From positions 1 to 52,007 of the forward strand of contig JAITFP010000083.1 in the NCBI GenBank assembly GCA_031281275.1: a stretch of DNA of 52,007 nucleotides. The letters are read 5' to 3'. Position numbers and translations under genes: made by a program. Source of the DNA: Candidatus Fibrimonadaceae bacterium (lineage in GTDB: Bacteria; Fibrobacterota; Fibrobacteria; Fibrobacterales; Fibrobacteraceae). The notes beneath the pieces are model-generated. The model worked only from the letters and a program-made list of their open reading frames with translations. It was not told where the DNA came from and searched no databases. Below, piece by piece: positions 1 through 52,007 of this stretch (its first letter is position 1; every line of letters begins with the position of its first letter).

Positions 1-17
1 CCCCCCCCCCCCCCCCC
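1..17. repeat. Poly-C tract (17 C) upstream of a lipoprotein gene
   Basis: The window opens inside a run of 17 C residues, so the true length is unknown. It is followed by TCTAAT (19-24), a possible -10 element, then AAGGAG and the ATG at 48. Two more long C runs occur in the window (9748-9765 and 48740-48754), also upstream of plus-strand genes. In AT-rich DNA such runs are not expected by chance, and they are typical slipped-strand mutation sites. That this one modulates promoter activity is inference. Confidence 0.8.
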
Positions 18-47
18 ATCTAATTTCCACTCAAAAAGGAGTTCAAT

Positions 48-437
48 ATGAATAAGACAAAGTCTATTCTCGCTTTGGCATTTCTGTCGCTTTTGTTACT
101 GGCTGGCTGCGCATCTAGCGTTGGAGCCCCCGTAGGAACCATATATCAAATAGGGGGTCCTGTGAAAGAAGTAGAGGTGCTCGGTTTGGTTTATGTGAAA
201 TGCGAAAACGGCGAACCCGTTTATCAGGCTTTGTTAAGAGCAGCCGAGAACAAAGGCGGCAATGGCATTGCTAATGTTGTGATAGATACTCAAGAAGAGT
301 CTCTTTCGTTTTTTGCTCTCAATTTGGGCAAGAAAAGCACAATATATGCTTCCGCCTTGGCTATTAAATATACTAACGAAAATTTAGTTCCCGACAAAGG
401 CAAATTAGGAATTCCAAGCGAAAATACCTCACCTTAG
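48..437 (+). CDS. Small lipoprotein of unknown function
   Basis: 129 residues. A basic N-terminus, a hydrophobic stretch and the lipobox LLAGC (Cys at about residue 21) mark it as a type II signal-peptide lipoprotein, so it is probably anchored in the outer membrane. The mature part is a small mixed alpha/beta sequence with no motif I recognise. A good Shine-Dalgarno (AAGGAG) precedes the ATG, and a poly-C tract ends 30 nt upstream of it. The next gene starts 8 nt after the stop, so the two are likely co-transcribed. The function is unknown; the outer-membrane barrel partner suggests a cell-envelope role. Confidence 0.8.
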   Translation: MNKTKSILALAFLSLLLLAGCASSVGAPVGTIYQIGGPVKEVEVLGLVYVKCENGEPVYQALLRAAENKGGNGIANVVIDTQEESLSFFALNLGKKSTIYASALAIKYTNENLVPDKGKLGIPSENTSP

Positions 438-445
438 GAGTCTCT

Positions 446-1300
446 ATGAAAAATGTGCTATTGTTCGTTTTCTTTATTGTAGTCTGTGGATATGCAGAAA
501 AACCGATGTTTGATAACGAAGGCGATAAGCAATTTGATAACAAAGCTGATAAGCAGTTTGATGTCGAAGTCGATAAGAACAAAGATAAAGATACCAATGC
601 AGAAAGTCTAAAATTAGGAGCCAGAGCAGGATTCAGTTTAGACAAATACTCTCCAGAACTGGCTGTTAATGAATCGGACATGGAAATATATGGCTATGGT
701 TTTGGAGTTGGATTGGTTGTAAATGTTCCACTTACGAATACATTAAGTTTTGTTTCAGAAGTTGGCTTTTTTTATAGAAAACAAGGACTTGGACAAATTA
801 ATCTTACTCATTATGATACTACTTATTATCATCATCATTTTGGTCCGGAAGATGATGATCCAGATTATCCATCTGATCCAGATGATTATTATGATTTTTG
901 GGAAGAAAATATACTGGAAAGGAATGAAATTGTGCATGGTTCTCTACATGAATATGCCATAAGTATCCCTGCAATGCTTAGATTTACACCAGGTAAAGGT
1001 ACGCGTTTTGCTATGCCTTTTTACTTGGCGGTTGGTGTTCAACTAGATATTCCTATTAAATCTGAAATAATATATGAAGAATTCTGGAAGAACTCGCCAA
1101 ATGATGTCTCCAATATTAGAGCATCACTTGATTTTGGCATTCCTTTGGGATTTGGTTATTTTATAACTCCGAATTTAGAGATTGACTTGAGAGCAGTTAT
1201 AGGTCTCACAAGCACAGGTCTCACAAGTATAACTTTCCCATCTTTTGAAACTAAAGATAAATGGAATCACTATGGGGCAGGTTTAACCTACTATTTCTAA
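446..1300 (+). CDS. Outer-membrane beta-barrel protein with acidic/His-rich loop
   Basis: 284 residues with an N-terminal signal sequence. A charged spacer contains three near-repeats of a DKQFD-type motif (about residues 25-50). The rest alternates like a porin-type barrel (GFGVGLVVNVP, FVSEVGFFYR, IDLRAVIGL) and ends in YYF, the aromatic terminus typical of BamA substrates. One predicted surface loop (about residues 118-155) is full of Asp, Tyr and consecutive His, which could bind metal. A 15-bp duplication near 1201-1230 gives the repeated LTST/LTSI. The ribosome binding site overlaps the previous stop codon (TAGGAG), indicating translation coupled to the upstream lipoprotein gene. It resembles the PF13568-type barrels; no specific ligand can be named. 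Confidence 0.7.
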   Translation: MKNVLLFVFFIVVCGYAEKPMFDNEGDKQFDNKADKQFDVEVDKNKDKDTNAESLKLGARAGFSLDKYSPELAVNESDMEIYGYGFGVGLVVNVPLTNTLSFVSEVGFFYRKQGLGQINLTHYDTTYYHHHFGPEDDDPDYPSDPDDYYDFWEENILERNEIVHGSLHEYAISIPAMLRFTPGKGTRFAMPFYLAVGVQLDIPIKSEIIYEEFWKNSPNDVSNIRASLDFGIPLGFGYFITPNLEIDLRAVIGLTSTGLTSITFPSFETKDKWNHYGAGLTYYF

Positions 1301-1328
1301 ATTGACAATAGGCTACCTTTGTTTTTTC

Positions 1329-1334
1329 TACATT
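1329..1334 (+). promoter_or_regulatory. Putative -10 box of prs, leaderless layout
   Basis: TACATT, preceded by a T-rich stretch, ends 7 nt before the prs ATG, and no Shine-Dalgarno lies between them. A TTGACA occurs at 1302-1307, but the spacing of 21 is too long for a standard -35. The same box and spacing recur in front of many genes in the window. Confidence 0.55.
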
Positions 1335-1341
1335 CTCCCCT

Positions 1342-2514
1342 ATGTCAGACAGCATAGTTGTAACAGGCACCTTTACAGACGACTCCTTCGCTATGGATGT
1401 GGCGCAGTTTTTGGGAGTGCGCGGTGATATTTCAGATGAAGTATCGCTTAAAACTTATGCAAATAGCGAGTTTTGCCCGCGTTATATTTCCGATATTGAA
1501 GACTTAGAGAGAGTGGGTCGCTACCTAGAAGGCAAGGTTGTTATTATATGCTCGGTTTCGCTCTCCGACAGAAGCCGCAACGATTGCGCAATGCGAAATA
1601 TGATTTTGGCACGAGCAGCAAAAGACAATGGTGCAAAAAGAGTAGTTTTGGTAGAACCAGATTTGTTTTATTCCGCCCAAGACAGAGGTGCGTATCGCTT
1701 TGGAGAAATTGAAAAAGACCGAGATATTTTGGATTTGAAAAAATTTGACGGACAAGCATTCACCTCTCTGCTCTATGCCAAACTATTAAAAGAAGCAGGC
1801 GTAGATACTGTAATAACCGTTCACAACCATTCCATAAAAGTTGAAAATCTTTTCAGAGATATTTTTGAAGGCGATTTTCACAACCTTATTCCCGCAGAAA
1901 TATATGCCCATTACATAAAAACCTCTGATTTTGTTCAAACAGGCAAAGACGGCGATAATTTGATAATTGTTTCGCCCGACAAAGGCGCGGCACCGTTTGG
2001 ACATAGAGTGCTAGACGCACTTAGCCTTAGCGAGTGCAAGCGAGTGATATTGGATAAAAAACGCACAGGCGAGCGTGAAGTTAGCATGGCTTTGAATCCT
2101 GCAAGCGAGGTGGATATAGGTTATTTAACGGGCAAAGATGTTATTATTTTAGATGATATGGTTCGCACTGGTTCAACCATTGTTCAATGCTGTGAATATT
2201 TGAAAATGAGCGCAAATCCGCGGCGGGTTTGCTTTGGCGTTACGCATTTCTATTCCAGCCACGAAGCTCGCGAAAAACTGAACAGCCCCTTTATAGACGA
2301 AATAATGACCACCAATACCCTGCCAGATATTTTGAACCGAGACTGCCAAGGCAGGCTAAGGCGAAAAATGGTTGTGTTGAAACTGGGTCAGTGGATAGCT
2401 CGCTATGTTCTCCGTATGTTTGATATGGACTACAGCTATATGAGCAAGCAATTCTATATGGTGGATATGTCTTCTAAAAATCCCAGATGGCCTCCACCTA
2501 GCTTTTCGAAGTAG
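1342..2514 (+). CDS. prs: Ribose-phosphate pyrophosphokinase (PRPP synthetase), divergent
   Basis: 390 residues. It makes 5-phosphoribosyl-1-pyrophosphate from ribose 5-phosphate and ATP for purine, pyrimidine, His, Trp and NAD synthesis. The PRPP-binding loop is clear (VIILDDMVRTGST, near residue 268), and the N-terminal half has the duplicated phosphoribosyltransferase-like fold (ARAAKDNGAKRVVLVEPDLF). It is about 75 residues longer than the classical enzyme, and the usual DLHAxQIQGFF region reads DLFYSAQDRG, so it belongs to a divergent branch. The start is set by a leaderless-type promoter 7 nt upstream. It converges on pyrC with a gap of one base. PRPP synthetase is the best call; a related phosphoribosyltransferase is a remote alternative. 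Confidence 0.8.
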   Translation: MSDSIVVTGTFTDDSFAMDVAQFLGVRGDISDEVSLKTYANSEFCPRYISDIEDLERVGRYLEGKVVIICSVSLSDRSRNDCAMRNMILARAAKDNGAKRVVLVEPDLFYSAQDRGAYRFGEIEKDRDILDLKKFDGQAFTSLLYAKLLKEAGVDTVITVHNHSIKVENLFRDIFEGDFHNLIPAEIYAHYIKTSDFVQTGKDGDNLIIVSPDKGAAPFGHRVLDALSLSECKRVILDKKRTGEREVSMALNPASEVDIGYLTGKDVIILDDMVRTGSTIVQCCEYLKMSANPRRVCFGVTHFYSSHEAREKLNSPFIDEIMTTNTLPDILNRDCQGRLRRKMVVLKLGQWIARYVLRMFDMDYSYMSKQFYMVDMSSKNPRWPPPSFSK

Positions 2515-2515
2515 A

Positions 2516-3517
2516 TTATTTAGCTTTCCACTTCAACGTTTGCCCTGCCCTCAAAGGCACGGCTCCGTCTATGGTTTTTGGAATTTGCCATTCTTCTTTT
2601 GCATAAGCAACTTTTTTCGTTTGGCGTGGAATTTTGTAAAAATCCGCACCATATCCCGCAACAAAATCAGAGAGCAAATTCAATTTGTTTTCGTTTTCAA
2701 ATTCCTCTATTAAAATGGGGATTGCAACCGGAGCAGAGTAAACTCCGGCGGCTCCGCAGAGGCAGGCTTTTTTCTCCAAAGAATGCGGTGCGCTATCTGT
2801 TCCCAAAAAGAATTTTTTGTTGCCGCTGAACACAGCCTCTCTAACCGCAGCTTTGTCTTTTGGAAATTTTGGCAATGGTTTGCAAAAGTTTTGTGGGCAA
2901 AGCGAATCGCCAACAATATCGTTCAATGTCAAAATCAAATGATGAACCGTTACCGTTGCCGCAACATTCTGCGGCAAATTTTTAACAAACTCTACCGCGT
3001 CTGCACTGGACACGTGTTCCAAAACAATGCGCAAATTTTGGAATGTTTTAGAAAGTTTTTCAAGGTGTTTCAAAAATTCCTTTTCCCTATCCAAACAAAA
3101 TGCTTCAGGTTCCTCTCCGTGCAAGCATAAAACCAAATCCAGTTTTTCCAGCAATTCAATGGTGGGGTAAATGTCTTCTATTTTGGAAATTCCATCTTGG
3201 CTATTTGTGGTAACACCAAGTGGGTAATATTTTGCGGCAACCGCACTGTTTTTTTTCATTTCCATAATTTCTTGTTCGGTATAATTTTTATTGAGCTTGA
3301 ATGTAAGCAAAACCTCCAAATTCGGGGCAGCAGCCAAAATTTCCTCTTTGTATTTTTTAACTGCCTCTGGCGAATTTATAGGCGGCTCAGTATTTGGCAT
3401 AGCCAAAATCCGCCCAAACTGCTGGGCAGCACTTTTCGCATAATCTGCCAAATCCTTCCCTTGCCTTAAATGTATATGGAAATCGTCTGGCAAAGGGAGT
3501 GAGAGTTCTTGCTTCAT
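2516..3517 (-). CDS. pyrC: Dihydroorotase (class II, homodimeric type)
   Basis: 333 residues. It catalyses the reversible cyclisation of N-carbamoyl-aspartate to dihydroorotate in pyrimidine synthesis. The N-terminal metal-binding HxH sits in PDDFHIHLRQG. Other family ligands are visible: the Lys in AAKYYPLGVTT that becomes carboxylated, His in LCLHGE and LEHVSS, and the catalytic Asp in FLGTDSAPHS. Length and motif order match the E. coli PyrC type. Its ATG overlaps the stop of the upstream lipoprotein gene (ATGA), indicating translational coupling. Converges with prs. Confidence 0.93.
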   Translation of the reverse strand: MKQELSLPLPDDFHIHLRQGKDLADYAKSAAQQFGRILAMPNTEPPINSPEAVKKYKEEILAAAPNLEVLLTFKLNKNYTEQEIMEMKKNSAVAAKYYPLGVTTNSQDGISKIEDIYPTIELLEKLDLVLCLHGEEPEAFCLDREKEFLKHLEKLSKTFQNLRIVLEHVSSADAVEFVKNLPQNVAATVTVHHLILTLNDIVGDSLCPQNFCKPLPKFPKDKAAVREAVFSGNKKFFLGTDSAPHSLEKKACLCGAAGVYSAPVAIPILIEEFENENKLNLLSDFVAGYGADFYKIPRQTKKVAYAKEEWQIPKTIDGAVPLRAGQTLKWKAK

Positions 3518-4008
3518 GGTTGTAAGGTAGAAAAATCCGTTATTTCTAAGGTATAGTATGCTCCACCAGCTACAGATTCAACATACCCAGTTGATAAATC
3601 AACTTTTTTGGGATAATGATACATAGTATCGTAAGAGATGTCTAACGTTATTGACCGTATTTTATGCCCATCGTATGTTCCATTTTTTACACTTTCAATA
3701 TAATCAAATGTTCCACTTATATAATCATAAATTTCAGGAATAGTTTTTAGAATAAAATCTTCATTATATTGATTTTCAATAATAGGCTCTTCATTTTCCG
3801 TTACTGTGATTTTTATAGGTCCAATAGGTCCAGTACCGCTGCTAAAATATTTATAGGTGAACTGATAATTCTTCAAATTCTGGTTGTTCCAAAGATTGTG
3901 CTCTTTTTCAAAAGTTCTCTTATCCGCTCTTATTGTCAAGTCATAGAAGAGTGCACAAGAATAAAGAAAAATGGTTAAAATCACGAATAAAATTTTTGCT
4001 ACCTTCAT
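3514..4008 (-). CDS. Lipoprotein, DUF6174-like
   Basis: 164 residues with a lipoprotein signal (lipobox FLYSC, Cys at about 18). The mature region contains LWNNQNLKNYQFTYKY and a C-terminal ITVTENEE...YTLEITDF pattern resembling the small DUF6174 family. A paralog lies at 33817-34365 (LWKKQDIKNYSFTL). Both lie on the minus strand directly upstream of a housekeeping gene (pyrC here, an RNA methyltransferase there). TATATT on the minus strand ends 6 nt before the ATG, so the transcript may be leaderless or nearly so; AAGGT overlaps that spacer. No function is known. Confidence 0.7.
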   Translation of the reverse strand: MKVAKILFVILTIFLYSCALFYDLTIRADKRTFEKEHNLWNNQNLKNYQFTYKYFSSGTGPIGPIKITVTENEEPIIENQYNEDFILKTIPEIYDYISGTFDYIESVKNGTYDGHKIRSITLDISYDTMYHYPKKVDLSTGYVESVAGGAYYTLEITDFSTLQP

Positions 4009-4041
4009 ACCTTAAATATACAAAATTTCTGAAAAAATTTC

Positions 4042-4047
4042 TATATT
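4042..4047 (+). promoter_or_regulatory. Putative -10 box of argH, leaderless layout
   Basis: TATATT inside AAAATTTCTATATT, followed by exactly 6 nt (CCCAAA) and the argH ATG. There is no room for a ribosome binding site. It is one of the cleanest examples of the leaderless arrangement here. Confidence 0.6.
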
Positions 4048-4053
4048 CCCAAA

Positions 4054-5445
4054 ATGAAATCACAAAAGCAAATCAAAAATGGTATGTGGAGCGGTCGCTT
4101 TGAGAATGGCATGGCAAAAAGCATGGTGGATTTGAGTTTTAGCCTTGATGTGGATAAAGAGCTTTTGGAAGAGGATATTCAAGGTTCGCTTGCGCATGGA
4201 AAAGCCTTGGTAGAGGCAAAGGTGCTTTCTGGGCAGGAATATTCAAAAATTGCAGGGGCTTTGCATGGTATTTTAAGTGATGCAAAAAAAGGCAAAAATA
4301 TTTGGAAAAGCACAGACGAAGATGTCCACATGGCGGTGGAGAGAATTTTAACCGAAAAAATTGGAATACTAGGAAAAAAAATCCACACAGGGCGCAGCAG
4401 AAACGACCAAGTTGCAACAGATTTCAAACTGTATATGCGAAACAGAACCAAGGATATTTTAGACAGCCTGTTTAAACTCCAAAAAACCATTTACAACCTC
4501 GCAGAAAAACACGCAGGCCGCTTAATGCCAGGCTACACGCATTTGCAACAGGCACAACCCATACAATTCAGCCATTATTTGATGAGTTTATTTTTTGCAC
4601 TTGAAAGAGACAAAAAAAGATTTTGCAACCTTTTGTCTCTGCACAGCGAATGTCCTTTGGGAAGCGGCGCAATAGCAGGCTCGGCTTTTGCATATAACCG
4701 CAAAGCGGTAGCGAAAAATTTAGGCTTCGAGAGCGTTAGTGCAAACAGCATAGATGCAATTAGCCACCGCGATATGGCTTTGGAATTTTTGAACAACATA
4801 GCAATAATAGGTTCTTCTTTAAGCCGCTATGCGGAAGATATGGTTATATGGAGTTCTAGCGAATTTGGTTTTTTAACCCTGCACGATAAATTTTCCAGCG
4901 GAAGCTCCATGATGCCGCAAAAAAAGAATCCCGATAGCATGGAGCTAATAAGGGGGAAAGCTGGGCGATTAATAGGCAATTATACCGCGATGTTCACCCT
5001 CGTAAAAGGGGCACCGCTCACATACAGCCGCGATTTGCAGGAAGACAAAGCCCCTGTTTTTGACAGCACAAAAACAATTTTAATTTGCCTGCAAGTTTTC
5101 AAAGAAGCTCTGGAAAGCGCAAAGTGGAATTTTGATGCTATGGAAAAAAAGATGTTACCGGCACTTCTAGCCACAGACCTCGCAGACTTGCTCGTTGAAA
5201 GCGGAGTTCCCTTCAGAGATGCTCATCACATTGTTGGAAACTTGGTTGGAATTGCCGCAAAACAAGGTGTTGATTTCACTGAACTTCCAGACGAATTTTG
5301 GAAAGACGTTCCAAAAGCGAAAAACCTGCGTAAAAAATTAACTTATGCCTTTTCCGTTTCGCGCCGCAACATTGAGGGCGGAACGGGGGAAAAGGCTTTG
5401 AGGGAACAGTTGAGGAAAGCACGGGATTTTTTTCATTACATTTAA
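4054..5445 (+). CDS. argH: Argininosuccinate lyase
   Basis: 463 residues, normal length. It splits argininosuccinate into arginine and fumarate, the last step of arginine synthesis. The N-terminal WSGRF motif is present, as are the HTGRSRNDQVATD substrate loop (about residues 110-122) and the superfamily signature GSSMMPQKKNPD (about 282-293) with its catalytic Ser. No other arg gene is nearby, in line with the scattered biosynthetic genes of this region. The ATG lies 6 nt after a TATATT box with no Shine-Dalgarno. Confidence 0.96.
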   Translation: MKSQKQIKNGMWSGRFENGMAKSMVDLSFSLDVDKELLEEDIQGSLAHGKALVEAKVLSGQEYSKIAGALHGILSDAKKGKNIWKSTDEDVHMAVERILTEKIGILGKKIHTGRSRNDQVATDFKLYMRNRTKDILDSLFKLQKTIYNLAEKHAGRLMPGYTHLQQAQPIQFSHYLMSLFFALERDKKRFCNLLSLHSECPLGSGAIAGSAFAYNRKAVAKNLGFESVSANSIDAISHRDMALEFLNNIAIIGSSLSRYAEDMVIWSSSEFGFLTLHDKFSSGSSMMPQKKNPDSMELIRGKAGRLIGNYTAMFTLVKGAPLTYSRDLQEDKAPVFDSTKTILICLQVFKEALESAKWNFDAMEKKMLPALLATDLADLLVESGVPFRDAHHIVGNLVGIAAKQGVDFTELPDEFWKDVPKAKNLRKKLTYAFSVSRRNIEGGTGEKALREQLRKARDFFHYI

Positions 5446-5490
5446 AAAACTTTTAATTTTCTATATTTTTTTCAATGGATTGAAAAAATT

Positions 5491-6681
5491 ATGCTTGAAA
5501 GGGAAAAATATTTAAAAACGCTCGCTTCTTATGCGGAAAAACCGCTTATAAAGGTGCTTACGGGGGTTCGTAGGTGCGGTAAATCTACGATTTTGCAGAA
5601 TTTTGCGGAAAAACTTATTTCGGGCGGAATAAAAAAGGAGCAGATATTTTCACTGAACTTTGAGGATCTGGCTCTTGAACCCCTAAAAAATTACCGCGCT
5701 CTACACGATTACTTAATTTCAAAAATAAAAGATGATAACATTCAGTATTTTGTTTTTTTAGATGAAATACAAGAGGTTGAAAGTTTTGAAAGAGTTGTCA
5801 ATAGTTTGCATTTGCAAAAAAACGTTGATATTTACATAACGGGTTCAAATGCTTTTTTTATGTCGGGCGAATTATCCACCTTGCTTTCTGGCAGATACAT
5901 TGAAATTCCCATTTTTCCGCTTTCGTTTAGTGAATTTAAAAATGCCTACAAAGAACTCTCAAAAAACGATTTGTATAATAAGTACATAACGCAAGGCGCA
6001 ATGCCTTACCTTATAAACAGAGAAAATAGTTATAAAGAAATTCGCGATTATTACGGTGGAATTTACAATACTGTTTTGCTCAAAGATGTGGTTGCCAGAA
6101 AAAAGATTTCTGCACCAGATGTTTTGGAAAAAGTGGTAAAATTTTTAGCTGGCAATATAGGCTCCCTTAATTCAACGAAAAAAATAGCAGATACTCTAAC
6201 AAGTTTTGGACGAAAAATTTCCGTGAATACCTTAGAGAGTTATATAAGCGCACTTATAGATTCCCTTTTGTTTTACAAAGTATCCCGTTTTGACATTAAA
6301 GGCAAGGAGCATTTAAAAACGATTGATAAATATTACATTGCAGATTTGGGTTTTAGAAATTATCTGCTTAACAACGAAAGAGATAATTTTGGATTTGTGC
6401 TTGAAAATATAATTTATTTGGAATTATTGCACAGAGGCTACAAAGTTTCCGTTGGGAAAATAGGGCAGAAAGAAATTGATTTTGTGGCTGTTTCCGAACT
6501 TGGGCAAGTTGAATATTATCAGGTTGCTTTGAGCATTAGGGAAAACGATGTTTTTGAACGGGAAATTTCTGCTTTAATGGATATAAAGGATAACTACCCA
6601 AAATTTCTTTTGCATCTAGACCCCGACCCCGATTCTGTACATAAAGGGATTAACATTTTGAATGCATTGGAGTGGTTATAG
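5491..6681 (+). CDS. AAA ATPase with DUF4143 domain
   Basis: 396 residues. The N-terminal AAA_14 domain carries a Walker A motif (GVRRCGKST, about residues 25-33) and a Walker B with sensor context (YFVFLDEIQEVESFERVV). The C-terminal half (from about residue 200) is DUF4143, a PD-(D/E)xK-like fold seen in GYKVSVGKIGQKEIDFVA. These ATPases are common, often multicopy and laterally mobile in anaerobes; their role is poorly defined. A TATATT box at 5462-5467 lies 23 nt upstream. The following gene begins just after this stop. Confidence 0.88.
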   Translation: MLEREKYLKTLASYAEKPLIKVLTGVRRCGKSTILQNFAEKLISGGIKKEQIFSLNFEDLALEPLKNYRALHDYLISKIKDDNIQYFVFLDEIQEVESFERVVNSLHLQKNVDIYITGSNAFFMSGELSTLLSGRYIEIPIFPLSFSEFKNAYKELSKNDLYNKYITQGAMPYLINRENSYKEIRDYYGGIYNTVLLKDVVARKKISAPDVLEKVVKFLAGNIGSLNSTKKIADTLTSFGRKISVNTLESYISALIDSLLFYKVSRFDIKGKEHLKTIDKYYIADLGFRNYLLNNERDNFGFVLENIIYLELLHRGYKVSVGKIGQKEIDFVAVSELGQVEYYQVALSIRENDVFEREISALMDIKDNYPKFLLHLDPDPDSVHKGINILNALEWL

Positions 6682-6685
6682 ATTT

Positions 6686-7681
6686 ATGCGCCTTTTCCTC
6701 TTTGCATTCACCCTCGCATTAACGTTCTCCCTTTCTCACGGGCGGAACCTAGCCTCTATTCGCAAAGATGGATTTGCCGTTGGGGTTAGCAAAAGCGACT
6801 CCGCTACTGAATATAATTTTATATCGGAAATTACAGCGAAAATGAGATTTTCAAAATTTAGGATTGTCACTTTTGAGAATGCAAGTGCAGGGCAAAAATT
6901 GCTTTTGGAGGAAAAAATAGATGCCCTAATTTTAAATGGCAAAAAAGAAATGGCTGTAGCTGCGCTTGCAAAAAACAATGAAATTTTGACTCTAGCAAAT
7001 TTAGATGAGAAAAGAATGGTATTCATTCCGAGAGATGTTTCAACTGAGCAAATCCTAAGTATATGGAAAAATTCAAAACCGAGCGCAGTTCAAAATTTAA
7101 GTGAAGCACTTAATCTTTTGAAAAAAGGAGAGGTAGATGTAGTTATTGCAAGCAGGCAATCTCTGGATGCTCAAAAGGATTCTTCGCTTAGAATATTTCC
7201 AAACAAATTGCTGGAAAGTAATCCAGTTGTATTATTTGCACAGAATCTCAAAGATTTGCAAGAAGAATTCAATACAGGCAACCTCTACGGGAAAACCTCG
7301 CTCATAGCATTGCAAGGTGTTGAGATTTTTGTGCATAGCGCAGGGGATTCTGCAATTAAAAAAATGGAACAGGAAATAAACAGTAGAATAAAGCAGCGAA
7401 TGGAAAATGCCAAGGTGCCTATAACCGTTTATGGTAGTGGCAAGAGCGGTACGTTAAAACTTTTATTGACTGGCTTCAAGAAAAAAGAAGGCGATTATTT
7501 TATATATGCCTCGCTTCAATTGCATCAAAGGGCATATTTGGCTGTTAGCCACGAATATATGGACTCTCAAACTTGGGACAGGTGGAGAATGGGCGTTTTT
7601 AAGGAGAAGGAAATTTTTTCGGAAATAGAAGATATGGCTAGGGAGTTTGCAAATGATTTTATTTCGGCAAATGGTTTTTAA
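6686..7681 (+). CDS. Exported protein with periplasmic-binding-like N-terminus
   Basis: 331 residues from the ATG at 6686; a longer frame opens at 6662 inside the ATPase gene, but the signal peptide (MRLFLFAFTLALTFSLSHG) and GGAG at 6669 favour 6686. The N-terminal part resembles a type 2 solute-binding fold (IRKDGFAVGVSKSD...KIDALILNGKKEMAVAAL...LNLLKKGEVDVVIASRQ). The C-terminal third (YIYASLQLHQRAYLAVSHEY...MAREFANDFISANGF) is an unfamiliar domain. It overlaps the NlpC lipoprotein gene by 11 bp, which suggests coupled expression and a peptidoglycan or periplasmic sensing role. Function not identified. Confidence 0.65.
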   Translation: MRLFLFAFTLALTFSLSHGRNLASIRKDGFAVGVSKSDSATEYNFISEITAKMRFSKFRIVTFENASAGQKLLLEEKIDALILNGKKEMAVAALAKNNEILTLANLDEKRMVFIPRDVSTEQILSIWKNSKPSAVQNLSEALNLLKKGEVDVVIASRQSLDAQKDSSLRIFPNKLLESNPVVLFAQNLKDLQEEFNTGNLYGKTSLIALQGVEIFVHSAGDSAIKKMEQEINSRIKQRMENAKVPITVYGSGKSGTLKLLLTGFKKKEGDYFIYASLQLHQRAYLAVSHEYMDSQTWDRWRMGVFKEKEIFSEIEDMAREFANDFISANGF

Positions 7682-8174
7682 GTTTGCATTATTGCTATTT
7701 TGCTTGCTATTGTTTTCTTGTGCTGTTAAAACAAGAAAAAAGAGTGATGATGAATATTATTTCTCAGGAAAAAATGAATGGGGAAATATGGCAAAAGATT
7801 TCAAATATCCTGTTGAACTAGAAAAACGCATTGAAGATTTTTTAGGCATTCCTTATGTATGGGGTGGCAATAATAGTGATGGTTTGGATTGCTCGGCTTT
7901 TGTTAAACAAGTATATGAAATATATGGCTTTGATTTGCCGAGAACTTCTGTGTTGCAGAGTAAATTGGGAATCAAAATTCCGCGAGAAGCTCTTTTGCCT
8001 GGCGATTTAGTGTTTTTTGGTGAAGTGGACAAAGATTCTGTCACACACGTTGGCATCTATATGGGAGGAAATAAATTTGCAAATGCGACAACTTCAGAAG
8101 GCGTAAAATATTCCAATTTAAATGAGTCTTTTTTCTTTTCAAAATATTTATTTGCTAAGAGATTGGGTTTTTAG
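7671..8174 (+). CDS. NlpC/P60 family lipoprotein (peptidoglycan endopeptidase)
   Basis: 167 residues from the ATG at 7671, which places a lipoprotein signal (LLLFCLLLFSC) at the N-terminus; an earlier in-frame ATG at 7647 gives a poorer signal. The NlpC/P60 domain covers about residues 45-165: catalytic Cys in GLDCSAFV (about residue 74), His in VTHVGIYMG (about 126), plus the conserved YVWGG and LPGDLVFF. Family members cleave D-Glu-gamma-DAP or similar bonds in stem peptides. The gene overlaps the exported protein upstream by 11 bp. Its 3' end overlaps a convergent gene by 27 bp. Confidence 0.9.
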   Translation: MVFKFALLLFCLLLFSCAVKTRKKSDDEYYFSGKNEWGNMAKDFKYPVELEKRIEDFLGIPYVWGGNNSDGLDCSAFVKQVYEIYGFDLPRTSVLQSKLGIKIPREALLPGDLVFFGEVDKDSVTHVGIYMGGNKFANATTSEGVKYSNLNESFFFSKYLFAKRLGF

Positions 8175-8588
8175 CCCAAGTTCCAGTGATTTTTTCCTCA
8201 TCTTTTCTTCCAAGGGAATATAGCTGTTTTGCGGAACGGAATTTCCAAATGATAATCTGAAAACAGTCCAAAAAACCACCAAGGCAAGGCTGTTTTTTTT
8301 AATCAATGTTTCGGCTGTGCGTTCAAAATGCGAAAAATTAAGTGCATCTGTAAATCGCAAAAAGAACACAGATTTAAAGAAAATCGAATTGTATGCTTTA
8401 TCGCAATAAAGCGCAAGGGCAAAAAGCCTAAGTTCAATTTCCCTTGCCGGTGCCTTCAATGCTATGAGTTCTTTTTCACTGGCAAAAAAAATATCATCTA
8501 TGCAACTGTATTTGCTTTCTTTTGTACGCAAGTCACTGAGGCTCTGTATCGCCGTCCATATAACATTGTTCCAAGCGAATTCTTTCAT
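8148..8588 (-). CDS. Uncharacterised helical protein downstream of rdgB
   Basis: 146 residues, mostly alpha-helical by composition, with no recognised motif and no signal peptide. Its ATG overlaps the rdgB stop (ATGA), so it is translationally coupled to rdgB and is probably a real gene. Its 3' end runs 27 bp into the convergent NlpC lipoprotein gene. Function unknown. Confidence 0.6.
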   Translation of the reverse strand: MKEFAWNNVIWTAIQSLSDLRTKESKYSCIDDIFFASEKELIALKAPAREIELRLFALALYCDKAYNSIFFKSVFFLRFTDALNFSHFERTAETLIKKNSLALVVFWTVFRLSFGNSVPQNSYIPLEEKMRKKSLELGLKTQSLSK

Positions 8589-9205
8589 ATTAACTTGCCT
8601 TTGCTTTTGAGCTTTGCCAACATATTTTTTATGGCTCTACCCCTGTGGCTCAAAATATTTTTTTCTTCTTCACTCATGCAGCCAAAACTTTGTGGAAAAC
8701 CATCGGGAACAAAAACAGGGTCGTAGCCAAAACCGCTGGTTCCTTGCGGCTCGGTTAAAATTTTGCCTTCGCACTCTCCCTCAAAAAATTCTGGTTCGTT
8801 TTCTGGAATAATCAAGCAAAGGCAGCAAACAAACCTTGCATTTCTATTGGTTTTGCCTTCCATTTCTTTTAGCAATTTTGTGTATCGCTCTGCGGCAGTG
8901 GCATTTTCCCCCGCATACCTAGCAGAGAAAACCCCAGGCTTGCCCTCCAAGCTCTCCACTTCCAAACCAGAATCATCTGCTATAATCCAATGGTCTTTAT
9001 ATTCATCTTTGGAAGATGTGTATTCAAAAACGGCACGAGCCTTTATTTCTGCATTGCCTTTGAAGGTATCTGCATTTTCTTCAATTTCTTTGAAAAATCC
9101 TATATCTTTTGATGCCAAAAAAGAAAACGCGCTATCTTTGAGGATAGCACAAAACTCACTTACTTTGCCGGCATTGCCGGTGGCTATAACCACAGCCTGA
9201 GGCAT
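8585..9205 (-). CDS. rdgB: XTP/dITP diphosphatase (RdgB/HAM1)
   Basis: 206 residues. It hydrolyses non-canonical purine nucleotides (XTP, dITP, ITP) to monophosphates and so keeps them out of nucleic acids. The nucleotide-binding start motif ATGNAGKVSEF is at residues 7-17, and the metal-binding region DDSGLEVESLEGKPGVFSAR follows. GTSGFGYDPVFVPDG and SHRGRAIKNM complete the family signature. It lies 10 nt downstream of a 31-residue basic protein gene and overlaps the next gene by 4 bp, giving a three-gene minus-strand operon. Confidence 0.95.
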   Translation of the reverse strand: MPQAVVIATGNAGKVSEFCAILKDSAFSFLASKDIGFFKEIEENADTFKGNAEIKARAVFEYTSSKDEYKDHWIIADDSGLEVESLEGKPGVFSARYAGENATAAERYTKLLKEMEGKTNRNARFVCCLCLIIPENEPEFFEGECEGKILTEPQGTSGFGYDPVFVPDGFPQSFGCMSEEEKNILSHRGRAIKNMLAKLKSKGKLI

Positions 9206-9215
9206 AAGAGCTTAT

Positions 9216-9311
9216 TTAGCGAATTTTCTTTTTGTGACGGTCACGACGGCGGCGTTTTTTACGCTTGTGAGTCGCAATCTTTCTCTTTTTTCTTTTTCTT
9301 CCGCAGGGCAT
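9216..9311 (-). CDS. 31-residue highly basic, ribosomal-type small protein
   Basis: Found by reading the minus strand. The start is MPCGRKRKK, the centre IATHKRKKRRRRD and the end RHKKKIR, so about two thirds of the residues are Lys, Arg or His. Good GGAGAG ribosome binding site 3 nt before the ATG. The pattern MPxGKKRKRxKxATHKRKKR is one I associate with tiny basic proteins of Bacteroidota and relatives, annotated as AURKAIP1/COX24-type or ribosome-associated. Likely an rRNA-binding accessory ribosomal protein. It leads the rdgB operon. Family assignment is from memory of the motif. Confidence 0.75.
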   Translation of the reverse strand: MPCGRKRKKRKIATHKRKKRRRRDRHKKKIR

Positions 9312-9340
9312 TGGCTCTCCGTTTAATTTGTGAAGGGTAA

Positions 9341-9346
9341 AATATA
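9341..9346 (-). promoter_or_regulatory. Putative -10 box for the small basic protein-rdgB operon
   Basis: On the minus strand TTTTTTCTATATT ends 29 nt before the ATG at 9311. It is the same box as in leaderless genes, but here it is followed by a leader with a Shine-Dalgarno. Confidence 0.5.
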
Positions 9347-9373
9347 GAAAAAATTTTACGCAAAATTACGATT

Positions 9374-9747
9374 TTATACACACAGGCGAAATAGAGCTTG
9401 CAGGTGAGGCATAAACACAGCAAATATAGACGGCAAACCGTGCATTACAGCCGATTGAAAGGCAATGAAAATGGCGGTTGGAGTCAGGTCGGAATCTACA
9501 AAAAATTCTCCCGATGGGAAGAATTTTCTATATTTACATTCAAATATGACTTTGGGCAATAAAACAATTTTTGGCAGGGCTTGCGGTGCAAGCTCCAAAA
9601 ACGGTTTTTCCAACCTGCCTTTAATAGCTTCATACGTGCCAAATAAAGCCATGTTTTTTCCGTTGGGCAAAAATCGCTCCAAGTCAAAGATGAGCAATTT
9701 TAGCATTGTTTCTGTCGCAACCAGAGGCGATTTATTAACCCTTGCGA
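9374..9747 (-). pseudogene. 5'-truncated TetR-like regulator remnant
   Basis: A minus-strand frame of about 124 codons ends in a proper stop and has no plausible start: its upstream end runs straight into the poly-C tract. The sequence (SPLVATETMLKLLIFDLERFL, then SGEFFVDSDLTPTAIFIAFQ) resembles the ligand-binding helices of a TetR-family regulator. The N-terminal helix-turn-helix is missing. I read it as a regulator cut by the event that placed the poly-C tract and the FISUMP cassette. The family call is tentative. Confidence 0.4.
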
Positions 9748-9765
9748 CCCCCCCCCCCCCCCCCC
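9748..9765. repeat. Poly-C tract (18 C) upstream of the FISUMP lipoprotein
   Basis: Eighteen C residues between the broken TetR-like gene and a CCCGATT repeat, 82 nt before the ATG at 9848. It is too far from the start codon to cause a coding frameshift, so any effect would be transcriptional. Confidence 0.85.
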
Positions 9766-9770
9766 ATCGT

Positions 9771-9807
9771 CCCGAACCTCGATTCACCCGATTTAAGGAT
9801 TTTCCCG
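9771..9807 (+). repeat. CCCGATT-type dispersed repeat, copy 1
   Basis: Reads CCCGAACCTCGATTCACC CGATTTAAGGATTTTCCCGA and shares most bases with 29518-29558. With the inverted copy at 11248-11283 it brackets the FISUMP lipoprotein gene. Further copies are at 29518, 29931 and 31292. Confidence 0.75.
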
Positions 9808-9847
9808 AAAAAACAGTTTCCCTTTCCCTTAACAATAGGAGTTCACT

Positions 9848-11128
9848 ATGAAAACTAACCGTTTTCTCTCGTTAGCGGCATTTTTTGCCATGGCATTAAC
9901 CCTTTTCGCTTGTTCAAGTGATGACCCTTCACCGCCGCCGAGCGTGGAGCCTTCAAGCGATTCCTCTGGTGCAAATCAGCAGGTTTTTTGCAAACTAACC
10001 GCAGGCACTTGTTCGCAGATGTCGCTTTCCACTTGTATGGAATTGGTTAATGCAGGTGCGGCACAAATAGTGTCGAATTGTACAACAGAAGAACCACCAC
10101 CGCCCCTTCAATCCAGTTCAAGTAATGGCGTAACCATTATTGGCTATTGCGATTATGGACCAATTCAAGCAAATGGAGATGGCGGTTGTTTTCCTATGGC
10201 TACGGCAGATGATGAGGCTAATTGTGCAATGTGGGGCAAGGTTGTAAGTTCTTGCGGTACTGCTCCTTCATCTAACTCGGTGCCTTCAAGTTCGTCCAAT
10301 CCGCCTTCACCTTCGTCTAGTTCAAGACCTTCAAGTTCATCCAATTCTACTACGCTTTCTTCGTCTAGCTCGGTGCCTTCAAGCAGTAGTGTAGGTATTT
10401 TTGGCTATTGTGATTATGGACCTATTACCGAGTATGGTGGCGGTTGTTTTGCTATGGCTACGGCGGCTGATAAAGCTAATTGTGAGCTACCTGACAATGG
10501 TGGCAAAGTGGTAAGCTCCTGCCCTTCTTCGTCTAGCTCAAAGCCTTCAAGCAATAGCGTAGGTTCTTCGTCTTCCACAGCCCAAAATACTTCTTGCCTA
10601 AACGGTACATTCACAGATCCTCGCGATAACAAGACTTACAAATGTGTGAAAATTGGCACCCAAACTTGGATGGCACAGAATTTGAACTATTGTCCGCCAG
10701 ATGGATGCTACTTCGTCGATGGTAAGCGCGATACTTACGGTGTTCTTTATCCTTCTTTCCCGGGGTCTGTTTGCCCTTCTGGTTGGCATTTGCCCAGTGG
10801 TACAGAATTTGATATTCTTATAGATTATGTAGGCGGCTCCACCACAGCTGGAACTAAGCTGAAAGCAAGCGGCGGATGGCTCAATGCTGGGAACGGCAAA
10901 GACAATTACGGATTTTCAGCTTTACCAGGTGGCTACTTAGATAAAAAAGACAACGTAATCTACAATGTCGGTAGCGAGGGTTATTGGTGGTACACAAGTA
11001 CTGGTTACGTCGCTGGTTTTGATGTTACGCAATACAATTATCTGCTTATAAGTGCTGACAACGCGACTACTCGTAAGCTGGTATCACCATATAGAGATTT
11101 TTGTTCCGTGCGTTGTATTCAAGATTAA
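9848..11128 (+). CDS. FISUMP-domain lipoprotein with Cys-rich repeats and Ser-rich linkers
   Basis: 426 residues. A lipoprotein signal (LTLFACSS, Cys at about 22) is followed by three related Cys-containing units. Units 2 and 3 begin GYCDYGPI and end GKVVSSC; unit 1 (about residues 46-78) is a degenerate version. Poly-Ser/Pro linkers separate them. The C-terminal 170 residues form the FISUMP domain: FTDPRDNKTYKCVKIGTQTW and MAQNLNY, then CPSGWHLPSG, YGFSALPGGY and SVRC. The family is greatly expanded in Fibrobacter and is presumed surface-exposed; its ligand is unknown. The RBS TAGGAG precedes the ATG. The gene sits alone between inverted CCCGATT repeats and behind a poly-C tract, so it looks like an inserted, possibly phase-variable unit. 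Confidence 0.9.
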   Translation: MKTNRFLSLAAFFAMALTLFACSSDDPSPPPSVEPSSDSSGANQQVFCKLTAGTCSQMSLSTCMELVNAGAAQIVSNCTTEEPPPPLQSSSSNGVTIIGYCDYGPIQANGDGGCFPMATADDEANCAMWGKVVSSCGTAPSSNSVPSSSSNPPSPSSSSRPSSSSNSTTLSSSSSVPSSSSVGIFGYCDYGPITEYGGGCFAMATAADKANCELPDNGGKVVSSCPSSSSSKPSSNSVGSSSSTAQNTSCLNGTFTDPRDNKTYKCVKIGTQTWMAQNLNYCPPDGCYFVDGKRDTYGVLYPSFPGSVCPSGWHLPSGTEFDILIDYVGGSTTAGTKLKASGGWLNAGNGKDNYGFSALPGGYLDKKDNVIYNVGSEGYWWYTSTGYVAGFDVTQYNYLLISADNATTRKLVSPYRDFCSVRCIQD

Positions 11129-11169
11129 GTAGCCGAAAAATTTGTGCCAATGGTGGCATGAACATCGTC

Positions 11170-11196
11170 AAGCCCTTGTGTTTTCCCCAAGGGTTT
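11170..11196 (+). terminator. Stem-loop after the FISUMP gene
   Basis: AAGCCCTTG (11170-11178) pairs with CAAGGGTTT (11188-11196) around a 9-nt loop, with one G-U pair. No U-tract follows directly, so it may be a weak or factor-assisted terminator. The remainder of 11129-11288 holds no gene. Confidence 0.4.
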
Positions 11197-11247
11197 GGCT
11201 GTGGCAATAAAACCCTAGATTTTCAAAATTATATAAAATGAACTTAA

Positions 11248-11283
11248 AATCGGGCGAATCCCAAAAATCGGGGTTTTGACAAA
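11248..11283 (-). repeat. CCCGATT-type dispersed repeat, copy 2 (inverted)
   Basis: On the minus strand: TTTGTCAAAACCCCGATT, TTTGGGATT and CGCCCGATTTT. It is the inverted partner of copy 1 and ends 5 bp before the vapC stop region. Confidence 0.65.
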
Positions 11284-11288
11284 AAGAA

Positions 11289-11702
11289 TCAAATCCTATT
11301 CCAAACAAAATTTAGACCCTGATTCCCATAAAAACGCATCTTCCCATCCGAACTAATAAGAGTAGCCTTATTAGTTATAGCATGTGCCATAATAGCGTGG
11401 TCAACAGGATCTTTGTGGTCGTGGATAGGAATTAGCTTGCCAAGCGTTAGTATATGTTCCTTCTTGAAGTAATCAACCGAAAAACCAAGTTCATCTATGT
11501 GGTTAAAAATATCCTTTGTTTCTTTCCACCTGGAAACTTTAACTTTACCAATTCTAAGCAAATAAACAAGTTCCTCTATACTCCTTGTACTAACATTTAT
11601 CGTATTTGAACTGTCCCAAAGCAAATCGAAAACCTCTTTGGAAAGGCGATCTTCTTCCGATACAAAAAACAATAAAATATTTGTATCTATGAAATAACGC
11701 AT
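11289..11702 (-). CDS. vapC: VapC-type PIN-domain toxin
   Basis: 137 residues, a full-length PIN domain. The acidic active-site residues are visible: D6 in MRYFIDTN, E44 in SIEELVYLL, D98/D101 in HKDPVDHAIMAHA and D119 in ISSDGKM. VapC enzymes are Mg-dependent ribonucleases, usually cutting tRNA or 23S rRNA. It starts 1 nt after the stop of a 45-codon gene that fits an antitoxin. Its 3' end touches the inverted CCCGATT repeat. Confidence 0.88.
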   Translation of the reverse strand: MRYFIDTNILLFFVSEEDRLSKEVFDLLWDSSNTINVSTRSIEELVYLLRIGKVKVSRWKETKDIFNHIDELGFSVDYFKKEHILTLGKLIPIHDHKDPVDHAIMAHAITNKATLISSDGKMRFYGNQGLNFVWNRI

Positions 11703-11703
11703 A

Positions 11704-11841
11704 TCACCTCATAACCGCACGCATATCATTAATAATTACAGGTATACCGTTTGGGTGCTTTAAGCACCACAAGGCAGCTTTTGACAACTTTATGCTTCCA
11801 TCTGTCGGAGGCACAGGCCTCTTTCCTTTTTTTGCTTTCAT
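11704..11841 (-). CDS. Small VapB-like antitoxin
   Basis: 45 residues from the ATG at 11841, preceded by AGAGGA; the longer open frame upstream would overlap the trpB promoter. Basic N-terminus (MKAKKGKRPVPPTDGS), then a helical segment with no clear DNA-binding motif. The antitoxin role is inferred from its size and its position one base ahead of the PIN-domain gene. The upstream DNA is a very AT-rich promoter region with repeated TATATTTTT. Confidence 0.65.
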   Translation of the reverse strand: MKAKKGKRPVPPTDGSIKLSKAALWCLKHPNGIPVIINDMRAVMR

Positions 11842-11967
11842 AAATAATCCTCTTAAAGTTTCACTATAAAAATATAAAAATATAATAAATATATTTAGAA
11901 AATATGGTAAAAAAGTAAAAATCCTTGCATTTGGCATACAACTGTTGCCAAATTTGCAAAAAATTTC

Positions 11968-11973
11968 TACCTT
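11968..11973 (+). promoter_or_regulatory. Putative -10 box of trpBA, leaderless layout
   Basis: TACCTT within AAATTTCTACCTT, 7 nt before the trpB ATG. TTGCCA at 11945-11950 stands 17 nt upstream and could act as a -35, making this the most conventional promoter of the set. Confidence 0.5.
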
Positions 11974-11980
11974 ACCCCCT

Positions 11981-13165
11981 ATGACTACTGGCAGATTTGG
12001 CATTCACGGCGGGCAATATATTCCAGAAACCTTGATGAACGAGATTAAGCATCTCGAAAAAGCGTATTTGCATTATAAAGAAGTTAAGGATTTTAAATCG
12101 GAACTTGCATATCTTTTAAATAACTATGCCGGACGACCCTCTTTGCTCTATTATGCGGAGAAAATTAGCCGAGATTTGGGGGGGGCAAAAGTTTATTTTA
12201 AAAGGGAAGACTTAAACCACACCGGTTCGCATAAAATAAACAATGTGCTTGGTCAGGTTCTTTTGGCAAAAAAAATGGGCAAAACCCGCGTTATTGCAGA
12301 AACAGGGGCTGGTCAGCACGGGGTTGCCTGTGCAACGGCGGCGGCTTTGCTCGGTATGGAATGTGAAATTTTTATGGGCAAGGAAGATACCGAGCGGCAA
12401 AAATTAAATGTTTATAGAATGGAATTATTGGGCGCAAAGGTAAATGCTGTTGAAAGCGGAACTCAAACATTAAAAGATGCAGTGAGCGAAACAATGCGGG
12501 AATGGGTTTCCAGAGTTGCAGACACGCATTACGTGCTTGGCTCGGTTATGGGACCTCATCCCTTTCCTATGATTGTGAGGGATTTTCAAAGCGTTATAAG
12601 CCGCGAAGCTAAGGCGCAAATTTTGGAAAAAGAGGGCAAATTGCCAGCAGCGGTTATTGCCTGCGTTGGCGGCGGCTCAAATGCAATGGGGAGTTTTTAT
12701 CATTTTATAGAAGACAAATCCGTGAAACTTATAGGTTGCGAAGCGGCAGGGCTTGGCATTGAAACAGATAAACACGCAGCCACAATAGCAAAAGGGGCAA
12801 TTGGAATTTTCCACGGAATGAAATCTTATTTTTGCCAAAATTCAGAAGGGCAAATTGCCCCAGTATATTCAATCTCTGCTGGCTTGGATTACCCAGGCAT
12901 TGGTCCAGAACACGCGCATTTGCACGACATCGGCAGAGCGGAGTATGTTCCCGTTACAGACGAAGAAGCGGTTTTGGCTTTTGAGTATTTGGCTCGCACA
13001 GAAGGAATTATCGCTGCCATAGAGAGTTCGCACGCCGTTGCTTATGCTAAAAAAATAGTGCCGAATTTGCCAAAAACAGAAAGTGTTATTATTTGCCTTT
13101 CCGGTCGCGGCGACAAAGATGTTGCGTCAATAGCAAAGTACAGAGGAGTTAATTTGCATGAGTAA
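11981..13165 (+). CDS. trpB: Tryptophan synthase beta chain
   Basis: 394 residues from the ATG at 11981; a TTG-initiated extension to 11945 would cover the promoter. It condenses indole with L-serine using PLP. Visible motifs: N-terminal [13 protein letters not shown], the PLP lysine in HTGSHKINN (about residue 84), ETGAGQHG, the phosphate-binding GGGSNAMG and the C-terminal SGRGDKD. It overlaps trpA by 8 bp. The other trp genes are not in the window. Confidence 0.97.
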
Positions 13166-13928
13166 GATTCAAAACGCTTTTAAAAAAGGCAAAGCCTTTA
13201 TAGCTTTTTTAACCGCAGGCGACCCTGATTTGCAAACAACAGAGGAACTTGTTTTTGAAATGGGAAAATCCGGTGCAGACATAGTGGAACTAGGTATTCC
13301 TTTTTCTGACCCAATTGCAGAAGGACCAGTAATTCAAGAGGCGGATGTGCGAGCACTTGCGAGCGGAACAACCCCAGACAAAATTTTTGAAATGGTAGAA
13401 CGTATAAGAGAAAAATCTCAGATTCCTCTTGTTTTTTTAACATACATAAATCCTGTTTTAAAATATGGCTACGATGCTTTTTTTGCAAAATGCAATGAAG
13501 TTGGCATAGACGGAATAATTATCCCAGATTTGCCTTATGAAGAAAGAAAAGAAGTTCACGAGTTTTCCTCAAAGCACGGCATAGACTTGATACCTTTGGT
13601 TGCGCCTACATCGGAAGACCGAATTAAAAAAATTGCCGCATCCGCAGAAGGTTATTTATATGTGGTATCTTCGCTTGGAGTGACGGGCATTCGCAGCGAA
13701 ATAAAAACAGATTTGGATTCTATTATAAGTGTTGCAAAAGAAGCGGCAAAGGTTCCCTTGGCGGTTGGTTTTGGAATAAATACCCCCGAACAGGCGGCAA
13801 AAATTTCCAAAATAGCAGACGGGGTTATTGTTGGCAGCGCAATAGTGAAAATCATAGCACAACACGGAAAAATTTCTGCAAAACCCGTTAGCGAATATGT
13901 TAAAAAAATGAAAGAAGCGATGATTTAA
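13158..13928 (+). CDS. trpA: Tryptophan synthase alpha chain
   Basis: 256 residues, a TIM barrel. It cleaves indole-3-glycerol phosphate to indole and glyceraldehyde 3-phosphate, channelled to TrpB. Catalytic Glu in [12 protein letters not shown] and Asp in the same segment are present, as are [11 protein letters not shown] and the phosphate loop GFGINTPEQ. The start overlaps trpB (ATGAGT). Its stop overlaps the end of a convergent lipoprotein gene by 4 bp. Confidence 0.97.
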
Positions 13929-14443
13929 TCACTAACTTGGCAGTCTTCTTCTTTAGCCATTGCCCTGAGTTCAGGGGTTATGGTGTAAAAATAACGGACG
14001 AAATTCTCATACAAATAAACGCCTGGAATTGTGTCGCCTTTCTCGTATGCTTTCAATGAACGCATATCTGTTAGGCTATCTTGTATGGGTCCCGAATATA
14101 TTAAACAATTAGTTGGATTTTCAAGAAACTGTATTTCTATTAAATCAGACGCAGTAAATACACTAGGAAGGATAAATGCGGTAGTATCTAATTTGTCATA
14201 TTGTAAAAAAGTCCTATGCAAAGTATCTTCGTTTTGAACATATCCGTATGAATAACTGAAAGCATTACTAGAAAACCATCTCACATAAATTTTAGCGGAC
14301 ATTCCGCTTTTATTTATATAATGTGGTTCATCGACATAATAAGAGCAACGACCATTTTCACATTCGCCACAGTCTTCGCAGCTACAGGAATAAGCGATTA
14401 AACATATACAAAATAACAGTAACATCTTTATTTTCGTATTCAT
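13925..14443 (-). CDS. Cys-rich lipoprotein of unknown function
   Basis: 172 residues. The signal ends in a lipobox (LIAYSC) and is followed by a cysteine cluster, SCEDCGECENGRC, that may bind metal or form disulfides. The mature part is beta-rich with no family I recognise. GGAG precedes the ATG, and TTACTATATT lies further upstream on the minus strand. Convergent with trpA, overlapping by 4 bp. Confidence 0.7.
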   Translation of the reverse strand: MNTKIKMLLLFCICLIAYSCSCEDCGECENGRCSYYVDEPHYINKSGMSAKIYVRWFSSNAFSYSYGYVQNEDTLHRTFLQYDKLDTTAFILPSVFTASDLIEIQFLENPTNCLIYSGPIQDSLTDMRSLKAYEKGDTIPGVYLYENFVRYFYTITPELRAMAKEEDCQVSD

Positions 14444-14527
14444 TTTTAATTGCTCCGAGAAGATTACTATAAATATAGTAATTTATGTTCCCAAAAATTC
14501 TATATTACATATTATTTAATCAGAGGA

Positions 14528-15592
14528 ATGTTTAACACAATGCAAAACGCAAAACGCAGACAATGGCGCGAAAAACGGGGCAATGCGATGCAGCAGATGC
14601 ACAGCGGCGTTTTAGACGAAAAGCCGTTGAAAGAGAGATGGAGCAGAGAGGGCAAAACAGAGGCAAAGAGAAAAAAATTAAAACCTCTTGAAGAAAATTT
14701 TTTGGCGGAACAAAAGGAGTATGGGCTTGTGCTTTCTGTGCATAGGCGGTCTTGCCAAGTTCGTTTGCAAAGCGGAAAAGAAATAAAAGCATTTTATTTG
14801 GCAAAATCTGTGGAAGAAGCTAGGGAGTTTCCAGCCGTTGGCGATATTGCCCTTATTGGCAAAAATTTTATTATTGGGTTAAAGCCTCGCAAAAGCGTTT
14901 TGACCCGCCCGGGTCCTCGCACAAGAGAGAGTCAAGAGCTTGTTCAGGCGGCAAACATAGACCAGATTGCCATAGTGATGAGCCTTGAAAACCCGCCTTT
15001 CAATTTTGGTTTTGCCGACCGTTTTTTGCTAACAGCAAATTTCAACAACTTGCCCTTTATTTTAATCCTCAATAAATGCGATTTAATGGAAAATATACCA
15101 AGCGAAATTAGGGAATTTATTGAGCTAACGGATAATACCATTTTAACAAGTGCAGAAAGCGGCAAGGGCATAGAGGAATTGAAGGAAAAACTGTGTGGCA
15201 AAATTTCTGTTTTTAGCGGGCAAAGCGGGGTTGGAAAATCCTCTTTGATAAATAAACTTGTGCCAAGTGCTTTGCTGAATACCAGCGAGGTCAGAAAAAA
15301 AGACGGCAAGGGCAGGCACACAACCGTTGCATCTTCTTATTTGGATTTACCCGGCGGCGGCGCAGTGATAGACACGCCAGGCATCCGTGCCCTTGGAATT
15401 ATGAATCTAAGTACAGATGAATTAGCCCGTTGCTTCCCAGGATTTTTTGAAAGTGATGTGTTTGATTGCAAATTCAAAGACTGCAAGCATCAAAGCGAAC
15501 CGGATTGCGCCGTTTTGAAGAGAATTGCAGAGGGATTGATTTCTGAAGCGAGATATAAGAGTTATTTGCGGATTTTGGGTTCGCTTTTGTGA
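14528..15592 (+). CDS. rsgA: Ribosome small subunit-dependent GTPase RsgA
   Basis: 354 residues from the ATG at 14528; an ATG at 14540 is also possible, and the frame upstream to 14450 covers the promoter. A circularly permuted GTPase that acts late in 30S maturation: an OB-fold with LVLSVHRRSCQVRLQSGKE, then G4 NKCD (near 181), G1 GQSGVGKSS (near 231) and G3 DTPG. The C-terminal zinc-binding region has CKFKDCKHQSEPDC. Its Lys/Arg-rich N-terminal extension of about 65 residues is longer than usual. A TATATT box lies about 22 nt upstream, and AGAGGA abuts the first ATG. Confidence 0.95.
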   Translation: MFNTMQNAKRRQWREKRGNAMQQMHSGVLDEKPLKERWSREGKTEAKRKKLKPLEENFLAEQKEYGLVLSVHRRSCQVRLQSGKEIKAFYLAKSVEEAREFPAVGDIALIGKNFIIGLKPRKSVLTRPGPRTRESQELVQAANIDQIAIVMSLENPPFNFGFADRFLLTANFNNLPFILILNKCDLMENIPSEIREFIELTDNTILTSAESGKGIEELKEKLCGKISVFSGQSGVGKSSLINKLVPSALLNTSEVRKKDGKGRHTTVASSYLDLPGGGAVIDTPGIRALGIMNLSTDELARCFPGFFESDVFDCKFKDCKHQSEPDCAVLKRIAEGLISEARYKSYLRILGSLL

Positions 15593-15622
15593 AATGGGTT
15601 ATTTAATCTAGGGAAAATTTCC

Positions 15623-15628
15623 TATATT
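15623..15628 (+). promoter_or_regulatory. Putative -10 box of the DUF3990 operon
   Basis: TATATT in AATTTCCTATATT, 11 nt before the ATG at 15640, with no Shine-Dalgarno. Confidence 0.45.
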
Positions 15629-15639
15629 TTCAAATACCA

Positions 15640-16122
15640 ATGAACCTATACCACGGAAGCTATATGCAAGTATCCGAACCGAAGATTATAACTCCGGCTC
15701 GTTTGCTTGATTTTGGCACGGGATTTTATACCACAACAGACAAAGAGCAAGCTGTGAAATTTACCAATAAATTCGTAAGTTTAGGAAAAAGCAGGATTGT
15801 AAACATATATGAATACAATGAAACAGAAGCAAGAAATACGTTATCTATATTGGAATTCAAAAAGGCAGATACTGAATGGCTGCGTTATGTTGTAGCAAAT
15901 AGGTCTGGAACAGGCAAAGATAAAGATTTTGACATTGCAATAGGTCCCGTAGCCAATGACCGTGTTTATGAAGTTATTGATAATTTTGAACTTGGCGATT
16001 ATTCGGAAGAAGAAACCATTCGTAGATTGCTCACTTTTAGATTGACAGACCAAATTGTATTTAAAACTGAAAAATCATTGCTTTATATTAAGTATATTGG
16101 TATGGAACAAATAGGAGCATAA
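15640..16122 (+). CDS. DUF3990 protein, ADP-ribosyltransferase-like (candidate toxin)
   Basis: 160 residues. The N-terminus MNLYHGSYMQVSEPKI followed by LLDFGTGFYTTTDKEQA is the hallmark of DUF3990, which is related to the ADP-ribosyltransferase fold; the His of YHGS and the Tyr of GFYTT would be the first two triad residues. The next gene starts directly after the stop, and the third overlaps the second by 4 bp. The last gene is a DUF3791 protein, a common DUF3990 neighbour, so the trio looks like a toxin-antitoxin-type module. The activity is inferred, not shown. Confidence 0.78.
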   Translation: MNLYHGSYMQVSEPKIITPARLLDFGTGFYTTTDKEQAVKFTNKFVSLGKSRIVNIYEYNETEARNTLSILEFKKADTEWLRYVVANRSGTGKDKDFDIAIGPVANDRVYEVIDNFELGDYSEEETIRRLLTFRLTDQIVFKTEKSLLYIKYIGMEQIGA

Positions 16123-16395
16123 ATGCAAAAGAACATCTCAACAGAAGCAAAAAAATATGCTTTGCGTTTATCCAAGCAAATATGCAGGATTACGCAATTG
16201 ATTATGCAAAATTACAACCTTAATGAATATGAGGCTATTGTTGATTTTTATAATTCGGAGACATACCGATTATTGTCAGATTGCAATACAAAATTATGGT
16301 GGTATAGCGTGTATGCTCTTTTTGAAATTTATAGAACAGAAAAAGAAACCGATTCCGTTTTTAATTCCCCTTATATTCTTGAGAAAAACGTATGA
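16123..16395 (+). CDS. Small helical protein in the DUF3990 operon
   Basis: 90 residues, helical, with a possible DUF3791-like arrangement (LNEYEAIVDFYNSETYRLL then YSVYALFEIYRTEK). It sits between the DUF3990 gene (no gap) and the DUF3791 gene (4-bp ATGA overlap). A partner or antitoxin role is plausible from position only. Confidence 0.6.
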   Translation: MQKNISTEAKKYALRLSKQICRITQLIMQNYNLNEYEAIVDFYNSETYRLLSDCNTKLWWYSVYALFEIYRTEKETDSVFNSPYILEKNV

Positions 16396-16597
16396 ATGAT
16401 TTGTCCGAAGAATCCAGATATTTTTTGTATTTGATAGAACAATATGCTTTACACAAAGGCATTAATGGCAAACAGGCATTAGATTTATTTGAGAAACAAA
16501 ATCTTGTTGAATATATATATACGGTATGTATTATACATATCACACAGAGCGTGTGGAGAATGCTATTGAGGATATTGATGGGAGACTTTCCGCCTGA
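16392..16597 (+). pseudogene. DUF3791 gene frameshifted at an AT repeat
   Basis: The frame from 16392 begins as a DUF3791 protein (EESRYFLYLIEQYALHKGIN and GKQALDLF) but after VEYIY turns into unrelated sequence and stops at 16604. Removing one TA unit from 16511-16521 restores YIYGMYYTYHTERVENAI, then EDIDGRLSA and a stop at 16595-16597, which fits the family. The intact protein would be 67 residues. It is either a slipped-strand OFF state, a true pseudogene, or a sequencing error. Confidence 0.75.
16511..16521. repeat. AT dinucleotide repeat at the DUF3791 frameshift
   Basis: Eleven bases of alternating A and T inside the coding region. A change of one unit switches between the truncated and full-length DUF3791 frames. 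Confidence 0.7.
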
Positions 16598-16665
16598 AAT
16601 ATGATAATATTAAGTAAAATAAGGGAAAATCTGGGATTATATAGGAATATTGGGGAATGATTTTC

Positions 16666-16671
16666 TACATT
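16666..16671 (+). promoter_or_regulatory. Putative -10 box of the Fic gene, leaderless layout
   Basis: TACATT in GATTTTCTACATT, 6 nt before the ATG at 16678. GAGA is the only purine stretch between them. Confidence 0.5.
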
Positions 16672-16677
16672 TAGAGA

Positions 16678-17724
16678 ATGTTAGAAGTAAAAACCATAGA
16701 AATCACGCCTCAAATGCTTTCCATTATATCGGAATTGGATGCTTTTAAGGCTAGTTGGGCTGGATTTAGCTCAATGCAGCCTGAACAGCTCAAAAAATTG
16801 AAAAAAATTTCCACAATAGAGTCCATTGGCTCTTCAAATAGAATAGAAGGCAATAAACTTTCGGATATAGAAGTGGAAGAATTGATGTCTCGCATTCAAA
16901 AAAAGTCTTTCAAAAATAGAGACGAAGAAGAGGTTGCTGGTTATGCCGAACTTATGAATTTGATTTTTGACAGCTATGAAGTTATACCTTTAACGGAAAA
17001 TTATATAAAGTACTTGCACAAAATATTGCTGCAATTCTGCAAAAATGATGCTTCGCATAGGGGTGAATACAAAAAACTCTCAAATTCCGTTTCAGCATTT
17101 GATGCAAGCGGCATAGAAATAGGCGTTGTATTTGAAACAGCTTCGCCTTTTGAAACTCCAATTCTTATGGAAGAGCTTGTTGAATGGACAAGAAAAAATC
17201 TTGACGATAATTTTTACCACCCATTGCTTGTAATAGGTATTTTCATAGTCCATTTTTTGGCTATACATCCATTTCAAGACGAAAATGGTCGTTTGTCAAG
17301 GGCATTAACCACTATGCTATTGTTAAAAAAAGGCTATGGTTATGTTCCTTACAGTTCCATAGAATCCATTATAGAAGCCAATAAAGATGGCTATTACAGG
17401 ACACTCCGGCATACCCAAAAAACGCTCAGAACAGAAAAGGCTCTTTATGAACCTTGGCTTAATTTCTTTTTAACAACTCTGCAAAAACAAAAAAGGCATT
17501 TGGAAGAAAAAATAAAATCTTTCAAAAAATACGATACCAGTCTCTCCAAATTAGCAATGAATATTTTAGCATTGCTAGACGAACACCCTCAATTAACAGT
17601 TGCGAAAGCAGCAGAGATTTTGAATGTAAAACCAGACACGGTGAAAAAATCTATAAAGAATCTAGTGGATAAAGGTTATCTATTGAAAAAGGGAAGCACC
17701 AGAGGAGCTTGGTATGAAGGTTAA
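16678..17724 (+). CDS. Fic-domain AMP-transferase with self-inhibitory motif and C-terminal winged helix
   Basis: 348 residues. The Fic motif HPFQDENGR is at 197-205; the catalytic His is present, and the usual GNGR is ENGR. An N-terminal inhibitory helix, SNRIEG (53-58), fits the (S/T)xxxE(G/N) rule of class II Fic proteins, in which the Glu blocks ATP. The C-terminal 70 residues form a winged helix (TVAKAAEILNVKPDTVKKSI). This architecture is common; the proteins AMPylate targets, and some may autoregulate. A solitary gene next to the DUF3990 module. Confidence 0.92.
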   Translation: MLEVKTIEITPQMLSIISELDAFKASWAGFSSMQPEQLKKLKKISTIESIGSSNRIEGNKLSDIEVEELMSRIQKKSFKNRDEEEVAGYAELMNLIFDSYEVIPLTENYIKYLHKILLQFCKNDASHRGEYKKLSNSVSAFDASGIEIGVVFETASPFETPILMEELVEWTRKNLDDNFYHPLLVIGIFIVHFLAIHPFQDENGRLSRALTTMLLLKKGYGYVPYSSIESIIEANKDGYYRTLRHTQKTLRTEKALYEPWLNFFLTTLQKQKRHLEEKIKSFKKYDTSLSKLAMNILALLDEHPQLTVAKAAEILNVKPDTVKKSIKNLVDKGYLLKKGSTRGAWYEG

Positions 17725-17733
17725 ATTTTACTC

Positions 17734-17763
17734 ACCATGCCAACTTCACTTCGTGGGCATGGT
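17734..17763 (+). terminator. Stem-loop after the Fic gene
   Basis: ACCATGCC (17734-17741) pairs perfectly with GGCATGGT (17756-17763) around a 14-nt loop, followed by TCTTTGT. A likely, somewhat weak terminator. Confidence 0.5.
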
Positions 17764-17831
17764 TCTTTGTACCTTTATAGGCACGAGATTTTTTTCTATA
17801 TTTATTTCTTACCAAAACCAGAGGTACAAAT

Positions 17832-18239
17832 ATGCCAGTGATGCAATGGACTGAACAGCTAAGTGTGAAAATAGACTCAATAGATAACGAGCACAAAAAG
17901 CTTATTGAACTTATCAACAAATTGTTTGATGCTATGTCTCGAAGAGAAGGGCATAATGTGTTGGACACCATACTCAAAGAGCTTACAGATTACACAGAGT
18001 TCCATTTTCATCACGAAGAAGAAGCTCTGGAAAAATATAACTATCCGGGGATTGCTGCACATAAAAAGGAGCACGAAAGTTTTGTAAACAAAATAGAGGA
18101 TACTAAAAAGAAATATGAAGAAGGAGCCATAATGCTAACTATACCCTTAGTTGATTTTTTAACCACTTGGATAAAAGAACATATTTTGAAATCGGATATG
18201 GGCTACTCACCATTTTTAGTCAAAGCGGGTATGAAATAA
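17832..18239 (+). CDS. Bacteriohemerythrin
   Basis: 135 residues. A four-helix bundle binding a di-iron centre that carries or senses O2. The His and carboxylate ligands are at the standard places: DNEHKKL, the HFHHEEEAL segment, HKKEHESF and the C-terminal WIKEHILKSD. No other domain is attached. An AGAGG site precedes the ATG, and TTTTTCTATATTT lies about 40 nt upstream. In an anaerobe it probably buffers or senses oxygen. Its 3' end overlaps a convergent broken gene by 37 bp. Confidence 0.93.
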   Translation: MPVMQWTEQLSVKIDSIDNEHKKLIELINKLFDAMSRREGHNVLDTILKELTDYTEFHFHHEEEALEKYNYPGIAAHKKEHESFVNKIEDTKKKYEEGAIMLTIPLVDFLTTWIKEHILKSDMGYSPFLVKAGMK

Positions 18240-18730
18240 CGTTTCAAAACCTCCAAAACTTTTTTGTCTGCAAGAATAATTTTATTCAAAGCACTTTTGC
18301 TTAAGCCCCACAGTCCCGCGGCATCGCCCAAATCGCCACCTGTCACCTTTGCCCTATCTAAGACATCTGCGATAAATTCGGGATAAAGTTTATTGTCTAT
18401 GGAAATTTTCCCTGCTGTTCCGGGAAAAGCAAATGGAATTTGCAAAGCGGGCTCTTCCCTCATTTGCAAAGCTATTTTTATGCGCAATTTTTTCAAGGCA
18501 AAAAGTTTATTTATATGAGCACTCCTATCATCGCAGGACTACGATTCAACTAGCCACTCCCCACTAGCCACTCCCTTAATTGTAAGTTTGAGCTTAACCC
18601 CCGAATTAGTCTTATTCCTATGCTGCCCGCCAGGACCAGAGCCTCTATATGCTTGCGTTTCGCAAAGCCTCAAAAGCTCCGCATCGGAGAGGCGGAGCAA
18701 ATGGGTGCGAGTAGTGGGTTCAGCTGGCAT
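18203..18730 (-). pseudogene. Release-factor-like (GGQ) gene interrupted by an in-frame TAG
   Basis: The first half starts MPAEPTTRTHLLRLSD at 18730 and contains the peptidyl-tRNA hydrolysis motif GSGPGGQHRNKTNSGV. The frame hits TAG at 18539-18541. The same frame, unshifted, then continues SCDDRSAHINKLFALKKLRI, the usual RSxxxN continuation of class I release-factor-like proteins, to a stop at 18203. A 14-bp tandem duplication (18549-18576) lies just before the TAG. Compared with RF-H-type sequences the segment has about 7 extra residues, so a small insertion probably brought in the stop. Total about 175 codons. Suppression of the TAG cannot be excluded. Confidence 0.7.
18549..18576. repeat. 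14-bp tandem duplication in the release-factor-like gene
   Basis: ACTAGCCACTCCCC is followed at once by ACTAGCCACTCCCT, 13 of 14 bases identical. It lies 8 bp from the in-frame TAG and in the segment that appears extra relative to the family. Confidence 0.8.
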
Positions 18731-18763
18731 AGTTTTAATTGCCAATGTATAAAAATTATTTTC

Positions 18764-18769
18764 TACATT
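18764..18769 (+). promoter_or_regulatory. Putative -10 box of nuoD, leaderless layout
   Basis: TACATT, 7 nt before the ATG at 18777. The release-factor-like gene has its own TACATT on the other strand at 18744-18749, so the two divergent promoters overlap. Confidence 0.55.
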
Positions 18770-18776
18770 CTCCTTG

Positions 18777-19922
18777 ATGTCCACTCACACGCCACTGCCT
18801 CCGGGTTTTAAGTTGCCGCCTCTTGCTGGCAGCACAGAGGAGTTTTTTGTAAATATGGGACCTCAGCACCCCAGCACGCACGGTGCGCTTAGGCTTGTTT
18901 TGCGTTTGGATGGCGAAACAATAGTGGAAATTGTGCCGCATTTTGGTTATATACATAGGGGTTTGGAAAAACAGGCAGAAAGCGAAACTTACATTCAATA
19001 CATTCACCTAACAGATAGGCAAGATTATTTAACCTCGCACCAAAACAACCACTGCGTTTGCCTAGCAATAGAAAAGGCTATGGGCATTGGCGTTCCAGAA
19101 CGCGGTGAATACATAAGGGTTATGCTCTGCGAACTCAACCGCATAGCCTCGCATTTGGTTTTTTACGCCTGCTTTGGCGGCGATTTGGGTGGGCAAACGG
19201 CATTGCTTTACGGATTCAAGGAACGTGAGATGATTCACGATATTTTTGAAGAGGTGTGTGGGCAGCGTTTGACCATGAATTATTTTAGACCCGGCGGTTC
19301 TTCTAAAGATGTTCCTGATACCTTCATTCCAAGGGTTAAGGCTTTTTTGAAACACATGAAGCCCACAATGAAAGATTACGAAACTTTGCTTACCAAAAAT
19401 GTGATAGTACTGTTTCGCTCGCAGGGAATAGGGGTTCTCTCAAAAGAAAGAGCCATTGCACTCGGCTGTTCCGGTCCTGTTTTAAGAGCAAGCGGACATA
19501 ATTACGATGTTCGCAAAAATGATCCTTATTCAATTTACAGTTCCTTCAATTTCAATATTCCTGTTGCAACCGAGGGCGACTGCTATGCTCGCTATGTTGT
19601 GCGTATGCAAGAAATTTACGAGTCTATGAAAATTCTGGAGCAGTGCATAGAGAAATTCCCAAGCGGTCCCTATCGTTCCAAGCCATCGCCAAGTTATAAA
19701 CTTCCTCAAGGCAGTTATTATGCCCAAACAGAAACAGCAAAAGGCATTTACGGTACATACATAATCGCAGACAAAGGCGACAAACCATACCGCATTCACA
19801 CTAGGAGTCCGAGTTTTGCAAATTTGATGTCATTGAATGAGATGAGCAAGGGGCACAAGGTTTCTGATTTGGTTACGATAATGGCAACGCTGGATCCGGT
19901 TATACCTGAGATTGATAGGTGA
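18777..19922 (+). CDS. nuoD: NADH-quinone oxidoreductase subunit D (NuoD)
   Basis: 381 residues from the ATG at 18777; a TTG directly before it is not needed. It is the 49-kDa-type complex I subunit, related to NiFe hydrogenase large subunits and part of the quinone-binding site. Clear motifs: MGPQHPSTHGALR, GYIHRGLEKQAE, YLTSHQNN, FRPGGSS, HIRSPSF-like HTRSPSFANL and the C-terminal DPVIPEIDR. It stands alone with no other nuo gene beside it. A second, diverged nuoD is at 34421-35614. Its last 16 codons are duplicated 820 bp downstream. Confidence 0.93.
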   Translation: MSTHTPLPPGFKLPPLAGSTEEFFVNMGPQHPSTHGALRLVLRLDGETIVEIVPHFGYIHRGLEKQAESETYIQYIHLTDRQDYLTSHQNNHCVCLAIEKAMGIGVPERGEYIRVMLCELNRIASHLVFYACFGGDLGGQTALLYGFKEREMIHDIFEEVCGQRLTMNYFRPGGSSKDVPDTFIPRVKAFLKHMKPTMKDYETLLTKNVIVLFRSQGIGVLSKERAIALGCSGPVLRASGHNYDVRKNDPYSIYSSFNFNIPVATEGDCYARYVVRMQEIYESMKILEQCIEKFPSGPYRSKPSPSYKLPQGSYYAQTETAKGIYGTYIIADKGDKPYRIHTRSPSFANLMSLNEMSKGHKVSDLVTIMATLDPVIPEIDR

Positions 19923-19924
19923 GT
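19876..19924 (+). repeat. nuoD 3' tail, copy 1
   Basis: 49 bases from CGATAATGGC to GATAGGTGAGT at the end of nuoD, repeated at 20696-20744. The copies differ at only 4 bases, all in one 7-base stretch and all synonymous (GCA/GCG, ACG/ACT, CTG/TTA). Confidence 0.9.
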
Positions 19925-20686
19925 ATGAAAAACCTACCCATTCTTTTCGCAACCGCATTGCTCGCCTTGTTTTCCGCATCTTGCACAAACGGAAGCGATG
20001 AGCCGCAATCCACTTCTTCCGATAGCCAAGGTAGCGTATCTTCCAGTAGCCAAGGCAACGTATCTTCTAGTAGTGTTAATAATAATTCCACTAGCAATGG
20101 AAATTGTGATTCACAGGCGGCGGAAAATGGTCAGGCGTATCAATACGAAGAGGCGATAAAGTACACACGTGGAGATTTAACGATTTACATAGCGGATAAA
20201 GGCTATGACTACGATAATCGCGAATTTTATCTAAAAGAAAAAACAATGATTAAAGTAGGAACAATGAATAATGGCGAAGTATCTCTTGTTTTACCTCCAA
20301 ACGTAGATTCGCGTTTTTTATTCAAAATAGAGGAGGAGAAAATTCCAGATGGTATGGAAATTGAGCCTTTGGGCGTTGAAGTATTGATTTATCCCGACAA
20401 ATTAAGATTAGTAGATAAGAGCGGAAAGTATATAGGCGATTTAGTATATGCCAAAAAAGCAAGCGATACGGAATTCTATTTTGTTGACTATTGGTATTTT
20501 TCAGAAAATGCCAAAATTAACGGTACTACTAATAGTGAAAAAATAGAATATAAAATTGATGCAAAAAAAGGCTGGAATAAAGTTTATCGCCGTGCTAAAC
20601 TTCTTACCGACCAGTCAAGCGAATCGTATCTCACAACCGATTTATGCAATATTCCAGATGGGCTAAAGTGGATTGTGTCTGAATAA
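19925..20686 (+). CDS. Ser-rich-linker lipoprotein inserted behind nuoD
   Basis: 253 residues from the ATG at 19925; a GTG at 19919 overlaps the nuoD stop and is less likely. Lipoprotein signal LLALFSASC, then a Ser/Gln/Asn linker (about residues 28-60) and a beta-rich domain of about 190 residues that I do not recognise (EEAIKYTRGDLTIYIADKGY, VYRRAKLLTDQ). The only ribosome-binding candidate, AGGTGAG, is part of the nuoD tail repeat. The gene lies exactly between the two nuoD tail copies, so it seems to have arrived as a discrete insertion. Confidence 0.78.
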   Translation: MKNLPILFATALLALFSASCTNGSDEPQSTSSDSQGSVSSSSQGNVSSSSVNNNSTSNGNCDSQAAENGQAYQYEEAIKYTRGDLTIYIADKGYDYDNREFYLKEKTMIKVGTMNNGEVSLVLPPNVDSRFLFKIEEEKIPDGMEIEPLGVEVLIYPDKLRLVDKSGKYIGDLVYAKKASDTEFYFVDYWYFSENAKINGTTNSEKIEYKIDAKKGWNKVYRRAKLLTDQSSESYLTTDLCNIPDGLKWIVSE

Positions 20687-20695
20687 CAGAACTAT

Positions 20696-20744
20696 CGATA
20701 ATGGCGACTTTAGATCCGGTTATACCTGAGATTGATAGGTGAGT
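20696..20744 (+). repeat. nuoD 3' tail, copy 2
   Basis: Second copy of the last 16 codons of nuoD, ending in the same TGA and GAGT. It is not attached to any upstream reading frame now. Confidence 0.9.
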
Positions 20745-20998
20745 TTCGGTTTAACACAAATCACAGAACAAGGATAATTGGTTAAAATTTTATCGCAAGT
20801 TAGCAAAGTTGCTTTTTCCGCTTGTGCTTGTGCAACGAGAATTCTATCAAATGGGTCTTTATGTATCAAAGGCAATTTTCCTGTAAATAAGGAATGATAG
20901 CTATCAACTGCAATTTCTGTATAGCCATTATTCAAAAGCCCATTGTGCAACATATAGGCATCTATTTGAAAATCCTGACGACCTAAGCCGCTTTTAAT
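20720..20998 (-). pseudogene. 5'-truncated VapC-like PIN gene
   Basis: Minus-strand frame with the C-terminal two thirds of a PIN toxin: KSGLGRQDFQIDAYM, then LIHKDPFDRILVAQAQAEKA and LLTCDK. The first 45-55 residues with the initial catalytic Asp are absent; the frame is cut off where the promoter of the murC-like gene begins. Its last codons (LTYQSQV) are the reverse complement of the nuoD tail repeat, so this gene bordered nuoD before the lipoprotein insertion. No antitoxin gene is visible. Confidence 0.75.
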
Positions 20999-21002
20999 TT
21001 TC

Positions 21003-21008
21003 TACATT
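21003..21008 (+). promoter_or_regulatory. Putative -10 box of the murC-like gene
   Basis: TACATT in TTTTCTACATT, 16 nt before the ATG; the interval is AT-rich with no Shine-Dalgarno. Confidence 0.45.
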
Positions 21009-21024
21009 CTTAAACATATATATA

Positions 21025-22380
21025 ATGTCCGAATCCTATTTTTTTGTCGGTGTTGCTGGCGTTGGAATGAGCGCGCTTGCTCAGTTTTTAGCTGGAAAAG
21101 GTATAGAGGCTTCCGGTTCTGACCGCCGTTTTGAGCATAGCGAAGGCGAACATGTGAAAAGCCAACTGCAGCAAGCTGGCGTTAAATGCTTTTTGCAAGA
21201 CGGCAGCGGGATAAATAAAAATTTGGGTGCGGTTGTTGTTAGCACCGCAATAGAAAGTGGAAATCCAGATACAGAAGCGGCAAAAAAATTGGAGATTCCA
21301 ATAATTCACCGCAGCGAGCTTTTAGCAAAAATCACAAGCGAAAACTCAACCATAGCGGTTAGCGGCACAAGTGGAAAAAGCACTGTGACAGGTTTGATTT
21401 GGCATATATTAAACGAGTGCAAAAAAGACCCAAGCCTTTTGAGCGGAGCAGGGTTAAGTGTTTTGGAAGAGCAGGGCAAAATAGGCAATGCCGTTGCAGG
21501 CAGGGGCTGGCTTGTTGCAGAGGCAGATGAAAGCGATGGCACTTTGGTTAGATACAGCCCAAAAATCGGCTTGGTTTTAAATATAGATAAAGACCACAAG
21601 GAACTGCCGGAATTGGAAAATCTTTTTGCAGAGTTTGCCACAAATGTTCGCAAAGTGAATGGGACTTTGATAGTGAACGGCTCTCATCCACTTGCCTTAA
21701 AACTCTCAGACGAAAAAACAATATTATTTGGAATTGAAAATTACAAGCCAAACGGAATTTCTTCGGAATTCAAAATTTCTTGCAATGGAGAAAGTACGGA
21801 TTTTTATTTGCCATTGCCCGGCAAACACAATGCAGAAAATGCGGCTGCCGCAACTGCTGCTTGCAAGGTTGCAGGGGTGTCTTTAAAAGAATGTGCGGAG
21901 GCTCTTAAAACTTGGACCGGCATTCACCGCCGGAGCCAAATTTACAACTGCAAAAACGGAATTACCTTGGTTGACGACTACGCCCACAACCCCGCAAAAA
22001 TAGCGGCAAGTATTCGCTCTTGCCAAGATTTTGCAAAGGGAAAAGTGTTCGCATGGTTTCAGCCACACGGTTTTGGTCCAACAAAATTTTTGAAAGACGA
22101 TTTGGTAAAAGAAATTTCCGAAGTTCTGCGCCCAAGCGATGAAATGTGGTTCAGTTCCATATATTACGCAGGTGGCACAGCAGACCGCAGTTTTGATTCG
22201 GATATTCTTTCAGATGCTTTGAAGGAAAAAGGCTGCAATGCAAATTTTATTTCAAATAGAGATGAGTGTTTGAAGGAAATAATAAGCAAAGCAAAATCTG
22301 GCGATGTTATTTTGCTGATGGGAGCTAGAGACCCCAGTTTGTCGGAGTTCTCTAAGTGGGTAAATTCCAGCTTGCTCTAA
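21025..22380 (+). CDS. murC: Mur ligase, MurC/Mpl-like (UDP-N-acetylmuramate-amino acid ligase)
   Basis: 451 residues. N-terminal Rossmann motif FVGVAGVGMSALAQFL binds the UDP-sugar. ATP P-loop in VSGTSGKSTVTG (about residues 112-123), then ADESDGTLVRY, NIDKDHKE, GKHNAENAAAA and DDYAHNPAKI. It adds L-Ala (MurC) or a recycled tripeptide (Mpl) to UDP-MurNAc. Length and motifs fit MurC; the isolated position, away from a dcw cluster, leaves Mpl open. The stop overlaps a convergent lipoprotein gene by 4 bp. Confidence 0.8.
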   Translation: MSESYFFVGVAGVGMSALAQFLAGKGIEASGSDRRFEHSEGEHVKSQLQQAGVKCFLQDGSGINKNLGAVVVSTAIESGNPDTEAAKKLEIPIIHRSELLAKITSENSTIAVSGTSGKSTVTGLIWHILNECKKDPSLLSGAGLSVLEEQGKIGNAVAGRGWLVAEADESDGTLVRYSPKIGLVLNIDKDHKELPELENLFAEFATNVRKVNGTLIVNGSHPLALKLSDEKTILFGIENYKPNGISSEFKISCNGESTDFYLPLPGKHNAENAAAATAACKVAGVSLKECAEALKTWTGIHRRSQIYNCKNGITLVDDYAHNPAKIAASIRSCQDFAKGKVFAWFQPHGFGPTKFLKDDLVKEISEVLRPSDEMWFSSIYYAGGTADRSFDSDILSDALKEKGCNANFISNRDECLKEIISKAKSGDVILLMGARDPSLSEFSKWVNSSLL

Positions 22381-23282
22381 AAATATATCTCTTTCCTATC
22401 CGGTGCGCCGTTGTCGTTCCAGCAATTCCAATGAGGGTCTTCATAGTAACGCACAGAATTAAAATCTATGCTTTCTTTTAATGTCCAATTTTTATCATCG
22501 CATATTAGCATTGCTCTTTTGGCAAAATCCTCAGTCGTAAGTCCTGGCGAGTTACCCCAAGTGCAATGTGTATGATGCAAAACCATATCTTGTGAAAGAA
22601 TTTCATAAGAGCCTGCTAAACCAGATGAACTGCTTGTATGATACAAAGCAAAATAATTGCATTCGGATTTAGCAAGCCCTTCATTAAATATGTGCGGGAA
22701 CCATAATTTCAGAATTTCTTTATTTGTAGTAAAGCCGTAAGTCTCATACCCTATTGGTTCTATTAGTTGTACGTAATCATTAATTACAACATGTGGTTGA
22801 TAGGAAACCACCCTGCTATCCATGGTAGGTCCCTTTGAAACTTTAACATCTACAAACACCGCCTTAAATTGCTTAATTTTAACATCGTTACTAAGCCCGA
22901 TTATTATGCTCCATTCTCCTATATCGTCTGTGCCAATTTCAGGCAGCAAGCGGCTAATGACAATATCGCCGTTTTCATCAATCCTTTCCACTCTATGCCT
23001 AATAGAACCGCTCGGCTCCCAAAGGCTAACAACTACAATATAATTTTCTTCGAAAAAATCATCGGAATATGAGTATTGTCCTTTATCATATTTTTCGTAA
23101 AATTTATCAAATTCATCTTTTGAAGTTATGACTGTGATTGGAGAGGAAAAAGATCTTCCTCGCACGTATTGGATATAGAAGTCTATGTTGCTAGCTTCAA
23201 CATCCGTAGGTGCCTCTAACTCACAAGCCCAAAGTGCGAATGCTGCAACACAGAAAAGCAAATATTTAGTAAACGTTTTCAT
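22377..23282 (-). CDS. Two-domain lipoprotein (domain X + domain Y)
   Basis: 301 residues from the ATG at 23282, with GAGG 8 nt upstream; the frame extends to a GTG at 23294. Lipobox FALWAC. Domain X (about residues 35-150) has TVITSKDEF, LWEPSGSIRHRVERIDENG and DIVISRLLPE. Domain Y (about 160-300) starts with MDSRVVSYQ, then LKLWFPHIF, ECNYFA and MLICDDK, and closes with PHWNCWN. Domain X alone makes up the next gene, and domain Y occurs twice in the third. I know no named family for either domain. Confidence 0.72.
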   Translation of the reverse strand: MKTFTKYLLFCVAAFALWACELEAPTDVEASNIDFYIQYVRGRSFSSPITVITSKDEFDKFYEKYDKGQYSYSDDFFEENYIVVVSLWEPSGSIRHRVERIDENGDIVISRLLPEIGTDDIGEWSIIIGLSNDVKIKQFKAVFVDVKVSKGPTMDSRVVSYQPHVVINDYVQLIEPIGYETYGFTTNKEILKLWFPHIFNEGLAKSECNYFALYHTSSSSGLAGSYEILSQDMVLHHTHCTWGNSPGLTTEDFAKRAMLICDDKNWTLKESIDFNSVRYYEDPHWNCWNDNGAPDRKEIYF

Positions 23283-23311
23283 GCGAAACCTCACTATTTA
23301 GAATATCTTAA

Positions 23312-23827
23312 CTAATATAGTAAATAGTTGGTATCAAAGAATACTGTCTGGAATAGCTCAACTTTAAAATGGTTATTTAGCTCAATTATTATGCCCCAGT
23401 TCCACATATCATCTATAACATGGAGTCTGGGTACCAATCGATTAATAACAATATCGCCGTTTTTATCAATCTTTTCCACTTTATGCCTAATAGAACTGCT
23501 CGGTTCCCAAAGTTCAACAATCACAAGAAAACCATCTGCGAAATAATCATCGGTATATTTTTCAATCGTATTATAATCCTCCTGCTCATACCATACTTCA
23601 CCTTGTTTATCACATATCTTGATTTTTCGTTTTCCGTAATATTCTTCAATTTCATTTTTTGAAGATATAACTGTGGTGGTGGTAGTAAATTCTAAGCTTC
23701 GTGTATGTCGCGTGTATTGAACATTGAAGGCTGTACCCCTAGCTTCAGTAGAACCAAAGCTATCGCAAGCCAAAAGCAAGAATGCCGCTCCGCAAGAAAG
23801 CAAGCAATTGATGAAAAACGTTTTCAT
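23312..23827 (-). CDS. Single-domain lipoprotein (domain X only)
   Basis: 171 residues from the ATG at 23827, preceded by a G-rich site; a longer frame exists upstream. Lipobox FLLLAC. Domain X is very similar to the neighbour at the DNA level, e.g. 23440-23520 against 22965-23040 (LWEPSSSIRHKVEKIDKNG). It ends with VFFDTNYLLY exactly where the neighbour enters domain Y, so it is a recent copy that lost domain Y or never had it. Confidence 0.68.
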   Translation of the reverse strand: MKTFFINCLLSCGAAFLLLACDSFGSTEARGTAFNVQYTRHTRSLEFTTTTTVISSKNEIEEYYGKRKIKICDKQGEVWYEQEDYNTIEKYTDDYFADGFLVIVELWEPSSSIRHKVEKIDKNGDIVINRLVPRLHVIDDMWNWGIIIELNNHFKVELFQTVFFDTNYLLY

Positions 23828-23944
23828 AAGAACCCCCCCTTTCGCGTTTAAAGTGCGCCCAATTATAATGTAGTTAATTCTAGGCAAATTTGCCTATTTT
23901 TGTCAAAATTATGTGATATTTTTAGTTAAAAAGTGCTATATTTT

Positions 23945-24928
23945 CTAAAAAAATATTTCCTCAAGAGTTGGCGATCCAACTCCGCTTTCACAGTCCCAAT
24001 TAGGGTCAAGATAAGTGCTGAGGGAAATGTAATAAGAAGGCGTATTATTAGGTCTTATGATATTTTTTAGCGTAAAGGCTTTATCATCGCATATAAGCAT
24101 TGCACCGTATAAACCTTCATTTTTTATCACGGATTTGCAATTTTCTCCATAAGCACCGCCTGGGCGAACATCATATAAAACGTATTCTGAATTTAAGGTA
24201 TCCCACGACAGAATAGCAGGTTCATAATAGAAATTACGATGCTCAAAAGTCATAGCAAAATAATTACATTCAGGCTTTGCTTGCCCATTGCCGAATATAT
24301 GAGGAAACCATAATTTCAAAGTATCTGTATTTGTAATAATAGTCTTCTTTGCATATTCAACATTTTGAAAGGAAACTACCCTGCTATCCATAACAGGTTT
24401 TGGCATTATAGGACGTGGGTGATTTGGGAAAAACCCTTTTTCAGGGGCAGTATTTCCTTTACTGCAATCCCAACCTGGAACCGCGTAAGGAGAACCACTA
24501 AGATTTATGTTGTTTTTAAATGTGTTTGCTTTATCATCGCATACAAGTATCGCTTCGTCAAAAATATCACCTGTTACCACACATCCACCACTATTGCTGC
24601 TAGGTATTAGAAAATATAAAACCATATCTTTGGCAAGAACTAAATAACCAGAACCAGTAGATGAGGTTGAATGAAATATGGCAAAATAATTGCATTCCTT
24701 TTGCTCATCTTTTAAATCGTTGGAGAACCAAGATTTTAAAGTATCTATATCGGTAACAATTCTTATAGATCCCCATTCCCCACTATTGATATGTTGATAA
24801 GAAACCACCTTGCTATCCATAACTGGCATTCCACCACTGCTAGAACTAGAATCATAGGTATGGTTGCCACAAGCCCAAAACGCAAATGCCGCTCCGCAAA
24901 AAAGCAAATATTTGGTGAATGTTTTCAT
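23945..24928 (-). CDS. Two-domain lipoprotein (domain Y twice)
   Basis: 327 residues. Lipobox FAFWAC and a short Ser linker. Two copies of domain Y: from VMDSKVVSYQ (about residue 36) and VMDSRVVSFQ (about 178). Each has LKxWF, ECNYFA, a DDKAxTxK segment and a P-x-W-x-C near the end. The N-terminal signal (MKTFTKYLLFC) is nearly identical to the neighbour's, so signal, domain X and domain Y appear to be recombined units. The GAGG ribosome binding site is shared in form. Divergent from rmuC. Confidence 0.72.
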   Translation of the reverse strand: MKTFTKYLLFCGAAFAFWACGNHTYDSSSSSGGMPVMDSKVVSYQHINSGEWGSIRIVTDIDTLKSWFSNDLKDEQKECNYFAIFHSTSSTGSGYLVLAKDMVLYFLIPSSNSGGCVVTGDIFDEAILVCDDKANTFKNNINLSGSPYAVPGWDCSKGNTAPEKGFFPNHPRPIMPKPVMDSRVVSFQNVEYAKKTIITNTDTLKLWFPHIFGNGQAKPECNYFAMTFEHRNFYYEPAILSWDTLNSEYVLYDVRPGGAYGENCKSVIKNEGLYGAMLICDDKAFTLKNIIRPNNTPSYYISLSTYLDPNWDCESGVGSPTLEEIFF

Positions 24929-24960
24929 GCGAACCTCGTTATTTAGAGCATATTAGTTAT

Positions 24961-24984
24961 AATATAGAAAAAAATTTCTATATT
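24961..24984. promoter_or_regulatory. Mirror-image divergent promoter boxes
   Basis: AATATAGAAA (24961-24970), 4 A's, then TTTCTATATT (24975-24984): a perfect 10-bp inverted repeat made of two -10 boxes facing opposite ways, one for the minus-strand lipoprotein gene and one for rmuC. The two promoters probably compete. Confidence 0.6.
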
Positions 24985-25010
24985 TACACCGTAAAATATA
25001 GGAGAATACT

Positions 25011-26942
25011 ATGGAAGATACAGTACTTATCATCGGGCTTGCTATTCTAGCTATTGTAATTGCACAATTGGTCGTAATTATTGTGCTTTTCTCAAAAAAT
25101 AGACGAGATTTGCAAGCAGATGTATCGCTTAGGCTTGCGGAGTATGCTCAAAATCTTGAGAAAAATGAAACGGCTTTACGGGATGAATTTGGGAAAAATA
25201 GGGAAGAAACAAATAAATCTGCAAGGGATTCAAGGGAAGAATTGGCTTCAAACTTAAAATCTGTTTCAGATCAACTATCCACCATAATTACAAACTTCAC
25301 AGGCTTGGTTGATAATAAAATGAAGACTATGCAAGAATTTATGGATTCAGGCTTAAAATCCAATCGTGAAGAACTTTCGGCATCTCTAAAAGCTTTTGAG
25401 GATAAATCTTCTGAAAAAATTGAATCGTTGACAAAAGACACGAGAGAAGAACTTGAAAAAAATCGTGATTCAGTTGAAAAAAAGCTGGCTGATATGCAGG
25501 AATCAAATGAGAAAAAATTGGAAGAAATGAAAGAAACCACGGACTCTGGCTTAAAATACAGCCGTGAAGCGCTTTCAGTATCTTTAAAATCATTTGAAGA
25601 TAAATCTTCATTAAAAATTGACGCATTAACGAAATACACGAAAGATGAACTTGAAAAGAATCGTGATTCAGTTGAAAAAAAGCTGACTGATATAACAGAA
25701 GGAAATGAGAAAAAATTGAATGAAATGAGGGAAACCACAGATTCTGGCTTAAAATACAGCCGTGAAGTACTTTCAACATCTCTAAAAGCCTTTGAAGACA
25801 AATTTGCGACAAAAATGGAAGCAATGCAAAAAGGAAATGAGAAAAAATTAGATGAGATGAGACAAACCGTAGATGAGAAATTGCATAAGACACTTGAAAC
25901 ACGTCTTGGCGAATCGTTCAAAATTATAAGCGACAGGCTTGAGCTTGTGCAAAAGAATCTCGGAGAAATGCAAACACTGGCAAATGAAGTTGGCAGCATA
26001 AAAAATGTACTATCCAATGTAAAAGCCAAAGGCGTTTTGGGCGAATATCAACTAGGGGCTATACTTGGGCAAATTATGACACCAGAGCAATATGCTCAAA
26101 GCGTGGAAACCAAAGGCGGCAGCGGCGAAAAAGTTGAATTTGCGGTGAAAATTCCGAGCAAAGAAGATTCAAATAAGATAATTTGGTTGCCCATAGATGC
26201 AAAATTTCCAACTTCTGATTACGAAGCTCTGTTGGATGCTTATGAAAAAGGAGAAAAAGAAGGCATTGCAAAGGCACAAGAAGAGCTAAAAGCAAAGATA
26301 GAAGGATTTGCGCAGGATATACATCAAAAATATATTGCTCCACCTAATACCACAGAATTTGGCATAATGTTCTTGCCTTTTGAAGGCTTGTATGCAGAAG
26401 TTCTGCGCATACCAGGTTTATTTGAGGGCATTCAAAGCACCCATAAAGTTACCATAGCAGGTCCAACCACAATTTCTGCCTTTTTGAATAGCTTGCAAAT
26501 GGGCTTTAGAAGTCTTGTGGTGGAAAAGCGCACCAACGAAATTTGGGACTTGCTCGGAGCGGTGAAAACCGAATTTGGCAAATTTGCCATTGTGCTTCAA
26601 AAAACAAAAGAAAAACTGAGCATTGCCCTCAATGAAATTGACGATGCAGATACACGCACAAGAGCAATAGAGAAAAAATTGCGCGATGTTCGCACATTGC
26701 CAGAAGTAGAAGCTCAAAAGCTGTTGGGCGATTTGAGCGATGCTGGCGAAGATGATGTTAAGGCAACTGTTGAGGCAACTGTTGAGACAACTATTGAGGC
26801 TGAGCCTGAACCTGACGTGAGTGTGGCTGCGAGTGTGGAGATTGAGCCAGAACCTGAACCCGAACCCGATGTGAGTATGATTGCGAGTGTTGGGACTAAG
26901 GCTGATGTCGATATAGGCGTGAATCCGGAAGATGTAGAATAA
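25011..26942 (+). CDS. rmuC: RmuC-family protein with expanded coiled-coil repeats
   Basis: 643 residues. One N-terminal membrane helix (about residues 5-28), then a long coiled coil to about 320 containing 2.7 copies of a 66-residue repeat (SGLK..REELS.SLKAFEDK, then ELEKNRDSVEKKL). The RmuC domain follows (about 325-580), with GVLGEYQLGAILGQIM, WLPIDAKFP and FLPFEGLYAEVLR. The C-terminal 65 residues are an acidic Glu-Pro/Val repeat tail. RmuC limits inversions at short inverted repeats and has a nuclease-like fold. RBS AGGAGA. Upstream TATATT at 24979-24984. Confidence 0.9.
   Translation: MEDTVLIIGLAILAIVIAQLVVIIVLFSKNRRDLQADVSLRLAEYAQNLEKNETALRDEFGKNREETNKSARDSREELASNLKSVSDQLSTIITNFTGLVDNKMKTMQEFMDSGLKSNREELSASLKAFEDKSSEKIESLTKDTREELEKNRDSVEKKLADMQESNEKKLEEMKETTDSGLKYSREALSVSLKSFEDKSSLKIDALTKYTKDELEKNRDSVEKKLTDITEGNEKKLNEMRETTDSGLKYSREVLSTSLKAFEDKFATKMEAMQKGNEKKLDEMRQTVDEKLHKTLETRLGESFKIISDRLELVQKNLGEMQTLANEVGSIKNVLSNVKAKGVLGEYQLGAILGQIMTPEQYAQSVETKGGSGEKVEFAVKIPSKEDSNKIIWLPIDAKFPTSDYEALLDAYEKGEKEGIAKAQEELKAKIEGFAQDIHQKYIAPPNTTEFGIMFLPFEGLYAEVLRIPGLFEGIQSTHKVTIAGPTTISAFLNSLQMGFRSLVVEKRTNEIWDLLGAVKTEFGKFAIVLQKTKEKLSIALNEIDDADTRTRAIEKKLRDVRTLPEVEAQKLLGDLSDAGEDDVKATVEATVETTIEAEPEPDVSVAASVEIEPEPEPEPDVSMIASVGTKADVDIGVNPEDVE
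25347..25880 (+). repeat. 198-bp tandem repeats inside rmuC
   Basis: Units begin at 25347, 25545 and 25743, exactly 198 bp apart; the third is partial. They encode the 66-residue coiled-coil unit, so copy-number changes would keep the frame. Confidence 0.85.
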
Positions 26943-26955
26943 ATGCAAAAATATT

Positions 26956-27156
26956 CTATTCTTGCATTGAGAACTTTCTCATAGAAAACGCTGTTTTATC
27001 AAATTGTACAGGTTTATCTGGGTCTAGTCCAAATGCGGCTTTTGTGGCTTTATTTGACCACAGTATTCGTTCTTCCATAGATAAATCAAAGCCAGCGGAA
27101 CGCTGCTGTGCCTCAGCAAAAGTTCCCGAAAAATGTGCTGTTCTGTCAATAGGCAT
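26956..27156 (-). CDS. Small protein paired with a nucleotidyltransferase gene
   Basis: 66 residues from the ATG at 27156, with a strong AGGAGG site. Sequence MPIDRTAHFSGTFAEAQQR and WSNKATKAAFGLDP; no known motif. It overlaps the 3' end of the nucleotidyltransferase gene by 11 bp, suggesting a two-gene module in which this is the second partner. Confidence 0.65.
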   Translation of the reverse strand: MPIDRTAHFSGTFAEAQQRSAGFDLSMEERILWSNKATKAAFGLDPDKPVQFDKTAFSMRKFSMQE

Positions 27157-27548
27157 TTTTTCCTCCTTTTGAAAGTTGTTCGGCATCATCTAAATCTTTA
27201 TGTCTTCCAGCAGATTTTTTTGCTATAATTAAATCAGTTTTTGACACAACAGAAAACGAAATCCCGTTCACTCCCATTTTCACGGAATTATTAAATGCTT
27301 GCTCAAAATCAAGACCTTTTACAGAAAGCATAAGGTCTATGCAAGTAGGTGGTCTGCCAAATGTAAATACGTCAATATTTGGATTATTGAAGAAATTTTC
27401 ATAAGTCATATCAAAAACTGGCATACCGAATATTTGAAATGCTTTGCATATTTTTAGATAATTTTCCTCGCTTTTTTCAACCCAAATATCCAAATCCACC
27501 GTAGTTCTCGCATATCCGTGTAAAATTACCGCCGCCCCACCTACTAAT
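27146..27548 (-). pseudogene. 3' part of a nucleotidyltransferase gene split by IS200
   Basis: Continuous frame from the edge of the insertion: LVGGAAVILHGYARTTVDLD, IWVEKSEENY, then CIDLMLSVKGLDF and a stop at 27146. This is the catalytic part of an AbiEii/DUF6036-type nucleotidyltransferase (GGxAVxLHG...DLD). The first 23 codons lie on the other side of the IS at 28115-28183. Confidence 0.8.
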
Positions 27549-28114
27549 GAATCCTCCCCGCAGCAAGACTGCGGGGTATCAAATCAGCCAAAAAGCGTGA
27601 GTTGTTGTACCAATACTTGCTTGTATTCGGTTGCCTTCCCTTGATTTCTCACATATCTACTGACCGCTTCTTCATTGCCATGCCGACCTACTGTTGACAC
27701 AAAATATCCATCCGACCAAAATTCTCCTCCCCATAATTTCTTCTTTACTTGCGGGCAACGGATAAATATTTCTCTGGCTGTTATGCTTTTTATTACACGG
27801 ATGATTTGTGTAGCACTTATTTTTGGCACTGATTGTATCAAAAAATGAACATGATCCTTGTCTGTTCCTATTTCTAAAAATCTTACGTCATAACGCTTCT
27901 CTATTTCTTGGCATACCTCTTTTAGAATCTCGTCTACTCTTTCATCAATCACTATCCTGCGATATTTCGCAGGACAAACAAAGTGATATATCAACACCGA
28001 CACATTATGTGATTTGTGCAAATATTCGCTTGCATTTTCTCTTTTATCCATCCTTGATGTTATTATAGAAATTTCTAAGCCGCCCCAAGGGGCGGGGAAT
28101 TAAACCCAAGAGAT
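27549..28114 (-). mobile_element. IS200/IS605-type insertion sequence
   Basis: Approximate limits come from rejoining the interrupted host gene (RYL | LVGGAA). It contains one tnpA. There are hairpins at both ends: 28080-28095 (CCGCCCC/GGGGCGG, 2-nt loop) upstream of tnpA, and 27557-27577 (CCCCGCAG/CTGCGGGG, 5-nt loop) downstream, as expected of subterminal hairpins recognised by TnpA. No terminal inverted repeats, as usual for the family. Confidence 0.85.
27584..28051 (-). CDS. tnpA: IS200/IS605 family transposase TnpA
   Basis: 155 residues, a Y1 HUH single-strand transposase. The HUH motif is H67-V-H69 in DKDHVHFLIQ, and the nucleophilic Tyr is Y133 in SRYVRNQG. Conserved WGGEFWSDGYFVSTVG is present. 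The length is full and no tnpB is nearby, so the element is probably active or recently so. Confidence 0.95.
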   Translation of the reverse strand: MDKRENASEYLHKSHNVSVLIYHFVCPAKYRRIVIDERVDEILKEVCQEIEKRYDVRFLEIGTDKDHVHFLIQSVPKISATQIIRVIKSITAREIFIRCPQVKKKLWGGEFWSDGYFVSTVGRHGNEEAVSRYVRNQGKATEYKQVLVQQLTLFG

Positions 28115-28183
28115 TAAATATCTAACTTCGCTTTTATTGAAAGCATTCAAAAAATCCTGCAAATCTGGTTCTTGCAAAAGCAT
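28115..28183 (-). pseudogene. 5' part of the IS200-split nucleotidyltransferase gene
   Basis: ATG at 28183, then LLQEPDLQDFLNAFNKSEVR YL up to the IS edge; it reads 5 further codons of IS and stops. TATATT on the minus strand (28190-28195) ends 6 nt before the ATG, so the original gene had a leaderless-type promoter. Joining this part to 27548 gives ...EVRYLLVGGAAV..., as in intact family members. Confidence 0.75.
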
Positions 28184-28223
28184 ATTGGAAATATAGTAAG
28201 TGACGATTAGGTTTGGTGTTTTC

Positions 28224-28229
28224 TACATT
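28224..28229 (+). promoter_or_regulatory. Putative -10 box of hisC, leaderless layout
   Basis: TACATT in TTTTCTACATT, 8 nt before the ATG; the spacer is ACCTCCTA with no Shine-Dalgarno. Confidence 0.5.
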
Positions 28230-28237
28230 ACCTCCTA

Positions 28238-29317
28238 ATGCTCCGTCCCAGAAAAGAAATTCAAACCATTTCGGATTATATCCCTGGCAAATCCATTGAC
28301 GAAATCAAGGAAAAGCACAAACTTTCCCGCGTTATTAAACTTGCCTCCAACGAAAATCCGCTTGGGACAAGCCCGCTGGCAATGGCTGCATACAGAGAAT
28401 GTGCTCAAAAATTGCACCTATATCCAAGAGGTTCTGCACCAGAGCTTGTGAAAAAACTTGCTTTGAAATGGAAGGTTAAGCTGGAAAATTTGATTGTAGG
28501 CAATGGCTCAGACGAGATTTTGGATTTGGCGGCAAGGGCTTATTTGAACAAAAGCGATTATGCAGTTGGGGCGAAATCCACATTTTCTGTTTATGCCTCG
28601 GCAACTCTGCAAACAGGGGCAAAATACAAAGGACTTGCGCTTGAAAATTTTTGCTACCCGCTGAACGGCCTGCTCAAATTCCCAAAAGCAAAAATAATTT
28701 TTGTTTGCAACCCAAATAATCCAACCGGAACTTTTTATTCCAATAAAGTTATCTATAAATTTTTGCAAAAAGTTCCCAAAAACTGCCTTGTTGTGCTGGA
28801 TATGGCTTATGCAGAATACGCTGGCGAAAACGAGCCGCCTTTGAACAGGTGGATAAAGCAATTCCCAAACCTTTTATGCACACGTACGTTTAGCAAACTC
28901 TACGGGCTTGCGGGGCTTAGAATAGGTTATGGAATAGCATCTGCAAATATTATAAACACGCTCAAAAAAATAAAGCCACCTTTTAATTCAAACTACCCCG
29001 CTCAAATAGCCGCAGCGGCAGCACTTGAAGACAGAGATTTTATTGAAAAATCTTTAAAGATGAATGTAGAAGGGCGGGAGCATTTAACAGAGCGTTTGCA
29101 AGGTTTTGGTTTTGAGGTTTTGCCCTCATCTGCAAATTTTGTTTGCACAAAAATAGGCAAGCGAGCAGCAGAGCTTGTGGCTTGGCTTGAGAGCAAAGGT
29201 GTGATAATTAGACAGTTGAGCAGTTTTGGCTTACCAGAACACGTGCGCATAACTGTGGGAACAAAAAGAGAAAATTCCACCTTGATTGCTTTGTTGACTT
29301 ATTTGTTTAACAAATAG
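28238..29317 (+). CDS. hisC: Histidinol-phosphate aminotransferase
   Basis: 359 residues, normal length. A PLP enzyme converting imidazole-acetol phosphate and glutamate to histidinol phosphate. Motifs: LASNENPLGTSP at the N-terminus, NGSDEILDL, NPNNPTGT, DMAYAEY and the PLP lysine in RTFSKLYGLAGLRIGY. No other his gene is near. Aromatic aminotransferase activity is a possible side reaction in this family. Confidence 0.93.
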   Translation: MLRPRKEIQTISDYIPGKSIDEIKEKHKLSRVIKLASNENPLGTSPLAMAAYRECAQKLHLYPRGSAPELVKKLALKWKVKLENLIVGNGSDEILDLAARAYLNKSDYAVGAKSTFSVYASATLQTGAKYKGLALENFCYPLNGLLKFPKAKIIFVCNPNNPTGTFYSNKVIYKFLQKVPKNCLVVLDMAYAEYAGENEPPLNRWIKQFPNLLCTRTFSKLYGLAGLRIGYGIASANIINTLKKIKPPFNSNYPAQIAAAAALEDRDFIEKSLKMNVEGREHLTERLQGFGFEVLPSSANFVCTKIGKRAAELVAWLESKGVIIRQLSSFGLPEHVRITVGTKRENSTLIALLTYLFNK

Positions 29318-29342
29318 TGTTGGAACACTAATACACCCTTAC

Positions 29343-29368
29343 ATTTTGCATACAATTGTATGCAAAAT
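29343..29368. promoter_or_regulatory. 26-bp perfect palindrome downstream of hisC
   Basis: ATTTTGCATACAA followed directly by its reverse complement. It contains TTGCATAC...GTATGCAA, which looks like a dimeric regulator site; it could also be a terminator hairpin, though no U-tract follows. It precedes the promoter of the interrupted gene at 29425. Confidence 0.55.
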
Positions 29369-29424
29369 ATACTATTTTCACGTTTTTTGACAACTTTCCC
29401 AATGTTTATAGCTATATTCCAACT

Positions 29425-29517
29425 ATGTCTAGAAAAACAGCACAGCTATTTGATTTGATGTTTAAGAGCATAATAAAGGATGCAAGTTCTTCCGCAGTGG
29501 TGCATTTGATAAACTAT
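29425..29517 (+). pseudogene. N-terminal fragment of an Rpn/PDDEXK-transposase-like gene
   Basis: ATG 6 nt after TATATT (29413-29418). It encodes MSRKTAQLFDLMFKSI and IKDASSSAVVHLIN and then runs into a CCCGATT repeat. This start is typical of the Rpn/PD-(D/E)XK nuclease family transposases common in this lineage. The continuation is replaced by the GxxExxY cassette. Confidence 0.5.
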
Positions 29518-29558
29518 TGTCAGAACCCCGATTCACCCGATTTTCAGGATTTTCCCGA
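29518..29558 (+). repeat. CCCGATT-type dispersed repeat, copy 3
   Basis: TGTCAGAACCCCGATTCACC then CGATTTTCAGGATTTTCCCGA. Its last bases supply AGGA 8 nt before the GxxExxY ATG and the A of that ATG. Inverted partner at 29931-29977. Confidence 0.8.
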
Positions 29559-29953
29559 TGCAATATGAAATGCTTACTAGTAAGATTATTGGCTGTGCTA
29601 TGAAGGTTCATAGAACGCTTGGGAATGGTTTTCAAGAGGTGATTTATCAGCGTGCTTTGGAAATAGAGATGAAATCGGCTAACTTAAATTTCGCAAGAGA
29701 AATGGAAATGCCGATATTCTATAAAAACATTCAAATTGGAACTCGCCGAGTTGATTTTTTCGTTGAAAACTCAATAATGGTTGAACTTAAAGCATTGATA
29801 GCTCTGGAAAGAGTTCATTTATCTCAAGCAAAAAATTATTTAGAGGCATATAAAATACCAATAGGACTATTGATAAACTTTGGTTCAACTGAACTAGAAT
29901 TCAAGAGGGTTCATATTGAGAAACCTATTCCCCGAAATCGGGAAAATCGGTGA
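29558..29953 (+). CDS. GxxExxY protein (PD-(D/E)XK nuclease fold)
   Basis: 131 residues. The signature is G24-F-Q-E27-V-I-Y30, and the nuclease-like core is RVDFFV (D66) followed by VELKA (E76-x-K78). The family is often multicopy and its role is unknown. The gene fills nearly the whole space between two inverted CCCGATT repeats, and its last codons (RNRENR) lie inside the right repeat, so gene and repeats form one 460-bp unit. The ribosome binding site comes from the left repeat. It has split an older gene whose ends are on both sides. Confidence 0.9.
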   Translation: MQYEMLTSKIIGCAMKVHRTLGNGFQEVIYQRALEIEMKSANLNFAREMEMPIFYKNIQIGTRRVDFFVENSIMVELKALIALERVHLSQAKNYLEAYKIPIGLLINFGSTELEFKRVHIEKPIPRNRENR

Positions 29954-29977
29954 ATCGGGAGAATCGAGGTTCTGACA
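29931..29977 (-). repeat. CCCGATT-type dispersed repeat, copy 4 (inverted)
   Basis: On the minus strand: TGTCAGAACCTCGATTCTCC then CGATTCACCGATTTTCCCGA. Its outer 16 bases match copy 3 at all but one position, inverted. A 10-bp stretch outside (AAATAACTAT) resembles the one outside copy 3 (GATAAACTAT). Confidence 0.8.
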
Positions 29978-29978
29978 A

Positions 29979-30179
29979 AATAACTATATTACAGCTAAGG
30001 ATGCGGCTATGCTTTTGCGTAGGTTGTTGAATATGAATTTGGAACTCTACGGCAAATACCGTGAGTTTGTGGAGGTAGATATGACATTGAAGCAGTTGGT
30101 ATATACAGGCATAGACGAGGCTATGGACAAGATTATGCGTTATATTGGGCTTTCACGCCGCGAGATTATGGCGTTGTAA
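29979..30179 (+). pseudogene. C-terminal fragment of the interrupted gene
   Basis: Open frame without a start: NNYITAKDAAMLLRRLLNMN, then YGKYREFVEVDMTLKQLVY and IGLSRREIMAL to a TAA. It is probably the tail of the gene whose start is at 29425; the middle is missing. Linkage is inferred from position and orientation. Confidence 0.45.
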
Positions 30180-30181
30180 TT

Positions 30182-31198
30182 TCAATACCTCACATTGAAA
30201 GCCAACCCAACAGCAGGTGTTCCGTCTTTTGGGACGATTAAAGGGTCAATGAAAAAGGAAATACTATCATCAAAGTTTAATGCTTCTCTCAATGCTTTAT
30301 TATATTTATATTGATAAACGAATGGGGCTACTAAGCCAATAACCATGCTAGAACCAAGCATATATGTTCCTAATTCCTGGTAAGATGATCCGTGAGATGT
30401 ATTTGATACTACAACAATACCACCAATTCCCAAAACAGATTGCGCAAGTCCCCATATTATATTTCTCTGTATATAACTACCTAATCCGAATAAAAAAACA
30501 TTCGTAGAAGCTAAAACTAAACTTACGGGAATCTTCTCTTTATTTTTCTTGTAAAAAACTTCTTTATCTTCAAGTGATAAATAGAAAGATTTCTTTTGAA
30601 TTTCTTCTTTATTTTTTTTAATGCCATCTTTAATTAAAAATTGTAAATATTGAAGTGGTTTTTCATTTATATGAGTATCAGGGGGCTGTGCGACTACCAG
30701 AGGAGGAGCGTTTTTTTTGACATTAGAAGTGTTTAGCATTTTTTTGAACAAATCGGTGGCTTTCTCGGTTATGATGTCGCGCAAGCCGTATATGTCCTTT
30801 GAATCGCCTGTGAAGGAGCCTATCAAATTTCCACTTTTGACATTGTAGAGTTCTACCTTGATAGTTAAATCCTTGCCAAATCTCCCTATACGCCCTTGTG
30901 CCACGAAATCTGCACTCACCATTCTGCCAAGCTCCGCAAGGCAGCTCGATTCATTGCATATCTTAGCGGCACGTTCCTGTGAACCTAGAAAGGCAACTAT
31001 ACTTTCGGTGGTCATCACGCCATATTGCTCCTTGGGCAAAACATTGACAGCCGTCTCACGTAACTTGTCGGTTAAATAAGCTAAATCGTTAAAGCCAATG
31101 GAGTCGTTATTGTCCATAGTTTGTATTATGGCTACTCGCTCTTGCTGTGCGTAGGCAGCAAGAGCAAGTAATAGCAATGTGAAAAGTAGTTTATTCAT
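30182..31198 (-). CDS. Exported protein with TolB/CsgG-like N-terminus and membrane segments
   Basis: 338 residues. A cleavable signal peptide ends near AYAQQ. The region VAIIQTMDNNDSIGFNDLAY to LYNVKSGNLIGSFTG (about residues 22-130) resembles the N-terminal domain of proteins that assess lipoprotein-linked function (CsgG/TolB-N type), with a Cys pair in ICNESSCLAELG. A linker and two or three hydrophobic segments (IPVSLVLASTNVFLFGLG and others) follow. The end FNVRY suggests an outer-membrane end signal. It looks like a lineage-specific paralog; function unknown. Confidence 0.6.
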   Translation of the reverse strand: MNKLLFTLLLLALAAYAQQERVAIIQTMDNNDSIGFNDLAYLTDKLRETAVNVLPKEQYGVMTTESIVAFLGSQERAAKICNESSCLAELGRMVSADFVAQGRIGRFGKDLTIKVELYNVKSGNLIGSFTGDSKDIYGLRDIITEKATDLFKKMLNTSNVKKNAPPLVVAQPPDTHINEKPLQYLQFLIKDGIKKNKEEIQKKSFYLSLEDKEVFYKKNKEKIPVSLVLASTNVFLFGLGSYIQRNIIWGLAQSVLGIGGIVVVSNTSHGSSYQELGTYMLGSSMVIGLVAPFVYQYKYNKALREALNFDDSISFFIDPLIVPKDGTPAVGLAFNVRY

Positions 31199-31291
31199 TA
31201 CTTAGTAACATATAAAATTATATTTACAATCGGGAATAAGTATGCCCGAAGACTTGGTAAAATTTTTATAGATGAGCGTTCTCTTGTTTTT

Positions 31292-31333
31292 TCGGGAAAA
31301 TCCCAAAAATCGGGAGAATCGGGGTTCAGACAA
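31292..31333 (-). repeat. CCCGATT-type dispersed repeat, copy 5 (solitary)
   Basis: On the minus strand: TTGTCTGAACCCCGATTCTC then CCGATTTTTGGGATTTTCCCGA, 5 bp before the fabD -10 box. No inverted partner on the other side of fabD. Confidence 0.75.
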
Positions 31334-31338
31334 TTTAC

Positions 31339-31344
31339 TATATT
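31339..31344 (+). promoter_or_regulatory. Putative -10 box of fabD, leaderless layout
   Basis: TATATT, 7 nt (CTCCCCT) before the ATG. The same CTCCCCTATG follows the prs box. Confidence 0.55.
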
Positions 31345-31351
31345 CTCCCCT

Positions 31352-32272
31352 ATGTCAAAAACAATTCTTTTATTTCCGGGGCAAGGCTCCCAATATGTTG
31401 GAATGGGCAAAACATTGTCCGAGACTTTTGAACCAGCCAAAACTTTGCTGAAAAAAGCAGATGAGGTTTTGGGCTTTGAGCTTTCAAAAATAATGCAAGA
31501 AGGTCCAGAGGAATTGCTCAAAAGCACAGATAACACCCAACCCGCTCTTTATGTTTGCTCTTGCATGGCAATGGAACTTTTAAAGAGCAAAAATGTGTCT
31601 TTTGATTATGCGGCAGGGCATTCGCTTGGCGAATATTCCGCGATTTATGCAGCAGGCGGTTTTTCTTTTGAAGATGGGCTTCGTTTGGTGCGTGTTCGCG
31701 GCGAGCTTATGGCAAAAGCTGGCGAGCTAAAACCAGGTGCAATGGCGGCTGTACTCAAATTATCCGAAGCAGATTTGAATGCCGCTCTTGCAGAAGCTCA
31801 AGATGCGGGCGTTGTGGTTGCGGCAAATTTCAATTCGCCAGGGCAAATAGTTATCAGCGGTTCAAAAGAAGGCGTAGCAAAAGCCTCTGAAATTGCAAAA
31901 GCAAAGGGTGCGAAAAGAGTGGTTCCGCTTCCTGTTTCTGGTGCGTTCCACAGCCCTTTAATGGAATATGCTTTAACGGGCTTAAAAGAAGCTATTGAAA
32001 AAACAACATTCAGCGATTCCAAAGTTCCTGTGATAGCAAATGTGACTTCTCAGCCGGTTAGCAAGGGTGCAGAGTTCAAAGAACTTTTGGCAAAACAGCT
32101 TATTTCGCCAGTTCGTTGGCAACAGAGCATGGAAACTGCGGTTTCTCTTGGCATTGAAAGGGGAATTGAAGTTGGGGCTGGCAAAGTTTTGGCAGGCTTG
32201 ATGGGCGTTATCAACAGCAATGTCAAGGTTTATTCTGTTGAAACAGAGGAGCAGCTAAACTCAATAGCCTAG
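31352..32272 (+). CDS. fabD: Malonyl-CoA-ACP transacylase
   Basis: 306 residues. It loads malonyl units on acyl carrier protein for fatty acid synthesis. LFPGQGSQYVGMG at the N-terminus, the catalytic Ser in AAGHSLGEYSA (about residue 92), and the catalytic His in PVSGAFHSPLM. No other fab gene is beside it. The last 50 bp overlap the convergent eda gene. Confidence 0.96.
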   Translation: MSKTILLFPGQGSQYVGMGKTLSETFEPAKTLLKKADEVLGFELSKIMQEGPEELLKSTDNTQPALYVCSCMAMELLKSKNVSFDYAAGHSLGEYSAIYAAGGFSFEDGLRLVRVRGELMAKAGELKPGAMAAVLKLSEADLNAALAEAQDAGVVVAANFNSPGQIVISGSKEGVAKASEIAKAKGAKRVVPLPVSGAFHSPLMEYALTGLKEAIEKTTFSDSKVPVIANVTSQPVSKGAEFKELLAKQLISPVRWQQSMETAVSLGIERGIEVGAGKVLAGLMGVINSNVKVYSVETEEQLNSIA

Positions 32273-32882
32273 TGAGCTTTTTTTCAATGTCTTGCCAATT
32301 TCCGTTTTCCATTTCGGAGACGGTAAATACGCTTGCACCAAAAGAGACAAAATCGCTGCCTGCTTTAAAATAATCTTTTATGTTATCTTCTTTTACTCCG
32401 CCACAGGCGAGCAAAGGAATTTCTTTAAAAGGTCCACGTAATTCCTTTATGTATTTTTCACCACCCAAAGAAGATACGGGAAAAACCTTTATGGCTGTTG
32501 CACCTAACATAAATGCATGCATAATTTCTGTTGGGGTTAGGGCACCTGGAATGCAGGGAATGTTTTTTTCTGCGCATTTTTGAACAAGGGCAGAATTTGC
32601 ACCTGGGCTAACTATAAATTTGGCTTCGCAATCAAGCGCAATTTGCAAATTCCGCTCGGTTATCACCGTTCCGGCACCAACAACTAACCCCTTTTTTTTG
32701 CCTTCTTTGCACAAACTTTTGAGTGCAAGAGCGGCATTTTCCGTGTTGAGCGGAACCTCTATAAATTTAAGATTTGTTTTTACACAAGTCTCAATGCAAT
32801 TGAGTACCTGCTTGGGTGGGAGTCCGCGAGCTATGCCTAAAAAAGGACTTTTGCGAAATTCTTCTAAAAAAACGGAATTCAT
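32223..32882 (-). CDS. eda: KDPG/KHG aldolase family protein
   Basis: 219 residues. TIM-barrel aldolase that cleaves 2-keto-3-deoxy-6-phosphogluconate or related substrates. The Schiff-base Lys is in AIKVFPVSS; catalytic Glu in FIEVPLNTENA, and VVGAGTV, FIVSPGAN and CGGVKEDN are conserved. No Entner-Doudoroff partner (edd) is nearby, so the substrate may be a sugar-acid derivative. GAGG precedes the ATG, which starts 1 nt after the methyltransferase stop. Its 3' end lies inside fabD on the opposite strand. Confidence 0.88.
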   Translation of the reverse strand: MNSVFLEEFRKSPFLGIARGLPPKQVLNCIETCVKTNLKFIEVPLNTENAALALKSLCKEGKKKGLVVGAGTVITERNLQIALDCEAKFIVSPGANSALVQKCAEKNIPCIPGALTPTEIMHAFMLGATAIKVFPVSSLGGEKYIKELRGPFKEIPLLACGGVKEDNIKDYFKAGSDFVSFGASVFTVSEMENGNWQDIEKKLTRLLSLAAPLFQQNKP

Positions 32883-32883
32883 A

Positions 32884-33810
32884 TTACCCCCTCATTTGCG
32901 CAATTTGATAGCTCAAAATTCCGTGTGCCACCGCTACGTTCAAAGATTCCAAAGAATTTTCCATATCAATTTTTACCCATTCGTCTGCTAGCTCGCTAAC
33001 CTGCCTATTTGTGCCAGAACCTTCGTTGCCAATCAGGAGGGCTATTTTTTTTGCTTGGCGATGGCTTAATTTTGTTATGCTTTTTTTTGCGTGCGGTGAG
33101 CTTGCAACTATGCAAAACCCTTTTTGCCTTAAAAATGAAAAACGTTCCTGCAAATCTATGCCCGTTTCAAAAGGCGTTCTCAAAAAACATCCCGAAGAAC
33201 CTCTCACTACTTTTGGATTAAAAGGGTCAACTGTGCCTCTGCCTAAAATAATTCCATCTATGCCAAAACCAACGGCATTGCGAAAAAGCGAACCCAGATT
33301 GCCAGGGTCTTGAACAGCATCCACAAGGGTTATTGTGTGAGCGGTATCGTAGTTTGGTTTTTCGCTTGCAAGGCGGCATACTGCAAAAATTCCCTGCCCG
33401 TTAACAACAGAGCTTGCTTGTTTCATTTGAGATGGAGTTAATGCGTGAATGCGAAGCCCAGCCTCTTTTATTTTTTTTCTCAGTTCTTCATCGTCGAAAG
33501 TTTCGTCAACATAAACTCCCTGGACCAAATCTTTGTGATGCTCTGCAATTTCAACAACAACCCTCGCACCTTCTGCCAAAAACAAACCCTCTTTTTCTCT
33601 ACCCTTTTCGGTAGCCAAGGAATGTATAGCCTTTAACCAAGGCAACTCTTTTTCTTCGCGCTTTGCCGGCAAAGCAGGGCGCCAGGGCAAAGCGGCTTTC
33701 TTTTCCTCTTTCTCTTTTTTCTTGCCCGCCCAAGGATTTTCATCACCAAGCTCGTCTCTAGAATGCCCAAAGCTTTTGGTGTAGGCGGTTTTAATTGTAG
33801 ATTTCTGCAT
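32884..33810 (-). CDS. TrmH/SpoU-family RNA methyltransferase
   Basis: 308 residues. Basic N-terminal extension (about 1-50), an L30-like substrate-binding region (HSLATEKGREKEGLFLAEGA) and a C-terminal knotted SPOUT domain with motif 1 VQDPGNLGSLFRNAVGFG, motif 2 LLIGNEGSGTNRQV and motif 3 MENSLESLNVAVAHGIL. It methylates ribose in rRNA or tRNA using S-adenosylmethionine; the target base cannot be read from sequence. TACATT on the minus strand (33821-33826) is 10 nt before the ATG and lies inside the coding end of the preceding lipoprotein gene. Confidence 0.9.
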   Translation of the reverse strand: MQKSTIKTAYTKSFGHSRDELGDENPWAGKKKEKEEKKAALPWRPALPAKREEKELPWLKAIHSLATEKGREKEGLFLAEGARVVVEIAEHHKDLVQGVYVDETFDDEELRKKIKEAGLRIHALTPSQMKQASSVVNGQGIFAVCRLASEKPNYDTAHTITLVDAVQDPGNLGSLFRNAVGFGIDGIILGRGTVDPFNPKVVRGSSGCFLRTPFETGIDLQERFSFLRQKGFCIVASSPHAKKSITKLSHRQAKKIALLIGNEGSGTNRQVSELADEWVKIDMENSLESLNVAVAHGILSYQIAQMRG

Positions 33811-33816
33811 ACTCGG

Positions 33817-34365
33817 TTATAATGTAGAAAAAGCCGAGACTGTAACCTCATGCTCATCCGTATCTAATATACAACCAGACCTTGTGTTTGTAATGGGTTC
33901 ATAGTATGTGATGTAGTGATGTTTTGGGTCATATTTTATTTTATAATGTTTCGAAAGCAAACAACCTTTATCAGAAGTTTTTTTCCAATAACGCTCGCAG
34001 CTTTTTATATCATCGTATATTTTCTGATACATATCGGATATTGAGGTATATTCGGGTTCAGAACTCGGAGTTTTGCCAATATATTCAAAGGAATCCATAA
34101 TGCCATTTTTTACAATTATTTCAACCTCATAACCAAACATTAATATTGCTCCATAATAGTCCTTAGCTTTTGCGTAATCCCAGTGAGGAAGTTTTCCTTT
34201 CAATGTGAAACTATAATTTTTTATATCCTGTTTTTTCCAAAGATTCCATTCGGATTTGAATTTTTCCTCATCAAAATAAAAACCCTCTTCAAAAAATTCA
34301 AAAATAGATGTACAAGAACACAAAATCAAGCAAAAAAATAAGCAGGCGATTACTTTCATATTCAT
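33817..34365 (-). CDS. Lipoprotein, DUF6174-like (paralog of 3514-4008)
   Basis: 182 residues. Lipobox LILCSC at about residue 18. LWKKQDIKNYSFTLKG parallels the paralog, as does the final TVSAFSTL (ITDFSTLQP there). It carries an extra Cys pair (CERYWKKTSDKGC) absent from the paralog. The gene ends 6 bp before the methyltransferase ATG, so that promoter is embedded here. Function unknown. Confidence 0.68.
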   Translation of the reverse strand: MNMKVIACLFFCLILCSCTSIFEFFEEGFYFDEEKFKSEWNLWKKQDIKNYSFTLKGKLPHWDYAKAKDYYGAILMFGYEVEIIVKNGIMDSFEYIGKTPSSEPEYTSISDMYQKIYDDIKSCERYWKKTSDKGCLLSKHYKIKYDPKHHYITYYEPITNTRSGCILDTDEHEVTVSAFSTL

Positions 34366-34404
34366 AAATATACATTTTTATGAGATAATCCCCAAAAATA
34401 TTTC

Positions 34405-34410
34405 TACATT
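34405..34410 (+). promoter_or_regulatory. Putative -10 box of the second nuoD
   Basis: TACATT in ATATTTCTACATT, 10 nt before the ATG, no Shine-Dalgarno. Confidence 0.5.
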
Positions 34411-34420
34411 ACACCCATAT

Positions 34421-35614
34421 ATGAAAGTCCTAGACAAAAATGGCGAAAGCCTTAACCTTATGGCTTTGAACTTTGGACCTAGCCATAATGCCACTCACGG
34501 GTGCTTGCGCTACCTTGCTGCTTTGGATGGCGAAACCATTGTTGCATCCGTTGGGGAAATAGGCTATTTGCACAGGGGTTTTGAGAAAATGGCAGAGCAG
34601 GGAACCTGGCAAATGGTGTTGCCATACACAGACCGCTTAAACTATTGTTCCGCAATTTTAAATAATGTTGGCTATGCAAAGGCTGTGGAAAAAATGCTTG
34701 GCATTGAAATTCCCGAAAGAGCAAAGGTTATTCGCGTTATAGTGAGCGAACTTTCCAGAATTTTTGACCATTTTGTTTGCGTTGCCGCAGCCTGCGTTGA
34801 TTTGGGTGCTTTAACGAATTTTTGGTACTTTTTTGACTCAAGAGAAGAAGGCTTGGTGCTTTGGGAAAAGCTAACAGGGGCAAGGCTCACAAATACTTAT
34901 GCTCGCATAGGAGGCTTGTATAGAGATACATATAACGGCTTTGAAGAAGATGTAGAAAAGCTCCTTAAAATGTGCGAAGAATCTTTAAGAGATGTTCATA
35001 AAATTCTGGATTGCAACCGCATATTTTTAGACCGCACATCTGGCATAGGCGCAATTAGTCCGGAGAGAGCCTTGGCTTGGGGCTGGACAGGTCCTTGCCT
35101 GCGGGCAACAGGCGCAGCTTTTGACTTGCGCAAAGACGAACCATACTACGACTACGAAACCTACGACTGGGAAGTGGTAACAGGAACCAAAGGCGATGTT
35201 TACGACCGCTTAATGGTTAGGCTTGGAGAAAGCGAAGAATCCATAAAAATAATCAGGCAGGCAATAAGACGCTTGCAACCCGGTCCCATCAACATAGATA
35301 ACCCAAAAATCAGAGTGCCAGAACGCGAAAGGGTTTATCAAGATATGGAAGCTTTGATAGGAAATTTCAAAACCGTGGCAGAGGGCATTCGCATTCCTGT
35401 CGGCGAGTTTTACGATTCATCGGAGGCGGCAAACGGAGAACTTGGATTTACTCTAATTTCGAGCGGCTCTGGAAAGCCTTGGAGAATCAAGGTTCGCCCT
35501 CCTTGCTTCACTCAGTTCGCTGCATTCCACGAGCTTGTGGAGGGTGGTCAAATTGCAGATTCCATTGCAGTGCTTTCAAGCATAAACATAATTGCGGGAG
35601 AGTTGGATAGATGA
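34421..35614 (+). CDS. nuoD: Second NuoD-like complex I subunit
   Basis: 397 residues. Motifs parallel NuoD: LNFGPSHNATHGCLRYL in place of GPQHPSTHGALR, GYLHRGFEKMAEQ, DRLNYCSAILNN, YARIGGLYRD, KVRPPCFTQF and the end AGELDR. It is diverged from the copy at 18777 but keeps the HxxTHG quinone-site region. No other nuo gene adjoins it; instead it overlaps a TPR protein gene by 4 bp and heads a three-gene operon. It could serve a second complex I or a related complex. Confidence 0.9.
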   Translation: MKVLDKNGESLNLMALNFGPSHNATHGCLRYLAALDGETIVASVGEIGYLHRGFEKMAEQGTWQMVLPYTDRLNYCSAILNNVGYAKAVEKMLGIEIPERAKVIRVIVSELSRIFDHFVCVAAACVDLGALTNFWYFFDSREEGLVLWEKLTGARLTNTYARIGGLYRDTYNGFEEDVEKLLKMCEESLRDVHKILDCNRIFLDRTSGIGAISPERALAWGWTGPCLRATGAAFDLRKDEPYYDYETYDWEVVTGTKGDVYDRLMVRLGESEESIKIIRQAIRRLQPGPINIDNPKIRVPERERVYQDMEALIGNFKTVAEGIRIPVGEFYDSSEAANGELGFTLISSGSGKPWRIKVRPPCFTQFAAFHELVEGGQIADSIAVLSSINIIAGELDR

Positions 35615-36279
35615 CATTTGCAGAATACAACGCAAGGCTTTGCAACAAAGATTTGCAGGAATATTTTCATTTTTTGCTTTTGGAGCGAGCAGACCCTAAA
35701 AATCCCGAAAATGAAACCGCCAAAGATATTATCGCAGAATTGCAGGGCATTGTGTTCCCAAGCAATTTAAATGGTCATACGGTTATAGAATTGCGCGAGC
35801 AAAATGAGATAGCGGCAAATTTGGCAGAACAAGGGAAAATAGACGAAAGCATTGCGAAAATCCATCAGATTTTGGAAGTTTATCCAGAGCATTACAGTGC
35901 ATTTTACACGCTTGGCATGATATCTTTTGGGCAAGAGAACATACCGGAGGCATTGGAGCGTTTTAAAGAGGCTTTTGAATACAATCCCTTTTTCACAGAT
36001 GCGGTTTTGAGAATTTATGACTGCTGCGTTTGCTTGGGCAACACTAGCACAATTGAGGAATTATTAACCAAAGCCTTGATGCTCCAGCCCGAAGACCCAG
36101 AGCTTTTGGAAACAAAGCAGCATTTGAAAGACAGCACTTATCCAAAACGGCTTGCAGAGCACATTAAAAAGCCCCCTTTGGAAAAACCAGAGCTAAAAAC
36201 CGAGCTTTTAAGATTAAAGCAGTTGCTTGAAAGCGGAAATTCCGCAGAAGCGCTCCAAAAAATAAAAGCACTGGTATAA
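35611..36279 (+). CDS. TPR-repeat protein coupled to nuoD
   Basis: 222 residues, cytoplasmic (no signal). Central tetratricopeptide repeats: NEIAANLAEQGKIDESIAK, YSAFYTLGMISFGQENIPE and ALERFKEAFEYNPFF. The C-terminus has another helical pair ending in SAEALQKIKALV. The start overlaps the nuoD stop (ATGA) and the last base of its own stop begins the next ATG (TAATG). A role in assembling or docking the nuoD-containing complex is inferred from coupling. Confidence 0.8.
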   Translation: MTFAEYNARLCNKDLQEYFHFLLLERADPKNPENETAKDIIAELQGIVFPSNLNGHTVIELREQNEIAANLAEQGKIDESIAKIHQILEVYPEHYSAFYTLGMISFGQENIPEALERFKEAFEYNPFFTDAVLRIYDCCVCLGNTSTIEELLTKALMLQPEDPELLETKQHLKDSTYPKRLAEHIKKPPLEKPELKTELLRLKQLLESGNSAEALQKIKALV

Positions 36280-37667
36280 TGAAATTCAAAGTAATCCTAG
36301 CGGTTTTTTCCCTGCTTCTCTCTTGCCAGGGACCTTGGAGTTATTATCCAGAAAACCCTGAAAATTACAGAGGGATATGGATTACAGCATATCTTGTTTC
36401 TGGCAGACCAGTGAAAAACGTATGCCTTGAAAAGATACACAACTTGAACGAAGTTTATATGCGAGGCTTTGCCTTTTACGAGCAAGCGAGCATCGAAATA
36501 AAGGGTTCCTTCAACGGAAGAGATACTTCCATTTTTTTAAGACCAGATACTGCCTATTATGCCCACAATCCAAACTGCTTTGTAGGAGACGAAGATTTAA
36601 TGGCAGACGCAGACGCAAATTATGAGATGTATGTATCTGTTGTCTGGGATAGCGTAGGTAAAAAAACAACCAGTGAGTTCAGTGCAAAAACACATATCCC
36701 AAAAAAATTCAAAATAAAAAGAGCTTACGATTTGCTCGGCGAACGATTCGGAGAATATGAGGTAATTCAGTATTTGCTTCCAGAGGAGGATAAAAAATTT
36801 AACTATTTATATTTTATTCCTGAATACAGCAATGAAGACATTGGCGGCGTTCTTGTTTCAATGGTTTACGAAGACCTTGACTGGTTTTGGTGGGGTGAGA
36901 ATTTTATGGATGAAATAGCAGAGTCGCTAACTCCTGGAAACGATACGGCGCTTCATGCGCAATTCGGGGATAGACAGTTGCTATACACGGCAACTAATAC
37001 GCAAATAGCAAACACCAACAAAGACATAGATAGCATTCCCGTGCTGGGTCTTATGTTGCCTGCCTATGGTAATATCAAATTGCTATTTTACGCCACCACC
37101 CGCGAATACATTGATTACCAAAATACTTTTTTGCAAAATTACGGAGACAGCCGAGTGAAGCCTATTTACAATATTATGGGTGGTGCTGGAATTTTTGCTG
37201 GTATGCTTGTTGATACCTTTGAAGTGACTTTGCGGACTTCTAGGGATGTAGGAATATATTCATATTTTGATGCACAAGACGCTTATTGCAGAACGTATGA
37301 ATTTGGAACCGACAAAAGTCGATATGAAACTCGCAGGCAGTGCATAGAAATTTGGGATAAAATTATTTGGTGCGAAATTTCCAATGGAAAACCAGAATAC
37401 TCCCATGTAACGTGCAATTATGATGGTTATACTTATCCTTGGTATGACATTCCAAGCAGTGGATTAAAGAGAGTACTCAGTATGGAAGATATAGTAACTT
37501 GGTGCGGATTTAGAGATTTCCCAATAAAACAGTATCCGCCCTGCGGCTCGGCAATGGTACATTTCTTTAAAAGTGGCAAAAAGTCTCCAATTTTGGAAAG
37601 AGAAGTGAAAAAATGGTGCAAAGAGCATAAGAACGATGTTGAATGCCTTAGTTTAATGATTGAATAA
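36279..37667 (+). CDS. Large lipoprotein of unknown function
   Basis: 462 residues. Lipobox LLLSC (about residue 16). Beta-rich mature region: ENYRGIWITAYLVSGRPVKN suggests an N-terminal Ig-like or carboxypeptidase-regulatory-like domain; later parts have several Cys (CRTYEFG, RQCIEIWDKIIWCEI, WCKEHKNDVEC) that may form disulfides. It resembles the large extracytoplasmic lipoproteins of Bacteroidota in style; no family named. Its start is fused to the TPR gene stop (TAATG). Confidence 0.65.
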   Translation: MKFKVILAVFSLLLSCQGPWSYYPENPENYRGIWITAYLVSGRPVKNVCLEKIHNLNEVYMRGFAFYEQASIEIKGSFNGRDTSIFLRPDTAYYAHNPNCFVGDEDLMADADANYEMYVSVVWDSVGKKTTSEFSAKTHIPKKFKIKRAYDLLGERFGEYEVIQYLLPEEDKKFNYLYFIPEYSNEDIGGVLVSMVYEDLDWFWWGENFMDEIAESLTPGNDTALHAQFGDRQLLYTATNTQIANTNKDIDSIPVLGLMLPAYGNIKLLFYATTREYIDYQNTFLQNYGDSRVKPIYNIMGGAGIFAGMLVDTFEVTLRTSRDVGIYSYFDAQDAYCRTYEFGTDKSRYETRRQCIEIWDKIIWCEISNGKPEYSHVTCNYDGYTYPWYDIPSSGLKRVLSMEDIVTWCGFRDFPIKQYPPCGSAMVHFFKSGKKSPILEREVKKWCKEHKNDVECLSLMIE

Positions 37668-37689
37668 CTATTTACTATATTACCCATAT

Positions 37690-37737
37690 ATGTCAGCGTA
37701 CTTCGGAGACAGGCATTTTTATGTTAAATCTAGGTAG
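37690..37737 (+). CDS. Possible 15-residue leader peptide
   Basis: TATATT at 37676-37681 is followed 8 nt later by ATG and the short frame MSAYFGDRHFYVKSR, which stops 17 nt inside the next gene in another frame. The position matches a leaderless start, so a translated leader that influences initiation at 37721 is possible. Small size makes this weak. Confidence 0.25.
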   Translation: MSAYFGDRHFYVKSR

Positions 37738-39406
37738 AAAATGCATATCGTTATGTGTAATGCTTTTACTGAGCGGTTATTCTTTTGCGGCTCCTCCTGC
37801 AAAGGCTTCCGCAAAAGCTGTTCCTCCTCCTGCAAAAGTTTCTGGCTTTGCAGCCCAAGTGGCGGCAGCAAAAGCCAAACGTGATTCTTTGGCAAGGTTA
37901 GATTCGCTTATAAGACTAGATTCCATAGCTAGACATATGGAATCAGTGAGGCTAGATTCCATAGACAGAGCCGTAGAATCCGATAGGCAGGACTCCATTG
38001 CAAAAGTGGAAACCGCAAGGCGAGATTCCGTTGCAAGAGTAGAAGCCGCAAGACGAGATTCCGTTGCAAGAGTAGAAGCCGCAAGGCAAGACTCCATTGC
38101 AAGGGCAGAAGCAATGGCAAGAGCCAATGCCCCTCCCTATCCTCATTATGAGGCTTACTTAGACAGCATGGAGGCTTATGTTAGGTATCTTTTGCCAGGT
38201 ATAGATAGGCTGGATTCCGCAAAAAAGGCTGTGCGCGAAGAAACACTAAAACCCAAAAGCGATTATGAATCTAAAACCGCTTACGAAGAACGTGCAGCTA
38301 ATTTTGATAAAAACAAGCAGAAAAAAATTGAAAATTTGGAAAACGAATATCTTGAAAAGGAAAAAGGCATAGGCAGATTGGTCAATGCCGCTGTCCTTAA
38401 AGAAGACTTTCAACCTGACTGGGGTAGCTTGCTGGAAAAAAACTCAAATGCAGATGGATACAAAGCCCGCATAGATACGATTTCTTTTAAAATCACCGAA
38501 ATGAGGGTAAAAATCGCCCAACTGAACAAGCAGCTTGGCAGGTTGTTTCTTTACAATCGCGATTCTGTAAAAATAGCCAAGAACTTGCGGGAAAAAAATT
38601 ATTCTTATATTGCTCGCTTGGAAAATGCAAAAGTGGTGTTGCAAGACTATATTCTTCAGGAACACGCAAAAGTGTTGAGAACAGACAGAAAAAAGGTGGA
38701 TATGTCTTTGGGTGCTTACGATGTTGATAAACAGGAATTTGATCTCGGTATGAGAGATATATATTCCGAAAAATATCCTTTTGACTATGTTGGCAAGGTT
38801 AAAATTTCAACACAGCAAGCCGAAGTAATAGACCGAAGAACAGACGATTTCACGGTGAGCATAGACTACATAAATTATCCATTTATGATAAAAGGCGCAA
38901 AAACATTTCCTGGTGCAAAAAAAGCATATATTTTCTGGAAAGACCAAGAGTTTCCAAATGATGGAGTTTTCAGAAATGTCCCTGGTTTTGACGAGGTGCC
39001 GGGTTATTTGGAATGGGCATTGCGAGCAGATTCTCTTATAAGCGGTAAGCTTGTTCCTCAAGATTTGGATGCTTCGTTTGCAATGCAAAGGGTAAAATAC
39101 AGGGAAGATTCTGGTCCAAGCTGGTGGACTGCTCCAAGGATTGTGCGTGTGTTAGCCTTTACTCTTTCTGCGGTGAGTTTGGGCGGTGCGATTTTTTACC
39201 ACCGCAAGGCAAATACGAAACGAGACGAGGTGGAAGCAATTTTTAGAGATGCTGAGGCTTCAATGTTTAACGAGGATTATAAGGAGAAGTACGATACTTA
39301 TAACACCCAAAAAAATGAGTTGAAGGATATTGAGACTAAGAGGAATATTCTTTATATTTCTGCCGGAACCTTTGGGGTTATTGGCGCAGTGAGTTTTGCT
39401 TTTTGA
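37721..39406 (+). CDS. Exported protein with 11-residue (hendecad) repeats and a C-terminal membrane segment
   Basis: 561 residues. Signal peptide, then an Ala/Pro-rich stretch. From about 47 to 130 come eight or so 11-residue units of the type ARRDSVARVEA, a period suited to a right-handed coiled coil. A helical region (about 170-320) and a beta-rich domain (about 330-455: DFTVSIDYINYPFMIKG) follow. Near the end are a membrane helix (VRVLAFTLSAVSLGGAIFY), a coiled coil and a last hydrophobic helix. The architecture suggests a periplasm-spanning envelope protein. GGAG lies 12 nt before the ATG. Family unknown. Confidence 0.65.
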   Translation: MLNLGRKCISLCVMLLLSGYSFAAPPAKASAKAVPPPAKVSGFAAQVAAAKAKRDSLARLDSLIRLDSIARHMESVRLDSIDRAVESDRQDSIAKVETARRDSVARVEAARRDSVARVEAARQDSIARAEAMARANAPPYPHYEAYLDSMEAYVRYLLPGIDRLDSAKKAVREETLKPKSDYESKTAYEERAANFDKNKQKKIENLENEYLEKEKGIGRLVNAAVLKEDFQPDWGSLLEKNSNADGYKARIDTISFKITEMRVKIAQLNKQLGRLFLYNRDSVKIAKNLREKNYSYIARLENAKVVLQDYILQEHAKVLRTDRKKVDMSLGAYDVDKQEFDLGMRDIYSEKYPFDYVGKVKISTQQAEVIDRRTDDFTVSIDYINYPFMIKGAKTFPGAKKAYIFWKDQEFPNDGVFRNVPGFDEVPGYLEWALRADSLISGKLVPQDLDASFAMQRVKYREDSGPSWWTAPRIVRVLAFTLSAVSLGGAIFYHRKANTKRDEVEAIFRDAEASMFNEDYKEKYDTYNTQKNELKDIETKRNILYISAGTFGVIGAVSFAF

Positions 39407-39424
39407 TTTAGGAGGAGAATGAAT

Positions 39425-40594
39425 ATGAAAAAGTTTTTTGTCCCATTGTTTTTAGCCTTGCTTCTTGGTTGTAATGACGGCTTTAAATCGGATATAGCGG
39501 CTTCGGAGCAAAAAAATAATCGTTGCTATGTCGAAAATAGCGGAGAATTTTATAAAAGTATTAGCGAGAAACTTTGCGAAGAAATAGGCGGCGAAGTAGG
39601 ACGGTTTTGTCCCCCTGAGGTTTGCGGCAACAGTAGCTCTGACGAAGAAAGCAGTAGTAGCATGGATAATATCAGCAGCACTTCCCGCCCAAGCAGTAAC
39701 TCACGTAGCAGCAGCAGTTCCCGCCCAGGCAATAGCAGCTCTGGCGGTACGGTTAGTAGCAGTTCTGACGAAGAAAGCAGCAGTTCTGACGAAGAAAGCA
39801 GCAGTTCTAGCGGTGCGGTTAATAGCAGTTCCAGCGGCACTGGTAGTAGCAGTTTTAGCGGTACGGTTAGCAGCAGTTCCAGCGGCACTGGTAGCAGCAG
39901 TTCATTAGTCAACTCGAGCAGTTCTGTTGGTACTAGTTCGAGCAGTTCCTTAGCTATCAGTTCCAGCAGTAGCGCACCACCAAGTTTAGGCGCGTGTTCG
40001 GCATTTCCTTATTATGCGGTAAAAACAAAAAAAGAATCTATAAAGAATTTAGTTTCCAACAATGGATGCGGGAATGTCACATATTCAGTACAGAGTGGTG
40101 GCACTTATGCTTCTATTACGGGTGACTCTATAAGTTTTGCAAATGCTACTGCTTCTTCTACAAAGCGAACCATAAATATAAGGGCAACTGCTCCTCAGTG
40201 TGAAACCAAGGACTGCCCAATAGAAGTAGTTATAGTGGATGCAGCCTATAAAGATGCAAGATGCAATCACGAAGATATATTTCCTGTCAATCTTACTATC
40301 ACTAATACACCAACGGTAATTGATTATGCGTGCTGTGAACCTAAACGCGATTATATCATTACTCAATGTGGTCAAGCAAATTTCACGCTTTCTATTGATG
40401 GTGCTGTAGCTGTAACATCAAGCAATAATAGTGTTAATTTGCCTAATCTTGAGCCTATACCTGAGCCTAATGAACAATGCAAAAAGTACGGTGATAGCCC
40501 AGGCAATATTTTATATCGTTATCCTAAACGTATGTTAATGACGGTCACAACAAATCCATTTCCTACTGGAGGTTTCTCATGCAATTCGTGGTAA
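39425..40594 (+). CDS. Lipoprotein with a long poly-Ser linker
   Basis: 389 residues from the ATG at 39425 (AGGAGG 9 nt away); an ATG at 39419 is closer to the site. Lipobox LALLLGC. A short Cys-containing unit (NRCYVENSGEFYKSISEKLC) comes first. A linker of about 115 residues follows that is nearly all Ser with Gly, Thr, Asp and Glu (about 70-185). The C-terminal part (about 190-389) is a beta-rich, Cys-rich domain (IEVVIVDAAYKDARCNHEDI). Poly-Ser linkers are typical of Fibrobacter surface proteins. It overlaps the next gene by 16 bp. Confidence 0.75.
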   Translation: MKKFFVPLFLALLLGCNDGFKSDIAASEQKNNRCYVENSGEFYKSISEKLCEEIGGEVGRFCPPEVCGNSSSDEESSSSMDNISSTSRPSSNSRSSSSSRPGNSSSGGTVSSSSDEESSSSDEESSSSSGAVNSSSSGTGSSSFSGTVSSSSSGTGSSSSLVNSSSSVGTSSSSSLAISSSSSAPPSLGACSAFPYYAVKTKKESIKNLVSNNGCGNVTYSVQSGGTYASITGDSISFANATASSTKRTINIRATAPQCETKDCPIEVVIVDAAYKDARCNHEDIFPVNLTITNTPTVIDYACCEPKRDYIITQCGQANFTLSIDGAVAVTSSNNSVNLPNLEPIPEPNEQCKKYGDSPGNILYRYPKRMLMTVTTNPFPTGGFSCNSW

Positions 40595-40839
40595 AATTCG
40601 CTTGCGCCATCGCTATTGCGTTCCTTTTCGCTTCGTGCTATAGCGATGTTCCAGAGCTTATTGCTCCTGAAGACGTTGGGAAATATAAGTTTTGCAAGTA
40701 TAAAGCGATAGATGATGAGAGCGACTCTTTGGAATATAAGTATATATGCAAGAGCACTTATGAAATTTCTGAAAGCGATTGCAATAGTGTGGATGGAGAG
40801 ATTTTTGATGATAAGGATTCTTGCGAGAAAGCACTTTAG
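40579..40839 (+). CDS. Small Cys-containing lipoprotein
   Basis: 86 residues. Lipobox FLFASC (about residue 20). The mature part has five more Cys (FCKYK, YICKSTYEISESDC, DSCEKAL). The segment ICKSTYEISESDCNSVDGE resembles the N-terminal Cys unit of the preceding lipoprotein (CYVENSGEFYKSISEKLC), so they may share a domain. GGAGG lies inside the end of the preceding gene. Likely co-expressed with it. Confidence 0.7.
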   Translation: MQFVVKFACAIAIAFLFASCYSDVPELIAPEDVGKYKFCKYKAIDDESDSLEYKYICKSTYEISESDCNSVDGEIFDDKDSCEKAL

Positions 40840-40844
40840 TTTTC

Positions 40845-40850
40845 TACATT
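40845..40850 (+). promoter_or_regulatory. Putative -10 box of the M23 peptidase gene, leaderless layout
   Basis: TACATT in GTTTTCTACATT, 7 nt before the ATG at 40858, no Shine-Dalgarno. Confidence 0.5.
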
Positions 40851-40857
40851 TTTAGCA

Positions 40858-41721
40858 ATGGCAAAAAAACGTAAAAAGCTGCAAGTATATGTTTATTCAA
40901 AAGGCACGGATAAGCCGGAGTCTTATAGCATTCCTGTGAGGGTAATTGGCGGATGGATATTTGGGCTTGCCATAATAGTTTTCGGCTTTGCGTTTTGGTT
41001 GCCAGACAATATGATAAACCTCAAAAATTTTCGCGTACTTGAAATAGCACAAGAACAAAAAGCAATGCAATTAACGGCAAATAAATTGGAAAAACAAATT
41101 TCCGAAGCAAATTCGCAAATAAAAAATAGCCGTAGCCTAAGAGAAAAAATAAACCAATTAGCAGGAATACCCGTGGATTCCACAGACCCTGAAAAACTCC
41201 CACAGCCAAAAACTCGCAAAGGGAAAAAAATACTCGCAGATTTGGAACGCATAAGAAAATCACAAGAAACATTAAAAAAATTGCGTGATGCTCTTTTGGC
41301 AGACGAAACCTATGCCAAAAGCTTACCTTTGCTGCACCCAATTATACAACATAAAAATGTAACCGGAAAATTCGGGAAGCTGCTAGACCCCATAACCAAA
41401 AGGGAATTATCGCACAGAGGCTTGGATTTTGCCGTTAGCGAAGGCGACACCGTTATAGCCACAGGAGATGGCGTTGTTGATGCCATTATAAATCAGAGGT
41501 TTGGCTTTGGAACCACACTGGAAATTCAACATTCACCACGCATAAAAACCGTGTATTCTCATTTGCAAAGCATTTTGGTTCAAAGCGGAAAACCTGTGAA
41601 AAAAGGACAGCCAGTGGCTTTAGCTGGCAAAAGCGGCAGCGTTTTGTGGCCCGTTTTGCACTATGAAGTTCGCTTTGACAATCAACCCATAAACCCTGAA
41701 GATTATTTTATCACGAGGTAA
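40858..41721 (+). CDS. Membrane-anchored M23 peptidase (LytM type)
   Basis: 287 residues. Basic N-terminus, one membrane helix (about 28-45), a coiled coil (about 60-140) and a C-terminal M23 domain. Zinc ligands: His and Asp in LSHRGLDFAV, His in LHYEVRF; YSHL is the conserved fourth motif. Such proteins cut peptidoglycan cross-links, or activate amidases when inactive; here the ligands are intact. It is followed 4 nt later by mtgA, a natural cell-wall pair. Confidence 0.9.
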   Translation: MAKKRKKLQVYVYSKGTDKPESYSIPVRVIGGWIFGLAIIVFGFAFWLPDNMINLKNFRVLEIAQEQKAMQLTANKLEKQISEANSQIKNSRSLREKINQLAGIPVDSTDPEKLPQPKTRKGKKILADLERIRKSQETLKKLRDALLADETYAKSLPLLHPIIQHKNVTGKFGKLLDPITKRELSHRGLDFAVSEGDTVIATGDGVVDAIINQRFGFGTTLEIQHSPRIKTVYSHLQSILVQSGKPVKKGQPVALAGKSGSVLWPVLHYEVRFDNQPINPEDYFITR

Positions 41722-41725
41722 AAAG

Positions 41726-42547
41726 TTGATAGCTTTAAAGCCAATAGCTTATAAAATATTTAAAGTTTTAAAGCTGATTTACAAAGTATTAAATCATATT
41801 TTCAGAATTGTACTGCTTACTTTTATATTGTATTCCATAGCATTCAGCCTTGCTTGCACCTATGCCGCATATAGAGCTTATAATTACGGAATGGAAATTT
41901 TGAATGAGGTAGAAGAACTAAAAACCAAGCATCCAGAGCAAAGCGCATTTATGAAAAGTTTGGGCAAGGCGGAAATAAAGCATAAATTTGTTCCGCTAGA
42001 CAGCATTAGCCCTTATATGCAAAAAGCGGTTATAGCTGGCGAAGATGCAGGTTTTTATTTTCACCCTGGTTTTGATGTGAGGGCAATTGCAGAGGCTTTG
42101 GAAGTGAACCAAAAGAAAAACAAAGTGATGTTTGGTGGAAGCACCATAACACAGCAGCTTGCAAAAAATCTGTTTCTTTCAAATGAGCGTTCTTGGGAGA
42201 GAAAGTTCAAGGAATTAGCCTATACCATTTTGATGGAAAAATATTTGGGCAAAGACAGAATTTTGGAGCTTTATTTGAATTATGCGCAGTGGGGTGCAAA
42301 TATTTTTGGCTGTGAAGAGGCAGCGCAGCATTTTTACAAAAAAACCTGCGCAAAACTGAGCATAGACCAATCCATAAATTTGGTTGCAATGCTTGCAAGT
42401 CCAGGCAGGCACCATCCAGAAATGAAAGAAAGCCGCTTTATGCAAGAGCGCAGAAATATGATTTACCGCAATATGTTCCCAAAAAAAGACTCTTTGCTAG
42501 TGGACAGCTTAAAGAGTTTAACTGCGCCGCCTGCAAGTGCTGATTAA
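41726..42547 (+). CDS. mtgA: Monofunctional peptidoglycan glycosyltransferase
   Basis: 273 residues, initiated at TTG with GAGG 8 nt before it. An N-terminal membrane helix (about 25-50) precedes a GT51 domain: catalytic Glu in VIAGEDAGFYFHPGFD, then GGSTITQQLAKNLFLS, ERKFKELAYTILMEKYLGKD and ILELYLN. It polymerises lipid II into glycan strands. No transpeptidase domain is attached. Co-transcribed with the M23 peptidase. Confidence 0.95.
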   Translation: MIALKPIAYKIFKVLKLIYKVLNHIFRIVLLTFILYSIAFSLACTYAAYRAYNYGMEILNEVEELKTKHPEQSAFMKSLGKAEIKHKFVPLDSISPYMQKAVIAGEDAGFYFHPGFDVRAIAEALEVNQKKNKVMFGGSTITQQLAKNLFLSNERSWERKFKELAYTILMEKYLGKDRILELYLNYAQWGANIFGCEEAAQHFYKKTCAKLSIDQSINLVAMLASPGRHHPEMKESRFMQERRNMIYRNMFPKKDSLLVDSLKSLTAPPASAD

Positions 42548-42588
42548 AATTACTTTACTATTTTACTTTTATATAGGAGGTTTTAGGT

Positions 42589-43242
42589 ATGAACAGAACA
42601 AATTTACTTTTGAGTGCGTTTATTTTAAGCGCAATGTTTCTTTTAGGCTGCTCTTCTGAGTGCGAAAAGTGCGATGAATGTAGTGTTGTAAATCCCAGTT
42701 CAAGCAGTGTTAAACCTTCAAGCTCAAGCGGCGGGAATTCAAGCTCAAGTGGCGGCGGTACTATAGAAGACCAAAAATTAGTCAGAAAAAATATCACTCT
42801 ATCTTCAGAAAAAAGCTATGTAGATATAGATGGAGAACCAATTGCTTATGCAAAGGAAAATGCCGCAAACAATTTGAGTAAAATAGATTTGGTAGCATAT
42901 TGCAGTACTGATATGGGATGCAAAAACAATTCAATTTATTCTCCTTATGAAATAAATTTATTTTGGAACCCAGCTTATATAGGTAGCAATATTTATCTTT
43001 TTAAAATTCCACCCGAACAGTCAGACATATTTAAAACTGCCACAAGGCTTTATGAAATTATACCAGCATATAATAATTTAATTTCGTCAGGCGTTCTTTC
43101 TGGCACAGGTGTAGATGAAATTTCCATTGAAGAGGGTAGAGTATTTTTTATTTCAACCTCAGAAAATAATACAGGCTTTGTTATCATAAAAGCAAGCCAG
43201 CAACAAGCTGTAGATTTGGAAATAGTAGAAATGCCAAAATAG
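42589..43242 (+). CDS. Ser-linker lipoprotein, paralog A
   Basis: 217 residues. Lipobox FLLGC, then a Cys pair (CEKCDEC) and a poly-Ser linker (about 35-58). The domain KNITLSSEKSYVDIDGEPIA to VDLEIVEMPK (about 65-217) is shared with the next gene. AGGAGG site. No known family. Confidence 0.75.
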   Translation: MNRTNLLLSAFILSAMFLLGCSSECEKCDECSVVNPSSSSVKPSSSSGGNSSSSGGGTIEDQKLVRKNITLSSEKSYVDIDGEPIAYAKENAANNLSKIDLVAYCSTDMGCKNNSIYSPYEINLFWNPAYIGSNIYLFKIPPEQSDIFKTATRLYEIIPAYNNLISSGVLSGTGVDEISIEEGRVFFISTSENNTGFVIIKASQQQAVDLEIVEMPK

Positions 43243-43272
43243 GGCAATTAAGGTTTTTCTATATTGTTCAAT

Positions 43273-43983
43273 ATGGTCAAGTTTTCATCATTTCCCGTTC
43301 TTGCAGCGATGTTTTGCATAGCATCGCTTATATCTTGTAATTCCACCGAGCCAGACGATCCCCAGCCTACTCCAAGCAGTTCTTCTGTTAGCCCAAGTTC
43401 AAGCTCAGTTGTAGTATCCTCGTCAAGCGATGTTGTTTCAAGTAGCAGTTCTGTTCAGCTTGGCAGTTCAAGTTCATCGTCATCTATTGCAACAAATGAA
43501 CCTGATTTGGTTAAAAAAAACATTACGCTGTCTTATGCAGGCAATAGCTATGCTGATATAGATGGAAATATTACCACATATAAACAAGCTGATGCTGCTA
43601 GCAACCCGAAGAAGATTGATTTGATAGCATATTGTGGTTCGATGTGCGCTGATAATTCAGGTTCAATATATGCCCCTAAGCTAATAGATCTGTTTTGGGC
43701 AAACGATTTTGAAAATTATCTCGGTGGCGACGTTGATTTTTTTGAAATTACACCTGAACAAGCAGAAGTATTTAAAACTGCCAAAAAATATTCAGAAGTT
43801 CAATATATAATGAAAGATATAATAGATAGCTATAACGAAACAGAAGACTTAGTATATGAAATTCCCATTGCGGCAGGCAGGGCATTTTTTGTTTATACAT
43901 CGGAGTATGAAAAGTGTATTGTTATTATTAAAACTGCTGGCGATAAATCCATAGATTTGGAAGTAATACAAATACCTTATTAA
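43273..43983 (+). CDS. Ser-linker lipoprotein, paralog B
   Basis: 236 residues from the ATG at 43273; a TTG at 43264 lies inside the promoter box. Lipobox LISC, poly-Ser linker (about 30-75), then the same domain as paralog A (KNITLSYAGNSYADIDGN to IDLEVIQIPY). TATATT (43260-43265) ends 7 nt before the ATG, so this copy has its own leaderless-type promoter whereas paralog A has a Shine-Dalgarno. A tandem duplication with changed control. Confidence 0.75.
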   Translation: MVKFSSFPVLAAMFCIASLISCNSTEPDDPQPTPSSSSVSPSSSSVVVSSSSDVVSSSSSVQLGSSSSSSSIATNEPDLVKKNITLSYAGNSYADIDGNITTYKQADAASNPKKIDLIAYCGSMCADNSGSIYAPKLIDLFWANDFENYLGGDVDFFEITPEQAEVFKTAKKYSEVQYIMKDIIDSYNETEDLVYEIPIAAGRAFFVYTSEYEKCIVIIKTAGDKSIDLEVIQIPY

Positions 43984-43994
43984 TTTAGGTTTCT

Positions 43995-46883
43995 ATGCCG
44001 AATATTTGGAAGGCACTGTTTTTAATCTCATTTACATCTGCCTTTGCCGCCTTTTACGGCAACCAAAGTGCAATAAAGTGGAAAAGTGCGGAAACAGAGC
44101 ATTTTTTAGCACATTATCCTGTGGAACACAGGGAACGTGCGGCAATGGCTATTAGTTTTGCCGAGAATGTTTACGATACAATCACTACCCGTTACAAGAT
44201 TAAATTGCCCAGCAAGGTGAATTTGGTTTTCAACAATGGGCTTTTCAGCAATGGCGAGGCAAATCCTGTTTACAATATGATGCAAATTTGGCTCACGAAT
44301 TGGGATTTTAAAATTCGTGGCTCTCATTCGTGGATTAACGATGTTATTACGCACGAATTTAGCCATTTGGCGAGCATACAAAATGCGAGCAAAACACCCC
44401 GTCCCTGGATTCAGGGCTTGCAAATTTCCAAAAGCGATTTTCTCAATGAAAAACAACAACTCGCTATGGGGGCTTATATTCCATTCACAATAATGCCCCT
44501 TTGGTTTGCAGAAGGAACGGCTCAATTTGAAAGCTATCGAATGGGCTTTGACCGCTGGGACACCCACCGCGATATGCTTTTGAGAACCGCATTTTTGGAA
44601 AACAAGGTTTTACCTTTGGAATTTATGGAAAATTTCAGCGAGCAATCCCTAGAAGCAGAGCTGGGACCATACACACAAGGCTTTGATTTGGTACGCTACA
44701 TTGCAGAAACTTATGGTGAAAATGCAATTCCAGAACTGTGGAAAGCTATGGGAAAATTCTCAAACTGGACTTTGAGCGGTGCTCTTAATGAAAGATTTAA
44801 AATTACGGAAAAGGAATTGTATAAAAATTGGAGGGAAAATAGAAAAGAGCATTATAATAAAATTCGCAATTCGGTAGGAGAAATCAAGGCAGGGGAAAAA
44901 ATAAGCAAAGGCTCTTTTTACAACGAGTTTATATCTGTGGCAAATGACAATTTATATGGGCTTTCAAATTTCAAAAGTGATTTTTTTGATGGTGAAATAT
45001 TTGAATACAAAGATTCAATCCCAAAAGTTTTTGAAAAATTCAAACTGAAAAAACCATATCTCTCGCAAGGAATGAATATAAAGCAAACACCAAACGGATT
45101 GCTCCTAGCTTATGTCACATACCAAAACCGAGACAAGAACGGCAAGCCATATTTTGACATAGCCATTGCAGACACAAACGGCAAATCGCATTTAGCCACA
45201 AAATTCGCAGACGCAGTTTACCCCGACATTTCCCCAGACGGAAAGCAAATCGTCTTCGCAAGAAGAGAATCAAACGGAACTAGATTTTTTCTCTCCATAG
45301 CAAATACAGATTCATTAAGAGACTACAAGGATATATTAGCACCGCAAGGCGCAGAGTTCAATATTTACAACCCCAAATTTTCCCCAGACGGAAAAAAAAT
45401 AGCATTTAGCTATTTCGATGGCATAAAGCGAAAAATAGGAATTACAAATGTTGATACAGTTAATTGGGAAGGGAGAGATCCTTCTTGGAGCGCAGACGGA
45501 AAAAGCATTTACTATTCCAGCGATGAAATGGGAATTTTCAATATATACAAAAAGAACTTGGAAACAGGTGAAACTAAAAAAATAACAAATGTTTTAGGTG
45601 GTGCCTTTTCGCCAATTGAAACAAAAGATTCCATATTCTACATAAACTACGACAGAGACGGATTTTCTATTTATGAAATTGAAAATAATGATGTAGGGGT
45701 GCGATTAATCGCACCCCTACAACATCAAATCGTGCATCAACCAAAACAAAATTCAGACGAAATCTCTTTTGCAAACTCCGAACGCTCCTATTCCCCCATT
45801 CCGCGAATGCCAATTCTTGTGCCTTTATTTGCCTTTGAAGACCGCTCACCCGATTTTGGCGCGGTGAATACTGGAATTATGGTTCCGAAAGCAGGGCTTG
45901 CTTTTGGATTGAACGACCCTTTGAATAAAAACTTTTTCCAAGCAGCTGCTTTGCAGCAAATTGGAAAATTTGGCGAAGACAGCCAGAGCGATTTGTTTGC
46001 GAGTTTGGAAAACCGCAGTTTTCCAATTACTCTTAACCTTGCATTTACGCGAAGCAACACCGTTTCAAAAGATACAGTACGCTACGAGGCTTTTCCAGAT
46101 TCTCTGGGAACAAGCGAATATGCATCCGAGCTTTACAATGCTTTGTTTGCCGCATCCTATTCGCTTTTCAAAAAAGGGGATTCCCTAACTCTATTCGCTT
46201 CTTATGACCTAGAAGCCTTTAACCTTTATCAAGATTTTTTTAGGTGGGATTATCACAAAAGGTGGCAGGCGGGTTTAATAGTGGGTTTAACAATAGATAG
46301 CCTTTTAAATTTGCAAGGTTTATATTCTTTTTCTAAATCGAATTTATTTAGACCCGGAACTTTTGCCGAAAGCTTTTCGGTTAGCGATGCTGGAGCAATA
46401 ATTCCGCATTATAGGCATTTCAATTTGCACGAATGGGCTGGTTTCGCAAGAATTAAAATCAGCAAATTTTCCCTTTCTTTTTCTAGTGGTGGGATTTTGA
46501 ATTGGCAAAGCAAGGATTCAGATACTCTGGATAATTTTTATTTGCATCCACTTGTTATGGATGGTTATCCTATTTTGAAAAACAGCGAAAGTTATTTTAG
46601 GCAAGGAACTCTAACCATCTTAACCGAAGCTAGCTATGCTTTTTCTATTTATAGCGATTTTAGAAAAAGGTTTGGGATTTTCACCACAAGGAATTTTAGT
46701 GTATCTCCCTATGCGCAAATGGGTTCGGTTTTGGCAAAAAATTGGTTGCACAGTGTTGGCATAAATTGGCGCATGGAAAACCTTTTATTTTATACCGCAC
46801 CATTCAATTTCAATTTTGGAGTTGCCAGAGGCTTGGAGGAACCAAGGGATGTTAGGATAAAAGTTGGAATTGGGGTTATGTAG
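43995..46883 (+). CDS. Large exported HEXXH-protease-like protein with PD40 propeller and C-terminal barrel
   Basis: 962 residues. Signal peptide; then a peptidase MA-like domain with HEFSH at 120-124 and a downstream Glu in WFAEGTAQFE (about 173), a full gluzincin set. From about 300 to 600 come TolB/PD40 beta-propeller blades (YPDISPDGKQIVFARRE, FSPDGKKIAFSY, PSWSADGKSIYYSSDEMG). The last 350 residues look like an outer-membrane barrel. A 28-bp palindrome at 45693-45720 is read in frame as VGVRLIAPL between propeller and barrel. Possibly a surface protease tied to the outer membrane; substrate unknown. Confidence 0.78.
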   Translation: MPNIWKALFLISFTSAFAAFYGNQSAIKWKSAETEHFLAHYPVEHRERAAMAISFAENVYDTITTRYKIKLPSKVNLVFNNGLFSNGEANPVYNMMQIWLTNWDFKIRGSHSWINDVITHEFSHLASIQNASKTPRPWIQGLQISKSDFLNEKQQLAMGAYIPFTIMPLWFAEGTAQFESYRMGFDRWDTHRDMLLRTAFLENKVLPLEFMENFSEQSLEAELGPYTQGFDLVRYIAETYGENAIPELWKAMGKFSNWTLSGALNERFKITEKELYKNWRENRKEHYNKIRNSVGEIKAGEKISKGSFYNEFISVANDNLYGLSNFKSDFFDGEIFEYKDSIPKVFEKFKLKKPYLSQGMNIKQTPNGLLLAYVTYQNRDKNGKPYFDIAIADTNGKSHLATKFADAVYPDISPDGKQIVFARRESNGTRFFLSIANTDSLRDYKDILAPQGAEFNIYNPKFSPDGKKIAFSYFDGIKRKIGITNVDTVNWEGRDPSWSADGKSIYYSSDEMGIFNIYKKNLETGETKKITNVLGGAFSPIETKDSIFYINYDRDGFSIYEIENNDVGVRLIAPLQHQIVHQPKQNSDEISFANSERSYSPIPRMPILVPLFAFEDRSPDFGAVNTGIMVPKAGLAFGLNDPLNKNFFQAAALQQIGKFGEDSQSDLFASLENRSFPITLNLAFTRSNTVSKDTVRYEAFPDSLGTSEYASELYNALFAASYSLFKKGDSLTLFASYDLEAFNLYQDFFRWDYHKRWQAGLIVGLTIDSLLNLQGLYSFSKSNLFRPGTFAESFSVSDAGAIIPHYRHFNLHEWAGFARIKISKFSLSFSSGGILNWQSKDSDTLDNFYLHPLVMDGYPILKNSESYFRQGTLTILTEASYAFSIYSDFRKRFGIFTTRNFSVSPYAQMGSVLAKNWLHSVGINWRMENLLFYTAPFNFNFGVARGLEEPRDVRIKVGIGVM
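45693..45720. repeat. 28-bp perfect palindrome inside a coding region
   Basis: GTAGGGGTGCGATT followed by its exact reverse complement, read through in frame. It is GC-rich compared with its surroundings and resembles the short palindromic elements that disperse in some bacterial genomes and are tolerated in coding regions. Confidence 0.8.
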
Positions 46884-46920
46884 TTGGAAAAAATTATATA
46901 TTATTACTAGGAGGTATTTT

Positions 46921-47574
46921 ATGAAAAAAATACTCGTTTTATCGCTTTTGTGCTTAATCTTTTTTGCTTGCGATCCAGAAGTCAACAATAGCAATAATGA
47001 AACTAGTGACCTGAGCAGTAGCTCAAAACGCACCATTAGTAGTAGCTCAGAAGGAGGCTCTTCAAGTAGTGAAATCAGATATCATCCTTGCAAGCCATAC
47101 GCCTCAAAATACTCAATGCTCTCAAAAGATACGCTATACTTTAATAAGCAAGGAGGGATTGATACCGTAGTTACTGGTATTAAGATTCTTTTTGAAGACT
47201 TTTCTAAAAAGTTAAATTATGAATCTAATGAGTATGCTTATAAATATCTTGACCAATGCGAATTTTCTCTGACCGACCATTACTCATACGGGAATGACTA
47301 TTCTAAAAAAACAAAGATTGAGAGTGATTATTGTAAAAATAATTATTGCGATAATGATGATGAAAAATCATATGGCAATAGCCCATTCCATGTTCCCGTG
47401 ATGAAAATGGAATGCCCTTGGTTTAGCGTGACGCAAATCAGTAAAGATTCAGTACAAGTTTCAGTGAATAAAAACGAAACTGGAAAAAAAAGAAGCCAGT
47501 ATATACCTTTTACTACTGGTGGCTGTGCTATAAGTACATTTGATCTTATAATTATTCAGACTTCAGCTCCCTAG
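46921..47574 (+). CDS. Ser-linker lipoprotein
   Basis: 217 residues from the ATG at 46921 with AGGAGG 6 nt upstream. Lipobox LIFFAC, then a short Ser-rich linker (about 30-55). The rest has several Cys (YHPCKPY, LDQCEFSL, CKNNYCDND, MECPW) and no known motif. Its 3' end overlaps gpsA on the other strand by 23 bp. Confidence 0.75.
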   Translation: MKKILVLSLLCLIFFACDPEVNNSNNETSDLSSSSKRTISSSSEGGSSSSEIRYHPCKPYASKYSMLSKDTLYFNKQGGIDTVVTGIKILFEDFSKKLNYESNEYAYKYLDQCEFSLTDHYSYGNDYSKKTKIESDYCKNNYCDNDDEKSYGNSPFHVPVMKMECPWFSVTQISKDSVQVSVNKNETGKKRSQYIPFTTGGCAISTFDLIIIQTSAP

Positions 47575-48559
47575 TCATCAATTCTTCAATAGCGGTGCGA
47601 GGGTCTTTTTGTTCAAAAAGCACTTCGTAAACCGCATTGACAATGGGCATCTCTACCCCTACTTTTTGAGCGAGGGCATAAGTGCTGCGTGCTGTTGGAA
47701 CACCTTCTGCCACCATTTTTATATGTGCCAAAATATCGTTTAAGGTTTTGCCCTTGCCTATTTGCTCACCAACAAAACGGTTTCTGCTGTGTCGAGACAT
47801 ACAGGTCACAATCAAGTCTCCTATGCCAGCTAGACCAGCAAAGGTTCGTGGATTTGCGCCTAGAACTTCGCCCAACCTGCAAATTTCTGCCTGTCCTCTT
47901 GTTATTAACGCGGCTTTCGTGTTATCGCCCACTCCAATTCCGAGACCGTCTATAATACCACCTGCTATGGCTATGATGTTTTTAATGCTGCCGCAAAGCT
48001 CAACCCCAACTATGTCTTGCGAGGTATAAACCCTGAGCGTTTTGTTGCTAAAAGCCCCTTGAACGATTTTTGCGCAAACTTCATTTTTGCTCGCTGCCAC
48101 TATGGCAGAATAAACCTCTCTTGCAACTTCCTCTGCGTGAGTAGGTCCACTCAGAACTGCAATTTCCTCTTCGGATAGCCACTGAACGTGGGATAAAATT
48201 ATCTCGCTCATTCTTTTTAGGGTATGTTCGGAAATACCCTTTGTTGCATTGACCACTATGGGAATTTTTTCGGGTGTCGGGCATTCTCCGAGTTGTTTGG
48301 CAACATTTTCCATAAATTGGCTTGGAACAGCTAAAACCAGCATATCTGAGTCTTTTATTACGCTGGGCATATCAGTTGAATACTTGAATGCCGTGGGAAG
48401 CTCAATGCCAGGAAGTTTGTCTTTATATTCTCTTTCTTTTGCTAAAAGCTCGGCTTCGGTGAGCGATGGTGTCCAAAATTCAAGGGTATGCCCGTTCCCG
48501 TGCAAAACCTTGCCCAAGGCAAGCCCCCAACCACCGGTTCCTAAAATGGAAACTTTCAT
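47552..48559 (-). CDS. gpsA: Glycerol-3-phosphate dehydrogenase [NAD(P)+]
   Basis: 335 residues. It reduces dihydroxyacetone phosphate to sn-glycerol 3-phosphate for phospholipid synthesis. N-terminal dinucleotide loop ILGTGGWGLALGKVL, then NATKGI, LSGPTHAEEV, catalytic Lys in CGSIKNIIAIAGGIIDGLG and AGIGDLIVTCMSRHSRN. Full length. The ATG lies 6 nt after TATATT on the minus strand (48566-48571), with no Shine-Dalgarno, so a leaderless mRNA is expected. Divergent from the poly-C region. Confidence 0.96.
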   Translation of the reverse strand: MKVSILGTGGWGLALGKVLHGNGHTLEFWTPSLTEAELLAKEREYKDKLPGIELPTAFKYSTDMPSVIKDSDMLVLAVPSQFMENVAKQLGECPTPEKIPIVVNATKGISEHTLKRMSEIILSHVQWLSEEEIAVLSGPTHAEEVAREVYSAIVAASKNEVCAKIVQGAFSNKTLRVYTSQDIVGVELCGSIKNIIAIAGGIIDGLGIGVGDNTKAALITRGQAEICRLGEVLGANPRTFAGLAGIGDLIVTCMSRHSRNRFVGEQIGKGKTLNDILAHIKMVAEGVPTARSTYALAQKVGVEMPIVNAVYEVLFEQKDPRTAIEELMTRELKSE

Positions 48560-48565
48560 GGAAAT

Positions 48566-48587
48566 AATATAGTAATTTTTCTATATT
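48566..48587. promoter_or_regulatory. Divergent -10 boxes between gpsA and a small ORF
   Basis: AATATA (48566-48571) is the gpsA box on the minus strand; TATATT (48582-48587) faces the other way and ends 10 nt before the ATG at 48598. Both match the leaderless pattern. Confidence 0.55.
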
Positions 48588-48597
48588 TACCCGAACT

Positions 48598-48768
48598 ATG
48601 ACCCTCAGCCATAAAGTTTGCTCCGTAGAGCCTCCACAGGAGGCTCTGAGCAATAATTTTATAGCTGACGCAATTTTTTATTTATATGTACGTACATATA
48701 TGTTATATGCACATATACGTACGCATGTAATGCATTGCTCCCCCCCCCCCCCCCTACATAATGGGTAA
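48598..48768 (+). CDS. Possible small ORF reading through the poly-C tract
   Basis: 56 codons: begins MTLSHKVCSVEPPQEALSNN, continues FIADAIFYLYVRTYML and passes through the C run as Pro codons to a TAA at 48766. It starts 10 nt after a -10 box. With one C fewer it would instead run to a TGA at 48785-48787 that overlaps the diguanylate cyclase ATG (ATGA). It may be a leader ORF or a remnant; the product resembles nothing I know. Confidence 0.35.
   Translation: MTLSHKVCSVEPPQEALSNNFIADAIFYLYVRTYMLYAHIRTHVMHCSPPPPLHNG
48627..48647 (+). other. Perfect 9-bp hairpin in the leader region
   Basis: AGAGCCTCC and GGAGGCTCT separated by ACA; GCTC and GAGC outside can extend the stem. It holds a buried GGAGG. 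Too far from a U-tract to be a standard terminator; could be an attenuator or a repeat. Confidence 0.5.
48683..48700. promoter_or_regulatory. 18-bp perfect palindrome upstream of the poly-C tract
   Basis: TATATGTACGTACATATA, inside about 50 bp of nearly alternating purine-pyrimidine sequence (48684-48735). Suitable as an operator for a dimeric regulator of the downstream gene, or as an unusual-DNA segment. Confidence 0.5.
48740..48754. repeat. Poly-C tract (15 C) in the putative diguanylate cyclase promoter
   Basis: Placed between TTGCTC (48735-48740) and CATAAT (48757-48762), an interval of 16 bp, which is close to the optimum for -35/-10. The ATG follows 21 nt after CATAAT with TTGGAG as the ribosome binding site. 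Length changes would move the spacing. Confidence 0.8.
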
Positions 48769-48783
48769 TTTTTGGAGTATTAA

Positions 48784-49842
48784 ATGACGAATATTCTAAA
48801 GAGAATAGGAACTTGGATTTTTTTAGGACCGGTTTTGAACGAGCCATTTAATATAGATAATATCCTGAAAGTTGTATTTGTAAATATAATTGCAATACTT
48901 GGAACTTTTTTCCTAGTGCTTTTTTTCACGCCCCTCTTTTTACAGGGAGTTTATCCCATTCTTTATCCTGTAGCGGCTTATATTTTAGCATTTATTTTTG
49001 TTGCAATCTTTATAGCTATTCATACAAACAAAGGGATAGAACATTTTAATGTTGTAAAAACTATTGTCGTTATAAGTATTACACTCTTTTACGGGTTTAT
49101 TTATGCAAAAGTCATTTATGGCGATATATGGTCGTTTTTGTTTCCAATTGCAGTTATTTTCCTTATGAATATTTTTTGGGGATCTATCTTCTGCGTATGT
49201 TATTTCTTGATAATGCTGAGTGTAGAATTTGTTTTTAAGATTCATAGCTGGGATTTATTTTATCGCTACGTTTGTATCTTTTGGTCACAGGTAATTCTGG
49301 TAAGCTCTTACGAGGCACTGAGAATGTGGTATAACAAAAGAATGCAAATAGACAGAGAAAAAATAGAGATGCTCAGCATAACAGATCATTTGACCAAACT
49401 TTACAATCGCAGGCATTTTTCAAATATCATAGACAAAGAATTTGCAAGGGCAATTAGGCAAAAGGAATGTTTATCTTTTTTGATGATAGATGCAGATGAA
49501 TTTAAAAACTATAATGATACTTATGGGCATTTGAATGGCGATGAACTGCTCGTTTCGCTTGCGGAAATTTTTAAGGGAATAGTTAGGCGTTCTGAAGATT
49601 TAGTTTTTCGCATGGGTGGCGAAGAATTTGGCGTTTTGCTTCCGAATACCGATTTCAAGGGAGCTTTTTCAATAGCCGAAAAAATAAGGGAAGAGGTTCA
49701 AAACGGAACAAAAGTAACCGTTAGTGTGGGTTTAGCCTGTGTTTACCCTAAGTTTGGCGAAAATTCGGACGAGTTGCTAAAACGAGCAGATAGCAATCTT
49801 TATAAAGCTAAAGATATGGGTAGAAACAAAGTTGTTGGCTAA
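48784..49842 (+). CDS. Membrane diguanylate cyclase (GGDEF)
   Basis: 352 residues. Five or six hydrophobic helices (about 35-185) form a membrane sensor, then a GGDEF domain from about 200: ITDHLTKLYNRRHF, DADEFKNYNDTYGHLNGDEL and the active-site GGEEF (about 277-281). The inhibitory site RSED sits five residues before it, so product inhibition by c-di-GMP is expected. It condenses two GTP to c-di-GMP, controlling adhesion or surface behaviour. Weak TTGGAG site; the poly-C tract ends 29 nt upstream. Confidence 0.92.
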   Translation: MTNILKRIGTWIFLGPVLNEPFNIDNILKVVFVNIIAILGTFFLVLFFTPLFLQGVYPILYPVAAYILAFIFVAIFIAIHTNKGIEHFNVVKTIVVISITLFYGFIYAKVIYGDIWSFLFPIAVIFLMNIFWGSIFCVCYFLIMLSVEFVFKIHSWDLFYRYVCIFWSQVILVSSYEALRMWYNKRMQIDREKIEMLSITDHLTKLYNRRHFSNIIDKEFARAIRQKECLSFLMIDADEFKNYNDTYGHLNGDELLVSLAEIFKGIVRRSEDLVFRMGGEEFGVLLPNTDFKGAFSIAEKIREEVQNGTKVTVSVGLACVYPKFGENSDELLKRADSNLYKAKDMGRNKVVG

Positions 49843-49850
49843 AAATTTAC

Positions 49851-49856
49851 TATATT
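49851..49856 (+). promoter_or_regulatory. Putative -10 box of dnaN, leaderless layout
   Basis: TATATT in AAAAATTTACTATATT, 9 nt before the ATG at 49866, no Shine-Dalgarno. Confidence 0.5.
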
Positions 49857-49865
49857 ATCCAGTCT

Positions 49866-51002
49866 ATGAAATTCACCGCTAAAAAGTCAATTCTTGCGCC
49901 AGCGCTTTCAGCTGCCAAGCTGGTTGTACCGGCAAAGCCGGCAATCACAATAGCTGGCTGTTTTTTGCTCCGCCTAAAAGGAAACAATCTTGAAATCACG
50001 GCAAATGATGTAACAGGTCTTGGGCTTTGCCTCAATATAGAGGTAAATGGAGAAGAAAATGGAGAGATAGCCGTTTCTGCCACTGATTTTTCCGATACCG
50101 TAGCAAATGCACCAGATGTAGAGTTAGTTGTTTCCAAAGAAGGCTTGAACCTCACTGTTTCTTGGGGTGATGAACGCGATTCAGACCTTGGGGGCAAAAA
50201 TCCAGAAGATTTTATAAAAACACCGGAAGTAGAACCCGATAGCCAAGTTTCGCTCAAAGTTCCAGCTCTTAATTTTTTGCTTTCAAAGGTTGCTTTTGCC
50301 ACAAGCAAAAACAACGACAATCGCCCTTCCTTAACAGGCATTCTGTTAGAGGCAGAAGAATCCAAACTGGTTTCTGTTGGCACAGATAGCCACCGCCTTT
50401 CAAGGGTATATGTTCAGCCAGAAGCAGAAGAAGATTTTTCTCTTTCGCGTTCTTCAATAGTTCCGCCTCGCGCAATTCAGGCTTTGCTCTCTGCGGCTGC
50501 TGCCGTAGGAGATTCAGAGGCAACGGTTTATATGGGATTTACAGAAACTCATTTGAACTTCAAAACGCCAAAAGCATCGGTCACCGCAAAACTCTTGGAA
50601 GGTCCGTATCCATCTTGGAGACCAGTTATCCCAACAAATTTGCCAATTTCAATTAAATTCAATACAGCAGAAATGCTGGATGTTTTGCAAAGGGTAAATG
50701 TTTCAGCAGACAAAACAACCCACAATGCAAGGCTCTCAATTCAAGATTCAGTAATAAAAATTTCTGCCGTGGGTTCTCGCCGCACAAGAGAAAAAATTGC
50801 TTGCGTTTGCGAAGGAGTTGCAGGCAGCGAACCATTGCATATAGGTGTTAATGTTAGCTATCTTTTAGAAATCCTCAAAATTTGCGGTTCAGAAGAAACA
50901 CAGGTTTTGGTAAATGGCGAACATTCCCTTTGCGAAATTTTACCCTCTGGTGATAGCAATGATTTGCTATTCCTGTTAATGCTAGTTAGACTTGCTGAAT
51001 GA
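49866..51002 (+). CDS. dnaN: DNA polymerase III beta subunit (sliding clamp)
   Basis: 378 residues in three clamp domains. It encircles DNA and holds the replicase and repair enzymes. Recognisable segments: LLRLKGNNLEITANDVTG, FATSKNNDNRPSLTGILLE, SVGTDSHRLSRVYV, LLEGPYPSWRPVIP and the C-terminal strand ILPSGDSNDLLFLLMLVRL. No dnaA or recF adjoins it; instead it overlaps a protein kinase gene by 4 bp. This is an unusual neighbourhood, and a second clamp gene elsewhere in the genome cannot be ruled out. Confidence 0.9.
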   Translation: MKFTAKKSILAPALSAAKLVVPAKPAITIAGCFLLRLKGNNLEITANDVTGLGLCLNIEVNGEENGEIAVSATDFSDTVANAPDVELVVSKEGLNLTVSWGDERDSDLGGKNPEDFIKTPEVEPDSQVSLKVPALNFLLSKVAFATSKNNDNRPSLTGILLEAEESKLVSVGTDSHRLSRVYVQPEAEEDFSLSRSSIVPPRAIQALLSAAAAVGDSEATVYMGFTETHLNFKTPKASVTAKLLEGPYPSWRPVIPTNLPISIKFNTAEMLDVLQRVNVSADKTTHNARLSIQDSVIKISAVGSRRTREKIACVCEGVAGSEPLHIGVNVSYLLEILKICGSEETQVLVNGEHSLCEILPSGDSNDLLFLLMLVRLAE

Positions 51003-51997
51003 AAAAACTCAAAGCCCCTGAAAAAATAGGACAGTACTCAGTGCAGGAGTGCATTGGGCAAGGTTCTATGGGAGAGATTTGGCTTTGCCACGACCCCTCG
51101 CTAGACAGAATGTTGGTTGTGAAGCGAATGCAGCTCGCTCTTCGCGGTTATGAAGATTTGGTGCAGCGGTTCAATAGAGAAGTTCAAGTTTTGGCGGCTA
51201 TGAACCATCCGAACATAGTTCAAGTTTATGGCTATTGGATGGAAAAGGGGCAGCTCAATTTATCTATGGAATTTATAAATGGCTGGAGCTTAAAGCAAGT
51301 TTTAGATAAATCCAAGTCTTTGCCAGTTTGGGCAGCTTGCGATGTTTTATGGGGTTGCTTGAATGCTCTTGTGCACGTTCATTCAAGGCGTTTTGTGCAC
51401 AGAGATTTGAAGCCCGGTAATATAATGGTTGATTTTGCTGGACAAACCAAACTTTTGGATTTTGGAATTGCTCGCATTGAAAACCAAGAAATGACAATTC
51501 CCGGAACAGTTATAGGCACAGCCGCCTATATGAGTCCAGAACAGATTAGGGGAGAGAGCGCAACCGAGCTATCGGATATATTCAGCCTTGGGATAATCGC
51601 TTTTGAAATACTTGTCGGCAAGCATCCTTTTAAAGACGAAAATGTTGAAAAAACCTCAAAAAACATTTTGAGCAAAAGCATATATCCCGCAGATTTTCCA
51701 CCAAGTATTCCAAACGAACTTCGCCGCCTTGTGTGCAGAATGCTTGCCAAAGAAAGTTCCAAAAGAATAAGTTCGGCTTATAGCTGCCTAATGAAGCTGG
51801 ATTCCATTATGGAAGGTTTACCTCGCGAACTTTCGCATCCATTGAGTTCCTGGCTAAGGTCTGTGCGCAAAGAAATGCCCTTCCCCGCCCCTCCCGTTTG
51901 GAAAAGAAACGTGCCGCAGTTCGCTTGGCTTGCAGGCGCAACAGGCTCTGGGTTTGTGGCGGGTTTGATTTTCTATTTTATTTTTGTGCTAAGGTAG
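50999..51997 (+). CDS. Membrane-anchored Ser/Thr protein kinase
   Basis: 332 residues. Hanks-type kinase: Gly loop IGQGSMGEIW, ATP Lys in LVVKRMQ (about 41), catalytic loop VHRDLKPGNIMV (about 134-145), DFG in LDFGIARI and APE-like YMSPEQIRGE. A C-terminal membrane helix (FVAGLIFYFIFVL) ends the protein with no extracellular sensor, so the kinase faces the cytoplasm without an external domain. ATG overlaps the dnaN stop (ATGA). Substrates unknown. Confidence 0.93.
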   Translation: MKKLKAPEKIGQYSVQECIGQGSMGEIWLCHDPSLDRMLVVKRMQLALRGYEDLVQRFNREVQVLAAMNHPNIVQVYGYWMEKGQLNLSMEFINGWSLKQVLDKSKSLPVWAACDVLWGCLNALVHVHSRRFVHRDLKPGNIMVDFAGQTKLLDFGIARIENQEMTIPGTVIGTAAYMSPEQIRGESATELSDIFSLGIIAFEILVGKHPFKDENVEKTSKNILSKSIYPADFPPSIPNELRRLVCRMLAKESSKRISSAYSCLMKLDSIMEGLPRELSHPLSSWLRSVRKEMPFPAPPVWKRNVPQFAWLAGATGSGFVAGLIFYFIFVLR

Positions 51998-52007
51998 GAT
52001 TCACTTT

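Follow-up and report, generated by a model that had tools for sequence, protein, structure and literature searches.

A poly-C tract most likely inside a leader reading frame upstream of a diguanylate cyclase gene, and the family of such tracts in a genus of uncultured gut Fibrobacterota

The run of C's upstream of a diguanylate cyclase (DGC) gene in a Candidatus Fibrimonadaceae bacterium most likely belongs to a small leader ORF that is translated, and not to a promoter, and it is on balance probable that slippage in the poly-C of this leader decides whether the ribosomes translating it reach the start of the gene. The DGC gene would appear to be one of about 40 in this genome that are wired with a leader and a poly-C tract. 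The window analysed is a stretch of 52,007 nucleotides, one whole contig (JAITFP010000083.1) of a 2.7-Mb, 79%-complete MAG (GCA_031281275.1), and its features are listed in Table 1.

Table 1. Features of the poly-C loci in the window
Feature	Position	Strand	Basis or remark
Poly-C tract, C17, truncated by the contig start	1..17	+	Upstream of the lipoprotein gene 48-437
Second example in the window	9528..9851	+	Box 9528, leader ATG 9546, C18 9748-9765
CTATATT, -10 of the leader promoter	48581..48587	+	Genus consensus TTTCTAYATT-N-ATG
Leader ORF, 56 codons at C15, traverses the poly-C	48598..48768	+	Stop TAA 48766-48768, 15 nt before the DGC ATG
Predicted hairpin in the leader	48627..48647	+	Fold of 48598-48830; comparable hairpins in other leaders
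Poly-C tract, C15	48740..48754	+	Sequence count, shuffles
Leader stop if the run were C16, TAA	48759..48761	+	22 nt before the gene
Predicted hairpin, DGC Shine-Dalgarno GGAG in the stem and ATG in the loop	48769..48802	+	
Membrane GGDEF diguanylate cyclase gene, 352 aa	48784..49842	+	Pfam PF00990, E 4.2e-44
Leader stop if the run were C14, TGA	48785..48787	+	Overlaps the DGC start codon (ATGA)

There are exactly three homopolymers of 9 or more in the window, and despite its AT-rich composition all three are of C, on the + strand, and upstream of a + strand gene. Chance can be excluded for the C15 run, because the expectation from shuffles for poly-C of at least 10 is only 0.02 matches. That the internal runs are a sequencing artefact was also ruled out, given that they have unique flanks, are oriented, and occur in the same position between species, although the assembled tract lengths, coming from short-read MAGs, may be wrong by one base or more. 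A gene homologous to the lipoprotein gene 48-437 sits behind a C16 run in genome G008 (L156). At the C18 tract, the leader ends at a TGA (9849-9851) that overlaps, as ATGA, the start codon of the lipoprotein gene at 9848, which encodes a Fib_succ_major protein; at C19 this leader would stop 51 nt short.

Counting C runs that begin after a different base, this MAG has 46 of 10 or more and 42 of 12 or more; several of these are contig-end artefacts in GC-rich junk, and the runs of C≥12 number about 40. With one genome sampled per species, runs of C≥12 are present in 11 of the 12 genomes of the genus, and runs of C≥13 in 10 of the 12 and in G140, while there are otherwise 0–2 per genome among the 81 genomes of the family that were sampled. 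In the 75 loci that have a gene with a Shine-Dalgarno (SD) start downstream, this gene begins 19–327 nt past the run and shares its strand with the C's; matches in the opposite orientation are without an SD. The products have a hydrophobic N-terminus in 60 of the 75 cases, many with a lipoprotein-like Cys, and the Pfam domains among them include Fib_succ_major, PEGA, GLUG, FGE-sulfatase, and beta-barrel. The tract genes are mostly cell-surface ones, mainly encoding surface lipoproteins.

At the ends of some contigs (L198, L207, L088, L076, L079) there is poly-G or poly-C with GC-rich junk beside leader ORFs, which is consistent with read failure at the tracts. Such contig-end runs (one of 64), being GC-rich junk, should not be counted as real. 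About 24 runs of C≥13 (L229–L242), often with GC(A/G)AA coming next, are also present in genome G140, from a second genus within the family; the leader promoter box was not seen in this held-out genome, and its tracts may possibly be an independent system. A repeat, TTGTCTGAACC..GATTC..CCCGATTT, often recurs behind runs (L040, L050, L133, L163) and gives a TGA in one of the frames.

Alignment of the upstream flanks of the tracts reveals a common start, CTATATTTAC-N-ATG. A strong TTTCTAYATT box, mostly 6–12 nt before the ATG, is found in 79 promoters of the genus, in which no -35 consensus is present, and this box is the general promoter of the genus, with a near-leaderless start. The box with an ATG is present within 240 nt upstream of 50 out of 87 tracts, compared with 4/87, 3/84, and 3/59 in the controls, and in 44 of these 50, where 7.4 (sd 2.4) would be expected, the ORF from this ATG reaches the run without a stop. 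The exact box is absent from the other 37 of the 87 tracts and the frame is closed in six of those that have it. In the held-out congeneric genome G010, the box is found at 10 of 14 tracts, all 10 of the leaders are open, against 1.8 expected, and 8 out of 8 loci have one or two frames open to the gene.

Substitutions between nine leader copies are evenly spread over the three codon positions (407/461/461). Purifying selection on the leader peptide was rejected on this absence of codon-position bias, and it is therefore translation, not the peptide, that appears to matter. A hairpin about 30–50 nt after the ATG is seen in leaders of unrelated sequence (44 leaders, median z -1.8). In L206 (1522–2178), the same leader module of promoter, ATG, and hairpin is present without a C run and continues in frame into a 218-aa ORF; the module therefore also serves as the plain 5' end of a gene.

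The DGC gene is preceded by such a leader ORF, short and with a promoter of its own, the box of which also precedes gpsA and dnaN in the window. The ORF reads MTLSHKVCSVEPPQEALSNN... and then PPPP, and a homologue of this leader precedes another tract (L073), as seen in the flank alignment. At this and other tract loci, the leader ORF contains a repeat whose length would shift the position of the leader stop. The leader RNA (48598–48830) folds unusually well (z -6.2), and no intrinsic terminator was found near the DGC gene. In the predicted hairpin at the gene start, the stem holds the SD and the loop the ATG, so that a ribosome coming through in the C14 frame could unfold this structure. Whatever the frame, however, the leader ends no more than 22 nt from the start codon, and because of this the phases of the DGC gene may differ little.

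Between the run and the gene, at least one frame is open in 69 of the 75 loci, compared with 41.2 (sd 3.2) in shuffles and 32 of 75 on the reverse strand; with similar loci removed the figures are 35/40 versus 11/40. Counting only the loci with exactly one or two open frames also gives 69 of the 75, where the mean of 200 shuffles is 39.8 and the maximum 49, and there is no locus among the 75 in which all three frames are open to the gene start. Stop triplets have a density of 0.055 in the first 15 nt past the run and of about 0.03 thereafter. As assembled, the leader frame runs through to the gene in 9 of the 26 leaders whose start was mapped. Occlusion of the ribosome-binding site as a general property of tract genes was rejected, as there was no difference from 78 control genes, and an intrinsic terminator or attenuator between run and gene is a weak signal (7/75 versus 3.1 expected) and not general.

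In the mechanism that is proposed, transcription would start at the CTATATT promoter (48581), and ribosomes would start at the near-leaderless ATG (48598) and read the short ORF into the C run, the sequence of the leader peptide being irrelevant. Depending on the length of the run modulo 3, they would either terminate within a few codons of leaving the run or read on as far as the start of the next gene, the translation of which would thus be coupled or uncoupled, and perhaps its transcription too, through the avoidance of polarity. For the DGC gene, a run of C14 (or C11, or C17) would bring the leader to its end at the ATGA on the start codon, opening the hairpin over the ribosome-binding site, and with C15 or C16 the leader would stop 15 or 22 nt before the start. 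Coupling at ATGA overlaps has been experimentally tested in other prokaryotes (PMC6728339).

A length-variable switch is a natural idea for the C15 run, and the original prediction placed 15 C's in a promoter spacer between TTGCTC and CATAAT, with the start codon 21 nt further on. The run is real and there are indeed 21 nt from CATAAT (48757–48762) to the ATG, but TTGCTC (48735–48740) takes in the first C of the run and the interval between the hexamers (48741–48756) is made up of 14 C's and TA. In the Bordetella fim genes the C run sets the promoter spacing, and a comparable switch here, with the run setting the distance from a -35 (or activator site) to the -10, seems unlikely. There is a TTGCTC-16-CATAAT at the DGC locus, and the bases preceding the tracts are T-rich and end in A or G (TTTTR). 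In this genome (G000), 34% of loci have a -10-like hexamer in the 8 nt that follow the run, compared with about 10% elsewhere, and the implied spacer shows a local peak at 17 (8/31 loci); such a hexamer also follows the run in 4 of 8 loci in G009. It is not enriched in G006–G008, however, and the TAA/TAG-type stops of the frame model would likewise yield TA-rich starts after the run. A -35 consensus is missing from the promoters of the genus, and the TTGCTC/CATAAT pair is absent from a consensus promoter scan, in which the + strand pair that was returned uses TATATT at 48582. Dependence on spacer length was rejected from -10 scores against the total spacer, since permuting the tract lengths among loci had no effect on the fit to a 15–19 bp spacer (p 0.3–0.7). 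In the DGC orthologue of G005, at a contig edge, the C run ends 4 nt before the ATG, and there is therefore no space for a -10. Together with the position of the run, where an open leader ORF with a promoter of its own comes to its end, these results speak on balance against the Bordetella-like spacer that had been predicted, which keeps a small likelihood at this one locus.

Frame need not be involved if the C run were an mRNA length rheostat that pairs or binds with an sRNA, a protein, or G-rich ribosome-binding regions. The run does lie within the predicted transcript, many of the leaders are structured, that of the DGC gene strongly so, and pairing between a homopolymer and an sRNA is known for H. 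pylori tlpB (PMC8295292), but a rheostat leaves unexplained why the leaders are open and why one or two frames, and never three, are open to the gene, which makes it very improbable. The tracts might instead be neutral, the outcome of a lineage-specific expansion of C runs in leader modules spread by recombination, with no role in switching. Their restriction to one genus and G140, the existence of the leader modules as related copies, and the random appearance of the observed frames, with about a third of the mapped leaders reaching the gene, would all fit with this. Neutral runs would not, however, be expected to stand so consistently in front of genes that are mostly for surface proteins, nor to show frame patterns resembling those left by selection, and this too is a quite unlikely explanation. 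The reading in which leader ribosomes are steered by frame remains the preferred one.

The identification of the gene product as a c-di-GMP synthase, also part of the original prediction, is plausible. In addition to the Pfam match, the translation contains a GGEEF, with an RxxD motif five residues upstream of it, which would be in keeping with a DGC. That the enzyme could switch an adhesion programme is a conjecture of the original prediction. The best named relative, 66% identical, is from a Candidatus Fibrimonadaceae bacterium MAG. In the relative Nx346_bin40 (L059), the junction between gpsA and the DGC gene is kept but without the approximately 190 bp of leader and tract, the DGC gene beginning directly after the ancestral promoter. 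The leader and run have therefore either been gained in the lineage of the window or lost in Nx346_bin40.

The nearest precedent, by analogy, would be pil1 of Streptococcus gallolyticus, where a repeat in a leader peptide switches a surface operon via an intrinsic terminator (PMC3894217). As in pil1/pil3, the repeat here falls within a short leader ORF served by a promoter of its own; in the streptococcal case slippage shifts the leader stop relative to the surface-protein gene and leader translation sets expression, as is proposed for the tracts described here. In that system the repeat unit is GCAGA, two pilus loci are involved, and an intrinsic terminator takes part, whereas here the repeat is a homopolymer of C, the leaders are near-leaderless, the loci run to dozens, and a terminator is not a general feature. 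Poly-C tracts are also found upstream of start codons in Bordetella fim (PMC12952627), and the likeness lies in a run of about 15 C's ahead of genes for surface proteins, but here the tract is at the end of a leader ORF and there is no -35 consensus. In H. pylori tlpB-hp0102, too, a signalling gene has a homopolymer in its transcribed leader, although this is a G run in an untranslated leader, acting via the sRNA RepG in a single operon (PMC8295292). Slippage likewise alters the reading frame near the 5' end in genes with homopolymeric tracts in their 5' ends (PMC2831843), where the run belongs to the gene itself, whereas here the leader ORF that holds it is separate. A c-di-GMP enzyme also undergoes phase variation in the case of Clostridioides difficile pdcB/pdcC (PMC9286219), there through DNA inversion and with a phosphodiesterase, here, as proposed, through slippage and with a cyclase.

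Phase variation has been documented mainly in pathogens. Nothing on it was found for Fibrobacteres and termites in the literature collection searched, and a Fibrobacteres phylogenomic paper makes no mention of it. If the frame switch is real, expression should track the length of the run modulo 3, and heterogeneity of C runs at the level of reads should be visible in existing gut metagenomes. It is also a caution that the assemblies of these genomes break or are mis-called at the switches themselves. Across this genus of uncultured gut Fibrobacterota, there could, more tentatively, be a contingency system in which a cassette of promoter, leader, and poly-C, placed before dozens of surface-protein genes and at least one c-di-GMP synthase, steers ribosomes by frame whatever the peptide, to give a mosaic of surface and signalling states. 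The leader-ORF design is so far known, in the literature found, from one streptococcal pilus system, and its use here would give a symbiont lineage near the termite-gut Fibrobacterota a large repertoire of switches, with about 40 loci in each genome.
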